Shown: one piece after another, positions 1 through 64,000 of the stretch | How positions within the stretch are numbered: position 1 is the stretch's first letter | Layout: every line of letters starts with the position of its first letter | Source: Gracilaria domingensis | Lineage: Eukaryota > Rhodophyta > Florideophyceae > Gracilariales > Gracilariaceae | Direction: 5' to 3' | Length of the DNA stretch: 64,000 bases | Assembly (NCBI GenBank): GCA_022539475.1 | Contig: VCMS01000030.1 | Span: forward strand, 62,001-126,000 | Translations under genes and position numbers: made by a program | Notes under the pieces: model-generated | Told to the model about the DNA's origin: nothing | The model's database searches: none | Seen by the model: only the letters and a program-made list of their open reading frames with translations

Positions 1-1269
1 CTTATTCTCTTTCGCTTCCTCCACATTGTCCACATCATTCGAGGCCGCACGGATTATATTGAAGTAGGCATGACAAACAGAATCCAACAAGGTTTTCTTC
101 GCACCGAAGAGCTCTTGTGGAGTCGCTTCCGCGTCCGCCTCCCGCATATCTTTCTCGACATCCTTTTCATCAACTGCATGTTTTTCTTGTTTCATCAGGC
201 GCCTCCGTTTCACTTTGCTTAATCGCTTACTGCCCTTTGACTCTCCTTTCTTTGACTGGCTCGATAGTGGAAGACGCGCAAAGTGAGCAAACTGAATTTC
301 TGTGAGTGGGGCGACGAGCTCTGCCGGCGCTGATCGCTTCTTTCTCCCGGCAACTTTTGCAAGATTCTTTGCAATCGAAACACATAGCTCAAGCGTGTTT
401 CCGGATGCTCGATGCGCGTTCTGCAGCACTGTCGAAAGCGCATGAGAACACAGTTTCCGAATCTCAGCCTCTTGATTGCATACGTGAGTGCAAACTGTGG
501 TAGCGATGACTTCTGCTTCGTTAAAGTGTGGCACTGAGCGGAGGAGTTCCGAGAGGGCCTTACAAGCTGCGAACCGAACTCTGGTCATATTTCGACTCAC
601 AGGGGTATGCCGAATGCCGGAGAACCTCCAATTCGAAAGACTGATGCACGATTTCACGAAACGTTGATAGTTTGAAAGAAGAGCCTCTTCAAAGTCTCGC
701 AAACGTTTTGTTTCTTTCGACACTTTTGTTTCTGCTTCTTTGTCAGTTATCCGACGTATTCTATAGCCTGGGGCTATGTCTTTGTAAACCTGCGACTCTG
801 TAAGCAGAATTAGTGCCGCTACTTTGCCCTTAGACTCACGTCCCATAGATCGAAGTTCTCGCAGCAACGAAACATTCTCCGCAGGGTTGGCAGTGATTTT
901 GGATGCCATAGAAGCAATGCTAACCTTGATCTCCCCTAGTTTCTCGATCTGTTCTGCGTACTTCTCGAGAGCATAGCGAGGACGCTTGCGTGATCTCTTC
1001 TCGCCTTGGTTGATATTCTCGCTTGTTTCTGGCTTCTCCTCTTCTTTGAGATCGCTCGAAACTTGTTCAAAGAATGCATTCTTCTCTTTCTTGGTCTTCG
1101 CTTTGGCAATGAACTTGGGGCGAGCCTGTTGTACCTTCTTTACGATACCATCTGCCTGAACAACAGGAAGTGAACGAGGCTGACGTTCCTGACTGGCAAA
1201 CCTCCTCGAAACTTCCCATGCAGGGGCATTTCCTTCCTTATTGCTCTTCTTGCGCCTTCTGCGGGTCAT
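1..1269 (-). CDS. NOC3: NOC3-like nucleolar complex protein, N-terminal part (runs off window)
   Basis: An open frame runs from ATG at 1269 leftward to base 1 without a stop (423 codons), so the gene is cut by the window edge. The N-terminus is very basic (MTRRRRKKSNKEG), as expected for a nucleolar protein. It is followed by an acidic/lysine-rich linker and then a helical region with the NOC3 hallmark order: ANPAENVSLLRELRSM, then YKDIAPGYRIRRIT, then KRLRDFEEALLSNYQRFVK. Known NOC3 (FAD24 in animals) works with NOC2 in pre-60S ribosome export and also in replication licensing. The family is about 700-850 aa, so roughly half is missing here. The start is the first Met after the upstream AT-rich spacer and is shared with the divergent E(z) promoter region. 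Family assignment is from motif order only. Confidence 0.85.
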   Translation of the reverse strand, partial: MTRRRRKKSNKEGNAPAWEVSRRFASQERQPRSLPVVQADGIVKKVQQARPKFIAKAKTKKEKNAFFEQVSSDLKEEEKPETSENINQGEKRSRKRPRYALEKYAEQIEKLGEIKVSIASMASKITANPAENVSLLRELRSMGRESKGKVAALILLTESQVYKDIAPGYRIRRITDKEAETKVSKETKRLRDFEEALLSNYQRFVKSCISLSNWRFSGIRHTPVSRNMTRVRFAACKALSELLRSVPHFNEAEVIATTVCTHVCNQEAEIRKLCSHALSTVLQNAHRASGNTLELCVSIAKNLAKVAGRKKRSAPAELVAPLTEIQFAHFARLPLSSQSKKGESKGSKRLSKVKRRRLMKQEKHAVDEKDVEKDMREADAEATPQELFGAKKTLLDSVCHAYFNIIRAASNDVDNVEEAKENK

Positions 1270-1830
1270 TATGTAGTCTTTCAAGAAAAGCTGCACTAAT
1301 GCTATAGCAGCGTAGTGGTCCGAACACTAGCTAGCTAGCAGAAAGTCCTCAGCACCTTGACTCAACCTTTTTATCTCAAAAGACATTCGGATCAGATACG
1401 CATGATTTACCAAGGGTATTGTCGACGGCGAGAAAACACAAGTTCCAAACTCATCATTTTCCAGTCAGTTTTAAAGACTTTAGGAATGGACTGGAAAATG
1501 ATGAGTTTAACTTTAAAAAGTTAAACAATTCAAAACAGAAAATGAACAAAATGGGTTTTCCCGCCATATTTTGCGCACGAGTTTCTCAACTTCATAGATA
1601 CCCTACGGTGGCATGGAATCAACGAGCAATGCGGTGCACTTCGCTGAGCATATCTATGATATCGTTCTTCAGGACGTCAATCTAGCGTCGAAGGGACAGG
1701 CCTGGATTACGAGCTCAAGAGGATAGCGACGTAAAAGAGGACCCATTTTGTTCACTGCAATCAGTTGTTCGACATCGCTTCATTTGAAAGAAAGTCTTGT
1801 TCTTTTTGGCTTTTCACTCTGAATAGGCTA
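1270..1830. promoter_or_regulatory. Divergent promoter region between NOC3 and E(z), with a perfect hairpin
   Basis: This 561-nt spacer separates two outward-facing start codons (1269 and 1831). The only strong structure I see is the 20-bp perfect inverted repeat at 1447-1508, listed separately. A short frame at 1419-1685 has no protein-like character and overlaps the hairpin, so I do not call it. Confidence 0.5.
1447..1508. repeat. Perfect 20-bp inverted repeat (hairpin)
   Basis: Bases 1447-1466 (AAACTCATCATTTTCCAGTC) are the exact reverse complement of 1489-1508, separated by a 22-nt A/T-rich loop. Either strand transcribed through here would form a 20-bp stem. It lies in the NOC3/E(z) spacer and belongs to no coding frame I accept. 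It could be a terminator, a small-RNA precursor, or a relic of a miniature transposon. Confidence 0.85.
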
Positions 1831-4130
1831 ATGCAGCGAAGGCGTCCACCAAGGAACGGTAGCCTGAAATCTAGAAAGCAATTGTTGAGCGAAATCCCGG
1901 ATTTGGTTAGGTAAGTAGAGGTAAATAACGCGGGCAGTGCATAGATATCCGCAGTGCTCGTTTTCTAACACCCAATCCATATCCATTCGTTAGCGCAATT
2001 CTGTACCGACACCATGAAGAATGTAGTGCTTATGCCGCTACGGTAATCGAAGCGACAGTGGCGGAGGCGACCGTGTTCGAAAGGCTCAAACGTATCAGGA
2101 GGGATACCTATTTGGATCAACATGAATGGAGACTCTCATCCAGGATGGAATCGATAAGAAAGAAATACAGTCCCGAAGATGATCTTGTGGATCCGGGTCT
2201 GCTTGCATTGGATGCCATTGTGGAATCATCAGCCCGTGTTAAGCGACAAGTTCAGAGGGCGCAAGGACGGCGAGCAGGCAGGCATAACAGTATCAAAGTG
2301 AGCATGCCATTTGTGCCCACACCCCCTAAATACGACGCATGGATCCCGGTGAAGAGTAATTATTGGGTTGGAAAGGAACTGAACCTGGAGCCATACATGC
2401 CGTTCTTGGGCGACCAGGATCAGGATTGCGAATTGTCGTTTGAAGTATTTGAGGACATGGCCGGAGGCGCCGACAAAGAAATTGACTTGAGTGATGGGGA
2501 AGTAACGAAAGAAGGAAAGTTTCGCATGCCTAAAGATGACGTCGAGCGCGTTGACTACTACTCGTTGGCACAGATGAGATGGCGAGAAGGTTCGCGAAAA
2601 GCCATTCTAGCGGTTTTACATCAGTTTATCAAGTTTGACGATACCATGTGGCGAGTGCTCGCTGTTGCTCTTGGGATCCAAGACTTGAGCAGAATCAAAG
2701 CTATAGCCAAAGTGGCGCAGAAGCGAAAACGAGAGCACACGCTGCGAATCGAACGTCGTAAGCAACAGGTACAAAAACTAATATCGCACAACAGGGCATG
2801 GAATGAGCGCTCAGGAGGTGAGCTTTTGGAGCAGGAGGAATCGAACAGTGGCAGTGGGTTTATGAAGCACTATTGCCTAATTTGCCACATGTTTGCCTGT
2901 CCTCAACACGAGTCTTTCAACGTAGAACCAATCATAGCGATTCCGGACAAGAGAAGCATGGACAGAGAAAAGGCGTTGAAGACAAACGCTGCAGAAGCAT
3001 GTTCGAACGACTGCTTCCTGAACAAACAGCTTGGCGCAATTGACGTGGACGTGGAGTGGAGCATGGACGAAATTATTTGCATGCGAGAATGCGTTCCGAT
3101 ATTCGGACTAGATCCGTGCTCTCTGGCGTTGGGCGTAGGATCAAAGTCATGTCGACAGGTGCATGAAAAGCTACTCGACCCGTTGGAAGCAGACGTGGCG
3201 AGACAAGAATTGGTCAAGTCACGGCGCACGCGACGGTTGGATGGCAGACAGTCGGATGCAATGGACAAGGACAAGTCAAACGAGGTGATAGTGGAACCGT
3301 ACGACCCCAACTCAATTGACCAAGACTTTTCGCCGTGCTATCACGAAGGACCTTGTACTCAGGAAACGTGCTCGTGCGTGAAGAAGGGCATGCACTGTGA
3401 GGCGACGTGCGGGTGTAAGAGCGGGAGATTCGTGGCAGGCGGTGAGACGGGCGGCATCATATGGGACGACTGTCCGGGCGGGAAACACGGCGCGGCGGGG
3501 GCGAGCTGCCAGAACCGGCATTATGGGTGCGGCTGCGTGGACGGCGCGTGTACCAGCTCGCGCTGCGCGTGCTGGGAGCACAACCGGGCGTGCACGCCGG
3601 ACTTTTGCGACTGCGACTGCGTGACGCTGCCGCATCATACGCGGCTCTCGAAGCGGCGGTGCTCCAACACGCCGGCGAACATCGCGCAGCACAAGCGCAC
3701 GTACGTGGGCCAGTCGGACGTGCACGGGTTCGGGCTGTTCGCGGGCGAGCGGTTCGAGAAGGGGGACCTGGTGGGCATGTACAACGGGCAGATGATCGAC
3801 ACGCGGCTGGCGGACGTGATCGGCTTCCTGTACGACGCGATGGAGCGCACGTACATCTTCAACGTGACGGAGTCGCTGGTGATCGACGGCGGGCTGCTGG
3901 GCAGCAAGGTGAAGTTCATCAACCACACCAAGTCGGGCGGGGTGGAGAACTGCGGCAGCCGGCTGGTGCGCGTGCGCGGCGACGCGTACGTGGGGCTGTA
4001 CTGCAAGCGCGCCGTGGAGGCGGGCGAGGAGTTCCTGTTCGACTACCGCTTCACGGGCGCCGTGCCGCTGTGGGCGCAGGACGGCGGCGAGGCGCGCGCG
4101 CCGGACGCGCCGCCCAGATCGCGCCGCTGA
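1831..4130 (+). CDS. EZH: E(z)-type histone H3K27 methyltransferase (PRC2 catalytic subunit), two exons
   Basis: Model: exon 1 at 1831-1910, intron 1911-1993 (GTAAGT...TTAG, 83 nt, with a CTAAC branch-like site), exon 2 at 1994-4130. This gives 738 aa, close to the usual ~740 of EZH proteins. The long frame alone has no early ATG (it would start at GTG 2058), which is why the first exon is needed. Order: N-terminal helices, a Cys-rich MCSS-like region (CLICHMFACPQH), the CXC domain (about residues 480-560, many CxC and CxxxxC pairs), and a C-terminal SET domain (about 595-715) with FINH, ENCG and FLFDYRF. E(z) trimethylates H3K27 within PRC2 with ESC and Su(z)12 and silences genes and transposons. 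The SET knot carries a small insertion (NHTKSGGVENC instead of NHSxNPNC). Base composition changes sharply to GC-rich inside the gene near 3.4 kb. Confidence 0.92.
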
Positions 4131-4531
4131 GGCGGCGGCGCGGCGCGCGCGCCGATGGCATGCAAATTGCATCGCGCAATTTGCCGCGCCAATGCGCGCG
4201 CGCCAGCGCCGCCGCGTGGCGGCGCGCGCGCCGCGCCATTGGCGCGCGTGCGGCAGATTTTTCGCGCAGCGCAATGCCAAATCGCGCGCCGCGCCGCGCT
4301 GGCAGCCGCCGCGCGCGCGCTCGTTTTGGCACATCTCATCTCCGTTGCAGCCGCGACCGTTCAGCGCCACACGCGCTGCTACGAAGGTAGATCCCCCCGC
4401 GCCGCACACACTCGCACGCGCCCGCGGAGCCGCCCTCCTCCCCCCTCCCACCCCTCCCCCCCCCCCTCCCACCCCTCCCCCTCCCCCCCGCGCCGCGCCC
4501 GCCCGCGCCCGTTGCCCTCCCCCGCTTCTAT
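4131..4531. promoter_or_regulatory. GC-rich spacer with inverted CCAAT boxes and palindromes
   Basis: The 400-nt spacer upstream of the HAT-repeat gene contains CCAAT at 4189-4193 and its inverse ATTGG at 4238-4242, embedded in alternating GC. It also has a 9-bp inverted repeat GCAAATTGC (4162-4170 with 4176-4184) and a C-rich pyrimidine tract at about 4435-4490. A TATA-like stretch (TCTATATGG) sits directly on the first ATG. CCAAT boxes are classic NF-Y sites, but function here is inferred only. Confidence 0.5.
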
Positions 4532-7500
4532 ATGGCCGTGGCGCCCCGCCGTCCGCCGCGCAGCCCGCGCGCGCCGCGCTACTGCTATGTGGCGCCGTCG
4601 TGCGTCGGCTCGCCCCTCATGCCCAACGCCGCGCTCCACGTGACGCGCGCCGAGCACTGCCAGGTCGCCGTCACCCGCGCGCTCGGCCCCCACGGCAATC
4701 GCAGCTTTGTCAACGGCTACAGCAACCTCTTCTTTCGTTCCGATAGCATCTGGTCGCCCAGCTTTGACTCGCATCGCGGCGATCCGGTGGGCAACTCTGG
4801 CGGCACCCAGTTCGGCGGCCCGGGCAACGGCGACTGGGGCGTGGGCAGCAACAACTCCTTCTCCACCTTTCCGAGCGGCACGTTGGAGTACGGCCGTCGG
4901 CGCGGCCGCGATGAGCAGCCTCCCAACCCGGTTGCCTCGCTTACTCTCCCTCCGCTGGCATCCCAGTATTCCCCGCCTCCGCTCGTGTCTTCATTTGATG
5001 GCTCCTCCTTTATCCACAGCTCTTCATCGCAAACCACCGAGTTTCTGCGTCCCAAGTCTCTGCCGACCGCAAGCCAATACGTGCAGTGGCAGAGAGTTTC
5101 GCGCTTCTCCAACAACCACGACGTCGTAACGTCGTCTGCGCTATCTGCTTCTTCGGCCGACCAAAATTCTACTGTCACGCCGAGCAAGCTCAACGCCTCC
5201 GCCGTGTCCAGCGCTTCCGTGTCCAGGACGGCGTCCGAGCCGTCGGTGGGCGTTCGAAGAAGGAAAAGGACCTCGAATTCCGCCTCTCCAACGTACAAGA
5301 ACGCTCCACAAAATCATGATCAAAGTCGAGGCCCGCCGCCTAGACCCAACAAGCCGTACTCGTCAAAACACAGCGGACATCAGTTTCAGAGCAAGCTTCG
5401 CCGACAAGTCCGCGCCATCTTCGAACGCGCGAAGGAAGAAGAGAGGAATGGAAATTTAAATGAGGCACGAATCTTACTGCGTCAATGTCTTGATCTCGAT
5501 AAGCAAGACAGTCATTCGTGGTTGGCGCTGGCGAGGCTGGAGTCCAGGGCAGGCGGTGTGTCCTTGCGAAACCTGCCCCATAACAATCAGAACGACAACG
5601 ATTCGGAGCGCCCTTCTCACTCTTCGAATGCCGCCCGCGGTACTGAGATTGCGCGCTCAATATTTAAGCTTGGTCTTGATGAATGCCCCAACAGCGTGCA
5701 TCTCATCCAGGCCTGGGCTGTTCTGGAGCACCGATGCGGAAATCGTGATATCGCACGGCAGCTCTTTGCAAGGGGTCTAGCTTTAGAGCCTGACAATGCG
5801 TACGTGAGTCAGGCGTGGGGCTTGTTGGAACAAAGGGTTGGAAACACAGATAAGGCGAGGGAATTATTCCGCCAGACTGTGTCCTTGCGGCCGCATCCAG
5901 AAGTTTGCGCAGCGTGGGCCGTTCTGGAAGCTAGGGAGGGTAATATTCACTATGCAAGGGATTTGTACGTGAAGGGACTGAGAGCGTGCAAAACCGCAGG
6001 CAACCAGTCATCAGCCGCCATCTTTAGATCATGGGCGGAGATGGAGGAAAGAGTTGGTGATCTTCCTAAAGCTCGCGAGCTGCTTAACAAGGCAATCGCC
6101 ACTCAACCGCGAATGACGGAGGCTTATGTCGCGCTTGCACGTCTGGAGGCGAGGAGAGGTGGTACGACCAGGGCTGTAGAGTTGATGCGCGCGGCAGCAT
6201 CCCTGTCCCCCAAACCACCTGCTTCAGTGTTTAATGCTTGGGCTCAGATTGAATGGACTTGCTGCGGTCGCGTAGATGAAGCGCGTACGCTTTTGAAGAA
6301 AGGCCACGATTGCCATCCCTCAGATCCAGCCATCTTGCAGAGCCTTGGAACGCTTGAAGAACGTTGTGGGAACCCAGAGGAGGCGAAGAGACTGTTCTAC
6401 TCAAGCGTATGTGCGCGACCGACTGCTCCCGCCTTTGTTGCCTGGGCTTTGCTCGAAGAAAAAGACGGCCACCTCGATGAAGCAAAACGTCTTTTCGAAG
6501 AAGCTCTGAGCACAGATGCCTTGCATGGAGCTGCATATAACGCCTATGGAATGATGGAGGCAAGAAGGGGGCGTCTGAGTCATGCGAGAGCTGTGTACGA
6601 GCGAGGCCTCAAAGCCCATGCGTCGGCTTCCGTGTGGCATGGCTACGGCCAACTTGAGCTGAAGCAGGACAGAAATCCTGATCGTGCTCGAGAGTTATTC
6701 CGTCTTGGGGTTGCTCAGACGCGAGAAGACACTTCTTTCATATGGCACTCATGGGGAATGCTAGAACTCCAACAGCGTCAAGTCCGGGATGCTCGCAGGG
6801 TGTTTCACGATGCACTGAAACGATACCCCCGAAATTCGAGGGTTCTTGTGGGAGCTGCGCTTGCACATGCAGCGTCATGCTCAAGCACTCATTCAGAAGT
6901 GAAAGAAGCTGTCGAATTCTTTAAGCGTGCAGTCGGGGCTGACCCAACTCATGCCCACGCGTGGCAAGCGTGGGGTGTGTTTGAGTTGCGTCGCGGTCGT
7001 CCCGATGCTGCCCAGGCATTGTTTAGGAGAGGTCTGCGGTTGTGTCCCTCTCACGGAGCGCTGTGGCAGGCGTGGGGCGTGTTGGAGACCTCTCGTGGAG
7101 ACTTCAGCAAAGCTCGTCAACTGTACCAGAAAGGTGCGCAAGCTTGTCCAGCTCATGTGCACTTGTTTCAGGCATGGGCATGCATGGAAGTTAGATCAGG
7201 AAACATCGACAAAGCCCGAGAACTGTTAGACCATGCTCTCGAATTGGACGCTGCTCATGGTGCTGTCTGGAACGCTTACGGCTTGCTGGAAGCCCGACAT
7301 GGAACGTTAGCCAAGGCACGACAGAACTTTTCCACTGGTATTCGTCGTTCTCCTCATCACGCTCCGTTGTATAGGGCGTTCGGCCAAGCAGAATCGCGAG
7401 CCGGAAATTACGAAAGGGCCAGACAATTGTTCCAGCAAGGCCTTCATGTCGATCCGCGACATGCCCCATTGTACCACGCTTATGCACAATTTGAAGCAAT

Positions 7501-7714
7501 GCTCGGAAACGTTGCGGCACTCAGTGAGCTAAGGAAACAAGCTGAAGATTTCTTCGGGTCTGAAGCTCAAGCCGTTCAGGTATTGAGGAACGGAGAACCG
7601 GATGTCGACCCTGAAGTGATTGAGAATTCTGATGAAAATCCCGAAGGAAAGTACTCGGCTATGGTTACCCCTATGGAGCTCGCCTTAGACGGAGGGAACG
7701 TGTACGACAAATAG
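4532..7714 (+). CDS. HAT/TPR-repeat organelle RNA-processing factor, Mbb1/HCF107-like
   Basis: A 1060-aa frame. Residues 1-270 are low-complexity (Arg/Pro then Ser-rich) and could include a transit peptide. From about residue 290 to 1000 there are some twenty 34-residue units with the HAT/TPR pattern: recurrent W or Y followed by G/E near LE, then GN or G, then ARELF. Examples are AWGLLEQRVGNTDKARELF and AWACMEVRSGNIDKARELL. In green algae and plants this architecture defines Mbb1 and HCF107, which bind the 5' ends of plastid psbB/psbH transcripts and protect them. I infer a plastid RNA-stability role. The start is uncertain: ATG 4532 abuts a TATA-like sequence and ATG 4619 is also in frame. 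The 5' 300 nt are GC-rich and the remainder is balanced. Confidence 0.8.
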   Translation: MAVAPRRPPRSPRAPRYCYVAPSCVGSPLMPNAALHVTRAEHCQVAVTRALGPHGNRSFVNGYSNLFFRSDSIWSPSFDSHRGDPVGNSGGTQFGGPGNGDWGVGSNNSFSTFPSGTLEYGRRRGRDEQPPNPVASLTLPPLASQYSPPPLVSSFDGSSFIHSSSSQTTEFLRPKSLPTASQYVQWQRVSRFSNNHDVVTSSALSASSADQNSTVTPSKLNASAVSSASVSRTASEPSVGVRRRKRTSNSASPTYKNAPQNHDQSRGPPPRPNKPYSSKHSGHQFQSKLRRQVRAIFERAKEEERNGNLNEARILLRQCLDLDKQDSHSWLALARLESRAGGVSLRNLPHNNQNDNDSERPSHSSNAARGTEIARSIFKLGLDECPNSVHLIQAWAVLEHRCGNRDIARQLFARGLALEPDNAYVSQAWGLLEQRVGNTDKARELFRQTVSLRPHPEVCAAWAVLEAREGNIHYARDLYVKGLRACKTAGNQSSAAIFRSWAEMEERVGDLPKARELLNKAIATQPRMTEAYVALARLEARRGGTTRAVELMRAAASLSPKPPASVFNAWAQIEWTCCGRVDEARTLLKKGHDCHPSDPAILQSLGTLEERCGNPEEAKRLFYSSVCARPTAPAFVAWALLEEKDGHLDEAKRLFEEALSTDALHGAAYNAYGMMEARRGRLSHARAVYERGLKAHASASVWHGYGQLELKQDRNPDRARELFRLGVAQTREDTSFIWHSWGMLELQQRQVRDARRVFHDALKRYPRNSRVLVGAALAHAASCSSTHSEVKEAVEFFKRAVGADPTHAHAWQAWGVFELRRGRPDAAQALFRRGLRLCPSHGALWQAWGVLETSRGDFSKARQLYQKGAQACPAHVHLFQAWACMEVRSGNIDKARELLDHALELDAAHGAVWNAYGLLEARHGTLAKARQNFSTGIRRSPHHAPLYRAFGQAESRAGNYERARQLFQQGLHVDPRHAPLYHAYAQFEAMLGNVAALSELRKQAEDFFGSEAQAVQVLRNGEPDVDPEVIENSDENPEGKYSAMVTPMELALDGGNVYDK

Positions 7715-10700
7715 ACGGAAGTAATCCGCACAGGAGAGTATCCATTGCAGTTCACTCCCTTTCGGTAGTACCGTGGAAGTGGCCTGCTTTGAAATAGTTA
7801 TTTCTTGAACAACAATACAAGTATGTGAACTTGCTTATAATAAGGTTCTCCGTTACATTGTCAAGCCCTCTTGTAAAACGGTCAATCTTGTCTAAATATT
7901 ATATGCCTCCCGCAAACGAAGAACATACGCGTTTCAAACACTCTCTCTCACAAGCATATCGACCTTGTTTCTCTTTCGAAATTCGATTAGGCAGTGGTCA
8001 TTATACGTTTTCTATAGCTGTAATCTTCCTCTCGAGACAGATCTCCTTCAGCTTCGCATATAGTACAAAATCCGTAAAAACACACAACATCCGCCGTCAC
8101 GAGTTGTGTCTTGCTTTCCTCGGGAAGCAACATGGATCTGCCATCGGGCCCCCATCAGAGGCCAGCGTCTTGCATCCGCTACAAATCTGGGATATCCATA
8201 AATAGAGAGAAAAAAAGAGAGAGAAATCCTAGAGAGATGGCCGAGCGGTTGATCCACAAGATGAACCAGCTTCTATTTCAGCCTTCGCCTTCCTATCGGA
8301 ACGCCCGGTTACAATGCGTAGAAGATAATACTGCAAGGTAATTTCGTTCTTTTCTTCCTAGGCCATAGTTCGAGTTTCAAAGCTCATGCCCATTTGCGTC
8401 CGCCTTAAACATTCTAGATATGCTCGAAAAGAAGAAATCGAAGCAGTTCATGAACAAAAGAGAAAGAGCAACGTTGCTAACGTGGAACGTGTGCAAAGGA
8501 CGACAAACTTCTTCGTGTTACTCTGTCACCTTCGAGCAAATCACATCGAGAGGAAGAGCTTCAAAGAACGAAAAAGATTTCTCTCTCTCTAATTATGGGT
8601 ATTCCAGATGAAAAGGAATTAAAAATCCGTTCTACAAACGAGTGCAGAATGTTTGCAGTTTTCATGTTATTGAGAGGAAGTGGACAAGAGCATCACAAGA
8701 AAAAAATCATTCGCTTCCAGAATCCAGGGATGAGTGATCAAAACTTCGATGTAGAGGAGATCATTGATTACTTCTCTATCGACGAACGAAGATGTGGGAG
8801 AGAAAGCAAGGAAGGCAGTAGAATCGGATGGTAGAGAAAAGCATCCCTCCGTTGAAAACAGCGGCTCGAGTAAAGAACCCTCCCAAAGAATGCTGCGTTA
8901 CGCGAAAGATATACGTGGAAACTCAACCGGAAGTCTTTGTTCTGGGGTCAGTTATAGAACCTGTGGATCAGCAGCGTGACACAATTAACGTTAGAAACAA
9001 CGTCAGTTTGTTCTGTGCAGAACAGTCGAGGGTTTGTACTCTTCCAATCGTTTTCGGTCCTTGAAAATCGCGAGAGGAGATGAATCAGCAGAACTTAAAA
9101 CGTGTTGAGTCTTTTTCTGTCCATGATCTGGCCCCTATTCTGAAGGATTTGTATATAACCGCCTGCGAGAAGCTGGTGTATTAGTACGTAAGTGAATCTA
9201 ACGCTCGAGAAAAGAGAGACGTTACCCCTCACAGTTCAGTCCTCATACCTTCATCATGAAGTGTAGCCGAGAAAGTGACGACTGGTCCGATGAGCGGCTC
9301 ACTAGAGGGAAGTCACCACGTCGTACGTCTACGTTCCGATGTTCTTCCTTCATTTAGCTTTAGTTTTGGGCCTGAGGGTATGCAGCTTTGTGTGCTGGGT
9401 AGAAAGATGGGTATTCATACCGTTCTTTTCCGTTTTCGCGTTAGTGCAAACTGCGCTTTCACAGGGGCTGATTTTAGACTAAAAGTTTACCACAATCAAA
9501 GCCTGCTTCTGGTAAGCCAACACAGATGTCTCTTCATCCGTTCTGTACAGAGTGATGAGACACTATATGAAAAGCGAAGATGGTCCAGCGGAGCAATTGT
9601 CGCGTAGTGTATGAAGCTAAATCAAAATTGAGTGAAATCTGCTGCAGTCCCCGGTGTTTTCACCTAACGCTTTTGCCTTCTATATTTTCCTTCTAGGAAA
9701 AGAAAGTCTCATTCTCTTTCAGTGGCATATTTCTTTAGGTTGCCAGGGCAGAGGAAGAAGAAAAAGTACATGTCGAATGCTCTTGCAGATTAAAGTCAAA
9801 AAGTTATGAGCGTGGCTGTTGAAGAATAAATTCTAAACGGGCCATGGAGAGTGTGATCCACGGAGTGTGATGGAACGAGTAAGAGGGCTAGGCGGTTAAC
9901 TACCTATCCCAGTGCTAATGCAATTTAGAAATCGGGCACAGTTAACTGTTCGTGAGCATGTTTCACCAGAGGCGCACAAGAACTATCCTAAGGAAACTGC
10001 GAAACTCGTAGAGTTCATCACTGTTACACGGCGAAAACGTAATTAGGGTCTGACGCAACGCATATGCGTCGCGCAGTGCATGTACGTACAGCTGTTGCAA
10101 TTTTCATGGCGGACGTGTCTTCCACAGGGCTACATCGTCACCGCCAGAAACGTGCCTTTTATAGGGCGCATCACCCCATAGAACACAGCATGCCATTCCA
10201 GGGAATGGATGGTAGCGAAGGTGACGACCCGGTATCTGCATTTGGGCAAAACCCGGTTGATTCTTCTGGAGAGAGTGCCATGCCTCTGTAGGCGTAGTTG
10301 CCCACCGCCCTCTTTTCACCAGAAGTCGAACATTCTCGGATTTCTTTGAGTCGGGTTCGACCAGGGACCCAATGTCTGCTTCTTCCTGTAGAAAGACGTG
10401 TCTACACGCGTAGAATGGAGCACCAGATTGCATCTCCGTTTCACAGCTTTTCGGAGCACATTAGACCGGGCCAACCGGTTATGCTTATATACCATGCCAA
10501 TCAAAAGAAATGTTCACCGCCAAGCCGACTTGTTGGTCTTCTTCTACGTGCAGATTAGCTGTAAACCGACTACATACTTCATTCGCTCCCATGAAACCTT
10601 ACCATAGTCAGCCTAACTGGACAGCGTGTGACAAGCGAAGAGTGTTCAATCTTAAAGGATTTCAGAGTGCGTTTACAGTTCGAACGAACTAAACTGTGTT

Positions 10701-11269
10701 TTTGATTTAAGCACTGGGAAGTGGGGCTACTGTGATGAAACCTTGCCGGACTGAAGCGCTGGACGTGACATACTATATTCACACTGTCTGGGAAGGTTAA
10801 CAACAATAGTTAACTTACATGCAACATACAGAACTCGTGTAGATAAAGGACGACAAGGAACTTATGGAACTCTGCCAGCAATGATATCTCGCTAGTCCCA
10901 GAACTCGAACTGGGGAACAATAACAAGGCGTCTCTCTGCAGAACTTATCACCTAGGATACGTCACGCTCCTGCTCAAACGGAAAGATTCCCATTCACCTT
11001 TTACCTTGCTATGTGCAGGGGTCATCTTGTTCTGGGCCAGAACCCACACGTCACATGTGTATCAGAATGTATCACCAAAAAGTCTATCATGGCTGGTTGC
11101 CTACCAGACCAGACCGCACTGCTTACCGGATTCAGATGTTAAACATTCCTGTCGTCTTTGTTCAGCCCTGTATATAAAGAGGAAAGCAAGCCCGACCTTC
11201 TCTCGTTCGCCACACATTCGCCCATCTTGGCACATACCATTCCGCAGCAAACTTCTTGTGGTCTACATC
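7715..11269. other. Gene-poor intergenic region (3.5 kb)
   Basis: Only short frames (60-126 codons) without protein-like composition occur here on either strand. I see no convincing tRNA, rRNA or transposase. The 3' end holds a TATA box (TATATAAAG near 11168) about 100 nt before the von Willebrand gene. A near-palindrome GTTCTGGGCCAGAAC lies at about 11030-11045. The low gene content contrasts with the rest of the window, and any unrecognised gene here would have to be noncoding or heavily spliced. Confidence 0.5.
11164..11174 (+). promoter_or_regulatory. TATA box of the von Willebrand A gene
   Basis: TGTATATAAAG lies about 100 nt upstream of the ATG at 11270. It supports 11270 rather than the far upstream in-frame ATG (11006) as the translation start. 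Confidence 0.6.
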
Positions 11270-12904
11270 ATGATGCGAAGCTCGCTCCTCTTTCTCTTCA
11301 CCCTTTTGGGTTCTTTGACAGTATCATTCGCCGTTCCTGCCGTGATTCGCCAAGCCGCCGCCTCTGCCCTAATCCCAGGCATTCTCCAAGAACCAAACAC
11401 AGATACTTGCCCAATTGACGGGGTATGTTTTGCTTTAGACCAGAGTGGGTCAATTTTCAACAACTATCAGACTCTACAGGCGTTCGTTGTTGCAGTTGCT
11501 CGTGAAGTTGACTCTAATTCCGCAGTAACTCTCTTCTCGGCATTCGGCTTTGCAACTACTGTCAACACTATTCAATCCTCTACTTCTCAAGTGGAATCAG
11601 AATTCGTTCCCGCCGTGAATGCTCCTGTCACACCCTCTGGGACCACGAACATGTACGCAGGTTTGAATGCCTGTTTTAATGAATTGACGGATCTTACTGG
11701 GAATAGAGTGATAGTTCTCATAACGGATGGTGTGGACAACGGATCGCCATTTGCAATCGAACTCGCTCCGAGGGTTAAGGACCAAGGAATTGTCATCATC
11801 ACCGTTGGCATTGGAGCCGGCGTGTCTAGTCTATACCTCCAGCAACTTGCAACCAGTCCTGCCTTTTTCATTGCCTCAGCATTTACTGCATTGCCGATCG
11901 AGGTGTTCAAGCTTAGTCAGATGATGTGTGAACTCCCTCCGGTTACACCGATACCCGAGATAAGCCCAAGCCCAGAAGTAACAGAAACCCCGGAGGTGTC
12001 CGAGACACCCGAAGTGACAGAAAGTCCGGAGGTACTTGAAACTCCAGATGTAAGTGAAAGCCCAGAAGTGACAGAAACCGCTGAAGTGACCGAAACCGCT
12101 GAAGTGACAGAGACTCCTGAAGTGACAGAGACCCCAGATCTCTTCGAATCTCCAGAACCAAGCGCGTCTCCTGAGCTGATTGAGACACCTGACCCATCTG
12201 AGTCACCCATGTTGGAAACGCCCAGCCCCGATTTCACTGAGACACCGTTCGTGTCTGAGACACCATTCATATCCGAAACGCCGTTCATATCTGAAACGCC
12301 CGTCGTAACCGAAACGCCGATTGTAACCGAAACGCCCATTGTAACCGAAACGCCGATTGTAACCGAAACGCCGATTGTAACCGAAACGCCCATTATAACC
12401 GAAACGCCCATCGTAACGGTGACACCTCCCATCACGCCACCAGTCGTGGACTCATGTGAAATGGCCTTCCTGGAATGTGGCTTCACTTTCGATGGCACAA
12501 CGACAGTGCCCACGTTCGTCCTCCCAGCAGTTCCTGACCAGCCGTTTACGCCCAGAATAGTGTCAACGAATCCGAACATCAACATCGGGGTGCTAAACAC
12601 GAACGACATCGTCTCAGAATTTATTGAAACAGACGGAACTGTCGTGCCAATTACGGAAGAGCCGGATGCCTCCCAACCGTTTGCGCCAACGCAGTTCAAA
12701 CCGTTTTCCATCCCGGGCGATACCGGCTCTGCTATCGGTCATGAGACATTCCAAGGCAATCAAGCATTCGTGATCGCCGATCGATGTGTGCGTGTGTTCT
12801 TCTCTTCCTTCCAACTGCTTTCGACCGAGGAACCATTCTCTGTGATCGGCAATGTCGATGCCACCGTCGATGATAATGCGTGTGTCGTGTTTAGAACCGC
12901 GTAG
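11270..12904 (+). CDS. Secreted von Willebrand factor A protein with Thr-Glu-Pro repeat stalk
   Basis: Start chosen at ATG 11270 because it opens with a classic signal peptide (MMRSSLLFLFTLLGSL...SFA) and lies downstream of a TATA box; the frame is also open upstream to 11006. The product is 544 aa. The vWA domain (about residues 45-220) has a complete MIDAS: DQSGS, then GTTN, then TDGVD. Residues about 224-384 are a stalk of tandem ETPEV and VTETPI units, degenerate at first and nearly perfect at the end, so heavily O-glycosylated if exported. The C-terminal about 155 residues form a separate Cys-containing domain (CEMAFLECGF...) that I do not recognise. The layout suggests an extracellular-matrix or adhesion protein binding ligand through a divalent metal. 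Specific function is unknown. Confidence 0.85.
   Translation: MMRSSLLFLFTLLGSLTVSFAVPAVIRQAAASALIPGILQEPNTDTCPIDGVCFALDQSGSIFNNYQTLQAFVVAVAREVDSNSAVTLFSAFGFATTVNTIQSSTSQVESEFVPAVNAPVTPSGTTNMYAGLNACFNELTDLTGNRVIVLITDGVDNGSPFAIELAPRVKDQGIVIITVGIGAGVSSLYLQQLATSPAFFIASAFTALPIEVFKLSQMMCELPPVTPIPEISPSPEVTETPEVSETPEVTESPEVLETPDVSESPEVTETAEVTETAEVTETPEVTETPDLFESPEPSASPELIETPDPSESPMLETPSPDFTETPFVSETPFISETPFISETPVVTETPIVTETPIVTETPIVTETPIVTETPIITETPIVTVTPPITPPVVDSCEMAFLECGFTFDGTTTVPTFVLPAVPDQPFTPRIVSTNPNINIGVLNTNDIVSEFIETDGTVVPITEEPDASQPFAPTQFKPFSIPGDTGSAIGHETFQGNQAFVIADRCVRVFFSSFQLLSTEEPFSVIGNVDATVDDNACVVFRTA
11943..12426 (+). repeat. Coding minisatellite (TETPIV / ETPEV units)
   Basis: Tandem 18-nt units of the form ACCGAAACGCCGATTGTA recur nearly perfectly between about 12300 and 12410, preceded by diverged ETPEV-type units. 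They encode the stalk of the von Willebrand A protein. The near identity of the last copies points to recent expansion, so copy number may vary between strains. Confidence 0.85.
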
Positions 12905-13264
12905 AACATCACAACCGCATATTATGTACCAAGTATTTCAATCCGTGCTTCTGTACTTGACTTCAACTTACGAAAAGACAATTAGAAAGATGCAAACCTT
13001 TACACCGCCTATTTCGACATCATTGTAAAGGCTTACAAATAAACTTGCGTGTATTCATACACTGTGTACCAAAAAGTGTCCCAGAAGTACCGACGGTAGA
13101 CGCAACCGGCAGAAGGCTTTCTCGCATCTAGCGGGAGTGAGATAGTGGGCAATTCAGGGGTGTGTTTTTATTCAAACATGGGGCGAGGTTCAACGACATC
13201 TCTCTATTACTTTCTGGAATTTGGTTGGGCGAGGCAGCCATAAGCTCAAAGCGAGATGATGACA
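12905..13264. other. Convergent 3' spacer (vWA / glyoxalase II)
   Basis: 360 nt between two converging stop codons. It contains AATAAA-like sequence near 13038 (CAAATAAAC), presumably 3' UTR. I see nothing else. Confidence 0.4.
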
Positions 13265-14167
13265 TTACTTTGGAGGTCGGAACGAATTCTTTCTTTCTCT
13301 CAATGCCTTCATCACTGCAACAGGATCTCCGTCGGTTACGCCCACTGTCTTGGCCAAAAAGGGGTAGTCTGTGCGCATGAACGGATTAAACTTCTTCTCA
13401 TCGCCGATGGAACTGGGGACCGTGGGAGTTCCATTGGCGACTTGCTCCTTAGCCCAAGCAAGCTTCTCTACGGTGTTCTGGTTCTGAGGCTCAACAGAAA
13501 CAGCGAACAGCAAATTAGAAACAGTGTACTCATGGCCACAGAACACAAGAGTATCGTCGTGCAGAGAAGCCAGGGTTGAATTCAAGGAAGTCTGCATATC
13601 AGATGCGGAACCTTCGAAAAACTTTCCACACCCTCCGATGAACAGAGTATCGCCTGTGAACACTGCCTTGTTAGTGGTGTCGGTGACGAAACAGAGGTGT
13701 CCTTGGGTATGACATGGGGTTTTCAGAGCAGAGACAGTGAGAGAAGAGCCCTTCACTTGGTGAGAGCGCCCAGATTCTAGGCGCTTTGTGACGCCTTCAG
13801 CTGTTTCATACGCCGAACCGACAATCTCAACGTCCGGAACAAGCTTCGAGAGCTGCACGTTTCCTCCGGCATGATCCCAGTGATGGTGTGTTGTGAGCGA
13901 AGTAGTGACTTTTGCGTGAAGGTCCTCAGCGACTTGCAGGAGCTTCTGAGGCTCAGCAGGGTCGACTAGAGCAGCGGTTGAGGTGGATTTGTCGTGAATG
14001 AGGTACGAAAAATTGTCGGAGAGAATGGGGACTACGTGCACGTCGATGGAGGAACTGAGCGGGATAATGGAAGCTCTCATTACGGCCGGACGATGTGAAG
14101 CCGTGCAGGAGTTGCGAGCTGATTGGAATAGTCGCAGCGGAAGGGAGGATAGAAATGCAGGCGGCAT
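13265..14167 (-). CDS. HAGH: Hydroxyacylglutathione hydrolase (glyoxalase II)
   Basis: A 300-aa metallo-beta-lactamase-fold enzyme that hydrolyses S-D-lactoylglutathione to D-lactate and glutathione, the second step of methylglyoxal detoxification. The binuclear metal site is complete: THHHWDHAGG near residue 93, then a conserved His in CHTQGHLCF, an Asp in FTGDTLF, and a His in CGHEYT. The C-terminal helical substrate-binding region ends with FNPFMRTDYPFL...AVMKALRERKN, typical of glyoxalase II. The first about 30 residues (MPPAFLSSLPLRLFQSARNS) are basic and Ser-rich and look like a mitochondrial or plastid presequence, while an internal Met (MRASIIPL) could give a cytosolic form. It shares a 263-nt divergent promoter with the HEAT-repeat gene. 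Confidence 0.95.
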   Translation of the reverse strand: MPPAFLSSLPLRLFQSARNSCTASHRPAVMRASIIPLSSSIDVHVVPILSDNFSYLIHDKSTSTAALVDPAEPQKLLQVAEDLHAKVTTSLTTHHHWDHAGGNVQLSKLVPDVEIVGSAYETAEGVTKRLESGRSHQVKGSSLTVSALKTPCHTQGHLCFVTDTTNKAVFTGDTLFIGGCGKFFEGSASDMQTSLNSTLASLHDDTLVFCGHEYTVSNLLFAVSVEPQNQNTVEKLAWAKEQVANGTPTVPSSIGDEKKFNPFMRTDYPFLAKTVGVTDGDPVAVMKALRERKNSFRPPK

Positions 14168-14430
14168 TGTGGTTGCGTTCGGTGACGTTTTCGTTGTTGT
14201 TGCTGTTGTTGTTATTGATTGTCGCAGAGATCATGGATAACACCCAAAATGTGGGGTGCCCTAAAAAAAAGCGCCGTGACGCGGAGATATGATACAGATG
14301 GCAGCGTGGCACCACTCCTTAGCTGAACGCGCACCTGCCGCGCGCCGCGTTCCCATGCTCTCTGCTCCTTCCCCCCCGCCGCCCTGAAAGTTCTGCACTT
14401 CCCCCCCCTCGAAGACACACACTCTCGAGC

Positions 14431-17400
14431 ATGGGCATTCGCGGCAGAGCACCCCGCGCCAACCACCCGCTGCTCGTCGCCGCGGCCGCAATTTCGAGAG
14501 CAATCGATCCTGCCGCCCCAATTCGAATCACAGTCATACGTCTTCTTGGCGACGCGCTGTATACCATTCAAGAATCGCAACTAGCTATCGATGCTATCAA
14601 ATCGCGGGCTGCTGCTGTCTCTTCTTCTTCTAATGCCCACATATCGCGCGTTCAGCTTGAAGCCGATGCTCGCACTCGCTCTGCCTATGAGCACGGATGT
14701 CGAGCACTTTTCTCCGCCACGGTCGCAGCCTTGCTCAAGCTGCCAAGTCGCGGAGGTCCCCTGCGTCGGCGCGCTGTTCAGCTGCTCTCCATCGCGGCCA
14801 AAGCCGCTGGTCCGGCTGTTGCGATGGCTGCTGCGGATAAATGCCGATCTCACATCGATGGCTTGAAGAGATTAACATGGACAAGTACCGAATCAGCCGA
14901 CTTTGAGGTTGTTTGTGCTGTTCTAACTCTGGCTGAAATATCCTCCTGTCACATTGCGGGAAGACAAGTTGCCAGCGACTCTATTCACTTTCTGCTTAGC
15001 CCTCGCGTTCGTCAAAAATGCAAGCGACCAGATCTATCACATGCCATTGCCGTCATTGTACAAAGTTTCCCTCCTCATGCACCTCCTGAAGATCGTCTTG
15101 TTGATAACATGCTAGACTACTCATTGTCGTCTTCCTCTGTCAAGCAGGGATCCGCCGGTTTTGCCACAGCATTGTTAACTGCGATTCTTGTACCATTTCT
15201 CGTGTCAAGAGGGCCACAACCTAGCGACGATATTGTTTCTACCTGCGCGAAGGCATTACGCGTAGCTCCCTCGCCAACAGAGAGAGCCATGTGGGTATTG
15301 GCAATGGCCCGCGCGTCAGTGACGGCAAGGCGATCCTCTGTGTATCAACTTCGGAAGTATGGAACGGTAGAGGTCGGTTCAAAGTTTCCACAAGATGGCA
15401 AAAGCAGAGGAAGCAAGCTTGAGAAACGTTCTGACGATTCTGATCCGATGAGCTGGGTGTCTAACAATACCTTCGAGGATGCGCTTTTGCAGATTTCGCG
15501 CGAGACCAATTTAGCTGATGGTGATCTTGACTCTTCAATAGCGGTAGCAGCCGTGTTGCGAATGTGGTCAGAGGCTTTGCCGGAGAGCATTCCTATAATA
15601 ATCCCGAATACAATCGCCAAACTAATGCCGGATCTTCGCAATGTTAAAGCTGTTTCCACATTGGTAGATGCAATGTGGCTAGGATTGTTAAAGAATTTGA
15701 AGCCAAGTTTGTCCACCACCGTCTTCAAAGGTCTTCTACCTACCCTGGAATCAGAAGGTTTGGAACTTGCTGCCACACTTCATCTTTGTGCTGTATTGAT
15801 TGCCACAAATGGGCGGCAGGCTTTGAATGAAAGCGGAGTTTCTACTGATTACAGAGACTCCACCAAAATGCTTATCTCTTCAATTCACAACGCTCTCGAA
15901 TCCGAATCATCTGCAATCCGCTTGTCTGCCGTCCGCCTCATGGACGCAATAGTTAGAGCACTACCACGAACTTGCTTTCAATTCTTGACTACTACCCTTC
16001 AGAACCTAAGAATATCTGATCTTGCACTTGCGACGAAGCACGCTTCAATTGGGGACGGCGCCAGCGCTGATATAAGATCGTATGACCCGGAGCTCTGTTC
16101 TCTTTTGGGCAATGCCGCAGCCCTCTCTGTCTTGACCGAGAGAATAACTTTAGGGCAATGCAGTGTCCCAGCGGCTTTGAAGCACCAGGTTGTAGTAGAC
16201 AGTTTAGCCCTGTTGCGCGCTCATCTTGCCGACCAGAATAGCAATGCTTTCAATGCGGTTCACTGCGTTCGGCGGAGGGCTGGATGGGGGCTTATTTCGG
16301 CACTGGCCCGTGGAAAGCAGAAAGAGCTGTTTGAAGGGGAGAATCTTACTGAACTTATGGGTTTATGGAGAGAGGAGATTGGGTATGCTTCTGCCAAATC
16401 GTCTACACAACACAGCACTGGGTTCTTCGGTCACCAAGTTAATGCAAGTATCCCAGAAGCTGCAGAGCTGCTTAGTGCCTCGGTTGTTGAAAATATGGCG
16501 AGGAATTCTTGCACAAGATCTGCTGCGCTTCGTGCTGTTGTTGATGCGGTTCAAAACGTTCCTAGCCCCCGCATAGAACAATGTGCAGACGCAGTGTGTA
16601 GTGCAAGTGCTGCGCGGATCTCAGCTCTTTTGACAAGCGTCAATATGGCTGCTCAAGGTGGAGGAAATAACTCTGCATCGGGACTAGTCAGCTTGTCGTT
16701 AGAAACTGAAAGCGCGGGAGATACGATTGGTGCGAAGAAGCGAATGGCAGTCCAACTTGTCCGATCTCTGACTGCAGAATGCATTCAATTAGTTCAGTGC
16801 ATGGCACTTGTACCCCCGAAGGGGGATGCTGGAGAATTATGCTATCTGATTTCAGTTTCGCTGGCGGAAGAAGCACAGAAGGTTATTGGGGAAGATGCTT
16901 CCCATCAAATTGCTGGTGATTCTTCTCGCACGGAAAAAGATGTAATCGAGATTACTATGTGCAATCGTCCTTTATCTCTGTATCGCCTGTCGTCCCATCT
17001 GAGCACCCTTACAAGTTTTGAAGGGATCAAACGGACTCGTCCAGAAAGAATCAAGTCCGACAGAACAGTTTACGCTGCTCTTGATCGGTGTGAGATTGGC
17101 TGGCTCTTTGATCAGGAGGGCATCAGTTCTTCATATCCAGAGCACGCCCTTATGCATTCATCAAGGGCTGTGGCGGCGATCGTTGCGGAAGATATGATGA
17201 CCTCGGGATCCCTCATAGAATCAATGTCTTCCATTGCATTTTCCCCTCCCATGAGCGCATCAGTGTGTTTGGAGCTCACAAAGCGCCTTTCTCGTTCGGA
17301 TCTTGCGGAAATCAATCGGGCGTTGGCCGTATTACAGATCCTAGCCCGAAAGTCTTTGACTGTCACTAGTGGGTCTCAAAGGTCTATTAACTCGCAAGGC

Positions 17401-20400
17401 AAAACGGGAAGAATATACACTCCGGCCCATGGTGGGGATGGGAAATGTTTTGAAATGGGTGATCTACCAGGTCACGCTTTGCAGCTCATTACGCACTCAG
17501 GGCGATGGCTTGGTTGGGCTCGAGCGTTTTCCGATGAAGGGCATATTGCCAGAGTCCCGTATCACAACTATCACACAAGGGCTCTGGGAATTACGTACGC
17601 TACAAGAACGATATCTGCCGAAGCTCACCGTGAACTAAGCATCACTGGAGGGCCTGCTTTATGGGTCGGCTTGATGAGGAGGGTGATTTCCACTGTCAAA
17701 AACAACGTTGGCGGGTCAAGCGCGTCACAGTCAGTTATTCTTTCGAATGCAATAGCAGCTTTGGGTGCCCTTCTAGAGGTGGTTCCAGAACCATCGAGTA
17801 GTAGCCGGGGTGATGGCGTTTCACCACGTCGAAAACGACCAGAAGAGTACGATGCTTTGGATGAAATGTCTGAACAGGCGATCAATATAATTGCGGAGGC
17901 AATCGAATCGGGAAAGAGCGACGTTCAGGCAGCTGCGGCTCTAGCGTTGAGTAGTTGTTCTCATAGAGTGGCATCTGCTTCGGAACGACTTTTGGGGGCT
18001 CTACTGCGAGCATGGTCTCAAGATCGGGGTGATTTTGCAGCTTTGGGCCATTTCGGAAGGTGTGCTTATGAAGTTGATATATGGCTTTCGTGTTTTGGTC
18101 ATGTTTGGCAAGACATGGGAGTGAGGGAGGTGGGGAACTGTCAACGATTTTTCGTACAAGACTCCCATGGAATAGGTGGTGCTTCGCCTTCATTCGTCAC
18201 TGCCGCAGCCGCCGTAGTTTCGTCATGCCGACTTCATTGGTGGCCTATGAGTGAGTCTAGTCACTTCTCTGTGAAGGAAATGTCGACCGAGCTACTGGAA
18301 TGGAAGGGAGAAACTTCGAAGAGAGCCTGTGCCGCGGGCATTTACGGTATGACGAGTTTATGGGCTGCCAAGATAGACTATACACAATCGGAATTTGTTT
18401 CAAACTCGCTTTCAGATTCTGAAGCTTCTGGAGTGACATACACGGATGGTAAAGAAGTCGAAAAGCCTATCCTACCTGTCGAAAGTTTTTCTCTGAAAGA
18501 CCAGTCACGGCTATCAAGCCCCGTAGGACCATTCTTGGATGAAATCCTCTACGAAGCACTTGCTCCGCTTTATGAGTCCGATGAGTCCATTGAACTTCAA
18601 GACTCTGCTACAAGAGCTGTTCTGGAGGTAATCAGAGGAGCAGGAGCAGCAGAGATTTGCACAAATCTGCCCAGGCTTCCGGAGTCGTTATTCGCTGCTG
18701 TGAACTGTGGTATTCCGGACGCGGAAAAGGCGATTTTGAAGCTTGTCAAAGCAGATGCGTCCAAGAGACCGCGCTATTGGTTCGGCTTGTGTCGTGCTAT
18801 ATGCCTTGGCGGAGAAAGGTTGAACTTCAGCGAGAAGAAAACTGATTGGGATGTTTCTTTATCGACAAAACGGTTTACTGTACAAGCTGCAACTGATGCG
18901 CTCGATGCCTCGCTTAGCGCTTGTAACTGTTCTGTTTCAAAGAGCAAGTCTGGGAATGGTTTTGGAATCCATGTCTGTGCGTACGGCTTTATGCGTAAAG
19001 TGTTTGACTTTGTGCATCAGCTTTGTGGCAGGCGTTGTATAGACTTCGGAATTTGTACTGAGGGATGCAAGCTGCTACAAAGGATTACAGTGAGAACGGG
19101 CAACTGGTTGGCGAACTTGAAGGAAGGCTTAGATTTGTTTCCGGAGTTCAAAGATATGTGGGAGACGTGCTCTTCGCTTGTGGAGAAGCTTCTGACAGAC
19201 AAAGCTCCTGATTGTCTGGTTCAAGCTGCATCTTCTGCCATAACAGAAAAGTTGCTCCTTTCTCTTCGTCGGAAAAGGGTTAGCGAGTCCTCCGTTGAGA
19301 CTGTTATGATATTTCTTGATAACATGGTGGAAAGGAATTCAAAGAATGGACTTCTTTTCGCAGATCAGGGCGAAGATGTAAGTGCGAAGGCGGCTCTCGG
19401 GTTTATTGCCAGGTATGGCATGCTTGTTTCCGCACTTGGGTCTGTTGAACACCTTTCCCGAAGTCCATATACTGCAACTATCACACTGAGCCCTCTTATT
19501 CGACAGTTGCTGTTTGCTTGCTGCGGTGATTTTGCGTCTGCTCTAACTGGTGAAGGTCTTCGATTGTTGGCCAAGGATGGAGGTTCTATGACTTCTCCAT
19601 CTCTTTCAGAAAAGGTCTTGATGAATTCAATGCGTGCATATATCGCGCCGATTGTTCTTGGTGCTGTTTCCTCGCCTTGTTTGGAATATCGTGAGATTCA
19701 AACTGACATGTCGCGAATTTGGGAAAACAATCGTTCACCGGGAGTTAAAATGGGGTTAGAGAGTTCCCATTATATGCCGGTGGCGCTCTCTACAATGGTT
19801 TGGCTGATCAAGCATGATAAGGGAGAATCTTTCAACTTGAACACTCTGTCAACATTCTGTACACAATATAAGGAAACGTTGACATGTCTTCTAAAGTCGG
19901 GAAGGGCAAGTGATCGTCTTGGGTCTGAAGCATTTTCAAGCTTTTCGGAATGGAACCACACAGAATTTTTGAAGTTCGCAGAGCGACTATCAACCCGTGG
20001 AGACCTCAAAGCAGACGCCGTGTCGCTAATGATTGACCTGGTTCTCTCCGTGTTTATGGCTGCTGTGGAAGACGAGTTCGGCTCCTTTAAAGAAATTGAG
20101 ACGAAGAGTGTGAATCGTGCACTCTTGTCGCTACGGGGTTACTGTGACAGGCTTGCAGGTATAGGTGTTTCGGATGTGAACTTCGTTCACAGCAAGATTT
20201 TGGACGTTATTCTTCATGCAACTACAGCCGAGAGTTTAGTCGTGGCTACAGTGTTTAGCAGCAAGGATGTGCAAGAATCTCTTTGCAACGTTGTGAAAAT
20301 ATGTATTGCAAGATCTGACTCCTCGTCATCTACTGCGCAGTTTTGCTATGATCACGCCAAGGCTCTCATATCACATGGGACCACAAACAAATCTCTTCCG

Positions 20401-21000
20401 CATGTGAAGTTGGGGATAGCTATGATGATAACAGTGGAGAGCATATCAGAAGACGTTTCTGTGAAAGACGTCGTTACCATTCTTGCCAGTGATCATTCTT
20501 TCCTCTTAGGCAACCCAAACGAGCAGACACTTCTCGCTGTCTCTCTTGGCTGCCATAACATTGAATGTTTTTTCACGCGAGCCTTCAGTGAAACCGCGGA
20601 GGAGGCAAAAGTCCAGAATCCTGACACAATCCTGCTGTTACTGGAGCGGCTACGGAAGCTGGCTTTGTCTGGTGAAGTCTTCGAAATACCTATTGCAATC
20701 AGATGTGCGCTAAATGCTGTTTTAGTTGAGGGCCAACACAGTGAGCACATTAATGAAAGTGGGATGGTTTTATACTCAACTCTGTTACCACTTCTGGTCC
20801 GTGCCTTACCCGTAGAATATGAGGAGAAAAAGTCTTTCCCTCAGGGGGCTATGAGTTGCGCTGAGTTTTTTGTTGAGCTCGTTGAGGAAGAACAGGATGC
20901 TCTTGAAACATTGGTGTCGTCTCTTCAACCCGAAGAGCGTGAAAGAGCGATACAATTCTTGACAAAGTGGGAAACCGCAAGAAATAGCGCAGAAAACTAA
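14431..21000 (+). CDS. HEATR5: Giant HEAT-repeat protein, HEATR5/Laa1/SWEETIE-like
   Basis: An uninterrupted 2189-aa frame made almost wholly of alpha-helical HEAT-type repeats, with no catalytic motif. The opening LLGDALYTIQESQLAID and the segment around residue 500-640 (AIRLSAVRLMDAIVRALP, then LLGNAAALSVL, then RRRAGWGLISALARG, then LMGLWREEIG) follow the order of HEATR5 proteins (about 2050 aa). HEATR5B/Laa1 binds AP-1 and supports clathrin transport between trans-Golgi and endosomes; plant SWEETIE is the same family. The assignment rests on length, repeat type and these local similarities, so it is moderate. The frame may start slightly short of the usual N-terminus. An alternative is another large HEAT scaffold. 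Confidence 0.65.
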   Translation: MGIRGRAPRANHPLLVAAAAISRAIDPAAPIRITVIRLLGDALYTIQESQLAIDAIKSRAAAVSSSSNAHISRVQLEADARTRSAYEHGCRALFSATVAALLKLPSRGGPLRRRAVQLLSIAAKAAGPAVAMAAADKCRSHIDGLKRLTWTSTESADFEVVCAVLTLAEISSCHIAGRQVASDSIHFLLSPRVRQKCKRPDLSHAIAVIVQSFPPHAPPEDRLVDNMLDYSLSSSSVKQGSAGFATALLTAILVPFLVSRGPQPSDDIVSTCAKALRVAPSPTERAMWVLAMARASVTARRSSVYQLRKYGTVEVGSKFPQDGKSRGSKLEKRSDDSDPMSWVSNNTFEDALLQISRETNLADGDLDSSIAVAAVLRMWSEALPESIPIIIPNTIAKLMPDLRNVKAVSTLVDAMWLGLLKNLKPSLSTTVFKGLLPTLESEGLELAATLHLCAVLIATNGRQALNESGVSTDYRDSTKMLISSIHNALESESSAIRLSAVRLMDAIVRALPRTCFQFLTTTLQNLRISDLALATKHASIGDGASADIRSYDPELCSLLGNAAALSVLTERITLGQCSVPAALKHQVVVDSLALLRAHLADQNSNAFNAVHCVRRRAGWGLISALARGKQKELFEGENLTELMGLWREEIGYASAKSSTQHSTGFFGHQVNASIPEAAELLSASVVENMARNSCTRSAALRAVVDAVQNVPSPRIEQCADAVCSASAARISALLTSVNMAAQGGGNNSASGLVSLSLETESAGDTIGAKKRMAVQLVRSLTAECIQLVQCMALVPPKGDAGELCYLISVSLAEEAQKVIGEDASHQIAGDSSRTEKDVIEITMCNRPLSLYRLSSHLSTLTSFEGIKRTRPERIKSDRTVYAALDRCEIGWLFDQEGISSSYPEHALMHSSRAVAAIVAEDMMTSGSLIESMSSIAFSPPMSASVCLELTKRLSRSDLAEINRALAVLQILARKSLTVTSGSQRSINSQGKTGRIYTPAHGGDGKCFEMGDLPGHALQLITHSGRWLGWARAFSDEGHIARVPYHNYHTRALGITYATRTISAEAHRELSITGGPALWVGLMRRVISTVKNNVGGSSASQSVILSNAIAALGALLEVVPEPSSSSRGDGVSPRRKRPEEYDALDEMSEQAINIIAEAIESGKSDVQAAAALALSSCSHRVASASERLLGALLRAWSQDRGDFAALGHFGRCAYEVDIWLSCFGHVWQDMGVREVGNCQRFFVQDSHGIGGASPSFVTAAAAVVSSCRLHWWPMSESSHFSVKEMSTELLEWKGETSKRACAAGIYGMTSLWAAKIDYTQSEFVSNSLSDSEASGVTYTDGKEVEKPILPVESFSLKDQSRLSSPVGPFLDEILYEALAPLYESDESIELQDSATRAVLEVIRGAGAAEICTNLPRLPESLFAAVNCGIPDAEKAILKLVKADASKRPRYWFGLCRAICLGGERLNFSEKKTDWDVSLSTKRFTVQAATDALDASLSACNCSVSKSKSGNGFGIHVCAYGFMRKVFDFVHQLCGRRCIDFGICTEGCKLLQRITVRTGNWLANLKEGLDLFPEFKDMWETCSSLVEKLLTDKAPDCLVQAASSAITEKLLLSLRRKRVSESSVETVMIFLDNMVERNSKNGLLFADQGEDVSAKAALGFIARYGMLVSALGSVEHLSRSPYTATITLSPLIRQLLFACCGDFASALTGEGLRLLAKDGGSMTSPSLSEKVLMNSMRAYIAPIVLGAVSSPCLEYREIQTDMSRIWENNRSPGVKMGLESSHYMPVALSTMVWLIKHDKGESFNLNTLSTFCTQYKETLTCLLKSGRASDRLGSEAFSSFSEWNHTEFLKFAERLSTRGDLKADAVSLMIDLVLSVFMAAVEDEFGSFKEIETKSVNRALLSLRGYCDRLAGIGVSDVNFVHSKILDVILHATTAESLVVATVFSSKDVQESLCNVVKICIARSDSSSSTAQFCYDHAKALISHGTTNKSLPHVKLGIAMMITVESISEDVSVKDVVTILASDHSFLLGNPNEQTLLAVSLGCHNIECFFTRAFSETAEEAKVQNPDTILLLLERLRKLALSGEVFEIPIAIRCALNAVLVEGQHSEHINESGMVLYSTLLPLLVRALPVEYEEKKSFPQGAMSCAEFFVELVEEEQDALETLVSSLQPEERERAIQFLTKWETARNSAEN

Positions 21001-21355
21001 CTTGTTAAACACAATTCATACTTTGATTTGTAACTACATAAAACTAACTCCTAAGAACTGAACAACATCTTGCATTCGAAGAGCGCTAATGCGTACCTCA
21101 TGGTGAAGAAAGCAACTTCAGCGTTAACTGATATCGATTTAATAGGAAAAGACGATACTGCACAGAACAACTGGAAACATGTTCCAACCCGATCCGGATT
21201 CAACCCCGTGAGCACTTGCCACAAACTATCCGTGGGTCAGCTACGTCCAGTCCGACAGTGATACTTTCCCGCTTAACCATTTCGATCTCACATCAGGAGC
21301 GGTTCGGAACCACTCCCAAACGCACAGCCACACTCTCTGTCGTTGATCGAGTTCT
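21001..21355. other. Convergent 3' spacer (HEATR5 / eL33)
   Basis: 355 nt between converging stops. Nothing beyond presumptive 3' UTR sequence is visible. Confidence 0.4.
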
Positions 21356-21691
21356 TCAAATCTTGCTTGGATAAAGCATGATACGCACGGGCTTCCCAAT
21401 GGAAGTAGCAGGAAGGTTGTTAGTGAACTTAGCCCGTACGTGTCCATTATTTCCGTGGGGGGCAATGATTCGCCCCCACATAAAGCGGTACTTGCTCATT
21501 TCGCCCGTTCGAGACTTCTTAAGAGTGTTCGCTTTATAGACATACGCGACACGCTTTCCAAGATAAAACTGAGCATCCTTCCGATCTTTCACTCCCTCTA
21601 TCTGGAGACGCGATTGTCCGCAGTGTTGGTTACGACGATTGCGTTTGTAACCCAAATGGACGCCCTTCACGTGTAATCTCACCTGAGACAT
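21356..21691 (-). CDS. RPL35A: 60S ribosomal protein eL33 (L35a)
   Basis: Complete 111-aa protein of the normal family length. It shows the conserved run GYKRNRRNQ, then IEGVKDRKDAQFYLGKRVAYVYKA, the core WGRIIAPHGNNGHVRAKF, and the terminal RIMLYPSKI. eL33 is a structural protein of the cytosolic large subunit. No intron is needed. The gene is transcribed away from uS11 across a 328-nt spacer, part of a four-gene translation cluster. Confidence 0.97.
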   Translation of the reverse strand: MSQVRLHVKGVHLGYKRNRRNQHCGQSRLQIEGVKDRKDAQFYLGKRVAYVYKANTLKKSRTGEMSKYRFMWGRIIAPHGNNGHVRAKFTNNLPATSIGKPVRIMLYPSKI

Positions 21692-22019
21692 TGTTCTTTT
21701 TCCTCAGTTCGGTTGCGATATCGCGCTCGTAGAGAAGAGAGGGCCGCGCTCAGAATGTGGTTGGAACCGTGGTGGGATGGTCACGGGAAAGCAAGCTCGA
21801 TCGGAAAGGACGACGGCGGGCGATACATTGGAACTCGCCTCTGATTTTAACTTAATCTAAATTATTTGTATAAATTCTCAAGAATCCCGCGCGCCGTCGT
21901 CGTCCACGCCTGATCCACTTCAATAGCTATCGATCATTGCGTCCTCGCGGCACCTTCGGTTCTCCAGCACAACTCAGTTCCGCATTCTCGTCACGAATCG
22001 GACGATTTAGGAAGCAAAG
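21692..22019. promoter_or_regulatory. Bidirectional spacer eL33/uS11
   Basis: 328 nt separate the two divergent ribosomal-protein start codons. No TATA box is obvious near either ATG; an A/T-rich stretch lies at 21845-21880. Coordinated expression of the two genes from this spacer is inferred. Confidence 0.45.
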
Positions 22020-22463
22020 ATGTCGAAGAAAACTCGTAATGACGAGCCACTGAAGCTCGGGCCCACCCTGCGAGATGGGGAGAACTGCTTTGGCGTATGC
22101 CATCTATTTGCGTCCTTCAACGACACGTTCATCCATGTCACCGATTTGTCGGGAAGAGAAACGCTGGTTCGTCGTACTGGGGGAATGGAAGTAAAGGCCG
22201 ATCGCGATGAGAGTTCGCCGTACGCTGCTATGATGGCAGCTCAGAAGGTTGCCGAGAGACTGAAGCAGCTTGGAATCACTGCTATTCACATTAAGCTTCG
22301 TGCAACTGGAGGAAATACTACGAAGACGCCTGGCCCTGGCGCGCAGTCGGCGATGCGTGCACTTGCCCGTTCTGGGCTGAAAATTGGCCGTATTGAAGAT
22401 GTGACCCCGATTCCCACCGATTCTACAAGGAAGAAGGGTGGTCGGCGCGGTCGTCGCCTTTAA
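22020..22463 (+). CDS. RPS14: 40S ribosomal protein uS11 (S14)
   Basis: Complete 147-aa protein, normal length. Characteristic segments are [40 protein letters not shown] and the basic tail [11 protein letters not shown]. uS11 sits on the platform of the small subunit near the mRNA exit path. The start ATG is the first in frame after a non-coding leader. It is paired head to head with eL33. Confidence 0.97.
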
Positions 22464-23119
22464 CATGTTTGCCTGGCCTCTATCAATGTGTATCTACATA
22501 CGCACATGTTACTGTTTCATTTGTGTATCATTTCTGAGCGGATGTTAAGTTCATCGTGCTCATGGATATTATTCCTCAGACGATTACAATAAACCGAAAC
22601 GCCGCGGAGGCTGGCTTGATTGAGTTACGTCTTTCTTCATACAGACACGCAGTTCTCTAGTCGTTCATGTGTGATTAGTCGGAAGTTTCGCTATCTCTCA
22701 CGTAGTTGTGCCAATGAATCGTCGCGGGGCGAAGTTGATTCTCTTTTCGAAGGTCATGACATTGACTTTGTAAATTCTGGTTTCCAGCAGACGGCAACCA
22801 GACATTGTCATGTATGGCTCATGGAGGCCTAGAGAAGATGAGTAGATCAGTAGGCACTATGGGAGTCTCTTTGTTCTACGCCATCTTTTAAGGTTGACCT
22901 CGAACAGAATGCCATTGCACAAAACGCGCTAATGGCAAACCGGCTCTGAAAACAGACCGCAATGGACAATGCGGGAGGTCTTAGACGTTAAAGCACAGAA
23001 TGGCGGATTGTACAGCAAAGTGGGAACAAATGGCTATCTGCGAACAAGCGGAACAGGTGCGATCTGGCGCTTCGTTTACACTTTTACATGTTTTAAAACA
23101 GAACTTGAAGTGAGAGTGG
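22464..23119. other. Convergent spacer uS11/uS17
   Basis: 656 nt between converging stops. AATAAA occurs near 22588 (CAATAAACC), a plausible polyadenylation signal. Small frames in this stretch are not protein-like, and I see no RNA gene. Confidence 0.4.
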
Positions 23120-23581
23120 TTAAATGCCAGTGAACATTTTCTTTCCATCCTCTGCGGGAGCGGTGCGATTGATCTTGAGCACGGCAAAACGCTTGGTCTT
23201 GGAAAGCGGGCGTGTCTGTCCAATAGTGACCTGATCTCCCTCACGCAGACGGAAACATGGCGATGCGTGGGCAGGAATATTTCGGTGACGCTTCTCGAAA
23301 CGCTTGTACTTGCGGATCCAATGCAGATAATCCTTGCGAATGATGACGGTCTTCTTCATCTTGGTGGAGATGATTACGCCTCGAAACAGCCTGCCACGGA
23401 TGGAGACATTGCCAGTGAAGGGGCATTTCTTGTCGATGTAGGTTCCTTCGATGGCCTCACGGGGGGTCTTGATTCCCAGTCCGACGTTTTTGTACCACCG
23501 CCCTTGCTTGCGGCTCGTTCTGCCGACGAGCGACACGGCGCCCTGCTTCGGGAAACTCTTGTCGTGAAGGATATCAGCCAT
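23120..23581 (-). CDS. RPS11: 40S ribosomal protein uS17 (S11)
   Basis: Complete 153-aa protein with the eukaryotic uS17 core: [70 protein letters not shown], and the ending KMFTGI. It binds 18S rRNA in the small subunit body. It faces away from eEF1A across an 880-nt spacer that carries a CCAAT palindrome. Confidence 0.97.
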
Positions 23582-24464
23582 AGTTCAAACTGGGGTTGAA
23601 ACGACTGCGCGGTTCTGGTACGATCGTTGGTAAGCAGAAAGTGCGCGCGCGCTCACCGAGGCGTGTGTGTGGGAGGAGAGTCGGAGTTGACGGCGATAGA
23701 CGCGGAATGGCGATTGGCCACGCGATGAAGGTGCTGGGGTAGGGACGGGGGAGAGTGCCGCCGTCGACGCGGCGCACGTGTTCGTCGTGTCTCTCAGATC
23801 AAGATGCAGATCTGATCCGTGCCGCCGAAATCGTTTCGCAGAGCCGCTCAGCGCAGGAGCACGCGACCGCTGGCTTACAGCGGCGCGTGTGCTGACGGCA
23901 AAGCATGGGGAACAAGTGAGCAGCAGCGGGGCAGGGAGCGCAGCAGCTTATTTGCACGCGCGGATTTTTAGACATGGCGGCGCTTCATTGGACCGCTGGA
24001 GCCACGTAGCCGACGGCCGGTCCAATGAAGCGCGAAGCGGACCGCGTCTCGCCGCTGGAGGGCGCCTCGGCGCGCACTGAGGGCCCCAACCGATGGACGA
24101 CGGCCGACGACGGCGGCGCCACTCGTCCGCCCTGGCGTGCACGCTGCGCAGCACATGTTGTTTTTCGCTTATTTTTTGAGGCTCGCGCGCGTGACAGCGA
24201 GGCCGCCGGCGCCGCCGCGCCGCGATCTAGCGCTGCCATTCGAGTGGCCCACTCCAGACTTCCGGAAATTTCGCTACGTCCGCGCCGCCGGCGGATACAA
24301 ATGGCTGTTTACCCGCCGCTGCACGTTGCGTCGCCGTCGTCACTCACCACTATTCCCCCTACCCCCCACTCTACCCCCTCCCCCCTCCCCCCCCCCCTCC
24401 CCTGCTCCTTCCGAAGCCGGCTGCTTCTCGTTCCGCTTTTGTAGTTTGTTAACTTTTTTGCATC
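23582..24464. promoter_or_regulatory. Bidirectional promoter uS17/eEF1A with CCAAT palindrome
   Basis: This spacer holds a 16-bp inverted repeat (23980-23995 and 24018-24033, CGCTTCATTGGACCG and its reverse complement) that places ATTGG and CCAAT boxes face to face 22 nt apart. A further ATTGG lies near 23714. Closer to eEF1A there is a long pyrimidine tract (about 24360-24410), as often seen before translation-machinery genes. NF-Y binding and shared control are inferred. Confidence 0.6.
23980..24033. repeat. 16-bp inverted repeat containing opposed CCAAT boxes
   Basis: The left arm is 23980-23995 and the right arm 24018-24033, exact reverse complements. The arms contain ATTGG and CCAAT respectively, with a 22-nt spacer. 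It lies in the promoter region between uS17 and eEF1A. Confidence 0.85.
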
Positions 24465-25862
24465 ATGACTGAGGGAAAGAAGCACGTCTCCATCGTCATC
24501 TGTGGACATGTCGATGCCGGTAAGTCCACCACTACCGGCCGACTCATCTTCGAACTTGGCGGCATTTCCGATCGTGAAATGCAAAAGCTCAAGGATGAAG
24601 CTAAGGCTCTCGGAAAGGATTCCTTCGCTTTCGCCTTCTACATGGACAAGTCCAAGGAGGAGCGTGCCCGTGGTGTCACCATCGCCTGTACTACCAAGGA
24701 GTTCTTCACAGAGTCCTACCACTACACCATCATCGATGCCCCGGGCCATCGTGATTTCATCAAGAACATGATCACTGGTGCCTCCCAGGCTGATGTCGGT
24801 CTTCTCATGGTTCCGGCCGATGGTAACTTCATCACCTCCATTGCCAAGGGTGACCACAAGGCTGGCCAAGTGCAGGGCCAGACCCGCCAGCACGCCCGTT
24901 TGCTCAACCTCTTGGGTGTCAAGCAGCTCATCGTTGGTGTCAACAAGATGGACTGCGATGTCGCCAAGTACGGCAAGGACCGATATGATGAGATCCGCGC
25001 CGAAGTCACCACTATGCTCATGAAGGTTGGGTGGAAGAAGGACTTTGTTGCCAAGAGTGTTCCAGTCATTCCGATTTCGGGCTGGATGGGTGACAACCTC
25101 ATCACCAAGTCTACCAACATGGGCTGGTGGAAGGGCTGTGACGTCCTTGTCGGAAAGGAGAAGGTCCATCTTGACACTCTCTCCGATGCCCTGGAGAAAA
25201 TGGTCAAGATTCCGCCCCGTCCCACTAACAAGCCTCTTCGCATGCCCGTCTCTGGTGTGTACAAGATCAAGGGTGTCGGTGACGTTATCACTGGCCGTGT
25301 GGAGCAGGGTGTGCTCAAGCCTGAGGATCAGATCCTCTTCCTTCCGACCCACAGCTCTTCCACTCCGTGCTCCGGAAAGGTTTTCTCAGTGGAAATGCAC
25401 CACAAGGGTGTGAAGGAAGCTGGACCAGGAGACAACGTTGGTCTCAACGTCAAGGGTCTGGAGAAGTTGAACATGCCCCACGTTGGTGATGTCATGATTC
25501 TTCAGAAGGATACCACCCTGAAGCGCACTGCATCGTTCACTGCTCAGGTTCAGATCTTGGATCATCCTGGACAGCTCAAGGTTGGATATGCCCCAGTTGC
25601 CTTTGTCCGTACCGGTAGATCTGCCTGCAAGATCAAGTCTATTAACTGGAAGATGGGCAAGGAGACTGGTGGTGCCAAGGTCGAGCACCCAGAATACATC
25701 AAGGCCAACGAAGTTGCTGAGATTGTTTTCGAGCCGCAACAGCCATTCGTTGTTGAGGGCTTCAAGTCTTGCGAAGGTCTTGGCCGTGTAGCTATCATGG
25801 AAGGAAACACTGTTGTCATGCTCGGAAAAGCCATCAAGGTGGAGTTCTACCAGGAGAAGTAG
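24465..25862 (+). CDS. EEF1A: Translation elongation factor eEF1A
   Basis: A 465-aa GTPase that delivers aminoacyl-tRNA to the ribosome. All GTP-binding motifs are present: GHVDAGKST (G1), ARGVTIACTT (G2), DAPGHRDF (G3), NKMD (G4) and the later VPISGW (G5 region). Domains II and III follow, with GVYKIKGVGDVITGRVEQG and the ending AIKVEFYQEK. Length is slightly above the usual 449-462. The gene is intronless with many C-ending codons, as expected for a highly expressed gene. Its sequence resembles red-algal eEF1A, one reason for the taxonomic guess. Confidence 0.98.
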   Translation: MTEGKKHVSIVICGHVDAGKSTTTGRLIFELGGISDREMQKLKDEAKALGKDSFAFAFYMDKSKEERARGVTIACTTKEFFTESYHYTIIDAPGHRDFIKNMITGASQADVGLLMVPADGNFITSIAKGDHKAGQVQGQTRQHARLLNLLGVKQLIVGVNKMDCDVAKYGKDRYDEIRAEVTTMLMKVGWKKDFVAKSVPVIPISGWMGDNLITKSTNMGWWKGCDVLVGKEKVHLDTLSDALEKMVKIPPRPTNKPLRMPVSGVYKIKGVGDVITGRVEQGVLKPEDQILFLPTHSSSTPCSGKVFSVEMHHKGVKEAGPGDNVGLNVKGLEKLNMPHVGDVMILQKDTTLKRTASFTAQVQILDHPGQLKVGYAPVAFVRTGRSACKIKSINWKMGKETGGAKVEHPEYIKANEVAEIVFEPQQPFVVEGFKSCEGLGRVAIMEGNTVVMLGKAIKVEFYQEK

Positions 25863-26209
25863 TCTAGCCGGTATTGCTTATGTAGGTAATGTTCATTTCT
25901 TCAATAGCAAATACAAACCGGTGTTCTGCATAGATGGCATTGAGTTGTTTCCGTGTTCAAAGCAATCGTTAAGCTTCTTGCTTCTTACTGCAAATTCGAT
26001 TGATACTGCCAACTAAACTGGGTTGCTTTGGATTGCCTTGGTTCTTTGTGCTTCTTTCTGGTGCCCACAACGATCTTGTTCTGGGTGGCCACCGTAAAGA
26101 GCAGTGGACGACACCAACTCTCACGAAGATGCGGTCAACTCTGAATAAAGCGTAAAGCAAAATATTTACCTCTTGTCACAGTATTCTTTTGTGTTCTTTT
26201 GTAGTTATG
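25863..26209. other. Convergent 3' spacer (eEF1A / CBM protein)
   Basis: 347 nt with GAATAAAGC near 26142 (AATAAA, plausible poly(A) signal). Nothing else is visible. Confidence 0.4.
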
Positions 26210-26988
26210 CTACGTCTGTTGGTGCATATCTAACGCAGACGGTCCCAAGTACGCAATGCTCCCTCGTCCCAAGGCATATCTACCTGGCATCCGTATCTGA
26301 TAGTTAAGGTTAATGTTGCTGTCCCATTCCACGTTGCCGTCGGTAAAGGCGCAGTTGATGCCATCCGTGGTTTCAACCCGCTGAAACCAGAGTCCGGTTT
26401 CCTCCATTAATTCCATCTGTTGCTTATGCCATTCCAGCGCATCTTCACCCGGCGCGCAGAACGCGACGTAGCAGTTACGCCATATGGGATTGGCATTAAA
26501 CATCAGCTCGACGTAGGTATCTTTTGGTCTCTGAGCTCGTAGACAGTCTGCTACTTGTGCGTCGGCAACTCGCCGACACCCGCTCCCGCTTTCAACTACA
26601 TATCGCCCGGGAGACTCAATCACGTAATTCCGCCCGACGTTATTGTCGATCTCTGTGCCGTTTCTATTCGCAAACTTGAACTCCAGTCGCTCTGCCATGA
26701 TGCGAAACACTTGAAATCCAGGCTTTATATCTGACGCGTCTATTAGCTGTTTTGAGTTAGCCGAAAACGTATAGAAGTGAGAAAGTCATCTAATGATACG
26801 CAGAAAAGGGTTTCCGTAACCCAAGGGCTTACCTTAAACTTTCCAAACGGAACCCATGCATCTGAGTCTTTCTTGAAAGATATCTGAAAAAGTTTCCAAC
26901 TGTGTTTTGAGTGGTAAACCTCTATCCATGCGTCGTGGTGCTCGCTGTCATGAAACGCAGTGTTTGGGTGATCGTGGACTACATCCAT
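26210..26988 (-). CDS. Tandem carbohydrate-binding protein (two CBM25/CBM53-like modules), two exons
   Basis: Model: exon 1 at 26988-26833, intron 26832-26747 (GTAAGC...ACAG, 86 nt, CTAAC just before the acceptor), exon 2 at 26746-26210, joined in phase 0. This gives 230 aa. Two copies of one beta-sandwich pattern follow each other. Module 1 has AWIEVYHSKHSWKLFQISF then LEFKFANRNGTEIDNNVGRN; module 2 has YVELMFNANPIWRNCYVAFC then CAFTDGNVEWDSNINLNYQI. The signature F.F.(D/N)(G)...W/I-D-x-N...NY is that of the starch-binding CBM25/53 families. No signal peptide or catalytic domain is seen, so a cytosolic glucan-binding protein is inferred, consistent with floridean starch in the cytosol of red algae. 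The first exon could begin further upstream. The binding family is likely, the ligand unproven. Confidence 0.65.
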
Positions 26989-27405
26989 TGTTCTACAATT
27001 TGCATAGGGTCCATAGACCTCACCCGCAATGTACGGAAGTGCAGGGGTACGTGTAGTTCTTCGAGAGATCGAAGTACAAGGGTAGAACTTGCGAAGGCAG
27101 GGTTTTGCAAACTTTGGATTTTGAGCTTCCCAAATATTTCATTTGGAAACGTGGCCCCCCACAACATCATGTTTGCAAAAGATTATCTTCTCGTGCACGA
27201 AAGCAGCTCTAGAGCTAGTGTAGTCATCAAGCACGCAATCTTTGAAACGCTGTCCGCCGTCGCTGCTGTGTTTATCTTCCAAATCTTATTTCCCGTACTT
27301 CCTTGCCAAGAAGTACTGACCTTCGTCACCGTTAGAGTTTTGACTTTCGTTCTTGGAATGTTCTGCGATAGAATATTCTTCGGAAGCAGCCCAAATCTAT
27401 AAGAG
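26989..27405. promoter_or_regulatory. Divergent spacer CBM protein / tRNase Z
   Basis: 417 nt between divergent starts. Frames on both strands cross it (for example a minus-strand frame at 26979-27170), but none continues into a neighbour with a convincing splice site. I treat it as promoter sequence, allowing that the CBM gene may have another 5' exon. Confidence 0.35.
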
Positions 27406-29022
27406 ATGCTTTCGTACTATGCCGTCCGTGCGTCAAGACGACTGTCATTGAGACACCAACATTTCTTGCATTCGAGAGGCCCGCAAATCACACCTAATTT
27501 GTTCTTTAACGTTAGAACAAAGTGCTCTTATTTGAGCGAGCCACTAACTCCTTCAGGAACTGGGGGATTTGAACTCACCTTTCTCGGAACCAGTTCTCAG
27601 GGTGGTGCAAGACGATATCCTTCATCACTGGCAGTTCGACTGCGCGGTATTTCCAGCTCGGAAGTATGGGTTTTCGATGCGGGAGAAGGCGCCATGGCTC
27701 AACTTCAACGTTCGAATATGCGAGTGGGACTGGTTCGTAATATTTTTATATCGCACTTGCATGGAGACCATCTATACGGTCTTCCTGGTTTGGTCATGTC
27801 CATTCTTGGACGGCGCGAAGTATTCAACAAGCAAGGTGAAACAACCCTCAATGTATACGGGCCGCAAGGTATTAGAGGATTCTTACGCATGGCTCTTGGA
27901 GTTGCAAGTTTTCGGATCCCGGGCAAAGGTGCTTTGAGAATTAATGAGTTGATCTGGCCCGACGATTTTGGTCCACGGTGGTTGAATAATAAGCACCGAA
28001 ATGGGAGTATGTACTGGAAGAATTCCATAAGACGACTTCCTTTTGAGATGGCCGGTAGGGACATCGTGCCAGACAAGGATGCTCAAGGGCGATTTACGTA
28101 TGAAGTAACTGGTGAGGAAGAGGTTCATAAAGACGATAAAAACTCAAAGCGGCAATGGCTTGGTACTGGGCCTGCAACAGTTGTGGCAGCTCCGGTACTT
28201 CACACCGTTCCATCATATGCATATGGTGTGACAGAGAACGTTGTAAGTCAACGTTTTGACAAAGGGAAACTGCAAGAGCTTGGGATTCCTACGGATGGTC
28301 GAGAGGAAGTGCGTGTGCTGTTCGAGCAATGGCTCAGCGGGGAAAGGGGAATCTGGCAAGGCAAACAGATACCCATTGATGAAGTGCTACAGAATGGAAG
28401 AAGTCCTCGGACGCTGTGCATCATTGGAGACACTTATGACGCCAGCGGAGCGGCGCATATTGCGAAAGGAGTGGACGTTTTAGTGCACGAGGCGACCAAT
28501 ATGGCTGCGGGAACCCATACTGCGAGAAGCCGCGGACATTCGTCCACTGTGGGTGCTAGCTCATTTGCTCGAAGAGTTGGTGCGCGGCGGCTGATACTGA
28601 ACCACGCAAGTGTTTCGTACAGTGAAAGAAAGATCAGAGCAATGGAAGTAGAAGCCAGGGGAATGTTTGGGGCCAACAAAGCGTTTGTGGCGAGGGACCT
28701 GAGTGTGTTTAATATACCTACGTGCGAGGAGGATGATGATGATTTTGGGTTCAGGAGGTTTGTTGGTTTTGCAGACTCACTAGAGTTTAGATCGCCTGAA
28801 GAAACTCCTTTCACGGGCGATTTCGTGGTTGAAAGCGAGGAGGGATCAGCACAAGATGAGGATTTTGATTCACTCAAGGCGGATGAGTATTCTGATGAAC
28901 ACGATGAAGAGGATGCCTGCATGCTGTTAGATGGACGTGAACAAGCGACAATTGGTGACGAACTAGATATACATAGCAGTATGTTTCGAGAGCGAGAAAA
29001 GCAACCGGTCCTAACTATGTAA
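27406..29022 (+). CDS. RNZ: tRNase Z (3' tRNA processing endonuclease), probably organellar
   Basis: A 538-aa metallo-beta-lactamase-fold enzyme that removes the 3' trailer from pre-tRNAs. The N-terminal about 50 residues (MLSYYAVRASRRLSLRHQHF...) are basic and hydroxylated, like an organelle presequence. The catalytic core begins at FLGTSSQGGARRYPSS and contains DAGEGAMAQLQRS, the metal motif SHLHGDHLYGLPGL, GDTYDAS, HEATN and the distal NHASVSYSER. It is of the short (ELAC1/bacterial) type. The last about 90 residues are an unusual acidic tail (EEDDDDF..., SDEHDEEDAC) not found in bacterial enzymes. It is followed in the same direction by ClpS, another organellar gene. Confidence 0.9.
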   Translation: MLSYYAVRASRRLSLRHQHFLHSRGPQITPNLFFNVRTKCSYLSEPLTPSGTGGFELTFLGTSSQGGARRYPSSLAVRLRGISSSEVWVFDAGEGAMAQLQRSNMRVGLVRNIFISHLHGDHLYGLPGLVMSILGRREVFNKQGETTLNVYGPQGIRGFLRMALGVASFRIPGKGALRINELIWPDDFGPRWLNNKHRNGSMYWKNSIRRLPFEMAGRDIVPDKDAQGRFTYEVTGEEEVHKDDKNSKRQWLGTGPATVVAAPVLHTVPSYAYGVTENVVSQRFDKGKLQELGIPTDGREEVRVLFEQWLSGERGIWQGKQIPIDEVLQNGRSPRTLCIIGDTYDASGAAHIAKGVDVLVHEATNMAAGTHTARSRGHSSTVGASSFARRVGARRLILNHASVSYSERKIRAMEVEARGMFGANKAFVARDLSVFNIPTCEEDDDDFGFRRFVGFADSLEFRSPEETPFTGDFVVESEEGSAQDEDFDSLKADEYSDEHDEEDACMLLDGREQATIGDELDIHSSMFREREKQPVLTM

Positions 29023-29595
29023 AGACGCATCGATTACCAAAGGTACGAATGGAAATTCACTCCGCGAAGCGACTAGACAGCTCCAACAGCGATCATCGAA
29101 AGTAGGGCTATCTACGTACTGTATAAATATGCAGGAAGACGCGCGCCGTGCTGGAGCTGCGCTCAGGGCAGTGCGCTGCCAGTTGCAAGCGTTACTTACT
29201 GTACAGATCTCGAGCTTCCGCTGCTGGCACGCAGATTGGAGCCAATTTTTGCTCCATTGCACCAGCAGCAACGAGATCTGCGTCGCGCCCCGTGCATGCC
29301 ACCATTTCCGAACCCGTAGCTCAACGTTCCCCGTCCGCATCAAGCTGAAATCTACATTCGATTTGTAGATATCATCCAGCAACGCGCTCTATAACATCCA
29401 TTTTGGGCTTCTTTCGTCGCTCTAGCCTATCATTCATTCTATTCATCTGTCTCCGCGCTCAACTTGCCTTCCAAATAATTGCGCCACGTACTTTGCCGCC
29501 GCCTCTAGGACAGCCTCTATCCCAATCTCGTACAAACGCGCCTGTATATATCCCCCCCTCCTCCGTCGTCTATGCGCTGATTAGCGACAGCCATT
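29023..29595. promoter_or_regulatory. Spacer upstream of ClpS with TATA elements
   Basis: 573 nt. CTGTATATATCC at about 29540-29552 is a good TATA candidate 45-55 nt before the ClpS ATG. A second TATA-like CTGTATAAATAT lies near 29118. No other gene is visible. Confidence 0.45.
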
Positions 29596-30186
29596 ATGTA
29601 CGGAACAAATTGTGCTTTCGTATCCCCAGCATCATGTCTCTTCAAACCCTCTGCATCAAACTCAGTTTGTTCCCGCAGACAGCCTTTCCGAACCTCTACA
29701 GTGACGATGGCTGACATATCCAAACCACGACCTGGCGTTGGGGGACCAAAAGGGCCCCAATTTGGTGAAGCCGATCGCGGTGGAGGCGTCGCGGTCATCA
29801 CCAAGCCGGTTACAAAGAAGAAGACCAAGAGAAAGTCTCAAACGGAGTATGAGCCTTCCTGGCGCGTATTGCTTCACAACGACGATGTTCATACTTTTGA
29901 TTATGTTACAGGCGCAATCGTGAAGGTAAGTTGCGTTTGGGTTCTATATATTGTTACCTTATACCACTCTTTGCACGTCATGCTAACACTCCATACGTTC
30001 TTGATCTTGTAGGTGGTACGTACTGTATCAAGAAAGAAAGCTCATCGTATCACAATGCAAGCACATGCGTCAGGGGTAGCAACAGTTACCACTACGTGGA
30101 AAACTCAAGCCGAAGAGTATTGCAAGGGCTTGCAAATGCAAGGCTTGACCAGTTCCATCGCCCCAGATTCCTCCTTCACACATTAG
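29596..30186 (+). CDS. CLPS: ClpS adaptor of the Clp protease, plastid-targeted, two exons
   Basis: Model: exon 1 at 29596-29925, intron 29926-30012 (GTAAGT...TGTAG, 87 nt, with GCTAAC branch-like site near 29981), exon 2 at 30013-30186. This gives 167 aa joined in phase 0. Residues 1 to about 40 are a Ser/Arg-rich transit peptide with early Phe (FVSPASCLFKPSAS). The core has WRVLLHNDDVHTFDYVTGAI, where the NDD triplet binds the N-degron amino group, then KKAHRITMQAHASGVATV and a final helix KTQAEEYCKGLQMQGL. ClpS presents N-degron substrates to the ClpC chaperone. Without splicing the frame would end just after the intron start and lose half the fold. Confidence 0.88.
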
Positions 30187-33100
30187 AGGAGTACATATGA
30201 ATCAAATCGCGATGCCGTCCCAACGCCAAAGAAGCTTCTGATTCATTTCATTCCTGCCAACATCACCATCCCAAACGTTTTCTCTCGCCCAACAAGATCT
30301 CCCTTCTCTCCCAGAGTCGTTATCGGAATCAGGGCCGAACTCTGAAACCAATCTCAAGAGACATACTCTTTCTAATGAACGATTCAAAAGCATCTTTGTC
30401 GGTGCTGTCTATCGTTTCTGCGAAAGAATATCGTTCTACCACTATTTTGCTTGCGAATGACATGAAAAGCGCCTTAGCCTCGTGCGTGTGTATAGGAATG
30501 ACGAGGTGATTCCCTATTTTTGAGAACTTCCGCTCTCAATGAGACCTCTCACAGCATTGCTTGAAATACGAATCGCTAACGGAACTGCGTAGACCGTAAA
30601 CAACCCGTACCAAACGCTTTTGTGCCCCATTCTTTCAGCCTTTTGGATCTCGTTGCAGGGATTCTTTCACTCTTGAGCATGATATCTTTGTGGGAATTGC
30701 TACCATAGGTTGAGCTTGCATGCGGAGGCAGAGCTCAAGCAACGTCAAAAGACACCTCCGTTCCAACATCCCCCTTCTGTCCCCTAACCTCCCCCAACTC
30801 ACACGTAGGCCCTAGTGATTTCGTTCACTCCCGTCTGTGGCGACCGAAGCAGGCTTATGATGAGACTTTCCCGTGGAATCCTCCAAGTTGCAACTCTTGT
30901 GTGTATCTTTTTGGCGCATTGCCAATGTAGGAATGTAATCTGCGTAGCAGACATGAATGCATCTGGCAACTCTTCCAATCCTGGCGACGGGATACCGATT
31001 TAATATTGGTAGACATCCGCATTACTGCCGAAAGTTTCAGAAAAGAGAAAGAACCCTGATTATTCCTTCCATTCACTTCACAAACGAAAGCACAAATGCC
31101 GCGTACAATGGTAGATATGGTTCGTCGCTGCCGTAGCTATAGTTTTCCGTGGCTGAGGCTTATCTTTCTAATCTCCTTTCGTCACGGAGTCACGTTCACT
31201 AACACATGTCAGACAAGTTAGACATGACTCGAAGAAGTGCCACTTGAAGTGAGGGCGACCAGAGCGCCAATAGGCGGGGAAGCGCCTTCTGTGTGTAGAT
31301 ATAACGATACAATGCACACGAGTTAGACACCTTCGAATGCTCCGTACCGACAAAGATTGAAATTGCGTGAGATAAGTCCGCCATCGCATGGAGACCTTTT
31401 TTTCCGGGGCTTTTAAAACGCCCCCTCTCCACCCTCAGTCCATCCTTAGTCTACTCTCCGCCCCCATGTTCCCATCCCACTCACCATTCTTTGCAGGTCG
31501 TGAAAACAGTTTGGATGCTATCTTTGTAAAAAGTCCCTGCTTGCCATCCTTTCTTCTTCCTCCTTCCTTTCGCTGCAGGTTGTGAAACAGTTCTGGTGCT
31601 GCCGTTGTGAAAAGTTTCCTGTACTTGGACTCTTTTTTCTTTGCTCTGCTGTTTCTTCTTCGATTCCTACTATCCGGCTCCCTCGTAATCGGACGTGTGA
31701 GCCACCGCCTCACCGTTATTGTAGCTTCAAGCATATCCCTCGATGCTTTCTGACGTGAAGCGACGTCAGCCGGTGATGTCGTTTGAGCCCTGCACAGAAT
31801 TCGGGCAAGATGTGACATAACAAGTTGGCATTTCACTCTGGTTTAGTTCCGTGTTTCTTTTTATATCAAGTACTGCACCTCTACAATACGCTGCTGGTGG
31901 AAAGCCACCTTGTGCTTTCGAGGCGCGAGAAATTGTTATTAACGTTTGAGGCGCGATGGTGACAAAAGGTGCATGAAAATGCCTCTTGTCCTGCGTTCCG
32001 GAGAGAAGAGGAGAGCTAGAAAGGGAATAGAAAGTGTATGATGAGGTGGACTTGATTTTCTCTGGAAGGAATAAGCTTGCAATTCAGCATACTTAAAGGA
32101 ACATTCGTCCCCCAGTGTTGCTATTAAACTATCTTCAACGGTACTTTTCAGTGTCGCAAAAATCGGGTAACCATGAAGTCGAGAGTTGACGCCGTCCGTC
32201 TATATCAATTCAGGACCCATAGTTCAAGCAGCATACGGAAGTCACGACCTCAAGATGGTCGAAAAACGTCGTAGTTGAATGACAAAGAAAGCCAACCTCT
32301 CTCAAACCAAGGAAGACAAGGGATATCCCCTTATTCTCAGAGCAAGCTTTAGTCAACCAAGACAAGCATTTTAAGCAAAGAATACTAGTCGCAATACCTG
32401 ATAAGTTAGGAGTAAGACTCGTGCCCGAAACAAACTATACTCTCAATATGTAACAGATTTCATATATCAGTTAGGTGGCGGATTGGATTCTGGATGATGT
32501 TTTGCTGAAAAGTGCTTGCTAACGGGGACAAAAGGATGAGAGTGGAGGTAATATAGACAACAAGATTTGCATTCCCTAGACTGGGAACCCCTCTTCCAAG
32601 GTCGGACTGTTTTCGAAACGTTTCTGGCCAACCTGATGGGGTCGTATATGACTCAAGATCAAAATACTTCATCCCGAATGGCAAGAGGAATCAAAACAAT
32701 TATTCGCGGGTCAGGAAAGGCACTTATCCTAGAGTTGCCCCAAGGTTTCGCCATGAAATCAGTGAGTTTAGAGACAACCTTACTTAATCATTATACAGGC
32801 CAAAACCTTTTACCATTGGCACTCTTCTTTTTGGCGACTGTACAGATCTAAGTTCTGTTATGCCCTGACGATCGTCTCTTTATAAAGCTTGTAAAAGCTT
32901 GGCATCGAAAAGTTTTGTCACTTCGTTATATGGGATACACGCGATCTTTCCTGCTAATGTCGTCAGCACATTTCTAGGAAATGTGCCCCAAAGCACTAAA
33001 CATTCTCAGGGACATATGTACGTGGGCCCAAACTGTGTAGTAGATTAAATTTACAATCGAAACTTGGAACCTCACATGTAGTTTCGTTCTTACCATACCA

Positions 33101-33313
33101 CTGAACGACATTGTTCCGATGGATTGATGTATTTACAGTCAACCTCTGTGAGCGATAACATCTCTTCCGCATCCACTCTGCGAGCAGCTCGCTCTGAGGT
33201 CTACCCTGCAACATTCTTGGGATTCTCCGAAAGGTATGTTCGAGAGCAGCATTTGCCTTCACTAATAGCGAGAACGTACATCTCAAACGTCTCCAACTCC
33301 TATACATTCCGAA
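30187..33313. other. Gene-poor intergenic region (3.1 kb) holding repeat copy A
   Basis: No convincing protein gene is visible. The main content is the modular dispersed repeat at about 31180-31620. The remainder is A/T-richer sequence with frames of at most about 100 codons. I found no tRNA or rRNA. Confidence 0.5.
31180..31620 (-). repeat. Modular dispersed repeat, copy A
   Basis: Read on the minus strand, this stretch aligns module by module with 44751-45199. Shared blocks include ACAACGGCAGCACC, GAACTGTTT(T)CACAACCTGC, GGAAGGAGGAAGAA, GGGATGGGAA and CTGAGGGTGGAG, followed by two about 110-nt units that each end in (A)TGTCTAACT(T/C)GTG. No open frame or terminal inverted repeat is obvious. 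It is in inverted orientation relative to copy B, about 13 kb away. Confidence 0.75.
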
Positions 33314-35602
33314 ATGGTTGCATTTCGAGCTCTACGAGGAACAAGCGATACCGATTCTGGCATACCCCCACCGACACCGTGGCGGCATTCGCGGACGCCT
33401 TCTGTTGGGACCATTCCCAACGTACAGAACAATGCACCGTCGTTCAGGTTCAAACCAATGCTCATACAACTGCTGCTCATCTCGGTTCTTATCTTCTACA
33501 TTATGTTGCCATCGCACACTGTCAGACGAATATCATCCAAAGCATCTTTGTCTTCCGTGTCTGAAGTCGGACTGAAGGTAATCTCAACCGTTTCTAACGC
33601 TGCGTCGTCGGTTATCGGGGATGTGCCCGAGGTGGATAAAGAAAAGGGCGTTAGTATCGTTGCAGCGTGCATGAACCGCCAAGAAACGTTGGAAAAAGTT
33701 CTTCCTACTTGGTTGGCTGTGAATGGGGTAAAAGAAATCGTTATCGTTGACTGGGGAAGTGACCCGCCGCTACGACCCATCGTGAAACCTGAACGTGATC
33801 CCCGGCTTCAACTTTATCGAGTGAAAGATGAGTCGTCATGGGTACTCTCCCGGGCCTACAATCTCGCGCTCAATAAGTCTACGAAGGAACATGTTATTCG
33901 CACCGACTGCGATTATTCATTACATCCAGACATACTAAATGCTCACAATCTTAGCAATGTAAATGCTGGGTTTTATTCAGGTAACTGGGAGCTCGCTAGA
34001 AATGAGAATGAGGTGCATTTGAACGGTGCAATGGTGATGAAACGAGATATGTTTTGGGATGTTGGAGGTTATGACGAACGAATCCAGACATATGGATGGG
34101 ATGATGAAGACTTGTACACCCGTTTACAAGCCAGTAAGTTGGAGAAACTGAATATCAGTTACGATCACGTGAATCATGTTTCCCATGGTGATGGGAAGAG
34201 AGCACAAAGTGGTGTCAAATTTGCTCAGGTACAAATTGACTTGAATCAGCTTCTTCTAGAGAAGTTGCCGCAGTGGTCGCCATCTTTCTTGAATGCTAAT
34301 GATTCTACACAGTATGAGATTGTGTCTGAAGATGGTTCAGGATACCATGAATTGAAAGCTACTCATGTTCCAAAACCTTTAAGGTATCTTGTCGATCCTG
34401 AAGTATACGAAGAAGCCTGGGCCATTGCCCTAGGTCGTCGTCTAGCGGATGATTTTCAAGTTCCATGGGATGTACTCGAAAGTGCAGATTGTGAGAACAA
34501 AGAAAAATTGTTGCGAAAACTTATGACTCTTCAGGAAGACCTCGACAGGGAACGAATGGAATCTCAATCAAAGGGAAACGAAACGACTCAAGCGCTTCCC
34601 TCAAAAGCCCGGCTCCTTATTGTGCATTGCATGCACGGGCTCGGCAACAGGTTAAGGGCCATTGGCAGTGCTCTGGCGTTTGCCAAGAATGCGAAAAGAG
34701 TTCCAGTCATAATATGGGAAAGCGATGCTCATATTGCTGCAGAATTTGATGCATTGTTCAACATATCTGACATAGTTCTTCTAAATCGGTTCATTCCAAA
34801 ATGGCCTTTCAAAGATCTGCACCAATACGACAGCTCATGGAAGGAATTTAAGTTCTATAATTATATGGAAATGGAAGAGGGAGCTAACAAAGGTGAATTG
34901 ATCAAGAATGATCCAAGCAAGCACTTGTATTACAAGGGCGCATACATTATGGAAGCGCCAGATTATTCATGGTGGGAAGCAGATAATGAACAACTGAGAA
35001 ATCTAAAGCCCGTCGGAATGGTACAAGACAAGTTGAGTGACCTAGAGCAGAAAGATTTATCAAACTGCATCGGTGTTCACATCCGAAATAGGACTCTGGA
35101 GAAAGATATCAAGAACGTGGATTTCAACCAGGAATATGGATCAGAAGCGGCTTCTACTATGGAACATTGGCGCACCATGAGCTCATACAAGACCTTCGTT
35201 ACAGAAATGGAGCGTATTCTGCAAGAGGAGGATAAGGATGCGAAGTTTTACGTGGCCACAGATACGTTCGAGATCCTTGCTATCATGAGTGAAAGATTCC
35301 CGGGTAAGATTCTTCGCACAGAACGGAAATGTGACGACAGAGATTCTGAATGTGTAAAGTATGCTGTTGTTGACATGTATGCGTTGAGTAAGACCAAGAA
35401 GTTGCTTGGTTCGAACTGGAGCAGCTACACCGAGATGGCGGAAAGGCTGGGAGGTCTTAAAGCTAGATTGGCAGGTCAGGATTTCGGAGCTGCACCGAAC
35501 TCTCAGGAGAAAACCATTTCAGAAGAAGCGGAAAACAGAAGATCAGAAGAGGAGCTAGTAGCTGAAGAAAAAGATAGGATGCTTGACTCAGGTCGAGAAT
35601 GA
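33314..35602 (+). CDS. Two-domain Golgi glycosyltransferase: GT2/galactosyltransferase-like plus fucosyltransferase-like
   Basis: A 762-aa type II membrane protein: a short cytosolic tail, one membrane segment at about residues 49-66 (MLIQLLLISVLIFYIML), a stem, then two catalytic-type domains. Domain 1 (about 110-330) is GT-A fold: VSIVAACMNRQETL, VDWGSDPP, a DxD-like RTDCDY, and YGWDDEDLYTR, as in the C-terminal galactosyltransferase family. Domain 2 (about 430-720) resembles O-/alpha-1,6-fucosyltransferases (GT-B): HCMHGLGNRLRAIGSALAFA, IGVHIRNRT for GDP-sugar binding, and a late LLGSNWSSYTEMA. The C-terminus is charged. The two activities in one chain suggest sequential addition of sugars to a cell-wall galactan or glycoprotein; donors and acceptors are unknown. 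Confidence 0.85.
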   Translation: MVAFRALRGTSDTDSGIPPPTPWRHSRTPSVGTIPNVQNNAPSFRFKPMLIQLLLISVLIFYIMLPSHTVRRISSKASLSSVSEVGLKVISTVSNAASSVIGDVPEVDKEKGVSIVAACMNRQETLEKVLPTWLAVNGVKEIVIVDWGSDPPLRPIVKPERDPRLQLYRVKDESSWVLSRAYNLALNKSTKEHVIRTDCDYSLHPDILNAHNLSNVNAGFYSGNWELARNENEVHLNGAMVMKRDMFWDVGGYDERIQTYGWDDEDLYTRLQASKLEKLNISYDHVNHVSHGDGKRAQSGVKFAQVQIDLNQLLLEKLPQWSPSFLNANDSTQYEIVSEDGSGYHELKATHVPKPLRYLVDPEVYEEAWAIALGRRLADDFQVPWDVLESADCENKEKLLRKLMTLQEDLDRERMESQSKGNETTQALPSKARLLIVHCMHGLGNRLRAIGSALAFAKNAKRVPVIIWESDAHIAAEFDALFNISDIVLLNRFIPKWPFKDLHQYDSSWKEFKFYNYMEMEEGANKGELIKNDPSKHLYYKGAYIMEAPDYSWWEADNEQLRNLKPVGMVQDKLSDLEQKDLSNCIGVHIRNRTLEKDIKNVDFNQEYGSEAASTMEHWRTMSSYKTFVTEMERILQEEDKDAKFYVATDTFEILAIMSERFPGKILRTERKCDDRDSECVKYAVVDMYALSKTKKLLGSNWSSYTEMAERLGGLKARLAGQDFGAAPNSQEKTISEEAENRRSEEELVAEEKDRMLDSGRE

Positions 35603-36419
35603 TAGAATTTTTGTGGTAGTGTAAACATAATGCTAACATAGTAGATTAGGCTAAAAACTTGGTCTTTGGAGGAGAGAGTGCACGGAAGCGCAAGCGCCAC
35701 GCACCTTGTGTGATTCGGGAAGCAGTGTGCGGACGTGCACCGGAAGGTACGGCCGTAGGGGAAGCGAAGGGTTCAACAACTCGTTTCTCCTCGTCTCGTC
35801 ATGTACTGGTTCGAGCTCCTTGACAATGATGTTCAGGGCCCTTGGAATCTTAACTGCAATTGCGCTTGTGACAAACGAAACAAAGGGACCGCCAGAGGAG
35901 TGTGCTTGACCGGTGAAGAACTCTTTGACATGCAGAATGCCTCGCGACACGAAGGCAGCCAGGCTGGTCGATTAGGGCAAATGTTTCAACATGATCAGAC
36001 ATGATGTTCGCAAGATGCAATGCAAGCATTGATGCTTGTTAACGCAGTTTTTTATGGGTGCAACATCGCCCTCAAATCATGCAATTGTAGGGGTGACGGG
36101 ACAATTTTGACAGTTCTACCGAAGGTACTACAGTCTGTAGAATCTGCGCGCAGATTCTCCGTCACGATAGAGGGTAATAATAAGGGTATCGTCGGTACCT
36201 CTTTGGTGGAAGTCCTGAAACGCCTGAGTAAGACGTTCGTGTCGGCCTGGACACGTGCGAGTGTGCTTGTCAATCGCTGCTTGATATCTGTAGAAAGTAT
36301 CCAAGAGTTGAGAAAGAGCCAAACTTTGGTCGACTCTGAGACTCAGACTCAGCTATCGCCACATCATCATCTCCCTCCAAGATACCTGCACGAAAATCGC
36401 CTTTCTGGAGATCTAACTC
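35603..36419. other. Spacer between glycosyltransferase and NAXE-like genes
   Basis: 817 nt. It contains a possible spliced minus-strand gene (described separately) but no uninterrupted gene that I accept. The plus-strand frame 36020-36628 overlaps the NAXE-like start and looks non-coding. Confidence 0.35.
35651..36335 (-). CDS. Possible spliced gene of unknown function
   Basis: Two minus-strand open stretches have protein-like composition. The first (36335 to 36132) reads VDQSLALSQLLDTFYRYQ and continues with a hydrophilic helix-like segment. The second (35963 to 35651) includes KIPRALNIIVKELEPVHDE and ends at a stop. They can be joined in frame by GTAGTA at 36131 and an acceptor after CTAATCGACCAG near 35964, but the implied intron (about 168 nt) is longer than others here and no start codon is obvious upstream. 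I recognise no family. This could equally be chance open sequence. Confidence 0.25.
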
Positions 36420-37478
36420 ATGGGCATGGCTCTGTGCAAAAGATGGTCGCAACAACCGATACACGCGGCGTTTATGTGCCCTCATCATCTCTCTGGACGA
36501 CGGAAACTGTTGGAATGCTTCGAGCAGGGACTTGTTGTACGAAAGCGACGATTATCGTTTCAGGCTGCCAATCATTCAAGGGCTGCAGTACCTCACATGT
36601 CTACAGATGCACCCCAAGAGGGGTCTAACATGAAGCACAAAGATCTCGTGTCTTATCTGACACCGGAAATGGCTATTGAAGCGCAAGAAACTGCATTTTC
36701 TTTGGCTGGATATGACGTGTTGGCTGTGGCTGAAATGTGTGCTACTGGTTTTGTGGAAGCGTTTATGCAGTGTTACGACGTGGACGATATTCTTTCTGTT
36801 TTCATTGTCTGCGGTTCTGGTTTTAATGGGCTTGTCGGTGTCAAATCTGCGATAAAGATGAAGGAGCTAGGTTATGATCCTGCTGTTCACTTTAGTCATC
36901 CGTCGAAATACGTCGATATCCCGTCTGTTTGCAGCAAGCACGATATTCCCTTATATGAGTTTGTTCCGTCAACACTCGAGTATTACTTCCAGGTGATCGT
37001 GGATGCCATGCTCGGAGTTGGCTTTGATGGTGGAGATATCCACCCCCCATTCTGGCAGGTGTTTGAAATGCTGGTTTCCACACGAAGACCAATTGCTAGT
37101 ATAGATATTCCATCCGGCTGGGATCTTACCATAGGACCCCGCGCAATTGACCGCACGGCCGATACATTCATCAAGCCTGAGCTTCTGGTTTCTCTTGGGG
37201 CCCCGAAATTGTGCTCGAAGACATTTTCCGGAGGATACCATTTTATAGCTGGCCGTCACCTTCCTCAGCAATATTTTGCAGACATTGGGATTTCTGTACC
37301 GTCGTTTCCGGGTGAGTCGCACTCAGTGTTGTTCTCCAGCAGCCCAATTCAGACTCTGGGGAATGGAGAGGAGTATGGGAAGCCTGGAATGTTCAATGCT
37401 ACCCTGTACACAAAGAACCCTCGCCGAAAGTGGGTAGACATTGATGACTATATGGATCTCTGGGATGAATTAGATTAG
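36420..37478 (+). CDS. NAXE: NAXE-like (YjeF_N) protein with altered phosphate loop
   Basis: A 352-aa frame. Residues 1 to about 60 are basic and look like an organelle presequence (MGMALCKRWSQQPIHAAF...); alternative starts are ATGs at about 36597 and 36630. The rest is a YjeF N-terminal Rossmann-like domain: FSLAGYDVLAVAEMCATGFVEA, VDAMLGVGFDGGDIHPPF, ASIDIPSGWD, KPELLVSLGAPKLCSKTF and YHFIAGRHLP, all in NAXE order. NAXE epimerises damaged NAD(P)H hydrate. The normal phosphate-binding loop GPGNNGGDG is replaced by CGSGFNGLVG, so NAD(P)HX binding or catalysis may be changed. The C-terminal tail (YGKPGMFNATLYTK...DELD) is an extra short extension. The family is clear; the activity is uncertain. 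Confidence 0.8.
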   Translation: MGMALCKRWSQQPIHAAFMCPHHLSGRRKLLECFEQGLVVRKRRLSFQAANHSRAAVPHMSTDAPQEGSNMKHKDLVSYLTPEMAIEAQETAFSLAGYDVLAVAEMCATGFVEAFMQCYDVDDILSVFIVCGSGFNGLVGVKSAIKMKELGYDPAVHFSHPSKYVDIPSVCSKHDIPLYEFVPSTLEYYFQVIVDAMLGVGFDGGDIHPPFWQVFEMLVSTRRPIASIDIPSGWDLTIGPRAIDRTADTFIKPELLVSLGAPKLCSKTFSGGYHFIAGRHLPQQYFADIGISVPSFPGESHSVLFSSSPIQTLGNGEEYGKPGMFNATLYTKNPRRKWVDIDDYMDLWDELD

Positions 37479-37527
37479 ATTCTTTCATAGAGTAACCTAT
37501 CTTCTATGTCTTCACTCCCCTAGACTT

Positions 37528-38505
37528 TTATGTCTCGTTCGTTTTTCTCAGAAAAACATGCCACATCAAGAAATCACCTCCAGCGTGCGTAATCGCAGAG
37601 GCTGTTACTTTTCCTGTAACACGCCATGCAAGGCCGCTGAATATACCACACACAGCAGTAATGGCTACGTATCGCAAATTTGGTGTAGTGAATCCTTGTT
37701 TGGGCTTGCGCAAACGAGTCATTCCAAACGCGAGAGCGGCGATTCCAAGCGCGATAGGCGAGTTTGAACCCAGACGTTGCTCCAACATGTTTTGCATCAT
37801 CCCTCGAAATAACAGTTCGTCGGTAACAGAGATCATGTATAAACCGATTACTGTTGGAACTGCTCGATCAGGCTTCAAACGACCTGGACGGGTAAAGCGG
37901 GCAAACCGGATTACGGTCGCCAACACCATTCCAGTAACGGTGTACAGAGCAGCGAACAATGTCCCGGTGAGTATGTCTTGGGCATTCAGCTTGAAAGTGT
38001 AGCCAAGCTCACGAGCTTTGGGCACATCGGGGAGTGGTCGAAGAATGGAGAAAATGTTGAGGATGTTAAGGGCAGCTGTCAACTGACCCCATGCGGTTAC
38101 CCTTCCTGTCGCTGACAACTCTGCCGCCAGTACATTGAATTCTAAAGGGAGCCAGATAATAAGGACGGTGATGAGATCTGCGAGCTCAGAAGCTACTGAT
38201 GTAAGATCGCCGTGCTGCATAAGCTGAATAAATGATGGGACCAAGCCATAAGCTACATAGATAATGAGGTTGGTAACCGCCCCTGGTTTGCGTTCCATAA
38301 CTTTTGGTAATCCGGCTAGAGTAATTGGCAAGATAACAAGAAAGACAGTCCATACTGCTTCCCAACCCCTACTGAACTCGCTGAGAAATGTGCTTGATGA
38401 ATAGGCTAGAAACAACAAAGTCCAAATCATAGAGGCTGTTGCCTCCATAGCATGGCCTCTTCCACCTGGCTCGGGCATAGTAGGGAATTCGTTTGGGTCG
38501 TCCAT
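37528..38505 (-). CDS. CPBP (CAAX-protease/Abi) family intramembrane protein, catalytically atypical
   Basis: A 325-aa polytopic membrane protein with about eight hydrophobic segments (for example ASMIWTLLFLAYSSSTFL, LADLITVLIIWLPLEF, ILTGTLFAALYTVTGMVLAT). The CPBP motif appears as TDELLFRGMMQNML, with Asp-Glu in place of Glu-Glu before LLFRG. The following FxxxH motif reads FGMTR, without the His. The third motif, HAGGDFLMW, keeps its His. Active family members are glutamate-type intramembrane proteases such as Rce1. The substitutions suggest weak or absent protease activity, or a different substrate. It is convergent with NAXE (49 nt apart) and divergent from PSMB6. Confidence 0.8.
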   Translation of the reverse strand: MDDPNEFPTMPEPGGRGHAMEATASMIWTLLFLAYSSSTFLSEFSRGWEAVWTVFLVILPITLAGLPKVMERKPGAVTNLIIYVAYGLVPSFIQLMQHGDLTSVASELADLITVLIIWLPLEFNVLAAELSATGRVTAWGQLTAALNILNIFSILRPLPDVPKARELGYTFKLNAQDILTGTLFAALYTVTGMVLATVIRFARFTRPGRLKPDRAVPTVIGLYMISVTDELLFRGMMQNMLEQRLGSNSPIALGIAALAFGMTRLRKPKQGFTTPNLRYVAITAVCGIFSGLAWRVTGKVTASAITHAGGDFLMWHVFLRKTNET

Positions 38506-39155
38506 TTGAGGTAGACTTGCCTGAGCGATTACGATTGCAAGTTTGGTATGTGAAGAGAACCCTTTTACAAATCCTTTCGGGAATTCACTTTGGCACCGCT
38601 GGCCTTTGATGAGTTTTGATCTTGAGCGAGGCTTGTTTCAGTGAAGATCTCTCCTATTGAAAGAACGTTTCAACAGAAAAGAGGTGCCACACAGGGTCGG
38701 TGCCATGGAGTTTTCGATGACTTCAGAGCACGATTGATCTGTGCATATCATCAAAGAAGACACCTTTGGTTACCGAAACCAAAAGGTGCAAAATGATTGT
38801 ATATGCTATAGCTGGTTTTCAGCTATTCCAATTTACTGAATATCCACGTTGATAATCTGTACCACTGTACCCCTGTAACCTGCATACAACGATCAAAAGC
38901 GAAACCTGGAGGCGAAGGCTCCAACTACCATCCGACCATGCCCTGTTCCAGCATTGAAGGGAATCACTGACGGGCACGCGTGGGCAAACTTTGATGAGGC
39001 AATCCGTCTTTCGAAGCCCGATCCATTTTGCCCGGTAGCAACGAGTTCCTGGAATCTGCTTTGCTATATAACTCAAGTTCAGTACGAAACTTGAATCGCC
39101 TTCCTAACATCATTGATTGCAAGAGCTTCATCATTGCATTTGGGCCTATGCAACA
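38506..39155. promoter_or_regulatory. Divergent spacer CPBP / PSMB6
   Basis: 650 nt between divergent start codons. GCTATATAACTC near 39061-39072 is a TATA candidate about 90 nt before the PSMB6 ATG. I see no other feature. Confidence 0.45.
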
Positions 39156-39806
39156 ATGACTCCGATCGCACCAGAATGGACGAGCACCGAGCACTCGATG
39201 GGAACATCCATCATGGCAGTAGCTTTTGATGGCGGCGTTGTAATGGGAGCAGACTCTCGAACTACAACGGGTTCCTACATTGCTAATCGAGTCTCAGATA
39301 AGATTACGCCTATGACCGACAAGATCTTCTGCTGTCGTTCAGGATCTGCCGCGGACACTCAAGTTATCTCCGACTACGTCCGTCACTATCTATCAATGCA
39401 TTCTATCGAACTGTCGGAGGACCCAGATGTCGTCACTGCTGCGAATATATTCCGAACCTTCTGCTACTACAACAAGGGACAACTGATGGCTGGAATTATC
39501 GTAGCGGGATACGACGCGAAGAAAGGAGGTCAGGTTTTCACCATTCCACTTGGTGGAGCCTTGGTCCAACAACCGTTTGCAATTGGTGGCTCGGGCTCTT
39601 CATATATCTATGGATACTGCGACGCGAACTTTAAGGATGGCATGACAGAAGAGGAGTGCAAGGAGTTCGTGAAGAATGCTCTCTCTCTTGCCATGGCGCG
39701 AGATGGCAGTTCTGGTGGAGTTATTCGATTAGTAATCATTGACAAGGAGGGCGCCACAAGGGAGTTCCATCCCGGAAACAAGCTACCATCGTTTTGGCAG
39801 GGATAA
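39156..39806 (+). CDS. PSMB6: 20S proteasome subunit beta-1 (PSMB6-type), caspase-like site
   Basis: Start at ATG 39156; the open frame upstream to 39117 only has a TTG. The 216-aa precursor has a 15-residue propeptide ending in SMG, and autocleavage before Thr of [12 protein letters not shown] exposes the catalytic N-terminal threonine. Other hallmarks are GADSRTT (Asp17), NRVSDKIT (Lys33) and the [10 protein letters not shown] and [11 protein letters not shown] segments. It contributes the post-acidic cleaving site of the 20S core. The protein is complete with family-typical length and a short C-terminal tail. Confidence 0.97.
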
Positions 39807-40008
39807 CTAAAGATATGATCTCACTTTTGTACGCACATGCAAACATCTTATTTCCCAATGCAAATGCAAGTGTACTTTTATATTCAAGCAGTTTTTTCTC
39901 AGCTGGAATCAAGTACGTCCGAAACCCAACGACTTGCGAAGGGAGAACGTCTTCGTTCCACTCCAGTGCCGTAAATCACATGTACTAAACCGCAACAAAA
40001 TAACGCAA

Positions 40009-41883
40009 TCATACTGACTGCGACAGCAACGTCTTAAAGATTGCGAATATATCCCCACCGACATAGTCGTTGTCGACAACGTTAACGAGATAGAGAGAGT
40101 CACGTAGCTCCTTAAGGACAGGGCGGGATGGGCTACTTTCCTCATACAGATCAGCCCAGACATTGGTCCATACATTGAACGCTTCATTCTTCCACACGAG
40201 GAAGGAGTCCGGATCGACGACAGTCGGCTGTACAACTTCCCGATCCGGGAATACACCCCAAGTAACCGCGCATGTGGACTTTTGCTTGGCAGTGGTACGT
40301 AGTTCGTTACTTCCAGCCAATGCCGCGTAAATGGTCAGGGATGGGAAACTGGTCGCTGCCTCAAACAAGGCATCCACGACCTCTGGTTTCGCAAAAAACT
40401 CCAGGTATGCCTTCTGATACACATATCCTCCGTTGCTGCCCCATCCGACTGTTACATCTCCAGAAGGAGCTGCGTTCACTCGAGGCTGCGAGTTAATCGT
40501 CAACAAGCCATTACGATTTAACCATAAAAGTGGAGCAGAGATAACCGATGTCTCCGTCGCTAGCTCCTCAGTTTCCGACCACGGCAGCCTCTTGAGCTCA
40601 CCCTTTTGGAACCTTGTGAACACAAAAGCGACATCGTCAAAGTCTTTGATCTCCCCATAAAGCTTTGCAGCTTCGGTCTTCTGAGCGGCAGAGGCCCAAC
40701 CTCCCCCACCCAACAGATGATAGTCAGCAAGGTCACCGTAAGCTGGGGATCTGTTGTCACCCCAACGCCCGTTCGGAAAGTCGTCCCACGTAGATGTTCG
40801 ATCAAGGTATGACTTCGGCCTATTAGCCCAGTATATCGGGCGCACATTTTCATTCCGGCGCTTATCAACAGTGGCAGGCCGCCACGGGAGAGAGCGAATA
40901 GATTCAGTCCTGGGAATAAGGTTAAGCTGATCAATGATGCCCATGACAGAGTTCTCGAGGTTGAGGGAATAGAAGTGGATACCAGGACAAAGACCGGATT
41001 TAAGAATACGTTTGCACATGTCAACGCCAAGACGAATTCCGAATTCCTTCACTGCTAAATCATCGTCTTTAATGGGTTCCATTGCATCATGAATAGCCTG
41101 AGGGACAAGTGTTTTGCAGAACCCTGTCATGCGCTTGAAGCCATTGTAGTTTTGAATGGGAAGAATACCGGGCAATATAGGGACAGTTATTCCAGCTTCC
41201 CGACAGTCGCGAACAAAGCCGAGGAACGTATCAACATCATAAAACATTTGGGTGATAATGAAATCGGCACCAGCATCAACCTTCTCCTTCAAGAAAGCCA
41301 TTTCGTCCTCCATTGATATCTTACCGTCCAAGAAGCCAGCAGGATGACCCTCTGGATAACCCGCGACACAAATACCGAAGTAGTCACCGTAGTTTGCGCG
41401 TATGAAGCGAACAAGATCGGTACCGTGTTCGAAACCATCCTCGCACTTGGTCCACTCTTTTCCAGCTGGTGGATCGCCACGCAGGGCGAGAATATTGCGA
41501 ATGCCACGAGCCTTGGCACCCTCCAGGCCCTCCAGAACTTTGCCTGCTGGCATGTTGGTGCACGTCAAGTGCATCATGACATCAACTCCGAGGTACTTTT
41601 GAATATTTCCAGAGAGCTCGAGGGTCAAGTCGCTCGTGGAGCCACCCGCGCCCCAAGTGACATCGCAGAAAAGGGGCTCGACCGTGGTCATGCGCTCCAC
41701 ACGTTGATAGAGGTTACTGACTCCCTTTTCTGTCTTCGGTGGAAAGTACTCGAAGGAGAAGAACGGACGATTCTCCTCCGCGCGGTGGCGAATCTTGTCG
41801 GCGATTCGCGGCAAATGGCGGAGATTCGGATCAGAATCAAGTGAAACACTTGGAGAAGATCCATTCATGGCATGAGCAGTCAT
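40009..41883 (-). CDS. MTHFR: Methylenetetrahydrofolate reductase
   Basis: A 624-aa enzyme with the eukaryotic two-domain layout. The N-terminal FAD-binding TIM barrel (about residues 30-330) starts at FFSFEYFPPKTEKG and includes CDVTWGAGGST, HLTCTNM, ILALRGDPP and FIITQMFYD. A short linker leads into the C-terminal regulatory domain (WANRPKSYLDRT, then DFPNGRWGDNRSPAYG, then INSQPRVNA, then GWGSNGGYVYQKAYLEFF), which in opisthokonts binds S-adenosylmethionine. It reduces 5,10-methylene-THF to 5-methyl-THF for methionine synthesis. Whether the algal enzyme is SAM-sensitive cannot be told. It is divergent from POLD2 across 533 nt. Confidence 0.97.
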   Translation of the reverse strand: MTAHAMNGSSPSVSLDSDPNLRHLPRIADKIRHRAEENRPFFSFEYFPPKTEKGVSNLYQRVERMTTVEPLFCDVTWGAGGSTSDLTLELSGNIQKYLGVDVMMHLTCTNMPAGKVLEGLEGAKARGIRNILALRGDPPAGKEWTKCEDGFEHGTDLVRFIRANYGDYFGICVAGYPEGHPAGFLDGKISMEDEMAFLKEKVDAGADFIITQMFYDVDTFLGFVRDCREAGITVPILPGILPIQNYNGFKRMTGFCKTLVPQAIHDAMEPIKDDDLAVKEFGIRLGVDMCKRILKSGLCPGIHFYSLNLENSVMGIIDQLNLIPRTESIRSLPWRPATVDKRRNENVRPIYWANRPKSYLDRTSTWDDFPNGRWGDNRSPAYGDLADYHLLGGGGWASAAQKTEAAKLYGEIKDFDDVAFVFTRFQKGELKRLPWSETEELATETSVISAPLLWLNRNGLLTINSQPRVNAAPSGDVTVGWGSNGGYVYQKAYLEFFAKPEVVDALFEAATSFPSLTIYAALAGSNELRTTAKQKSTCAVTWGVFPDREVVQPTVVDPDSFLVWKNEAFNVWTNVWADLYEESSPSRPVLKELRDSLYLVNVVDNDYVGGDIFAIFKTLLSQSV

Positions 41884-42416
41884 TGTGGATAGGGGATCGA
41901 GCAGCGAGCTGTATTAGACGAAAAGCAGTCACCGTGAGCTGCCTGGAGAGTTGACGAAGAAGTGGTTCGTCCTGGAGGCGAATCTTGACGATGCCGAGCA
42001 TCAACGGCTCTTGAAGGCAGAATCCACAACTGTAAGGCGTCCCTAGCGCCGTGTCTGAGCCATGACTGCACGGCCCACAGCCCTGTGGTTACCACAGTGT
42101 GGTAGCGACGGGTGAATCCAGACTCTGGATTCCAGAGCAGTTTTGCTGACACTGGAGACTGTTGCTGCCACGTGGACAATTGTCGAGGTGCAGAACGACG
42201 GCTCTGATGCTCAAGCTTTTTTCGCGGGAAAACTTCCGAACTCGGAACCGAAAGAACTGGTCAGGATCAAATCTGTGAAGCGCAATCTTCTTCGCCAGCA
42301 GCTAGAGAAGAAAGTTGCTTCGGGCCTCAAAAGACTTGGCGCACGTGCGTTCCGTTCCCTGTTCTTTCCAGCTCGAGATTTGAAAGCTCCAGCGTCAGAC
42401 ACGTTCTGCCATTGCG
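41884..42416. promoter_or_regulatory. Divergent spacer MTHFR/POLD2 with interlocking short palindromes
   Basis: 533 nt. At about 42068-42095 there are overlapping inverted repeats CCACAGcCCTGTGG and ACCACAGTGTGGT, possible operator-like sites. Frames crossing this stretch on both strands have no recognisable content. Confidence 0.45.
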
Positions 42417-43916
42417 ATGCGCTCCAAAGCAACGTCCGAGGCACCCATGTCGAACGCCGAAAACGGGATTCACGCAATTCAGCGGAAAACCGCTATCATC
42501 GATGCCACACCGTCGAAGCGCTTCTTGTTGCCCCCAAAGAAGAAATATGAACCTCAGTACGCACATATATATTTCTGTCGCTTAACTGCGTTGCGGCCCG
42601 CGGTAGAAGCTGCCTCACAAGAAAGTTTCGGTCCGCCATCAGAAAAGTTGCGCTACGCGAAAAGAATTGTCAACGTTTCCGGCGAGGATGTCCAAGGCAT
42701 CGAGTCAGTTATCATTGGCGTTGTATTTCGGCAGATGAACAAGCCGAGCATTCTCTCCCTCTACGAACAGCCGAGCCATGATCTTATACCGTCTCCGCCC
42801 CCACGTTCTTCGACCCCTTATCCCGGATCCGATGACTTAATATTTCTCGAAGATGAGAACGGCAGATGTACGTTGGACGTCTCTGCTCTCGATCCTGTGC
42901 CGGACTCTTTCGTTACGGGCTTTGTCGTTGCCGTAAAAGGGGCAGAGGATCGCACCACTGGCACATTCAAAGTTGCTGGTTTCTCTTCAGTCCTGCCTGC
43001 CCCACAAATGTCTTTGAAGCCATACCCCGAAGACACATACATTTGCCTACTTTCTTCGCTGTCGGTGTCAACTCCTTCATTTTCTCTGGAGCTTCTCCTA
43101 GAATTCCTTAAGGGAAACACGCTGGAGGAAGATGAGGGCTTTCAGAAGAACATCGTGTCCGTGGTCATTGCTGGAAATCTTATCCCGCATGTAGATGCCA
43201 CTCCAATGCATAAGCCATTAGCCGTCGGAGACAAAGAGAGAATTGCGTCGCCGATGGTTGATGCCGACAGGTTCTTATCTGGATTGGCTTCGACAGTACC
43301 TGTTTTCCACATGCCTGGTGAGAACGATGCCACAAACTATTTGCTCCCACAACAACCGCTACATCGCTGCTTGTTACCTAGTTCTTCACGGAATTCCAAC
43401 TTCAAGCGTGTTCCTAATCCATTTGCATGCAGTTTTGGGGGACGGTTGTTGTTGGCTACTTCTGGTCAGAACGTGAGCGACTTCTCCCTTTACCAGGCCC
43501 AATACGACACGGAAAAGAAAGATGAAACATTCGACATGAAAGAAAAAGAAAAGGACTTCGAACCAAGTGGGGAAAGAGTAACCGATATTCTTGAAAGCAT
43601 GCTGAACAACAGACACATTGCTCCAACATGTCCTGACACACTTGGAGCGTATCCATTCTACGAGATGGATCCATTTATTGTTGAGAACACACCGCATATA
43701 TTTGTCACTGGGAATCAGAAGGAGTTTGGAACAAGAACTATGAACGTGCCACGGGAACCCTCTCAAGAAAGTAACGATGAGATGGACATTGATGGAGACT
43801 TGGGTGGTTTTGTGAGATTAGTGTCGGTGCCCCGCTTTGATACGACGGGGCAAGCCGTGTTTGTGAACTTGAAGAACATGGAATGTTTCGTAAGAGAATT
43901 TGGCTTCACAATGTGA
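42417..43916 (+). CDS. POLD2: DNA polymerase delta small subunit (B subunit)
   Basis: A 499-aa protein of usual length (about 470). It has the N-terminal KYEPQYAHIYFCRL that begins the OB fold, a central OB (GTFKVAGFSSVLPAP), and the inactivated calcineurin-like phosphoesterase domain (VSVVIAGNLIPH, VPVFHMPGENDATNYLLPQQPLH, FGTRTMNVP). It ends with the family beta strands VPRFDTTGQAVFVNLKNMEC. POLD2 bridges the catalytic subunit to POLD3 in lagging-strand synthesis. A hydrophilic Lys/Glu insertion sits around residue 365. Confidence 0.95.
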   Translation: MRSKATSEAPMSNAENGIHAIQRKTAIIDATPSKRFLLPPKKKYEPQYAHIYFCRLTALRPAVEAASQESFGPPSEKLRYAKRIVNVSGEDVQGIESVIIGVVFRQMNKPSILSLYEQPSHDLIPSPPPRSSTPYPGSDDLIFLEDENGRCTLDVSALDPVPDSFVTGFVVAVKGAEDRTTGTFKVAGFSSVLPAPQMSLKPYPEDTYICLLSSLSVSTPSFSLELLLEFLKGNTLEEDEGFQKNIVSVVIAGNLIPHVDATPMHKPLAVGDKERIASPMVDADRFLSGLASTVPVFHMPGENDATNYLLPQQPLHRCLLPSSSRNSNFKRVPNPFACSFGGRLLLATSGQNVSDFSLYQAQYDTEKKDETFDMKEKEKDFEPSGERVTDILESMLNNRHIAPTCPDTLGAYPFYEMDPFIVENTPHIFVTGNQKEFGTRTMNVPREPSQESNDEMDIDGDLGGFVRLVSVPRFDTTGQAVFVNLKNMECFVREFGFTM

Positions 43917-44750
43917 TGTTTCACGCTGCAAAACGCTTTACATGTACGGTTATTGTCTAGCAGATCGTACCTCGCAGAAAATTACTTTAGAAAGAGCAGT
44001 GTTTGATAAGGCTTAATCAATAACAACTTTCACCTCAGAATTGTTCCCCGCGACAGACGTAAGAATTGAAGTTCTGCATCCATAATACGGGATTGGCCAC
44101 GCAAGTTCATCATAGGAGAGTAAGTCTCTTCTCGACGTAGAATGTCATGAGGGAACGATACAAGGAATCCGCACACGATAAGGACAGGCTATGGCAAACG
44201 ATGACACTCGAAGTGTTGGCAATAATGAGGCATATGCTTGCTTTGTGGTTTGAAGAGCTCTCTTTCTTCATGCGAATTGTATGCTATTCCGTACAAACGA
44301 CAAATTTGAATACAGGATACCAGTGTCATACGAAAGAGCAAGAGCATTTAGTCGTGTATCGCAACGACAATTACAACCATAGCGGAACTCGTCTTCAGCC
44401 ATTGCCCCAGGACCCCGATGAAGAGATAAGACTTCGCCGTTTTGAACGTAAACGCGACATTAAGTTCGATATTCAGTTTGCATTGGTTCGCATAGGGTCT
44501 GCATGAATGGTGAAAGGATAAATGCGGAAAAGAAGAAGAAAATGTGCTTCATCACAGAAGTGTTCAACCTTGATGTATGATTCGTGTGCGACGCAGTTCT
44601 GACCGGTAGTATCTAGGCGGTGAGATGATCCGGTTGGAAAACATGAAGGAAACACGAGGACAGCAAGTATAAATGTCAGCGATCAAAGAGGGAAGGGAAG
44701 CTTACGCAATCCGTGAGAAAGTAGGAGACAAAGGAAAAGAGATGGGGAGC

Positions 44751-45199
44751 AGGGAACTTTTTACAACGGCAGCACCGGAACTGTTTTCACAACCTGCGGG
44801 GGAAGGGAAGGAGGAAGAATCACAAGCAGGGAATTTTTACAACGGCAGCACCGGAACTGTTTTCACAACCTGCAAACGATTAGGGATGGGATGGGAAGAT
44901 GGGCCGAGAGAACTGAGGATGGGCTGAGGGTGGAGTAGCGGCTTTTATACCCACAAGAAAGCGCTCCCCCGGCGATGGGCTCTCTGGTCGCACGAAATTG
45001 CACTTACTCGTTCGTGTGGTGTCGGTAGGGGAATTCGAACGTGTCTCACTTGTGTTGGTTACTGATATAACTGTACGCACAAAACCGCGCTCTCCCCGGC
45101 GACGAGCTCTCTGATGGCTCAATCTCTGTCATCGGCGTGGTGTCAGTGCTTAGAATTCAAACGTGTCTAACTTGTGATCGTCAATGTGACGGCATCACG
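44751..45199 (+). repeat. Modular dispersed repeat, copy B
   Basis: Internally repetitive: the block TTTTTACAACGGCAGCACCG followed by GAACTGTTTTCACAACCTGC occurs twice (about 44757-44797 and 44834-44874). A GGATGGG/CTGAGGGTGGAG block and a TATA-like TTTTATACCC (about 44940) follow. Two about 120-nt units then each run from GCGCTC(T/C)CCCCGGCGA to (A/T)TTC(G/A)AACGTGTCT(C/A)ACTTGTG. A weaker third unit may reach 45360. It aligns with copy A (31180-31620) in opposite orientation. No coding capacity is seen. Confidence 0.75.
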
Positions 45200-45654
45200 T
45201 TCGCCGTTGCGAGTGGGAATTAGGCTTGAGAGACCAAAGAAAGAAAGGATCAACGTCGTGTTGCCTTTTGTTGTTGCAAATTGCACTCCGCATTGCGTCC
45301 GTCCGACATGTTCCGGGGACAAACCTAAGATCGAGTTCATGCATGTCTGACGCACTCGGCTTGAAGTAGGACATGCTGTAGGTCTAGGCCTGTTAGTTTG
45401 GAGCAGTATCGGGCTCTCTCTGTCGTGGGCGATGCTGCATTCCCTCTGACTGGTGAAAACAAAGTATTGGTGGTAGTATACATGGAGCTCTTTGAGTGCA
45501 GTTTGGGAAACAGTGGCAGAAACGCATGGGGTAGAAGGAACAGCAATAGATGATGACGATGATTGAGGTAAGTTTTACATTGTTAGCTGCAATGAAGATT
45601 GCACTCTACAGTAGCATTGGTTGTAACGAGGGAATCGCACATTATGGATGACTT

Positions 45655-45722
45655 TTGTGTGTGTATGAAGGTGTGTACGAAAGTATATGCGTGTGTGTAC
45701 GTGTGTGTGTATGTGTGTGGTT
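45655..45722. repeat. TG-rich microsatellite
   Basis: Interrupted (TG)n and (TGTGTG)TA runs over about 65 nt, in the 3' flank of ARF1. Confidence 0.8.
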
Positions 45723-45815
45723 CAGGGGATGAGCGGGTATGACTGCAACTTGGTAAGCGCAATCGACAAGCGTATGACGAACAAAGATACATCGGGATGT
45801 AGCAGGGCTGACTGT

Positions 45816-46831
<1,016 letters not shown>

Positions 46832-47959
46832 ATGCCGAGAAAGGCGGGCGGAAGGCGTCGCAAGCGGCGCACGCACAAGTTGGACACGCCCGGGTCGCCG
46901 TCGATTCCGCGCAGTTTTGTGTTCAGGCGCGGCCATGTTCCGGGCGGCGTGCGCGATTTGGTCGCGTGCTTGCGCGCCGCGCTGATGCCCCACACCGCGC
47001 GTCGGCTCAAGGAGAGGCGCATGAACGGTATTCGCGACTACGTTTCTGTGGCCACGCAGATTGGAGTGACGCACTTTTGGATTCTGTCCGCCACCGCCAC
47101 TTCGCCGTACTTGCGGGTGGCAAGAGTGCCGCAGGGGCCCACGCTGACGTTTCGAATCGTCGAGTACTCGCTTTCGGCTGACGTCAGAGCGACGCAACGC
47201 CGGCCGGTTGCGCTGGAGGACGCGCACTTTGAACAGCCGCCGCTGCTGGTGCTCAACAACTTTACGCACGACAGCACCGAATGCAAGATCATGGCCGAGA
47301 CGTTTCGGCACTCTTTTCCATCGATAGACGTTGTGAACACGCGGCTGGCGTCTTTAAAAAGAGTGCTGCTGGTGCATAGAGATGTGCAAAGCGGGAATGT
47401 TTATATTCGGCACTACGCGCTCAGGGTGCAGCAGGCGGGTCTGTCCAAGGCGGTGCGCAAGATGGTGAACAAGCGACGCATCCCAAAGATGAACAACCTC
47501 ACCGACGTGTCCGAGCTGATGGACGGCGCGCCGGGCGTGTTCAGCTCCGACTCGGAAATGGAGGAGAACGGCGAGGAGACGGTGCGGCTCGCGCAGCAGG
47601 TGCGCAAGATGGGCAAAGGAACCAACAGCAAGATCAAATTGGTGGAGGTGGGACCGCGTCTGCAGCTGCAGCTAGTGAAAATTCAAGGCGGTCTGTGCGA
47701 CGGCGCCGTGCTGTACCACCGGTTCGTGAGCAAGAGCAAGGAGGAGGCCGAGCGCGACGAAGAGAGAATACGCGGCAGGAAGGACTTGAAACGAAAGCGG
47801 CGCGAGGAGCAGGAGGCGAACGTGAGGCGGAAACAGGAGAAGAAACGCGCCAAGAAGGAGCGGCACCGCAAGAGTGTGCAGGCGATGGAGGCGGCGCGCG
47901 CGCTCGACGACGGCAACGAAGCGGACGACGAGGGCGACGGCAGCGACGACGATGTGTAA
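46832..47959 (+). CDS. PPAN: Brix-domain ribosome biogenesis factor PPAN/SSF1
   Basis: Start at ATG 46832 (MPRKAGGRRRKRRTH), which matches the basic SSF1 N-terminus; the frame is open further upstream only because of GC bias and would run antisense through ARF1. The product is 375 aa. The Brix domain has PRSFVFRRGHVPGGVRDLV, RLKERRMNGIRDYVSVA, GVTHFWILSATATSPYLRVA, GPTLTFRIVEYSL and, near its end, RLQLQLVKIQGG. The tail is a Lys/Arg/Glu helix followed by an acidic end. SSF1/PPAN acts in ITS2 processing of the pre-60S particle, the same pathway as NOC3 at the window start. Confidence 0.95.
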   Translation: MPRKAGGRRRKRRTHKLDTPGSPSIPRSFVFRRGHVPGGVRDLVACLRAALMPHTARRLKERRMNGIRDYVSVATQIGVTHFWILSATATSPYLRVARVPQGPTLTFRIVEYSLSADVRATQRRPVALEDAHFEQPPLLVLNNFTHDSTECKIMAETFRHSFPSIDVVNTRLASLKRVLLVHRDVQSGNVYIRHYALRVQQAGLSKAVRKMVNKRRIPKMNNLTDVSELMDGAPGVFSSDSEMEENGEETVRLAQQVRKMGKGTNSKIKLVEVGPRLQLQLVKIQGGLCDGAVLYHRFVSKSKEEAERDEERIRGRKDLKRKRREEQEANVRRKQEKKRAKKERHRKSVQAMEAARALDDGNEADDEGDGSDDDV

Positions 47960-48079
47960 GGTTCTTTTATTGTTATTAGCACCAGTGCAAGATTCTAGAC
48001 ATGACATGTAAACGGCAAAAGCAAACGGGGGCGGGGAGGGAGAGGGAGGAGGGGAGTCGGGGGGAAGCTCTGCTGAGCG

Positions 48080-48691
48080 TCATTGCGGTTGCGGTGGGTT
48101 GGACGCTTGGTGCAAGGCGGACTGCGGGAAGGAGGCGGCAGGCGCAGACAGGCGGTACGACGGGTTGCGGGAGAGCGAGCCGTCGACCGAGCGCAAGCTG
48201 AGCGCCGGCGACGAGGTGGGCGTGAGCGCGCCGGGCGTGGTGGAGCGCGACAGGCGCTGCACCTTCCGCTCCAGCTCGTGCTTCTCGCTGCGGAGCGCGT
48301 CGAGCTCCTTGTTGAGGCGGTTGACAATGTACTCGTTCTCCTCCTCGGCGGCGGCGATGATGCGGTGCTTCTGGCGCTGCAGCTCCTCCAGGCGCTGGCT
48401 GAGCGAGTTGGTGACGAACTCGGAGTCGGTCTCGGACGCGCGCGCAATCTGCTCCTTCTCGTGCTTGAGCTCGGACAGGCGCTTCATGAGCTTGTTGGAG
48501 ATCATCTCCTCCTCCTCCTCCACGCGGATCTGGTTGAGCGTGCTCTCGCGGCGCAGCGCGAGCACGTGCTCCTCGGCCGCCTGGCGGCGGTGCTTCTCGC
48601 GCGCCAGCTCCAGCTTGAGCGCGGACAGCTGGCGGCGCAGCTGCCCGATCTCGCCGGGGGCGCGCTCGTCGTGCGCGGCGTCGTCGCTCAT
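48080..48691 (-). CDS. Coiled-coil protein resembling CCDC6 (DUF2046-like)
   Basis: A 203-aa protein that is one long coiled coil (residues about 15-145) with a Ser/Thr/Pro/Ala-rich tail. Three consecutive units share the pattern E-(E/N)-E-(F/Y)-(I/V)-x-N-x-L-x-x-x-L-x-x-L-x-x-(E/Q)-K: EEMISNKLMKRLSELKHEK, SEFVTNSLSQRLEELQRQK and NEYIVNRLNKELDALRSEK. The same periodic signature marks animal CCDC6/H4. After it comes RLSRSTTPGALTPTSSP, also reminiscent of CCDC6. The function in algae is unknown. It is convergent with PPAN (120 nt) and divergent from ADSL. Confidence 0.75.
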   Translation of the reverse strand: MSDDAAHDERAPGEIGQLRRQLSALKLELAREKHRRQAAEEHVLALRRESTLNQIRVEEEEEMISNKLMKRLSELKHEKEQIARASETDSEFVTNSLSQRLEELQRQKHRIIAAAEEENEYIVNRLNKELDALRSEKHELERKVQRLSRSTTPGALTPTSSPALSLRSVDGSLSRNPSYRLSAPAASFPQSALHQASNPPQPQ

Positions 48692-49192
48692 CGTGGCGGC
48701 GGGGCGGGGCGGGGCGGGGCGGGGTTCGGTGGCGGCGGGCGGCGGCGGGCGGCGCGCGCTGACGGCGGGCGGCAGCGCTGGCGGGCGGCAAGCGCGCGGC
48801 GTTTTAAGCGACGCGTTGGGCGACCGCTGACATGTGCCATGTCCACCGCGGCACCGCGCGCCACCGCGTGCAGCTGTTTTTTGGGGGCGCCACGCGCGCC
48901 AGCCAGAGCGCCAAAAAAAGATGCGCGCGCGCAGCGCGATCCCGCCGCCCGCCCCCTACGCTTGTATCTATCTACGCACCTCGGCGCGCACCCAACGGCG
49001 CGCACCCAAGTTGGGTGACCCACCGCCGGCCGCCGCTCCCCGCCGCCGCCGCTCCCCGCCGCCGCCGCTGCCGCCGCCGCCGATCGCTGCGCGCTCCCCG
49101 CATGTCGCCGGCTGCGTTTGCCGCCGCCCCCTTCGCCGCCGCCCCCTTCGCCGCCGCCCCCTTCGCCGCCGCCCCCGTCGCCGCCGCCCCCG

Positions 49193-49224
<32 letters not shown>

Positions 49225-49305
49225 CCGCCGCGCGCCCTCGCAGCAGCGCGCGTCCCCCGCCGCGCGCGCCGCGTACGCAGCACAGCGCGCGCGCGCCCCA
49301 TCGCC
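48692..49305. promoter_or_regulatory. Divergent GC-rich spacer CCDC6-like/ADSL with CCGCC repeats
   Basis: 614 nt. It contains (GGGGC)n near 48700-48725 and a 15-nt tandem repeat GCCGCCCCCTTC at about 49125-49200. The latter could be read as an Ala/Pro N-terminal extension of ADSL (from ATG 49102), but is more likely leader sequence. Confidence 0.45.
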
Positions 49306-50799
49306 ATGGCGGCGCCGTCCGCCAACGGCGCGCCGCCGCCCGAGAGCGAGAGCGAGCGCGAGCTCAACTACGTCTCGCCGCTGTCCACGCGCTACGCGTC
49401 CAAGCCCATGCGCGAGAACTTTGCCGACGTGACGCGCTTCCGGCTGTGGCGCAAGCTGTGGATCGCGCTCGCCGACGCGCAGCGCCAGCTCGGGCTGCCC
49501 ATCTCGCAGCGCCAGCTGGACGCGCTGCGCGCCGCGCCCGACGTGGACGTGCGGCTGGCCGCGCGCTACGAGGCGCAGCTGCGCCACGACGTGATGGCGC
49601 ACGTGCACGCGCTGGGCGACCAGGTGCCGGAGGCGCGCGCCATCATCCACCTGGGCGCCACGTCGTGCTTTGTGACCGACAACTCGGAGATTGTTCAGAT
49701 GTGCGACGCGCTGGACATGATCATCGCCAGCGTGTGGCACGTGGTGTCCAACCTGTCGCGCTTCGCCATGCAGTACCGCCACATGCCGACGCTGGCGTTC
49801 ACGCACCTGCAGCCGGCGCAGCCGACGACGGTGGGCAAGCGCGCGGCGCTGTGGCTGCAGGACTTTTTGTTTGACGCGCACAACCTGGAGCACGTGCGGC
49901 GCTCGGTCAAGCTGCGCGGCGTCAAGGGCACCACCGGCACGCAGGCGTCGTTCCTGGCGCTGTTTGACGGCGACCACGACAAGGTGGAGCAGCTGGAGCG
50001 GCTGGTGACGCGCGCCATGGGCTTTGAGCACGCGTGGGCGCTGACGGGGCAGACGTACAGCCGCAAGCAGGACTTTTTGGTGCTGAGCGCGCTGGCGGGC
50101 GTCGGGCAGAGCGCGGCCAAGATGGGCAACGACATCCGGCTGCTGCAGCACATGAAGGAGCTGGAGGAGCCGTTTGGCGCGCAGCAGATCGGCTCGAGCG
50201 CGATGGCGTACAAGCGCAACCCGATGCGCTGCGAGCGCATCAACGCGCTGGCGCGCTTCCTGCAGACGCTGGTGCTGAACCCGGCCGAGACGGCCAGCAC
50301 GCAGTGGCTGGAGCGCACGCTGGACGACTCGGCCAACCGGCGGCTGGCGACGTCCGAGGCGTTTCTGACGTGCGACGCGATCGCGCAGCTGGCGCTCAAC
50401 GTGACGGACGGGCTGGTGGTGTACCCGCGCATGGTGGCCAAGCACGTGGCGGAGGAGCTGCCGTTCATGGCCACCGAGAGCATCCTGATGGCGGCGGTGC
50501 AGGCCGGCGGCGACCGGCAGACGCTGCACGAGGCGATCCGGCAGCACGCGATGGCGGCGGCGCGGCGCGTCAAGCAGCACGGGCTGGGCAACGACCTGCT
50601 GCAGCGCATCGAGGCGGACGAGCGCTTTGGCGCGGTGCGCGCGCGGCTGCGCGAGCTGTGCGACGGCGCGGCGTTTGTGGGGCGCGCGCCGCAGCAGGTG
50701 GAGCGCTTTGTGGCGGCGCATGTGGCGCCCGAGCTGGCGGCGCGCGAGCAGCGGCTGGCGCTGGCGCAGCGCGCGCCAAAGGGCGACGTGCGCGTGTAG
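49306..50799 (+). CDS. ADSL: Adenylosuccinate lyase
   Basis: Start placed at ATG 49306 (MAAPSANGAPPPESESE), which gives 497 aa, close to the animal enzyme (about 484). An in-frame ATG at 49102 would add 68 Ala/Pro/Arg residues from a microsatellite and could be a leader or transit peptide. The fumarase/aspartase fold shows YVSPLSTRYAS, LRHDVMAHVHALGD, IHLGATSCFVTDN, FTHLQPAQPTTVGKR, GVKGTTGTQASF and the signature loop QIGSSAMAYKRNPM, then LDDSANRR. It cleaves SAICAR and adenylosuccinate in purine synthesis. The signature has Ala where most eukaryotic forms have Pro (SSAMPYKRNP). Almost every codon ends in G or C. Confidence 0.96.
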   Translation: MAAPSANGAPPPESESERELNYVSPLSTRYASKPMRENFADVTRFRLWRKLWIALADAQRQLGLPISQRQLDALRAAPDVDVRLAARYEAQLRHDVMAHVHALGDQVPEARAIIHLGATSCFVTDNSEIVQMCDALDMIIASVWHVVSNLSRFAMQYRHMPTLAFTHLQPAQPTTVGKRAALWLQDFLFDAHNLEHVRRSVKLRGVKGTTGTQASFLALFDGDHDKVEQLERLVTRAMGFEHAWALTGQTYSRKQDFLVLSALAGVGQSAAKMGNDIRLLQHMKELEEPFGAQQIGSSAMAYKRNPMRCERINALARFLQTLVLNPAETASTQWLERTLDDSANRRLATSEAFLTCDAIAQLALNVTDGLVVYPRMVAKHVAEELPFMATESILMAAVQAGGDRQTLHEAIRQHAMAAARRVKQHGLGNDLLQRIEADERFGAVRARLRELCDGAAFVGRAPQQVERFVAAHVAPELAAREQRLALAQRAPKGDVRV

Positions 50800-51342
50800 C
50801 TGCGGCTCGGCAAGTGTTGTGTTTTGCCACGAGCTGGTAAAAGGGCGAATTCGTTTTTTTAAGGCACAAGCGTGAGCTCAATCATGAGAGAGGCAGTGAG
50901 TGAGTGAGGTGAATGCAAGATATGCTCTCTGTTGACACTGTATGATGGCGCGCTGTATGACGATTTTGTTGACGCAACTTGCAACGGTAGAGTTACTGAC
51001 GCTGTGCACTGCGGCAGGGCGTGTCCTTATCTCTTTTTTTTTTTTTTTGCGCCTCTGCCGCGAGATGGGCGCTGTATGATGGCGCGATACACGCGCTGTA
51101 TTACAGGGTTTTGAGAAGATGCACGCGCTCATCAGCATCAGCATGGGAGCTCATAATAATACCGCGCGTTGGTTGGACGCAGCGAATGCTCCTGGCGAGG
51201 AAGAACAACTTTGAGACTCTTTCAACTGGTGTGCAAGTACGGAACAAGAAGCAACGAACAACGAATTGGAGGCTTTATGCAACACACACAAAAAAAAAAA
51301 AAAAACAAAAGAAAAAGCAACAAAGCAAAAATGTTGTGACAC
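50800..51342. other. Convergent spacer ADSL/MYB with direct repeats and homopolymers
   Basis: 543 nt of A/T-richer sequence inside the GC-rich block. CTGTATGATGGCGCG occurs at 50938-50952 and again at 51072-51086. There is a T16-type run near 51033-51048 and an A-run near 51290-51304. No gene is seen. Confidence 0.6.
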
Positions 51343-51620
51343 TCACAGCTCCATGTCGGAGAACGACGCCAGCGCCGCGTCGCCGTCGGCCAGCGGCCCC
51401 AGGTCCTCCAGCTCGTCCGTCTCGCCGCCGCGCTTGCGCCGCGCGTCGCGCGCCAGCCCCGCCTCCAGCGCGCGCTCCATCTCCATCGCGTCCTCGCGCC
51501 CCTCCGTCGCCGTGCCAATGTAGTGCAGGTACGGGTCGGGCGCCGCCGCGCCGCCCGCGCCCGCGCCCGCGCCCGCGCCCGATGCCGCGCCCACAGTCGC
51601 AGCAGCGTGCGGGTGGTGGT

Positions 51621-51652
<32 letters not shown>

Positions 51653-52308
51653 CCGGCGCCGGCAGCGGTGGCGGCGCTGCACGCGCTGGAGCGCTTGAGC
51701 AGCTGGTCGTCGGCGGCGGCGGCGGCGGCGGCGGCGTGCTCGCGCGCGGCGCGCAGCGCGGCGCGCCGCCGCGCGTCGCGCTGAAAGTGGCTCTGCGACG
51801 CGGACAGCGCGTGCACGATGGAGGCGTCGATGGCGGACACGTCGGTGACGGACTTGCTGGCGAGCTTGATGGTCTGGTCGGCGGTGATGGTGACGATGGT
51901 GCACTTGTTGCCCACGGCGAGCTCGACGACGGGGCGCATGCCGGGCGGCATGTGGATGGGCTGCCCCGCCTCCATGCACTGGCGCGCCAGCCGCGCCATC
52001 TTCATCTGGAATTTCTGCGCGTGCGTGCGTACCTGCTTGGGCGTGCGCGTCTCCACGTAGTTGGAGATGGCCACGTATGCCTTCTCGCCGTACTCGGCCA
52101 CCGCCTCCAGGAAGCGCTCGTGCTCGTGCTCGGTCCAGTAGCGCGTCTGGCCCGCGCGCGGCGTGGTGCACTTGGCCACCAGCTGCGCCTTGTCCTTCTT
52201 GGTGCACGCCGTGTTCACCAGCGGCAGCGGCGGCGGCCGGCGCCGCGCGCGCGCGCTGCTGGTGGCGCTGCTGCGCTGCTTGGCGCCGGCGGCGCCGCCG
52301 GCGGCACC

Positions 52309-52360
<52 letters not shown>

Positions 52361-52445
52361 GAGCTGTGGTTGAGGCTGTGGCTGTGGCTGTGGCTGTGGC
52401 TGTGGCTGTGGCTGTGGCTGTGGCTGTTGTGGTTGTGGGTGTGGG

Positions 52446-52476
<31 letters not shown>

Positions 52477-52872
52477 GCTGCTGGCGTTGTTTTGATTGGG
52501 GGTGGGGGTGGGGGTGGGGGTGGGGGAGCAGAAGAGTAGACCGATTTCGCGCTTGGAGCATTGGGAGGCTTGGTTGGTTTCAGAGCAGAGAACAGATTTG
52601 GTTTCAAAAGTAGAGGGGTAGGCGCGCGCGCTCAGCAGCGGCGTGCTGTGCGACGAGCCGTGCTCGCTGGGGTTGGGCGTGCGCAGCTGCGGGCTGTGCG
52701 CGATCGTCGACGGCGACGACGGCGCGCTGCGCGGCACGCTGCGCGCGCGCAATGCGTCGGCGGCGGTGGCGGCGGCGGCGTGCTGCTCGGTGGCGGCGGC
52801 AGCGGCGGCGACGGCGGCAGCGGCGGCGGCGGCGGCGGCGCGGCGCGTCATGATGGGCGAGCACGACGACGA

Positions 52873-52908
<36 letters not shown>

Positions 52909-52941
52909 CTGCGGCGATGGCGACGGCGTCGGCGACGGCGT

Positions 52942-52980
<39 letters not shown>

Positions 52981-53076
52981 AATTGAGGCGCGCAGGAGCT
53001 GCAGCTCTCGTTCGAGGTGCGCAATGCGCTTGCGAGCGTCGCGCAACTGCTGTGCGGTGTGCGCCGACTCGAGCAT
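51343..53076 (-). CDS. SHAQKYF-type single-MYB transcription factor with extreme low-complexity arms
   Basis: Start placed at ATG 53076, which opens a short leucine-zipper-like helix (MLESAHTAQQLRDARKRIAH then LERELQLL); sequence upstream is open only through GC bias. The product is 577 aa. The N-terminal half is microsatellite-encoded: (SP)n, (TP)n, poly-Pro, poly-Ala, poly-Asn, (HS)n and (SN)n. The MYB repeat is at about residues 320-370: RYWTEHEHERFLEAVAEYG, then VETRTPKQVRTHAQKFQMKM, a THAQKFQ variant of SHAQKYF. The C-terminal part has Ala/Gly/Asp runs and ends acidic. Plant relatives are circadian or sugar-responsive DNA-binding proteins; targets here are unknown. Confidence 0.85.
52315..52520 (-). 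repeat. Coding trinucleotide and hexanucleotide microsatellites in the MYB gene
   Basis: On the plus strand, (TGCTGT)n at about 52311-52357, (GGCTGT)n at about 52376-52426, (TTG)n at about 52446-52476 and (GGGGGT)n at about 52500-52525. They encode Ser-Asn, His-Ser, poly-Asn and Thr-Pro stretches respectively. Units are nearly perfect, implying recent slippage. Confidence 0.9.
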
Positions 53077-53679
53077 GTGAGGCACGGCGGGGGGGGGGTA
53101 CACTCGGACGCGATGCGGCGCGCGGGAGCGGGCGGGGCGGGCGGGGGGGAGGGGAGGGGGGAGAAGGGGGGAGGGGCGTCGGCGGTGCGTCGCGGACGGA
53201 GGCGGGCGGCGGGCGGCGGGCGGCGGGGGTGCGCGAGAGAGAGCGCGCGCGCGGGGGAGCAGCCGCGGGGGGGCGGCGTTTTGGGGGGGGCGCGGCGCGG
53301 CGGCGCGGCGCGACACGCGCGCCTTTTTTGGGCGTGGGGGGGGGGGGGCGGGGCGCGCAGAAAACGCGCGCGCGGCGCGTGCGGCGCGCGCGCGCGTGGC
53401 GCGAGGTGCGCCGCGAGGTGCACGCCTGCAACGGCGCGGCGCGCGCGGCGCGGCGCGCGCGCGCCGGCCGCGGCCGCTTTATAGACGCGCCGCGCGCCGC
53501 GGCTAATAAAGAGCCGCGCGCGGCGCGGCGGCGCGCGCGCTTGCGTGCACAGCCGTCAGTGAGCGCCGGCTGCGCGCGCGCTTGTATGTGTCCCTTTTGC
53601 GCGCGCGCGCGCGCGGCGGCCGTTGCGCCAAGTGCGCGCCAACCCTCAAAAAGGCGCGCCGCGCGCGCCGCGCGCAGGC

Positions 53680-53716
<37 letters not shown>

Positions 53717-53785
53717 GCGCGCCACTCAGCGCGCGCCGCCGCCGCGCCGCGTGGCCACGCGCACAGCGCGCCCACGCGCCGCGCG

Positions 53786-53818
<33 letters not shown>

Positions 53819-53980
53819 GCGCGCGCCGCCGCGCCGCCGCGCCGAGCCGGGGAGGAGGCGCGCTCGCGCGCGCGCGCGCGCGCGCGCGCGAGAAGCGGCC
53901 GCCGTCGCGGCGCGGCGCGGCGTGCGCGCGCGCAAGCGCGAAGCGCGCGCGCGCACGCCGCGCGGCGCGCCGGCGGCGCG
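53077..53980. other. Extremely GC-rich spacer (MYB / inositol phosphate kinase)
   Basis: 904 nt with G-runs (53085-53350), CG alternation and a GCC triplet array (53685-53720). Long stop-free frames cross it in several phases but encode only Arg/Ala/Pro/Gly. It should contain the MYB promoter and the 3' end of the kinase gene. AATAAAG near 53503 is the only AT-rich island. Confidence 0.45.
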
Positions 53981-54565
53981 CTACGGCTCGCGCAGCAGCT
54001 GCGCCAGCAGCGCAATGAGGTAGTCCACGCCCTTGAGGTAGCCGTCGTCGCGCTGCCCGTGCGAGCGCACCGTGTGCGCAAAGTCAATCATGCGCACGTC
54101 CACGGCGCCGCGCCGCGCCGCCGCCGACACGCTGCCCTCGTACACCAGCAGCAGCGACGACGAGTAGAAGAAAAAGTGCGTCTGCGCCTGCAGCGAGCGC
54201 CGCAGCGCCTGCAGCCGCGCCAGCAGCGCCGCCGCGCACTCGGTGCGCACGCGCAGCGCGTCGTCGAAGAACCAGCGCAGCTGCGGCAGCAGGTCCGCCT
54301 CGCGCAGCGTGCGCCCGTGGTACTTGTCGCGCCACTCGAACACGCCGTCGTTGCTGCACGCGCTGCCGGCCGCGCGCTTGAACGACTGCATGCCGGTGAA
54401 GCGGATGCCGCAGCGCGCCGACGTGGTGGCGTTGGCCTTGGCAATGTGCCGCCGCCGCTTCTCCTCCGTCGCGTCGTCGTCGTAGTGGCGCGTCCCGATC
54501 TTGCAGTCCATCACGCACGGCAGCTCAAACTGCGCGTTGATGTCCTCCAGCTTGATGCTGCAGCT

Positions 54566-54603
<38 letters not shown>

Positions 54604-55013
54604 CGCTGCCGCGCTCGCCGCCCGCCAGCTTGGCGCGCCGCGCCCTCATCTGCGCCGCCCACGGCGACAGCGCCACGTGCACCGTGCCGTCCGCGCTGCG
54701 CCAGCGCACCCCGCCGCCCGCGCGCGCGCCCCTCGCCGCCGCCGCGGCGGCCGCGGCGGCGGCCGCGCGCGCCGCCGCCGCCGCCGCCGCCGCCGCGCCG
54801 TCCACGCGCCCGTAGAAGCGCGGCGTGTTGCGCCGAATCCAGCGCATGTCGGCCGGCAGCTGCTCGCTGTTGATGTACTCGTAGAAGGCGCACTCCTTGA
54901 GCAGCAGCGGCTTGAGAATGCGCCCCGACGCGCTCAGCGTCAGCTGCCCGTGCCCGCCCACCTGGTGCGGGTACGCCGCCGCCTCTGCCGCCGCCGCCGC
55001 GGTCGCCGCCGCG

Positions 55014-55062
<49 letters not shown>

Positions 55063-55090
55063 GCCGCTGCTGCTCGCCCGCCTCGTCCAT
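53981..55090 (-). CDS. Inositol polyphosphate kinase (IPMK/IP6K family)
   Basis: Start at ATG 55090 (MDEAGEQQRR); a GTG-initiated extension is not needed. The product is 369 aa. The family fingerprint PxxxDxKxG appears as PCVMDCKIGTRHYDDDA near residue 190, followed by GIRFTGMQSF, the hydrophobic strand SSSLLLVYEG and the metal-binding VRMIDFAHT near 333, with a C-terminal GYLKGVDYLIALLAQL. Such kinases phosphorylate IP3-IP5 or IP6 to higher inositol (pyro)phosphates. Three homopolymer insertions decorate the fold: Gln15 near the N-terminus, two poly-Ala runs around 110-130, and poly-Gly just before the catalytic motif. Substrate class (IPMK versus IP6K) cannot be decided. Confidence 0.9.
55018..55063 (-). 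repeat. CAG/CTG trinucleotide repeat (poly-Gln)
   Basis: About fifteen consecutive CTG triplets on the plus strand, read as CAG (Gln) near the N-terminus of the inositol phosphate kinase. Confidence 0.9.
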
Positions 55091-55329
55091 GCCGGCGGTC
55101 GTGCGCACTCGCCCGAGCCGCTGACAGCGCGTTTTGCCGCGCCGCGCAAAAAAAGCAAAACGCGCGCGCCGCCGCCGCCAAACGAGCCGATTCGCGCGCG
55201 CCGATTCCGAATCTTGGCCGCGCGCGCGCGCCGCCCCTTGGCCGCGCGCTGCCGCTGGCGTTGCGCGCCTCAGCGCGCGTCGCCGCCACTGTTATCCGTA
55301 AGGATACCTTCGTAGCACCAGCTTCGTAC
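55091..55329. promoter_or_regulatory. Divergent spacer inositol kinase/RING protein
   Basis: 239 nt between divergent start codons, GC-rich, with no obvious TATA box or CCAAT box. Both transcription units presumably start inside it. Confidence 0.4.
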
Positions 55330-55555
55330 ATGCCGCAGCAACCGACGCCGCCCGGCACGCCGCCGGCGTCCCTTCCCGCCGCGGATGCGCGCGCGGACCG
55401 CGCGGCCGCCGCCGTGCGGCGCGCGGCCGCCGCGTGCGCGGCGCTGCGCGCGTCGACGCTGTGCGCGGCGTGCCGCGCGCGCCCGCTGCACGCGCGCTCG
55501 TTCCGCTCGCTCGCGTGCGCGCACGCCTTCTGCGCGCGCTGCGCCGCGGCGGCGC

Positions 55556-55604
<49 letters not shown>

Positions 55605-55740
55605 GGCGCGCGCGGGCGAGTGCCCGGTGCGCGGGTGCGGGCTGCAGCTGCGGCCGGCCGACGTGGTGGAGGACGTGGGGCTGGGCGAGTTTCGCGCCGC
55701 GTGCTACCAGCTGCTGCTGTGGGCGCGGCGCCACGGCTGA
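55330..55740 (+). CDS. Small RING-finger-like protein with poly-Gly insertion
   Basis: Start at ATG 55330 (MPQQPTPPGTPPASLP); upstream in-frame codons lack ATG. The product is 136 aa. Cysteines and histidine fit a RING: LCAAC, then LACAHAFCARC, then CPVRGC. The order C-x2-C ... C-x-H-x2-C-x2-C ... C-x4-C leaves zinc ligands for two sites. A run of 16 Gly sits between the second and third ligand groups, encoded by (GGC)n at about 55560-55603. RING proteins are usually E3 ubiquitin ligases, but this short protein could be a partner or subunit. It is divergently paired with the inositol kinase. Coding status is supported mainly by the Cys/His spacing. Confidence 0.6.
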
Positions 55741-56456
55741 GAGGCGGCGCGGCTGCGTCTGTTGCTGCTCGTTGTGTGCGCCGCCAACGGGACGCCGCAG
55801 GCGCTTTTGGCCGTGCGATCGTGGCGGCGTCGGGGTGAGGTGCACGCCTGCCAGCGCGCGCGCACGGCGTGCACAGCGCTTTGCAATCTCGTGAGTGTGC
55901 AACACAAAAACAGTGTGGTAAAGAGTATGCTTACTATTGATGCAAGCGTTTTGATTTTGATGGCGCGATCAAGCAGCTTGTTCTGCCATCGCATTTGATG
56001 AAGCTGACTTGCAAGCTCCCTAGTGAGTCTCTTCTACATAGTATGCGCTCAACAGGAGCAGCCATGTGATGGTTCGCAAGCCGCCACCTGCACAAAAGAA
56101 AAAGGACGGCTTGTGTTGGTTTGATTTGCGCTTGCGGTGCAAGCAACGGAGCTACTAGTGAGCTGTTGAAGACGCGCGTTTGCGCAGCGCAAATGCGACA
56201 AAATTCAATTTTGCATTTTACTGCCAATATTATTACATTGGGCGCCCCATCAACGTGCCACAGCCAATCACCGCGCGCCAAGTGCGAGCAGAACCCCCCC
56301 CCCCCCCGTTGTGCCATCGACGCCGCCACGGCGCCGCCACTGCTGTGCTCTTCGCGCGCGCCGCCAATCTCCATCGCCTGGTCGCCGTCCGCAACCCACG
56401 CAGCCCCGCGCCCCGCCCGCTCCCGCAGATCCTGAAAAACGCCACCGCTCTCTTCC
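55741..56456. promoter_or_regulatory. Spacer RING/COX10 with CCAAT box, palindrome and C-run
   Basis: 716 nt of lower GC than its neighbours. It contains TTTGCGCAGCGCAAA at about 56188-56202, CCAAT at about 56265, and a run of about 14 C near 56290-56305. No gene is seen. Confidence 0.45.
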
Positions 56457-57557
56457 ATGGCGATGCTCAACGGCCGCATCTCGCACACAAAACACCTCAT
56501 TCGCGACTTGCTCAAGCTCTCCAAGTACCGCCTCAGTGCGTTGGTCGCCTTCACCGCCGGCGTCGGCTACGTCACGCGCGCTGATCCCGCCGATCCAGAT
56601 CCAGTCGCCGCTGCCAACGCCTCCTGCAACTATTACCGCCAGCTGGCCGCCACCACCGCGGGAACGTGGCTCGCGGCAGCGTGCGCCAACACGCTCAACC
56701 AGATGTATGAGATTCGATCCGACGCGCTCATGGCGCGCACGCGCCTTCGACCGCTGCCGGCCGGCCGCGTCGGCCTGGCGCACGCTGCGTGCTTCGCGCT
56801 CGCCACCGGCGCCTCCGGCATCGCCCTGCTGGCCGCGGAGACCAACAGCACCGCCGCGGGTCTGGCCGCGGCCAACATTGCGCTGTACAGCGCCGTGTAC
56901 ACCCCGCTCAAACCAGTCTCAACCGTCAACACCTGGGTCGGCGCCGTCGTCGGCGCGCTTCCCCCGGTGCACGGATGGGCCGCCGCAAGCGCCGGAAAGC
57001 TGCGCGGCGAGCGCGAGCGCGGCGCGTGCGCCCTAGCCTCGTTGCTGTTTCTGTGGCAGATTCCGCACTTCCACGCGCTGGCCGTCGTTGCGCGCCGCGA
57101 TTACGCGGCGGGCGGCTTGAAAATGCTCGCCGTCACCAACCCGCCCGCGAACGCGAGCTGCGCCAAGTGGACTGCGGCAGCCATGCTTCCGGTTGGCGCC
57201 TTGTTCACGTGGAGCGGCGTCGCAAGTGCGCCGTTTGCGTGCGAATCGGCCCTGCTTGGGTGGTGGCTGTATCGTGGCGCGCTCAATATGGTCACGGAAC
57301 CGACGTCGACCGTCGCAGCGAGGCAGCTGTTCCGCTCCTCGCTATGGTATCTGCCGATATCCATGTCTCTCTTACTTGTGCACCAGGTGCCGTACGCGTC
57401 AACGCTCGCACACACGCAGACGCCGCCGCCAGTTTCGAACGCCACGGAAATTCGTTTGCAACAGCCGTGGGAGATTATGGCACCGTTTCCGTTTCTACCA
57501 GTCCCGTGTGGAGTACCAGCTGTAGTTTTGGAAACGCGAGATAGAAACCTGCCTTGA
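56457..57557 (+). CDS. COX10: Protoheme IX farnesyltransferase (heme O synthase)
   Basis: A 366-aa UbiA-type polytopic membrane enzyme that converts heme B to heme O for cytochrome c oxidase in the mitochondrial inner membrane. The first prenyl-diphosphate/Mg motif is present: NTLNQMYEIRSDALMARTR followed by RPLPAGR. The second region appears as YTPLKPVSTVNTWVGAVVGA and the conserved loop FLWQIPHFHALAVVARRDY. Eight or so hydrophobic segments are visible. The C-terminal about 50 residues are an extra Pro-rich tail. There is no long presequence; the N-terminus is MAMLNGRISHTKHLIRDL. GC content falls from GC-rich to balanced within the last third of the gene. Confidence 0.95.
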   Translation: MAMLNGRISHTKHLIRDLLKLSKYRLSALVAFTAGVGYVTRADPADPDPVAAANASCNYYRQLAATTAGTWLAAACANTLNQMYEIRSDALMARTRLRPLPAGRVGLAHAACFALATGASGIALLAAETNSTAAGLAAANIALYSAVYTPLKPVSTVNTWVGAVVGALPPVHGWAAASAGKLRGERERGACALASLLFLWQIPHFHALAVVARRDYAAGGLKMLAVTNPPANASCAKWTAAAMLPVGALFTWSGVASAPFACESALLGWWLYRGALNMVTEPTSTVAARQLFRSSLWYLPISMSLLLVHQVPYASTLAHTQTPPPVSNATEIRLQQPWEIMAPFPFLPVPCGVPAVVLETRDRNLP

Positions 57558-57563
57558 GACCGT

Positions 57564-57581
57564 TTTTTTTTTTTTTTTGTC
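57564..57581 (+). other. T-run just after the COX10 stop
   Basis: A run of about 16 T follows the COX10 stop codon by a few bases. It may be 3' UTR slippage sequence; a terminator role is not established. Confidence 0.5.
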
Positions 57582-57730
57582 GACGTCGTCGTCGATACGC
57601 ACCTACTCTGTACCCTTGTAACTGATCATTAACTATATACACAAGAGCGAAACAGGTTTCAACTTTTTTACGTTTTGCATGCAATAAGCTCGAGACACAC
57701 GCACGGTTGTTGTGCTGTCTGACAACTTTC

Positions 57731-60231
57731 TCACCTCGCACCCCTGTCCGTTTCGAGGTCCGATAATTGCGAAATGCGCGGGGCGGGGAAACATTCTCTG
57801 CGAGAGCGATCAACGCTCCTTCTCGTTTTCCCAGGCAGAAAGTGTTCAGGATTCAAAATGAACATCTCTGTGTTGCGATCCACCTTCTCCCGGAAGCTCT
57901 TTAGAAACTGCAGTTCGGCTTGAATCTTTTCTAAATGATAATCCTCGCCGTTTCGTTGCCTCTTGGTGTTCCCTTCATTGCTTGATCTGAACTTTGTGGG
58001 TTGCCTCGGCTCGATCTCGTTTTCGTCGGGCGCTGCAGTGGGTGGTGGTGATATACGTTTCTTCGATTGCCGGCGTTTCTCAGTGATCTCTGATTCATCC
58101 ATTTTCTGGATAGGTTGCTGTTCTTCTTCGACATCCTTGGCTTCGGTTTCTTTAGAAGCAGTCATTTTCGCATCATCGGCCTTTTGCTCAATTTCCATCT
58201 GATCATCGTCGTCGCCTTTTTCTTCGTCAGCGTCAATTGGCTTTGCATCTTTTGGCAGGGGTTTCTCCGGTTCCTTCTCCGGTTCCATCTCTGGTTCCTT
58301 TTCTGGTTCCTTTTCTGGTTCCTTTTCTGGTTCCTTTTCTGGTTCCTTTTCTGGTCTGGTTCCTTCTCTGGTTCCTTCTCTGGTTCCCTCTCTCGTTCCT
58401 TCTCTGGTTCCTTCTCTGGTTCCTTCTCTGGTTCCTTCTCTCGTTCCTTCTCTGAGTCCTTCATCGGCTCATCCTCTGGCTCGTTCTCTTGCTGCTCCTC
58501 AGTGGTTTTCTCCGTCTGAGATGGCTTAATTTGGTCGTCGTCCCCTTTAAACTTGCCCGCTGTTTGAACATCTGAGTCAGCAGGTCGCTGAGTTTTTACC
58601 ATGGGAGAGGAGGGTTGATGCTCTTCCTCATCCCCAGCTTCGCCTAATTTGGAGTCTTTCGCAGGGGCGTCGGTAGCAGTTTTTTCAGCGTCCTGTGCCT
58701 TAGCTCCAGATGCAGCGTTGTCCTTGTCAAGGTCTTTCGGCTGTTCCTCTTCCTTCTCCTGTTGCTCCTCTGGAGCCGTATCTTTGTCGATAGGAGCGCT
58801 GCTGCCATCTTTCTCAGGTTGCTTTTCAATGCCCTCCTCAGGCTGGCTTTTGTCGGAACTGACCTCCTTGGTGGTCGAGCGCGTGGCTCTTGTGATTGCC
58901 ATTGTGGTCCTAGAGGGGTGCGAGTTTGATGTGGACTTCGACGGATCCCTGCTCTTAACGCGCCGTCCGGTGCTCGGCCCGGTTATAGCCGATTTCTTTT
59001 GATTATTGACGTTTTTTGGCGCGAACTGTAATTCTGCTTCTCCCGCCCTTTTCGAGCTTTCGGCAACATTCGTGTTGGGCGCAATGTCGGCATTCGAGTC
59101 CTCCGCTTCTCGCTCTTTGTTGGACCGCACTTGTTCGTCTGCACCGTCGATGGCTGCCATCGTCATGATATCAAATGCTGAACCCAGCTGTAGGTCCCCC
59201 AGGTCTTGGTCCTCCGAAGATTCGGATGCGTCGTGTGCGCTGTCGGCATTGTCTTCATCGAACACAAAGTGTTGCGTGAGCGGGCGCTCTTCCTCAGTAA
59301 ATACGTCATGAGTGCTATGTTCCTTAGATTCCTGTGATTGACTTTTATCAGGACCATACTGCAACCCGTTCATGCCATCACAGCCGACCGTATTTCCCTC
59401 CTCCGGTTCATTACCGTGGGGCTCAAGAGTGGAGGCTGCACCGTCCGCTCCCGCAATTCCGACACTATTCGATCTGGCTGCACTTTGCGGAGAGGCCACA
59501 CTGGTTGTATTCGCGTCGAGAATTGGCAGCGGGCCTGGATCGAAAAGCTCAAGGTCTCTAGGATCAATATCGAGTTCAGCATTCTCGTCGTCATTTGCGT
59601 GTGGTAGACCGTTCGCTATTCCGTTCGTCAGCGTCTCATCTTGCGCGCAAGTGAGACCGAATGCGTCGCTGTCGACGAGAAGGTTCCGTGGGGGAAGCGG
59701 GGGACATTCGTTCTCCAACTTCTCAAAGACTGCGACGAAATGGGCGTCACTCTGAGGCTCGTTTCCCTTTTCAGGTAGAGCGTTGAACGTTGCCAGCTGA
59801 CGGCCAATGTTCTCTCGAAGCGCGGTGACTACTTCCGGGTCCTTATCGACGCTGAGCGATATACCAGGCGGTCTTTGATGTCTTCTATCTGAGAACACTC
59901 GCACGTCTCTGAGAAGCAGCGTGGCGGATGGTGGGGAGGTGGTCATGTCGGTGAGAACTACGACTTGAACAGGAGCCAAGATATAGCCTTCAAGGTTTCG
60001 AGTGGTTACGCCTGTTTGTTCCTCATCAGCGTCTATCGTCGATGCTACGGACTGCGAAAGCACGACGCTGACGCTGTGCGCGCCGTCAAAGCAGTGAAGG
60101 GTTCGACGAGAAGTCACTGGCGTGGTTGCCTGCAGATAGGAGGCGTGGAGCGACAGAAGTTGAGGGGGGTCGGATAAAGCGCCGATTAAGTAGTTCTTCA
60201 ACCATGGGGAGCTACCCAGCAGTAATGGCAT
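57731..60231 (-). CDS. Acidic protein with N-terminal TPP1/Est3-like OB fold; frameshifted inside an EPEK repeat
   Basis: From ATG 60231 the first frame runs to a stop at 58162 (689 aa); a second frame carries on to 57731. The two frames meet in a tandem repeat (EPEK units, 12 nt each) near 58351-58360, where one unit is 7 nt short. Both sides encode EPEK in their own frame, so this was one gene; no GT donor exists nearby to splice around it. Residues about 5-135 look like the OB fold of the telomere protein TPP1/ACD: SPWLKNYLIGAL, then LHCFDGAHSVSVVLSQ, NLEGYILAPVQVVVL and ATLLLRDVRVF. The middle is a long acidic, Ser/Glu-rich disordered region. The second frame ends with a hydrophobic helix (EKIQAELQFLKSFREKV) that may be a partner-binding motif. 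TPP1 homology is a hypothesis; another OB-fold protein is the alternative. Confidence 0.6.
58288..58465 (-). repeat. 12-bp tandem repeat encoding EPEK, with one truncated unit
   Basis: On the plus strand, CTGGTTCCTTTT and CTGGTTCCTTCT units in tandem. At 58351-58355 a unit is reduced to CTGGT, seven bases short, and this shifts the reading frame of the overlapping gene. Confidence 0.9.
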
Positions 60232-60946
60232 AACTGTGCAAAGGCGCAGAAAATGTAAATGAGAATTGGCGGGTAGGACGCGGTTTACACGGACGCAATA
60301 GCGAGGTTGGACAACTTCACAATGTGGAGATTGTTTCGTAATGGGCGGAGCGGGCCGATGTGGGGGTAACAGCGCATTTGAGATGCTTTCATATCATCAC
60401 TGATCTGTGGCTGTCAGGCTATCGGGCGTGACTGTGCGATTGTGTCAGCGAGGAGGAAAGCCCGTTGTGCAGAGTTGGGCACAGAGAAAGAAGGCGATGA
60501 CGAAGACAAGGTACGAAGATGAAGTGGCACGACGCAACAACAGCGAAATGGTGCTGGCCTATGCGTATTTGCTCAGATCGTCCGTAATAGTGGCAGTTTA
60601 GGACGAGCCTTTTTGAAGTCTCCCGCCAAAATTTCGATTCATTGCGACACGCGGCGCCCTTTTTGGGCGAATTTGGTGGAAGATATGCAAACGTGGACAC
60701 ACATGTGCTACGTGTGACCTTCGCTCGCATTGGATGATCTTCGTTTGTCGAGTGATGCTCTTCAGAAAAATATCTGTCGGTCGTCAGCATCTTTCTTCAC
60801 CACAAGTTGCGTTGTATTGCAGCACGAATCACAGACTTCTACGCCAGTCTCAGATGCCTGTTAGAGCGTGCGCGCAGCTGTTGGCGTCGCCATTCTCCTC
60901 TGTTCCGAACGGCTGAATCGAGTAGCTCTCATATCTCTTGCGCATC
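60232..60946. promoter_or_regulatory. Divergent spacer TPP1-like/plastid protein
   Basis: 715 nt between divergent starts. ATTGG occurs near 60729 (GCATTGGATG). A 64-codon frame at 60407-60601 has no supporting feature. I see no RNA gene. Confidence 0.4.
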
Positions 60947-61489
60947 ATGGCTGCATTCGCCGCGGCCACACCGCTGCAACTAGCGCAGCAGACTCGCTCT
61001 AATTGCTCAACATGCCCTCGCGCAACACCTGCAATGGGGCCGTGGAAGAAGGGCGAGAAGGATGAGGCTTTCCGCCAGCAGCAAGAAATCCTTGCTCGTC
61101 GTCGTGATGCAAAGCGCAACAAAAAGTACTTTGAGGAGGTTCAAGAGAGACGGGATACCGTGGAGGAATACTTCGACAATCGCATGCTCAAGGTCAACGA
61201 AGGGGAGGACCCTATTCACGAGTGGCGTCGCATGAAGGATAACGGCTTTATTGACGAAGATGTCGGTTACACGGAGGAGGAAGAGAGCGGAATTCCAATT
61301 CCCATGGCAAGCTTTGGTATTCCCAAGTACGATAGAGGGGCACGCTTTGACCTTAAGCTGCCTCACGTTGAGCATGGCTACGCTGACCCAGACGCTGATG
61401 TCATGGGAAGGGCTGCAAATGCCTTCAAGAACGTGTTCGGTTTCGGGAGGAAAAAGTCTGATTCTGATGGAAAGGAGCCGAGCGAATGA
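60947..61489 (+). CDS. Small conserved-looking plastid-type protein, function unknown
   Basis: Start at ATG 60947; the frame upstream offers only TTG. The product is 180 aa. The N-terminus MAAFAAATPLQLAQQTRSNC has the early Phe, Ala/Thr/Ser richness and lack of acids typical of red-algal plastid transit peptides. The mature part begins with a charged helix (KGEKDEAFRQQQEILARRRD). A Gly/Pro-rich motif GIPIPMASFGIPKYDRGARF follows, then FDLKLPHVEHGYADPDADVM, and the tail is basic (FGFGRKKSD). The motif density suggests a conserved family shared with other photosynthetic eukaryotes, but I cannot name it. It has no membrane segment or catalytic signature. Confidence 0.75.
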   Translation: MAAFAAATPLQLAQQTRSNCSTCPRATPAMGPWKKGEKDEAFRQQQEILARRRDAKRNKKYFEEVQERRDTVEEYFDNRMLKVNEGEDPIHEWRRMKDNGFIDEDVGYTEEEESGIPIPMASFGIPKYDRGARFDLKLPHVEHGYADPDADVMGRAANAFKNVFGFGRKKSDSDGKEPSE

Positions 61490-61637
61490 CCTCAATCAAA
61501 TAGATACACGCACAGTCAACATCGCAAAAGCTCGCTTAAATGTAATCAACAGTCTTTCGAGCATTCTCTTTTTACGCTTGTAAATAAACAGAGGTGCACA
61601 TTGGGTACAGCTGCGATTCGAGCCAAATATGGAGCAG

Positions 61638-62282
61638 TTATCTCTTGCCCTTCTTCTTTTTCTTGACAGGAGCCGGCGCACCTTTCCCTTGTTTTGCGGG
61701 AGCCTTCTTGCCCGACGCTGCAGCCTTGTTCTTGTTCGCAACTTGTCTTCTATGCTCAGGAATCAGCCCAGCAACTTTAGCATAAAGTGTCCGTCCTGAG
61801 AAGCGAGCAATCAGTATCAAGCGTCAGTGGCGCGAAAGAAAGGAGATCACGTTTCTCAGTGTTAAACATCGTTGGCTACGTACGGTTTGGAATATCTGAC
61901 CTGATCGGTTTGCCATCCTCATCAAACAATCGCACTCGGATCCTCCCACGTTGCCAATAGTCCCTGCAGTACGCTTTGTCAAGCTCTAACGCAGTTTGAA
62001 ATCGAAGTAGAGTAGCACAGTCGAAAACTTCCTTCATGTTCGGCTTTTCGACACATTTTTCTTTCGCAATCTTCCGACCCTGTATGGCGCACGTCATTTA
62101 TATGTCAGGCTTGCCGTGACAACGCCGAGCACCAAAAAAGCAAACGTCTCTTTATCTCTCGATGTACGTACCTCTTTTTCCTTTCTTGTCGCATCAATGT
62201 ACGGCGGATATATTACCACCCATCGACGGGGGTCCACATCTGGTCCATAATCTGCGCCAAATACCATGGTCGATCGATTCAT
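61638..62282 (-). CDS. SRP19: Signal recognition particle 19 kDa protein, three exons
   Basis: Model: exon 1 at 62282-62172, intron 62171-62080 (92 nt, GTACGT...CAG), exon 2 at 62079-61884, intron 61883-61796 (88 nt, GTACGT...CAG), exon 3 at 61795-61638. The joins are phase 0 then phase 1. This gives 154 aa (human 144). Order matches SRP19: WVVIYPPYIDATRKEKE | GRKIAKEKCVEKPNMKE, then YCRDYWQRGRIRVRLFDEDG, then IPNR | RTLYAKVAGLIPEH, and a Lys-rich tail (APVKKKKKGKR). SRP19 binds helices 6 and 8 of SRP RNA and lets SRP54 assemble. An ATG at 62267 is an alternative start. None of the three exons alone would be recognised as a gene. Confidence 0.9.
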
Positions 62283-62842
62283 TGCGCTTGCAAACGAATT
62301 CAGATACTGCACCTCCTCGACTGAAGTTGCTTTGACATCAAAATGGAAGACGTATGTGCTTCCGAATGACAACAGGTACTTTTCTGAACGTTGGGTCTGA
62401 GAACAAGAGATATAGGGATATCGACTTCAGTAAAACCTTCCAGGGTTTTGCCGTATGGCGGTATCGAACTTCACCAGAAGGGATATATTCGCAACGAATA
62501 CATCCCTCAAAGCTCTGGAGACGCACTTGTAAGAAATTTGATTGACCAGAAATGGACCCCACCAGACTCTGGTGACCAGAGCCCCTCTCAGTTCACCAAA
62601 AATCTACAATTTCCGCTGTCCCGGAATCGCCAGCACCACGTCTTTCATGACGGGGGGCATCACGAGCTGGCGTATTACTCTGGAATCCGGACATTAGACA
62701 TTTACGCGAAGTGGTTTTGTTTCCAAATCGTACTGAGTTCACTATTGTTGCGCTGGAAACCAATCCGCTTGGAGCAGCTTGCAACTGTTCACAGAGCGCA
62801 GAAAGATGAGCTTTTGATTCTCGAAGGATATATGGGCTCAGT
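62283..62842. promoter_or_regulatory. Divergent spacer SRP19/USE1
   Basis: 560 nt. It contains an imperfect inverted repeat GGGATATATTCG / CGAATACATCCC (about 62480-62506) and overlapping CTGGTGA/TCACCAG elements around 62475 and 62563-62575. A 151-codon frame (62391-62846) that ends just inside USE1 has no recognisable content. Confidence 0.4.
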
Positions 62843-63784
62843 ATGACGAATGCTTTAATTCCCGATGCGCATGTTGGTGGAACAAACCTAGATATGGCAA
62901 GTGGGAGAGCAACTCGCCGAGCAGAGAAGGATGAAGTCTTTTGGACGGAGCTGGAGATAAGAAGACTTGGAAACGTTGTTGCAGAATCTATCAATGCGAG
63001 GAGGTACATCGGGGACAGCAATGGGGCAGAAGAAGAAAGAAAACAAATGCGTGCTTACATTGAGGCTATGAAAAGAAAGTCCACCCGCGTTCTTCATCGG
63101 GCAGAATTGTACGCAAGAAGCGGGCACGCTGCATGGCCAGGAATAGACCCAACAATTACGGATCCTGTGAGCCTGGCAGAGGAGTACGTTCGTGTCGTTG
63201 AAAACTATGAAGCTGTTTTGTCCGAAGAAGAAAGTCGAGCAAAGTTAGTACGAGCCGAAAATGTTGCTGATACTGACAGCGGGGTCATCAGGGATCTAGA
63301 GATTACAGCGGAAGAGTGGGAGAAAGCTGACGATCTTGCATACAGAGAGGCGCTTCAGAAAGACAAGCAAAGATCCGAATCTGCCCGACAGGATTTGTTT
63401 AACGACGCTGATGGACTGAGACGGCGAAAAGGAGCTCCAGGCTCGTCGGAAGTCAGGAAAGGTTCCCTATCTAAAGAAGATGAAGAACTACTGGCACGTC
63501 ATCAGCCGATTCAAGATGAATTAACTTCCAATCTTGTTGACCTCGTTGGTCAACTGAAGGAAAGTGTGACTAACAACAACGAAAAGCTAAAGAAAGATAG
63601 CGAGGTTCTTGACAAGACAGAGGCCGCCGTGGAGAAGAATATCTCTGGAATTACAAGACATAGAACTAATCTTCGGGAGTATGGCCAGTCAGCAACTTTT
63701 TCTTGGTGGTTGATGATGATTGCGGTGGTCGTGATGGTCGTCATATTTGTCCTTCTCGTGATTCTAATGAGAATTCCCGTTTAA
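62843..63784 (+). CDS. USE1: USE1-type SNARE (ER retrograde transport)
   Basis: A 313-aa tail-anchored protein. The N-terminal helical region (WTELEIRRLGNVVAESINA) is followed by a hydrophilic linker. A SNARE helix begins at ELLARHQPIQDELTSNLVDL and runs through KESVTNNNEKLKKDSEVLDK, with an Asp at the expected zero-layer position (KKDSEVL). The C-terminal membrane anchor is at about residues 290-311 (WWLMMIAVVVMVVIFVLLV). The layout matches USE1/SLT1, a Qc-like SNARE that acts with Sec20, Ufe1 and Sec22 in Golgi-to-ER fusion. The start ATG 62843 is the first in frame. Length is slightly above the usual 250-280. Confidence 0.88.
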   Translation: MTNALIPDAHVGGTNLDMASGRATRRAEKDEVFWTELEIRRLGNVVAESINARRYIGDSNGAEEERKQMRAYIEAMKRKSTRVLHRAELYARSGHAAWPGIDPTITDPVSLAEEYVRVVENYEAVLSEEESRAKLVRAENVADTDSGVIRDLEITAEEWEKADDLAYREALQKDKQRSESARQDLFNDADGLRRRKGAPGSSEVRKGSLSKEDEELLARHQPIQDELTSNLVDLVGQLKESVTNNNEKLKKDSEVLDKTEAAVEKNISGITRHRTNLREYGQSATFSWWLMMIAVVVMVVIFVLLVILMRIPV

Positions 63785-64000
63785 GAGTCGAAGGAAGAAC
63801 TCCCGTAGCTTGGTCAAACCTAAAACATACGTTGTCAATAGTCCGGAAAGTACTGCAGATATGTCAGGTTCTGTGTGAGAGACATTTTGGTACAAAGAGC
63901 TTTGAAATGCTGCAACGATGACGACGTATCATCTTGAGAATGCCTTTAATCATACCCTTGATCGTTGAGCTTTTGTATCGGGGCTCCATTGTATATACAA
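63785..64000. other. 3' flank of USE1 to window end
   Basis: 216 nt, presumably 3' UTR and the start of the next spacer. Nothing can be assigned. Confidence 0.4.

Follow-up and report, generated by a model that had tools for sequence, protein, structure and literature searches.

The acidic protein encoded on the minus strand at 57731–60231 of the window (the whole stretch of 64,000 nucleotides that was analysed) raises the question of whether a red alga possesses a telomere adaptor of the TPP1/ACD type. The first-pass annotation had placed a TPP1-like OB fold at 59820–60231, an interval that corresponds to residues 1–137 of the minus-strand ORF, and the motif residues that it quoted are present, in the order given, in the translation of this ATG-started frame (DGAHSVSVVLS at residues 49–59, LEGYILAPVQV at residues 80–90 and LLLRDVRVF at residues 105–113). 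The features of the locus are collected in Table 1. We consider it fairly probable that the gene encodes a divergent TPP1-type adaptor (ACD/Tpz1; Est3 superfamily) that would act with an algal POT1 and telomerase; for this reading we infer the homology, the OB fold, the contact with TERT, the binding of POT1 and the role in telomerase recruitment. The narrower proposal, that the protein is a true red-algal TPP1 orthologue paired with the algal POT1 and telomerase, we regard as evenly balanced.

Table 1. Features of the candidate adaptor gene and its neighbours (positions are those of the window)
Feature	Position	Strand	Basis or remark
ORF, N-terminal domain and long acidic low-complexity region	58162..60231	-	689 codons, ATG start; codon bias
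N-terminal domain, residues 1-149, proposed TPP1-type OB fold	59785..60231	-	phmmer against PDB, BLASTP pair
PW, residues 9-10, start of predicted N-terminal helix	60202..60207	-	translation, alignment
DGAHSV, residues 49-54	60070..60087	-	aligned with DGTHSV (human TPP1) and DSSHQI (Est3)
DADEE, residues 67-71, acidic loop where human TPP1 has the TEL-patch loop	60019..60033	-	position mapping, local alignment
Predicted C-terminal domain helix, residues 132-150	59782..59838	-	single-sequence models, low confidence; alignment
12-bp tandem repeat coding for EPEK, contains the frame break	58263..58489	-	tandem repeat call, sequence
Acidic coding sequence continued in a second frame	57734..58350	-	open frame; coding score
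UbiA-family prenyltransferase, neighbour	56436-57554		family match
Inositol polyphosphate kinase (IPK), neighbour	53984-55108		
DUF6823 protein, divergently oriented neighbour	60938-61486		E 1.9e-39; family of unknown function

The resemblance of the domain to known structures was examined in a set of 177,635 distinct PDB sequences at E ≤ 10. Residues 1–177 gave only three matches, all of them to the OB domain of human TPP1 (best 2i46, E 0.34). With residues 1–149, phmmer returned four, the same human domain at E 0.26, 0.27 and 0.47 followed by an ACT-domain protein at E 1.7, and the human TPP1 (ACD) entries 2i46, 7tre and 5i2y were the only matches with E < 1. A near-reversed control reached a best E of 1.1, so that the PDB-wide values of 0.26–0.34 lie above the noise of the reversed control but are not significant alone, and the three human matches, being near-identical chains, amount to one observation. 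Pairwise comparison gave lower values. The Smith-Waterman score against the human TPP1 OB domain was 72, which none of 5000 shuffles reached (fitted p ~9e-6), in a local alignment that begins at PW and extends to the C-terminal helix; the BLASTP comparison of residues 1–159 with the same domain gave E 2e-5, with 26% identity over 151 columns. Since the choice of TPP1 was itself made by inspecting the algal sequence, the pairwise p has to be corrected for every family that might have been proposed instead, and the PDB-wide E of ~0.3 is the fair unbiased figure.

The human domain was also compared with 465 open frames of at least 80 codons, drawn from the window and from sampled loci of at least 1 kb (L001 was excluded, and overlapping loci were counted twice). 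The algal ORF ranked first both in phmmer --max (E 0.013, the next frame at 5.1) and in the Smith-Waterman scan (72, the next at 51); the runner-up in the latter was the frame of the alga's TERT, a match that we read as chance. When human TPP1 was compared with the whole frames by blastp with composition correction, 42 columns of the ORF near DGAHSV were aligned at E 20, and the ORF ranked under eight other rows. A search of the alga's own genome with the human OB domain did not return the locus; the sole match (C216:152189-152317) was discarded as noise, at E 2.7 over 43 residues with an internal stop. The algal domain itself, searched against its own genome at E ≤ 0.001, matched only itself. 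The PW start lies near the N-terminus in both proteins, at residue 9 in the alga and at residue 11 of the 458-residue human chain. The end-to-end cover of the alignment, the matching PW start and the presence of TERT and POT1 in the genome (see below) add weight to the TPP1 reading.

Features common to the algal protein and human TPP1 are the PW start, a DG.HSV strand, an acidic loop after the second strand, and R.PG followed by a C-terminal helix. The algal tail, unlike that of human TPP1, is acidic and repetitive, and the Pfam profile PF10341 (TPP1/ACD), which in control searches matched human TPP1 (1.4e-32) and Est3 (1.5e-49), did not match the algal protein at E ≤ 10. HMMER filters can drop weak matches. 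The same profile found nothing in the whole genome, a weak negative, given that no control was detected there either. The TPP1 reading put forward in the first-pass annotation is partly supported, as a remote match that covers the full domain and heads the PDB hits, but its PDB-wide E values fall short of threshold and it receives no support from PF10341.

The proposed link with yeast Est3 fared worse. The PW and the second-strand D..H positions of Est3 (PDB 9swn chain C, 2m9v) do align with those of the alga, and PW is invariant in the three-sequence alignment of the alga, human TPP1 and Est3, extended to PWI in the latter two; however, Est3 has 181 residues and lacks a long acidic tail, and its pairwise similarity to the algal protein is not significant. 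The pairwise score was at shuffle level (1265 of 5000 shuffles reached it), and an Est3 HMM gave the alga −0.8 bits, a value that 206 of 1452 scored shuffles equalled or exceeded. A profile made from human TPP1 and Est3 scored the domain at 12.4 bits, which none of 1592 scored shuffles (2000 made) reached, yet human TPP1 alone gave 11.8 bits (none of 1612 scored shuffles), so that Est3 adds only the step to 12.4. Adding the alga to human TPP1 recovered Est3 at 0.7 bits, compared with 1.8 for human TPP1 alone, and 16 of 200 shuffled controls equalled it. Among the columns in which the alga agrees with human TPP1, those where human TPP1 also agrees with Est3 were not over-represented (7/27 versus 30/109, p 0.65). 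Alignment of the alga with the human–Est3 alignment by hhalign covered only 38 columns, with a probability of 5.8% and E 0.0065, and a profile of all three sequences, with a control run alongside, found no further TPP1-type chain in the PDB. With the score at shuffle level and the shared columns at that p value, the Est3 link finds no direct support. Relatives of the domain were sought elsewhere as well, and none was confirmed among 26 pattern matches in viral contigs or among 104 in prokaryote genomes.

These results bear on the main rival explanation, a chance resemblance in which an unrelated domain of an acidic protein happens to share the PW, the DG.HSV strand and a similar spacing. The PDB-wide E, set beside that of the near-reversed control, the negative PF10341 search and the absence of support from Est3 are what such a coincidence would produce; a pairwise match that covers the whole domain and beats every one of the shuffles is less easily obtained in this way, as is a PDB search in which the top three matches belong to one family and the ACT-domain protein is the sole other at E ≤ 10. 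We judge chance resemblance unlikely, and a divergent TPP1-type adaptor remains our preferred reading.

If the domain is of the TPP1 type, its counterpart of the human TEL patch can be sought by position. The local alignment maps E168 to D69, E169 to E70, K170 to E71 and E171 to Q72, an assignment that, for a loop at 26% identity, could be off by one or two residues. The mapped loop residues are thus D, E, E and Q, and the loop remains acidic (DADEE). At the other positions F172 corresponds to T, R180 to Y, L183 to A, L212 to V and E215 to D; R180, L183, L212 and E215 are taken here to be members of the patch. The residues at 171, 172, 180 and 183 differ in kind, E171, F172, R180 and L183 all being replaced, and most identities of the patch are not kept. 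Excerpts of a study of human POT1-TPP1 state that E-to-D, but not E-to-Q, substitutions at 168, 169 and 171 sustain stimulation (PMC10055720). To the extent of those excerpts, D69 of the alga fits the tolerated E-to-D changes of the human loop (PMC10055720), and by this alignment charge would be kept at two of the three positions 168, 169 and 171.

Two single-sequence AlphaFold models of the domain had mean pLDDT values of 34 and 41. Both predict, at low confidence, helices near the two termini and between them a strand pair around DGAHSV followed by further strands, and a helix-strands-helix order is expected of a TPP1-type OB domain. The predicted C-terminal helix covers residues 132–150 in the first model and 132–143 (H125-136 of the model) in the second, again at low confidence, and residues 132–150 align with the last part of the human OB domain. 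Fold searches with these low-pLDDT models gave noise matches. The predicted strand order, from models of this confidence, would also suit other small beta-barrels, and OB proteins diverge quickly; the domain might accordingly belong to another OB-fold or OB-like protein (a CST or RPA-type subunit, for example) that resembles TPP1 by fold and is not its orthologue. We hold this to be improbable, since neither the Pfam nor the PDB sequence search brought up an OB family other than TPP1 at E ≤ 10. The partner genes are present in this genome, but the Pfam profile gave no match and the OB fold and the binding segments are putative; the protein is accordingly not filed as a certain member of the TPP1 family, even with a TPP1-type domain as the favoured interpretation.

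The first-pass annotation had treated 57731–60231 as a single ORF. The frame opened at 60231 is in fact closed by a stop at 58162, and the acidic coding sequence is taken up again in a different frame. The phase of the 12-bp repeat is shifted at ~58351–58360 by an extra CCAG, a 4-base duplication, past which EPEK coding goes on in the second frame, whose open stretch comprises 245 codons (57734–58468). Codon usage was scored with seven other long open frames in the 64-kb window as the training set. By this score the ORF frame ranked first of the six in the domain and in the three additional ORF segments tested; in the segment 57734–58261 the second frame ranked first and contained no stop. The second frame encodes the remaining acidic tail and a terminal Leu-rich stretch; the hydrophobic C-terminal segment pointed out earlier as a helix lies here, at about YHLEKIQAELQFLKSFREKV; the helix is only putative, as is any role of this segment in binding TIN2 or POT1. 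Since what shifts the phase is a 4-base unit within the repeat, an indel is a simpler explanation than an intron, which we disfavour, and the frame break is most simply an assembly or allelic indel. Should the break reflect an error of assembly or a variant allele, the continued coding sequence in the second frame is the probable true C-terminus, and the span of 57731–60231 is probably right for the gene, though the frame as given is broken. That the 4-base duplication marks a decaying pseudogene of a TPP1-type protein is very improbable, given that coding bias persists on both sides of the break, that the tested segments carry no stop in the coding frame, and that phase slips in short tandem repeats are common assembly or allelic indels.

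A TPP1/ACD adaptor would be expected beside its partners, and genes for both TERT and POT1 were found in the same genome (assembly of 77.9 Mb in 680 contigs). The TERT gene (C22, L005 166-3591) has an open frame of 1142 codons that matches the profiles of the RNA-binding domain (RBD; E 1.7e-26), the reverse transcriptase (RT) and the C-terminal extension; the TEN profile of the TERT N-terminus gave no match in this frame. TERT appears to be intronless over the span from the RBD through the RT to the C-terminal extension, with ~400 residues before the RBD. The POT1 homologue (C182, L003 130-2112) matches the OB1 profile at E 2.5e-10, and all five of its PDB matches at E ≤ 1 are the alpha subunit of a ciliate telomere-binding protein, presumably that of Oxytricha. 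The C-terminal part of POT1 (177 residues) had no PDB match at E ≤ 10; it carries CxxC-x10-CxxC, a pattern that we find reminiscent of the zinc site in human POT1, within the third OB domain that binds TPP1. Searches of the genome with the TRF, TINF2_N and Stn1 profiles found nothing and are uninformative on absence, with no control detected for TRF and a single bacterial match below the cut-off as the sole control for TINF2_N. The assembly contains no exact match to (TTAGGG)4 or (TTTAGGG)3, and no telomere-like array with a period of 5–11 bases was seen in the first 150 positions of contigs C1–C18 of the 680.

One could envisage that the N-terminal OB-type domain docks on TERT through the acidic DADEE loop and the short segment before PW (NOB), that a segment of the long acidic tail holds POT1, and that POT1, bound to the 3' overhang, would thereby present the adaptor to telomerase. 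According to excerpts of the published work, human, Tetrahymena and budding-yeast telomerases contact an OB protein, namely TPP1, p50 or Est3 (PMC10055720, PMC7619062), and fission yeast Tpz1, ciliate p50 and TEBP-beta are reported relatives of TPP1 (PMC4936895, PMC7619062). None of Tpz1, p50 and TEBP-beta was among the PDB matches of the algal domain at E ≤ 10. For plants, the portions of two papers available to us discuss TRB proteins and POT1a at the telomerase-recruitment step (PMC7658794, PMC8745574), and among the matches listed by a search confined to the open literature, and represented there by partial texts, TPP1 was not reported from red algae or from any other Archaeplastida.

Should the protein be a true TPP1 orthologue, the POT1-TPP1 recruitment module would extend beyond animals, fungi and ciliates and would predate the split of Archaeplastida, and plants that lack a recognised module would have lost it or carry it in disguised form. 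Confirmation would make the telomere adaptor older and more widespread than the known animal, fungal and ciliate forms suggest. A red-algal TPP1 would also allow the idea that TPP1-POT1-TERT recruitment is ancestral to eukaryotes to be tested on an actual protein, and could serve as a query in the search for unrecognised TPP1s of green algae and plants.

Phycobilisome-linker matches in the assembly number 14; contig C680 carries four, three of which share one 878-codon frame. Judged from these sequence matches, the organism is a phycobilisome-bearing alga whose plastid genome lies within the assembly, and with a eukaryotic nuclear genome of this size we take it for a red alga. The UbiA-family neighbour of the candidate gene is presumably COX10-like, and we know of no telomere link for it, for the IPK or for the DUF6823 protein. 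The region 46000–56500 of the window forms a G+C-rich island (60–77% GC in 2-kb steps, compared with ~50% around it) in which Ala, Gln, Arg, Ser or Pro codons form long runs, open in several frames, and the IPK gene bears poly-Gln and poly-Ala tracts.
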